A stretch of 9,268 bases of DNA, taken from positions 1-9,268 of the forward strand of contig JACPQO010000243.1 of NCBI GenBank assembly GCA_016190405.1, read 5' to 3'. The position numbers were made by a program, and so were the translations under genes. The DNA is from Chloroflexota bacterium. Its GTDB lineage: Bacteria; Chloroflexota; Dehalococcoidia; SM23-28-2; RBG-16-64-32. The notes beneath the pieces were generated by a model. That model searched no databases. It was not told the DNA's origin and saw only the letters and a program-made list of their open reading frames with translations. Positions 1 to 9,268 of this stretch are shown one piece after another; position 1 is the first letter of the stretch, and each line of letters begins with the position of its first letter.

Positions 1-1
1 C

Positions 2-2128
2 CCCTACACCGACGACCCGCTGCTGAACGTGGACCTGCTGGACGAGTCGGTAGGGGCGGACTGGGGAAGCCAGGACTACGACGCCATCAATGACGCACCG
101 GCGGACGCCCGTACCAGCCCGGAGACGACGTACAAGCGCGGCGACTACCAGCTCTACGCCTTCTCCTTCAAGTGCTCGGATATCGAGTCCCTGAAGCAGA
201 CGCTATCGGACGTGCAGGACGGCGAGCGCCGCGCTGCCTTCCGCTACGACGCCAGCGACAACGTGACGGACGGCATCTTCTCCATGGAGTTCGGCTTCAA
301 CCGGCGCTCCCGCGGGCCGGACCTGCGGCCGCGTCTGGTGCTCTTCACCAGCGGCGACCCCTACGGTACCGCCTGCGACCCGTCTACCCCGGCGACGAGC
401 ATCTCCAACGTCGGCATCCACGGTGGTTCCGCCCCCGGCTCTGTGGCCGTCACCTGGGAGACGGATGTCCCATCCGACTCGATGGTGATCTACCGCGAGC
501 AGGGGATGCCCGACTGGGTGCAGGTGGGGACGCCAGCGCGGACCAGGGTTCACGGCGTCGACGTGTTCGCCCTGGACCCCACAACGAAGTACGAGTTTGC
601 CGTGCGCTCCTCGACCTGCAACGGCGCGACGACGACGGATACCAACAACGGCGCCGGCTACAACTTCTTCCGGCCCCCCCTGCCGGAGCCGCCGACGCAG
701 GACTACTTCTTCCATGGCAACCCCACGGACGAAGCCGAGAAACTGAGTTGGTTCTTCCCTGGAGTGAAGACGACCAGTAGCCTGAGTTTCAGCACGAGCC
801 CGCCGGACAACACCGCTAGCTTGCAGCACACCACCGGCGTCGCCAATGAAGACTTCGTCACCAACCCGTTGACCGCCTGGTGGCTGGGCGACTTCTCCGG
901 CCAGTTGCGCGGGGACTTCATCTTCAGTTGGTACTGGAGCAACGCCCAGCAGGGCGACAGCGAGGTCTCCATTACAGTCTTCGCGGACCCGGACCTCGAC
1001 CTGGACCCGACCGCCGTGCAACCGGACCGCATCATTGGGCGCGGTACCATCCAGCTGCACGCCCTATCGCCGGTGCCCAGCCTGCAGACCGGCCGCGTGC
1101 ACGTGGAGGGCGTGGTCCAGAGCCAGATCCTGATCCAGGCGGCGGCCAGCGGCCTCACCGCGGAGGATCTGACGGTGCACTACGATAGCCTCCTGGCTCC
1201 ATCGAAGGTCGCCATCCCCACGGAGCTGGCGCCGATCCCGGAGAAGCTGCCGCTCACCGGCCCGGTGCCGCCGCCTTCGGCCGGCGCCAGCGGCCTCAAC
1301 CCACCGCCGACGCGAAGCGGCCCTGCCTCCTTCGTCGACATCCAGCACGGCACCTGTTACTGCGTCATCCCCGGCGGCAAGCCCGATCTGCGCGTCTCAG
1401 CGGAGGAGATCGTGTTCTCGCAGCAGAAGGTGAAGGGCGGTCAAGTGGTGGCCATTGCGGCCACGGTGCACAACGACGGCTCCGCCGACGCCGACAACGT
1501 CCAGGTCCGCTTCGATGATAACGGGACGCCCATCGGCACGCCGACCATCGTCAGCATTCCCGCCGGCGGGCTGGCTACCGTCTCCGTCAACTGGAACACC
1601 AAGGGGATCAAGGGCACGCGCACAATAACCGTTACAGCAGACCCGGCAAACGCCATCGACGAAAGCAACGAGGCGAACAACAGCGCCGCCACGACGGTGT
1701 CTGTCAAGGGCAACAAGGTGCAGAACGGCTCCTTCGAGCAGTCGTCAGACGGCGAGAAGCCTGATAAGTGGAAGGATGAGGGCAACACCCACTACAAACC
1801 GGGCGGCAGCCACGGCCAGCGCCGCGTAGAAGCCGAGTCCGACGGCTCGTGGACATCCGAGCCGATCGCCGTGGAGGCGGGCAAGACGTACGGCGTTTCT
1901 GTCGACGTCACCGGCGCCTCCGGGAACCTGGTCGTCGAACAGGTGACAACTGCCGGCGCTGTGGTGGCCAGCCTGACGCAACTGCTGCCCGTGTCAACCG
2001 ACGGGATCTTCCAGACGGCGGAGACTTTCCTGACGGTCGCGCCCGGGGTGACGGAGGTCCGGATCAGGCTGGCCGCCCCGCTGACCGGCGTGGCGACCTT
2101 CGACAACGTCTGGCTGTGGGAAGAATGA
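2..2128 (+). CDS. Secreted multi-domain surface protein with FN3-like, CARDB-like and carbohydrate-binding-like modules (5' partial)
   Basis: The reading frame is open from the first complete codon (position 2) to TGA at 2126-2128, so the start and any signal peptide lie upstream; 708 codons are visible. An internal GTG at 29 is not needed as a start. Numbering from the codon at 2, the modules are as follows. Residues ~50-120 form a beta-rich stretch ending in RPRLVLF, which resembles the end of DNRLRE-type domains (weak). Residues ~133-206 are fibronectin-III-like, with SVAVTWETD and a closing YEFAVRSS strand. Residues ~230-400 form a Trp/Phe-rich beta-sandwich I cannot assign. Residues ~406-443 are a Pro-rich linker. 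Residues 461-569 are CARDB-like, starting PDLRVSAEEI, with AATVHNDGSADADNVQVRF and the typical DESNEANN end. Residues 571-708 resemble a CBM4/9-type module, opening VQNGSFEQ and closing FDNVWLWEE. The composition is that of an extracellular binding or adhesion protein. A catalytic domain could exist in the missing N-terminus; none is seen here. Exact function is unknown. Confidence 0.85.
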   Translation, partial: PYTDDPLLNVDLLDESVGADWGSQDYDAINDAPADARTSPETTYKRGDYQLYAFSFKCSDIESLKQTLSDVQDGERRAAFRYDASDNVTDGIFSMEFGFNRRSRGPDLRPRLVLFTSGDPYGTACDPSTPATSISNVGIHGGSAPGSVAVTWETDVPSDSMVIYREQGMPDWVQVGTPARTRVHGVDVFALDPTTKYEFAVRSSTCNGATTTDTNNGAGYNFFRPPLPEPPTQDYFFHGNPTDEAEKLSWFFPGVKTTSSLSFSTSPPDNTASLQHTTGVANEDFVTNPLTAWWLGDFSGQLRGDFIFSWYWSNAQQGDSEVSITVFADPDLDLDPTAVQPDRIIGRGTIQLHALSPVPSLQTGRVHVEGVVQSQILIQAAASGLTAEDLTVHYDSLLAPSKVAIPTELAPIPEKLPLTGPVPPPSAGASGLNPPPTRSGPASFVDIQHGTCYCVIPGGKPDLRVSAEEIVFSQQKVKGGQVVAIAATVHNDGSADADNVQVRFDDNGTPIGTPTIVSIPAGGLATVSVNWNTKGIKGTRTITVTADPANAIDESNEANNSAATTVSVKGNKVQNGSFEQSSDGEKPDKWKDEGNTHYKPGGSHGQRRVEAESDGSWTSEPIAVEAGKTYGVSVDVTGASGNLVVEQVTTAGAVVASLTQLLPVSTDGIFQTAETFLTVAPGVTEVRIRLAAPLTGVATFDNVWLWEE

Positions 2129-2182
2129 GAGGTGAGGGGAAGAGCCTGTCCAGGCCAGACGGACCAGCGGTAAGGAGGTCAA

Positions 2183-5100
2183 ATGGCTTTGCTGCGACTG
2201 CTGTCAGTCCTGATTGGGCTCCTTCTTCTCTTGCCTGTGTCCATCGCGGCTTCCGCTCAGGCTGAGCGCGGGCACTATCGTCAGTTCGGTGACGCCGGGG
2301 GCTTCTTGAACATCCTGCCGCCGGGGCAGGACGGCGTCCTAAACGGCCTGGAAGCGCTGGCTGCCCAGGCGGGCCAGTACCCCCCGCACGTGCGCGACCA
2401 GCTCGGCATGTACGGCGACCTGGTGTACAACACACCCGGGCTGAGGGAAGACGAACTCGGGGCTTACTTCAAGGACGCCTCCTTCTTCGTAAGGGAGGAC
2501 GACATAGATCGCGTCTACTCGCCGACGACGGACGTAATCGTCGTGCGCGATAAGAGCTTCGGGGTGGCCCACATCTTCGGCCAGACCCGCTACGCCACGA
2601 TGTTCGCGCAGGGATACACCGGCGCCGAGGATCGCCTGTTCCTAATGGACGTCCTTCGGCACGTGGGCCGGGCCCGCCTGTCGGAGTTCCTGGGCGCCTC
2701 GCCCGCCAACGAGCAGTTGGACCGCGAGCAGCTGGCCATCGCCCCCTACACCGAAACCGACCTGAGTGACCAGCTACAGCAGGCGATCGCAGCATCGGGT
2801 GCGGAGGGGCAGGCCATCTACGGGGACCTCCTGGCCTATGTGGACGGAGTGAACCAGTACATCGAAGAAGCGCTCGCTGACCCTAGCAAACTGCCTGCCG
2901 AGTACCCAGCGCTCCAGCAGGTGCCGCTGCCCTGGAAGGCGGAGGACACCGTGGCCATCGCCTCGCTCGTGGGCGGGATCTTCGGCAAGGGCGGCGGCGG
3001 CGAACTGAGCAACCTCTGCGGACTCAAGCTCCTTGGCGACGCGACCGGCAATGCCGCGCAGGCCAGGGCCATCTTCGATGACCTGCACTTCGCCAATGAC
3101 AGGGAAGCGCCGACAACCTCACACCGGCTCGCTCCTTACATGACCGACCTGGGGCCAGTGGATCCCGCCGCGCACCCGGAGGTCGATTGCTCGACGCTGA
3201 AGCCCATCGATGACGGCCAGACATCGCTGGAAGACCTGCTGGCGGCCATCAGCGGCTCAGCAGGAGTCGTCGCCGGGCGGGGTGGTACGCACGCGGCGGG
3301 CGTGCACACGGTGGACGCGCCCTGGGGACAGTTCCAGCTGGACTTCAGCCAGGAGATGAGCAACGCGCTACTCGTATCCGGCAAGCGCACCAAGACTGGC
3401 AACCCGATCGCCGTGTTCGGACCGCAGACGGCCTACTTCATCCCGCAGTTGCTGGTGGAGAAGGACGTGCACGGTCCGGGCGTCGATGCCCGCGGCGCTG
3501 CTTTCGCCGGGACGGACCTCTATGTGCAGCTCGGCCGCGGCCCCAACTTCGCCTGGTCAGCCACGTCATCGGGCGCCGACAACATCGATCAGTGGGTGCT
3601 GAGCCTGTGCGAGCCGGGGGGCGGCCAGGCGACTCCACAGTCGATGGGGTACCTGCGCAACGGGCTCTGCGAGCCCATTGAGGCCTTCCAGCATACCCAG
3701 GTGGCGAAGCCCAGCGCCGGCGGCGTCCCGGCCGCACCCGACGTCATCCTTTCCTGGCGCGTGGAGCGGACGCAGCACTATGGCCCACTGGTGGCCAGGG
3801 GGACACTGGCAGACGGCACGCCTATCGCCGTCGCCAGCCTGCGCTCGACGTACCGGAACGAGCTGGGTTCGGCGCGGGCGTTCTATCGAATAAACAACCC
3901 GGACTACATGGCGAACGGCTTCGATTCTTTCCGCACCGCCATCAGCACGGGCGTGGACTACACGTTCAACTGGTTCTACATTGACGATCACGACATCGGC
4001 TATCAGCACTCGTGCAAGTGCCCGCAGCGGGCCCGGGGTGTCGATCCCTACCTGCCAGTCTCGGGTACCGGCCAGTGGGACTGGCGGGGCTACATCCCGC
4101 CGTCCGCGCAGCCCTGGGACCTGAACCCACCTAAGGGGTACATAACGTCCTGGAACAACAAGCAAGCGCCGGGCTTCATGGCCAACGACCGGGAGTTCTC
4201 CTACGGCCCGACGTACCGCGACCAGATGCTCAACATCCGCATCGAGGCGGCCATCGCTGCCGGCAAGATCGACCGTGCCGCGCTCGTGGACGCCATGGAG
4301 GACGCGGGCACCGTGGACCTGCGCGGCCAGGAGGATCTGCCGCTGCTCTTGCAGGCCCTGGGACCTACGGCCCCGGCCGGCGTCGATCCTCGCGCTCAGG
4401 AGATGCGCGACCGGCTGGCCGGCTGGGCGGCGGCCGGCGCCCACCGCCGGGACTACGATCACGATGGCCAGTACGATGATCCGCAGTCCCCGGCGATCAT
4501 GGACGCCTGGTGGCCGCGGCTGGCCCGCGCCATCTTCGATGACACATCGCTGGGCGCGCTCGACAAGCTCGGCATCGAGCTAGACGATGGCAACCGGCTC
4601 ATCCACCGGGGCTCCGCCTTCCAGGACGGGGTCTACGGGCATGTGAACAAGGACCTGCGGCAGGTACTGCGGCTGCCGGTGGAAGACCCATGGTCGCGGA
4701 CATACTGCGGCGGCAGCCTGGCCGCTTGCCGGTCGGCCCTGTGGCAATCGCTGGGCCAGGCAGCGGCTGACCTGGCAGCGGAGTTCGGCACCGCCAACGT
4801 GGCCGACTGGCGTCGCCAGATGTCATACGAGGATGTCCGCCACTCTCCCGTGGGCGTGACCACCGTGCCGGCGATCCACTGGATCAACCGGCCGACGTTC
4901 CAGCAGGTGGTGCAAATAGACATGCCAGAGGTCGTGGCGCGCAGTTCTGGGGCCGGTTCGCTGAGCCGCGCGGACGGGAAGAAGATCGGCTTCACCTACG
5001 GCGTGCAGGCCTACGCCGGCGGCGGCGGCCAGGGCGAGTTCCGCCTGACCGATGCCGCCGGGAAGCACAAGATAGACGTGGAGCAGATCGTCAGCGCTGG

Positions 5101-5365
5101 CAGTCCGGCGGCCGGCCCGTGCGGGGTTGTTCCGGCGGGGGCGCCGCACAGCTTTGAGTTCACAGGCAGCGGTACGTTCGACTCGGCATCTGGCGTTACG
5201 GTCCATGTTTGCGTTCAGGACACCGCCGACCCCGGCAAGGGCGTCGATCTCATGCACGTCGATTGCGCTGGCTGTCCGTACACGACCTCCCCTCCAGCCA
5301 CATCGGAGGTGCTGAGCGGCGGCAACCTCAAGGTTTCGCTGCTGGCGGCGCCGGAGAGTCGCTAA
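2183..5365 (+). CDS. Secreted penicillin acylase family Ntn-hydrolase
   Basis: This is an N-terminal-nucleophile amidohydrolase of the penicillin/AHL acylase superfamily, made as a precursor and expected to self-cleave into alpha and beta chains outside the cytoplasm. The ATG at 2183 follows AAGGAGGT (2172-2179). A signal peptide covers residues 1-25 or 1-27, with R5, a Leu-rich core and the end ASAQA. The alpha-chain signature spans ~111-171 (GVAHIFG, FAQGYTGAEDRLFLMDVLR, GRARLSEFLG). The predicted nucleophile is Ser393 in EMSNALLVSG, so cleavage would fall after Met392. The oxyanion-hole Asn is probably in SWNNKQAPGF (N658/N659), and WSATSSG (458-464) is the second oxyanion region. DYDHDGQYDD (757-766) looks like a calcium loop, and WINRPTFQQVV (900-910) is a late family motif. 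At 1060 aa it is longer than typical 750-850 aa acylases and resembles the long actinobacterial-type subgroup. The last ~110 residues form an extra Cys-containing beta-rich domain. It is probably co-transcribed with the gene 54 nt upstream. The substrate cannot be deduced: beta-lactam, AHL or another amide. Confidence 0.92.
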   Translation: MALLRLLSVLIGLLLLLPVSIAASAQAERGHYRQFGDAGGFLNILPPGQDGVLNGLEALAAQAGQYPPHVRDQLGMYGDLVYNTPGLREDELGAYFKDASFFVREDDIDRVYSPTTDVIVVRDKSFGVAHIFGQTRYATMFAQGYTGAEDRLFLMDVLRHVGRARLSEFLGASPANEQLDREQLAIAPYTETDLSDQLQQAIAASGAEGQAIYGDLLAYVDGVNQYIEEALADPSKLPAEYPALQQVPLPWKAEDTVAIASLVGGIFGKGGGGELSNLCGLKLLGDATGNAAQARAIFDDLHFANDREAPTTSHRLAPYMTDLGPVDPAAHPEVDCSTLKPIDDGQTSLEDLLAAISGSAGVVAGRGGTHAAGVHTVDAPWGQFQLDFSQEMSNALLVSGKRTKTGNPIAVFGPQTAYFIPQLLVEKDVHGPGVDARGAAFAGTDLYVQLGRGPNFAWSATSSGADNIDQWVLSLCEPGGGQATPQSMGYLRNGLCEPIEAFQHTQVAKPSAGGVPAAPDVILSWRVERTQHYGPLVARGTLADGTPIAVASLRSTYRNELGSARAFYRINNPDYMANGFDSFRTAISTGVDYTFNWFYIDDHDIGYQHSCKCPQRARGVDPYLPVSGTGQWDWRGYIPPSAQPWDLNPPKGYITSWNNKQAPGFMANDREFSYGPTYRDQMLNIRIEAAIAAGKIDRAALVDAMEDAGTVDLRGQEDLPLLLQALGPTAPAGVDPRAQEMRDRLAGWAAAGAHRRDYDHDGQYDDPQSPAIMDAWWPRLARAIFDDTSLGALDKLGIELDDGNRLIHRGSAFQDGVYGHVNKDLRQVLRLPVEDPWSRTYCGGSLAACRSALWQSLGQAAADLAAEFGTANVADWRRQMSYEDVRHSPVGVTTVPAIHWINRPTFQQVVQIDMPEVVARSSGAGSLSRADGKKIGFTYGVQAYAGGGGQGEFRLTDAAGKHKIDVEQIVSAGSPAAGPCGVVPAGAPHSFEFTGSGTFDSASGVTVHVCVQDTADPGKGVDLMHVDCAGCPYTTSPPATSEVLSGGNLKVSLLAAPESR

Positions 5366-5414
5366 GCCCTCGAGCACGGGGGCGGCGGCCAGGGCCTCGA
5401 CTCCGACTGCGGGG

Positions 5415-5431
5415 GTCGCGGCACCCGCGGC
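5415..5431 (+). terminator. GC-rich hairpin downstream of the acylase, possible transcript end
   Basis: GTCGCGG (5415-5421) can pair with CCGCGGC (5425-5431) across a CAC loop, giving six Watson-Crick pairs and one G-U pair. It lies 50 nt after the acylase stop codon. No T-run follows, only a mixed CTTCTT at 5445-5450, so it is not a textbook intrinsic terminator. In such GC-rich sequence it could be chance. The flanking 5366-5475 shows no recognisable coding remnant in any frame. Confidence 0.22.
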
Positions 5432-5475
5432 GGCTGCCGTGTCCGCTTCTTGGAGGGCATGCCACGTCCCACCCC

Positions 5476-5841
5476 CGAGTAGTGATGATGAATGGCGATG
5501 GCACCGGCCAGACACCGCTCAACACCGACGCGGCAGCAGATCAGCTTCCCCACTGGCAGGCACGAGCGGCAGGTGTGACTTTCACCGTCTATTCGACCGC
5601 CGACGCGGTCGATGCCAGCCCTGGCGACGGGGCGTGCGACAGCGGCCGAAGCTCGCCGCCAGCGCCGGTCGTCCCCTAATGCACCTTGCGAGCTGCGATC
5701 CAGGAGATGAGCACTGCGCCAGGGCCGCCCTACCGGAAGCGCTACGACCTGACGCCGGACGGCAAGATCAACATCTTCGACGTGAACCGGATGGCGCCAC
5801 CGGTGGCTCTCCGCGAGCTGCCCGTAGGCCAGGCAGGGTGA
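5476..5841 (+). pseudogene. Remnant of a secreted protein: PD40 repeat, split CSLREA motif and dockerin-like loop in one frame
   Basis: Three recognisable extracellular modules follow one another in a single frame within 122 codons. First comes one PD40/TolB-type beta-propeller repeat (VMMNGDGTGQTPLNTD then AADQLPHW, ~5482-5560). Next is the first half of a CSLREA domain (VTFTVYSTADAVD, then GDGACDSG, ~5573-5646). TAA at 5677-5679 interrupts the frame, and translation of the next codons gives the missing half, CTLRAAIQE (5680-5706). Finally KRYDLTPDGKINIFDVNRM (~5737-5793) has the D-x-T-x-D-G-x-I-N-x-x-D spacing of a dockerin/EF-hand calcium loop. The frame ends at TGA 5839-5841. In intact proteins these modules are separated by long domains, and nothing here encodes a full propeller or parallel beta-helix. 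There is no signal peptide and no convincing start; ATGs at 5485 and 5488 lack a Shine-Dalgarno. I therefore read it as a gene collapsed by internal deletions plus a nonsense mutation. A 65-codon expressed ORF (5485-5679) is the less likely alternative. Confidence 0.7.
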
Positions 5842-5890
5842 GGAGCGGGCGAGGCTCCCTCCAGTGATTTGCCTCCATTGACCCGAACGG

Positions 5891-5914
5891 TTTCGAGAGG
5901 CTCCGCCTCCGAAG
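5891..5914 (+). terminator. Strong bulged hairpin after the pseudogene, possible terminator
   Basis: TTCGAGAGGC (5892-5901) pairs with GCCTCCGAA (5905-5913) around a TCC loop. This gives nine Watson-Crick pairs with a single bulged A at 5896, plus a possible T-G pair at 5891/5914. It lies 50 nt beyond the last stop of the pseudogene frame and 218 nt before the RRM gene. No uridine tract follows, so termination activity is uncertain. It may be a decayed terminator or an mRNA-stabilising stem. Confidence 0.3.
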
Positions 5915-6114
5915 CAGCTTCTCGTCCGCCCCTCGCTCCCAATGTAGCCAGCGCGCTCCCTCGCCGGTAGGTCCGTTCGTCCCTCATGCCAGGGCCACAC
6001 GGCCTTCACGTCTCCCCTGGGGGCCGAAAGTCACCATCCGTAGACCCCGTCTGGCTCATGTCGAATCGCCGGCGCCGAAGTAGCATTCAAATGGAGGCGC
6101 CGCCCCTACACGGC

Positions 6115-6124
6115 CCTCCGGAGG
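6115..6124 (+). promoter_or_regulatory. Palindrome CCTCCGGAGG containing the Shine-Dalgarno of the RRM gene
   Basis: A perfect 10-nt palindrome. Its right half, GGAGG (6120-6124), is the ribosome binding site, 7 nt before the ATG at 6132, and it supports that start. The left half CCTCC is an exact anti-Shine-Dalgarno complement, so the site could be masked within the transcript or between two transcripts. The core CTCCGGAG recurs just after the gene at 6488-6495. Regulation is inference; the palindrome and the spacing are visible. Confidence 0.5.
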
Positions 6125-6131
6125 CTGTCAC

Positions 6132-6476
6132 ATGGTTGGAGTTCGGCTGTTTGTCGGCAACCTTTCCTACGCCATCGGTGAGGAAGGCCTTCGCGAGTTG
6201 CTCTCGCCGGTCGGCGCTATCCACGCGGTGACGATCCCCCGCGACAGGCTCACCCATCGACCGCGCGGCTTCGCTCTGGTCGACGTTGCCAGCGAGGCCG
6301 ACGCCCGCGAGATCATCCGCAAGTTCAACGGCTACCCGCTGGACGGACGCCCCCTGCGCGTGGAAGAGGCGCGGGAGCCGGAAGCGGTGTACATCCCCAA
6401 GTACCGGGCGCGGCCGGGCGTGAAGGGCCGGCCGGAGATGCGGCCGCACCGGCCCGAAAGAAGCCCCGGACGATGA
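6132..6476 (+). CDS. Small RRM-domain RNA-binding protein
   Basis: A 114-aa cytoplasmic protein made of one RNA recognition motif (~residues 4-78) and a basic, Pro/Arg-rich tail (~85-114). RNP2 is LFVGNL (6-11), with the stacking Phe7 intact. RNP1 is RGFALVDV (45-52): Phe47 is present, but the second aromatic position holds Leu49 and the last position holds Val52, so RNA stacking may be weaker than in canonical RGFGFVxM proteins. The order beta1, helix (EEGLRELLSPVG), beta2, beta3, helix (EADAREIIRKFNG) and LDGRPLRVEEA is that of bacterial single-RRM proteins, known best from cyanobacteria as cold-regulated RNA-binding proteins. The ATG at 6132 is chosen for its GGAGG at 7 nt. The gene appears to stand alone, about 290 nt after the pseudogene and 68 nt before the glycosyltransferase. 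RNA targets are unknown. Confidence 0.93.
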   Translation: MVGVRLFVGNLSYAIGEEGLRELLSPVGAIHAVTIPRDRLTHRPRGFALVDVASEADAREIIRKFNGYPLDGRPLRVEEAREPEAVYIPKYRARPGVKGRPEMRPHRPERSPGR

Positions 6477-6485
6477 GACAAGCGC

Positions 6486-6497
6486 CGCTCCGGAGCG
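6486..6497. repeat. Perfect 12-nt palindrome CGCTCCGGAGCG just after the RRM gene
   Basis: It begins 9 nt after the TGA of the RRM gene and shares the core CTCCGGAG with the palindrome that begins 17 nt before that gene's ATG. By eye I found this 8-mer only at these two places in the window. As RNA it would form only a short stem with a CCGG loop, so it is a poor terminator. As DNA it could bind a dimeric protein. Function is not established. Confidence 0.4.
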
Positions 6498-6537
6498 CCT
6501 GCCAGCGCAGGGCGAGCGAGCTGTAGTCGTATCGCCC

Positions 6538-6543
6538 GAGGAG
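6538..6543 (+). promoter_or_regulatory. Unusually close Shine-Dalgarno of the glycosyltransferase gene
   Basis: GAGGAG ends 1 nt before the ATG at 6545, much closer than the usual 5-9 nt. The in-frame stop TAG at 6524-6526 excludes an upstream start, and the next usable in-frame codon is a TTG near 6602. Either initiation is inefficient or leaderless-like, or the real start is further downstream. Confidence 0.35.
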
Positions 6544-6544
6544 C

Positions 6545-8110
6545 ATGAGCGCCAGTGTTGAACTGCCTCCGGCAATCGGGACGGGAGTCGCAACCGCGCG
6601 GCCGTTGACGCGGCGCCTTGCCGAGGCAGCGTTGCTCGTGTTGGTCTGCCTCGTGCCGGTCCTGTTCTTCTCGCTTTTCTGGAGCACGCCCTTCGAGCGT
6701 GACGAGGGCGTATACGCCACCGTCGCCCAGGGGCTGCTCGACGGCAGGATTCCCTACCGTGACCTGTTCGATAACAAGCCACCGCTGGTCTACGACTGGT
6801 ACGCCTTCAGCTTCTTGCTGTTTGGCGAGACGGTGTCGGCGCCGCGGATCGTGGCGGCAGTGCTCCTTTCGTTCACCACCCTCGCCGTCTACGCGCAAGC
6901 CCGGATGCTGCTGACTCGCGCCCTCGCTTACATGGCCGCCGGTATCTTTGCCGTCTCCACCGGCCTTCCCTTCGTTGCCCTTCACGCCAACACGGAAGCC
7001 TACATGCTCCTGCCGCTGGTCACCTCCCTGCTGGCGTTCACCCAGGGAATCCGAAGCGGCCGCGTCATCTGGTTCTTCCTCGCCGGCTTCCTCGCCGCAC
7101 TAGCGATGCTGACCAAGCAAGTGGCCGTGTGGAACCTCGCCGCGCTGGTGCTGGTCGGTAGCTGGTGGCGCTGGCGAAATCCGGATCGCTCCTGGCGCGT
7201 TATCGGCCCGGCCCTGTCCACGCTGGCCGGAGCCGCGCTCGCCCTTTCACTCGGCGCGCTGCCGTTCATAGTGAGCGGCGCCCTGTCCGATTTCATCTAC
7301 GCCAACGTCCTCTACAACTACCGGTACGTGGGGATCCTGTCCACCGCCCAGCGTCTGTTCATCCTGAAGAGGACCCTCCTTTTCCTGGCGTTCTTCATGG
7401 CCCTCGCCGGCCCTCTGATCATCGGCGCCCTCATCGGGTTCGTGACCGCGCTGCGCCCCCGCAGATCGTGGCCCTGGTACGCCTTCCTGGCGTGGACCGT
7501 TGCTTCCGGCCTCGGCGTGGCGATGGGCGCCCGGTTCTATCCCCACTACTTCCTTCAGCTCCTGCCCGCCATGGCCATCCTGTCGACCGTGGCCATCCAG
7601 CGGCTGATGGAAGGGCGCCGCCCGACCATGCTGAGAAGCGGCCTCCTTCTCCTCACCGGACTCACGGTCGTGGTGTTCCTGGTCACCAACGCGCTGCTGT
7701 ACTTATCCCCTGACGCCACCGAGAAGCGCTTCTCGGAGAGCGCCTACTACCAGAAGCAGTGGGAGAAGCAGAGTAGAGCTCTGGCAGCCTACGTCGCGGA
7801 CCGGACTCCCCCGGACCAGGAGATCTTCAACTACGGGCGCGAGGCCCAGCTCTACTTCTACGCCGACCGGCTCCCGGCCGCCAGATACTTCTACGACTGG
7901 GCTTACGTCTACGACGAGAGCACTTTGCCGCAGACCATCGAACAGCTGCGCCGCGACCCGCCTCTGTACATCGTCGACTCCGTCCGGCCCCCTCTCTTCC
8001 AGGACGCGGACCGTCACGCGGCGTTCGACGCCTTTCTCGAGGAACGTTACGAATACGTGGGCCGCGTCGAGTTCGCTGACGTGTACCGGCTGAGCGGAAA
8101 CCCTCGTTGA
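6545..8110 (+). CDS. Polytopic membrane glycosyltransferase, GT39/ArnT-like (PMT_2 type)
   Basis: A 521-aa GT-C fold membrane enzyme, expected to transfer a sugar from a polyprenyl-phosphate donor to a lipid, glycan or protein at the outer face of the cytoplasmic membrane. The first membrane segment (~27-46) is followed by the family's extracytoplasmic catalytic loop FERDEGVYATVAQGLLDGR (50-68), with the D53-E54 pair. IPYRDLFDNKPPLVY (69-83) comes next. About ten further hydrophobic segments lie between ~97 and ~388, including ARFYPHYFLQLLPAMAIL (~328-345), a motif I associate with GT39 proteins of Chloroflexota. The last ~130 residues are soluble (EIFNYGREAQLYFYADRLP, then LYIVDS) and end in a small alpha/beta domain seen in relatives. 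Length is normal for the family. No dedicated partner such as a polyprenyl-phosphate sugar synthase is next to it, so the acceptor is unknown. The start is the only ATG after an in-frame stop; its Shine-Dalgarno is oddly close. Confidence 0.9.
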   Translation: MSASVELPPAIGTGVATARPLTRRLAEAALLVLVCLVPVLFFSLFWSTPFERDEGVYATVAQGLLDGRIPYRDLFDNKPPLVYDWYAFSFLLFGETVSAPRIVAAVLLSFTTLAVYAQARMLLTRALAYMAAGIFAVSTGLPFVALHANTEAYMLLPLVTSLLAFTQGIRSGRVIWFFLAGFLAALAMLTKQVAVWNLAALVLVGSWWRWRNPDRSWRVIGPALSTLAGAALALSLGALPFIVSGALSDFIYANVLYNYRYVGILSTAQRLFILKRTLLFLAFFMALAGPLIIGALIGFVTALRPRRSWPWYAFLAWTVASGLGVAMGARFYPHYFLQLLPAMAILSTVAIQRLMEGRRPTMLRSGLLLLTGLTVVVFLVTNALLYLSPDATEKRFSESAYYQKQWEKQSRALAAYVADRTPPDQEIFNYGREAQLYFYADRLPAARYFYDWAYVYDESTLPQTIEQLRRDPPLYIVDSVRPPLFQDADRHAAFDAFLEERYEYVGRVEFADVYRLSGNPR

Positions 8111-8188
8111 CACTGCCACCGCTTTAGCGCACGATTGGCTTGCTCCCGAAGCGGAGACTGGGCGGGCCACGGAGTTGGAGGGCGGGCG

Positions 8189-9268
8189 ATGGTGGCGTGT
8201 CCATCATGCGGCTCCGAGAACCGTGACGATGCCACATTCTGCGGCGAGTGCGGATGCGCACTGGTCGCCGAATGGGTGTGTCCCGCCTGCCGCCGCAACA
8301 ACCCCCGCGGCCGGAAGTTCTGTGATGCCTGCGGACACCGCCTCGGCGATGCCCCGCCCTCAGGGCCCCCGCCAACCCCCCAGCCTTCCCCAGCCCTCCC
8401 CACCTCCTTCGCCGGCGGCCGCTACCAGGTCCAGCGCTTCCTGGGCGAGGGCGGCCGCAAGCGCGTCTATCTCGCGCACGACACGAAGCTCGACCGCGAC
8501 GTAGCCATCGCCGTCATCAAGACCGAGGGCCTGGACGCCGACGGGCTGACTCGCGTCCGGCGCGAGGCCCAGGCCATGGGCCGCCTGGGCGACCATCCCC
8601 ACATCGTCACCGTCTTTGACATCGGCGATGAGGCCGGCCAGCCCTACATAGTTTCCCAGTACATGGCGGGTGGTGATCTGGAGGGACTGCTGCAGCAGGC
8701 GGAGAACCATCGACTCGCTCTGACCCGCGCCCTACGCATCGCCGACCAGGTCCGTCAGGCCCTAGGGCACGCACACGACAGGGGCATAATCCATCGCGAC
8801 CTAAAGCCCGGCAACATCTGGCTGACCGAGGAGGGCACTGCCAAGCTGGGCGACTTCGGCCTGGCCGTGGCGTTAGACCGCTCGCGGCTCACGGTGGAAG
8901 GGATGATGGTGGGCACGGTGGCCTATATGGCGCCGGAGCAGGCGTTAGGACGCCAACCCGACGCTCGTAGCGACCTCTACTCCCTGGGCTGCGTCCTCTA
9001 CGAGATGGTGACCGGCCGCCCGCCCTTCCTGGGCGACGACGCCGTGGCCATCATCTCGCAGCACATCAACACGGCGCCGGTAGCCCCCAGCTGGCACAAC
9101 CCGGAGGTGCCCAGGGCCTTCGAGGCCCTCATCGTGCGGCTGCTGGCCAAGGCGCCGGAGGAGCGACCGGAGAGCGCCGCCGCTGTGCTGGAGGTGATGA
9201 AAGCCATCATGGAGACGGCCTCGACCGTGGCGGGGCGGGCGGTGCAGGAGGAGGCGAACCCCCTGGAC
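8189..9268 (+). CDS. Double-zinc-ribbon Ser/Thr protein kinase with relocated lysine (3' partial)
   Basis: Open from ATG 8189 (GGAGGG at 8177-8182, 6 nt spacing) to the window edge; 360 codons are seen. Residues 1-52 form a double zinc ribbon with four CxxC knuckles (C4/C7, C18/C21, C31/C34, C45/C48). A Pro-rich linker (~53-72) follows, then a protein kinase domain (~77-340). Kinase motifs: glycine loop LGEGGRKRVY (85-94); VAIAVIK (105-111); helix-C Glu126 in RREAQAM; catalytic loop HRDLKPGN (202-209, Asp204); DFG 222-224; APE 248-250; SDLYSLGCVLYEM after it. The VAIK lysine is Ala108. Lys91 occupies the third-glycine position, and Lys111 lies three residues downstream. The other catalytic residues are intact, so activity is likely. 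From memory, relatives in Chloroflexota continue into an AAA-type ATPase region; the visible end ANPLD would fit, but this is inference. No transmembrane segment is seen, so it is probably cytoplasmic. The 78-nt gap before it has only a small inverted repeat, CGCTTTAGCG (8120-8129). Confidence 0.93.
   Translation, partial: MVACPSCGSENRDDATFCGECGCALVAEWVCPACRRNNPRGRKFCDACGHRLGDAPPSGPPPTPQPSPALPTSFAGGRYQVQRFLGEGGRKRVYLAHDTKLDRDVAIAVIKTEGLDADGLTRVRREAQAMGRLGDHPHIVTVFDIGDEAGQPYIVSQYMAGGDLEGLLQQAENHRLALTRALRIADQVRQALGHAHDRGIIHRDLKPGNIWLTEEGTAKLGDFGLAVALDRSRLTVEGMMVGTVAYMAPEQALGRQPDARSDLYSLGCVLYEMVTGRPPFLGDDAVAIISQHINTAPVAPSWHNPEVPRAFEALIVRLLAKAPEERPESAAAVLEVMKAIMETASTVAGRAVQEEANPLD

Follow-up and report, generated by a model that had tools for sequence, protein, structure and literature searches.

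Kinase gene at the end of the window

The window, i.e., the whole 9,268-nucleotide stretch of DNA analysed, ends inside a gene for a protein kinase with a zinc ribbon (Table 1). By direct reading of the window, no stop codon was found in the kinase frame as far as the window end, indicating that the gene is incomplete. The residue numbers used herein (Lys91 and others) are counted from the ATG codon at 8189; the database protein P0001 begins at the GTG codon at 8192, and its numbering is one lower (K90, A107, K110 and E125). The window kinase gave a Pfam Pkinase match of 173.5 bits. PADLOC also gave matches (PD-T4-6, mad6 and others), but these look like general kinase matches and have no bearing on defence.

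Table 1. Features identified in the window and their positions
Feature	Position	Strand	Remarks
CARDB protein, C-terminal part	2-2128		PF07705, 68.4 bits; cut by window start
Penicillin amidase family protein, 1060 aa	2183-5365		PF01804, 350.7 bits; post-COAP-1 match below cut-off near its end
Small RRM RNA-binding protein	6132-6476		PF00076; upstream of kinase, no visible link
PMT_2 mannosyltransferase-like protein	6545-8110		Upstream of kinase, no visible link
Kinase gene	8189..9268	+	Start ATG 8189 or GTG 8192; 360 codons present; 3' end cut by window
Double zinc ribbon (DZR, PF12773)	8198..8335	+	43.9 bits; P0001 residues 3-48
Protein kinase domain (PF00069)	8423..9181	+	P0001 residues 78-330; AlphaFold2 mean pLDDT 85.8
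Glycine loop LGEGGRKRVY	8441..8470	+	Direct reading and alignment of relatives
Lys91 (aag), third-glycine site	8459..8461	+	Proposed ATP-anchoring lysine; first residue of predicted beta2
Ala108 (gcc), canonical beta3-lysine site, motif VAIA	8510..8512	+	Sixth residue of predicted beta3
Lys111 (aag)	8519..8521	+	Rival candidate, not required; just after predicted beta3
Helix-C Glu126 (gag)	8564..8566	+	E in 328/328 readable members
HRD catalytic motif	8792..8800	+	Asp in 322/322 readable members
DFG motif (DLG in WNK1)	8852..8860	+	Asp in 321/321, Phe in 320/321 readable members
APE motif	8930..8938	+	Glu in 320/321 readable members

Collection of relatives and distribution of the family

Relatives were collected by a protein search, in which the best 120 of 7662 relatives were used, and from a genome collection, in which 142 encoding stretches were found and 79 loci kept. 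With two more protein searches, one from a divergent member and one from the sister clade (see below), the collection grew to 355 proteins and 210 loci. The 579 domain rows thus obtained included 560 distinct ones, and after removal of 11 in which the glycine loop or the beta3 site was not fully readable, a set of 549 kinase domains remained. The rows dropped are mostly fragments; among the partly readable ones, P0226 fits the family and P0219 the canonical pattern. The members were collected with member queries and from the best 120 of several thousand matches in each protein search, and outliers beyond these are possible.

By their labels, the 79 loci come mostly from Chloroflexota, together with some from Actinobacteria and Deltaproteobacteria/Myxococcota, one from Acidobacteria and one (L031) from a metagenome-assembled genome named Euryarchaeota archaeon, which may represent a binning error. 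With the centre genome counted in each case, the family was detected in at least 4 of 301 genomes in the phylum of the centre genome holding L001 (E up to 1e-70), 1 of 199 in that of L069, 7 of 246 in that of L052 (rows of at least 320 bits) and 3 of 198 in that of L041 (E up to 1e-62), these counts being lower bounds as at most 6, 10, 8 and 10 candidates per genome, respectively, were scored. The family was well separated by score from other kinases in the L069 set (family member, 392 bits; next kinase, 216 bits) and in the L052 set (lowest family member, 320 bits; next kinase, 236 bits). Two family copies each were found at loci L006, L061, L065 and L079, and one genome (G899) carries seven copies, five of which (L202, L204, L206, L208 and L210) lie within about 35 kb (contig C23, 257369-291908). 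No family member was present among the 40 plasmid matches listed (at most 46.2% identical) after tblastn against plasmids (947 records, all below 60% identity).

Reciprocal exchange of the lysine between two sites

A preceding sequence-only reading of this DNA had placed Lys91 at the third-glycine position and Ala108 at the site of the beta3 lysine, and had noted HRD, DFG, APE and the helix-C Glu as all present. Direct reading of the window bears out each of these assignments, and the motifs are near-invariant in the family, except at the APE place, where 97 of the 120 relatives listed first read PPE. Among these 120 relatives, Lys was found at the glycine site in all 119 that could be aligned and at the beta3 site in none of the 120. 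Since the same pattern recurs in relatives, the Lys91/Ala108 arrangement is neither chance nor a sequencing slip.

For the whole set of 549 distinct domains with both sites readable, a lysine at the glycine site but not at beta3 was observed in 328, the reverse pattern in 220, both lysines in none and neither in a single domain (L070). The beta3 site of the 328 members with the moved lysine is occupied by a small residue in nearly all cases (A 306, S 15, G 6 and V 1; for the full 329 lacking a beta3 lysine, A 307, S 15, G 6 and V 1), and the glycine site of the 220 beta3-lysine domains is G in 180, A in 32, S in 7 and T in 1. The trait, suspected earlier to be family-wide, is indeed so, because the glycine site is Lys in 328 of the 329 domains without the beta3 lysine. 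The GEGG[KR]K string by which the earlier reading described such kinases holds only in part: its Lys is near-invariant, but the string itself varies, both at the residue preceding the moved lysine (K or R in 213 of 221, with T, S, H, L, M or Q in the others) and at the loop Glu, which is mostly Q or R in members with a non-basic residue at position 111. The exceptional L070 (637-4587) reads GEGGKERVY, in which Glu takes the place of the moved lysine and Lys precedes it by one residue. This sequence also carries a long insert ahead of the catalytic loop, and is perhaps a dead copy or the product of an assembly error.

Position 111 and the register of the strands

Position 111 in the 328 members is K in 224, R in 10, D in 84, E in 5, S in 3, N in 1 and V in 1, and all 94 members with a non-basic residue there keep Lys91. 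The 32 tree representatives non-basic at this position form one clade (SH 1.0), whose organisms, where given, are Solirubrobacterales or other Actinomycetota. Position 111 is thus favoured as basic and may have a role in most members, though the kinase can dispense with it.

The AlphaFold2 model of the window protein, with blocks 81-110 at pLDDT 88-96, predicted beta2 at 90-97, beta3 at 102-109 and helix C at 116-131 in P0001 numbers, so that K90 is the first residue of beta2, A107 the sixth of beta3, and K110 comes just after this strand. In the model of the canonical control L181 (mean pLDDT 88.0), in which beta2 was predicted at 38-45 and beta3 at 50-57, the lysine at 55 is likewise the sixth beta3 residue and the residue three further on lies just beyond the strand.

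Conservation of the catalytic residues

Catalytic residues were counted in the readable sequences among the 329 domains without the beta3 lysine. The His, Arg and Asp of HRD are each conserved in 322 of 322, the catalytic-loop Lys in 321 of 322, and the catalytic-loop Asn and the activation-segment Thr each in 321 of 321. Because the catalytic residues are this conserved, the kinase family is likely to be active.

Phylogenetic position and the chloride pocket

Trees were constructed by FastTree after removal of the focal columns, using the 290 representatives left of 553 after thinning at 85% identity. In the trees made, which consist of bacterial kinases and include no WNK sequence, the family members form one clade, with moderate support for the family node (SH 0.727 in the 290-representative tree and 0.896 in the other tree). 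The sister clade consists of bacterial AAA-linked kinases (the L161/P0236 group) keeping the beta3 lysine. The best sequence and structure matches of the window kinase are the bacterial StkP, PknB and Stk1; WNK1 (PDB 5w7t) was among the structure matches, but canonical PknB-like structures fit the model better.

In WNK1, chloride is bound through Gly370 and Leu371 with contacts to Phe283, Leu299, Leu369 and Leu371, and Leu369 of the DLG motif belongs to the chloride pocket; in the L369F mutant, described as chloride-insensitive, autophosphorylation is raised (PMC7606576 and PMC13397483, available parts). The place of Leu369 is occupied by Phe in the window kinase, as in 320 of the 321 readable family members. 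In the sister clade, all 43 tree representatives carry DLG or DMG together with the normal beta3 lysine. Two traits of WNK are thus split between sisters, the lysine shift being in the family and DLG in the sister clade.

Domain organization of whole relatives

Pfam scan of six whole relatives identified a zinc ribbon (below cut-off in L069), the kinase and AAA_16 in all six, TPR above cut-off in three and weaker in the other three, and an adenylate/guanylate cyclase domain at the end in four. Among 50 family frames with both stops in the locus, 22 are 1267-1329 aa long, 17 are 1447-1528 aa long and 11 fall outside these ranges. A different build was found for L041 (7938-10574), which carries zinc ribbon, kinase, cyclase and SPOR without AAA_16. 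L051 (7962-10625) resembles L041 in the loop and beta3 motifs and in length.

Three whole relatives gave 322.7, 298.3 and 303.3 bits against TIGR03903 (TOMM_kin_cyc), all below the cut-off of 705.75 bits, and the window portion gave 125.5 bits. A TIGR03903 search of 140 genomes of the phylum of genome G002 fetched 30 loci, and 15 of these gave a kinase domain in which both sites could be read; in the profile alignment all 15, L132, L133 and L142 among them, carry the normal beta3 lysine. Next to the gene for the family kinase in G002 itself are two large frames (contig C6, 11141-22145) with matches to the zinc-ribbon end of P0001 and to the non-kinase part of TIGR03903.

Discussion

Taken together, the portion of the gene in the window covers the N-terminal region of a bacterial Ser/Thr kinase, which is probably active and in which the ATP-anchoring lysine has probably moved once from beta3 to the start of beta2. 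The proposed course of events begins in a bacterial ancestor, where the lysine would have left beta3 for the residue that opens beta2. From there Lys91 would extend into the pocket, forming a pair with Glu126 of helix C and holding the alpha and beta phosphates of ATP, the small residue at 108 (Ala, Ser or Gly) making room for it. The kinase would be active, as WNK kinases are, and might serve as a signal integrator acting in concert with the protein's NTPase, TPR and cyclase portions.

The main competitor for the anchoring role is Lys111, which would have to enter the canonical site through a shifted beta3 register, as the sequence-only reading had envisaged. A basic residue at this position is commoner in the family (Lys or Arg in 234 of 328 members, against 42 of 220 beta3-lysine kinases), but the 94 members with another residue (D, E, S, N or V) retain Lys91, and the strand boundaries predicted for the window kinase match those of the canonical control. 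Because so many members have no basic residue at 111 and the predicted strands are unshifted, we excluded Lys111 as the anchor; the Asp111 clade and the predicted strand layout make a register shift most improbable. Another thought is that no lysine does the job of the beta3 lysine and that Lys91 serves elsewhere, for instance in gripping the gamma phosphate or the substrate, roles that are conceivable as the glycine loop overlies the phosphates in kinases. This is improbable, since a moved salt-bridge partner predicts what was observed, an exclusive two-site swap without a single domain carrying both lysines and a helix-C Glu kept in every readable member.

The family could also consist of pseudokinases that bind nucleotide via Lys91 and transfer no phosphate, and the rule based on the beta3 lysine would class it so (PMC12599244, available part). 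We regard this as unlikely, because the HRD Asp, the catalytic-loop Lys and Asn, the DFG Asp, the helix-C Glu and the activation-segment Thr are invariant or conserved in all but one sequence, in contrast to the degraded motifs of the pseudokinase families reviewed in the part of PMC12599244 available; among these, the DLHK family has no beta3 lysine, conserved beta2 arginines and a degraded metal-binding motif. The identity of the lysine arrangement with that of WNK might also be taken for descent from a WNK acquired from a eukaryote, but the closest sequence and structure matches are bacterial and, in the tree without WNK sequences, so is the beta3-lysine sister clade, making such an origin very unlikely. 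An active kinase with a single lysine move agrees with these observations, and as the family is one bacterial clade with a beta3-lysine sister, the shift looks like convergence on the WNK arrangement, in support of what had been proposed from the sequence.

The family and WNK (WNK1) share the lysine at the third-glycine site, the absence of the beta3 lysine and the retained helix-C Glu, but the family is PknB-like and bacterial, has DFG instead of DLG and Ala, Ser or Gly instead of Cys at the beta3 site, and carries zinc ribbons with AAA_16, TPR and cyclase partners. The fold, HRD, DFG, APE and helix-C Glu are common to the family and the PknB-like bacterial Ser/Thr kinases, from which it differs by lacking the beta3 Lys in 329 of 329 domains. 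The sister group is similar in organization, L161 being a kinase followed by AAA_16 and many others carrying AAA_16 and TPR in precomputed Pfam data, but it keeps the beta3 lysine, has no Lys at the third-glycine site and reads DLG or DMG. Comparison may be extended to POMK (SGK196), recognised later than 2007, and to the choline/aminoglycoside-kinase-like family CAK-chloro. A 2007 paper described the WNKs as the sole functional ePK family without the beta3 lysine (PMC1821047, available part). In POMK, the beta3 lysine has migrated to beta2 and is needed for activity (PMC10211241, available part); a beta2 lysine thus replaces the beta3 lysine as in the family, but POMK is without canonical HRD and DFG and phosphorylates a sugar. 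In POMK, an exchange of the lysine similar to the swap of K91G with A108K increased activity, according to the same paper. For CAK-chloro, a shift of the positive charge from position 72 to 55 was proposed (Kannan 2007, PMC1821047, available part), with Arg at 55, Met at 72 and, unlike in our family, the helix-C Glu replaced by Phe.

CP1, described by O'Boyle, Kannan and colleagues, comprises kinases linked to the COG3899 predicted ATPase, about 40% of which are without a catalytic residue (PMC12599244, available part). Compared by description only, the ATPase link may be a likeness to the family (COG3899 in CP1; AAA_16 in all six whole relatives), but CP1 is reported mainly from cyanobacteria and proteobacteria, its losses are varied and no shared lysine shift is described in the part of PMC12599244 available. 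The same part of this review on bacterial pseudokinases cites the WNKs and describes no bacterial family with a lysine shift. A description of the present family was not found in the open-access literature searched, which did not cover the 2025 bacterial kinase atlas (PMC12233097), where these sequences may already be grouped.

The sequence-only reading had also raised chloride sensing of the WNK kind. Given the Phe at the Leu369 place, such a switch is unlikely in the family, and the suggestion is not supported; another ion or a ligand may exert control. More speculatively, and with low confidence, the independent bacterial WNK-type shift in active kinases might have turned the emptied beta3 corner into a regulatory site for an ion other than WNK-type chloride, for water or for a small ligand, a site coupled to the rest of the protein (NTPase, TPR and cyclase).

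A bacterial clade of hundreds of sequences would show that the lysine shift can evolve independently and stay stable. The shift would also be separable from chloride sensing, as it occurs in the family in the absence of the DLG leucine, and the sister clade carries DLG alongside a normal lysine. Kinases that the beta3-lysine rule marks as dead may be active, and this family offers an easily made test.
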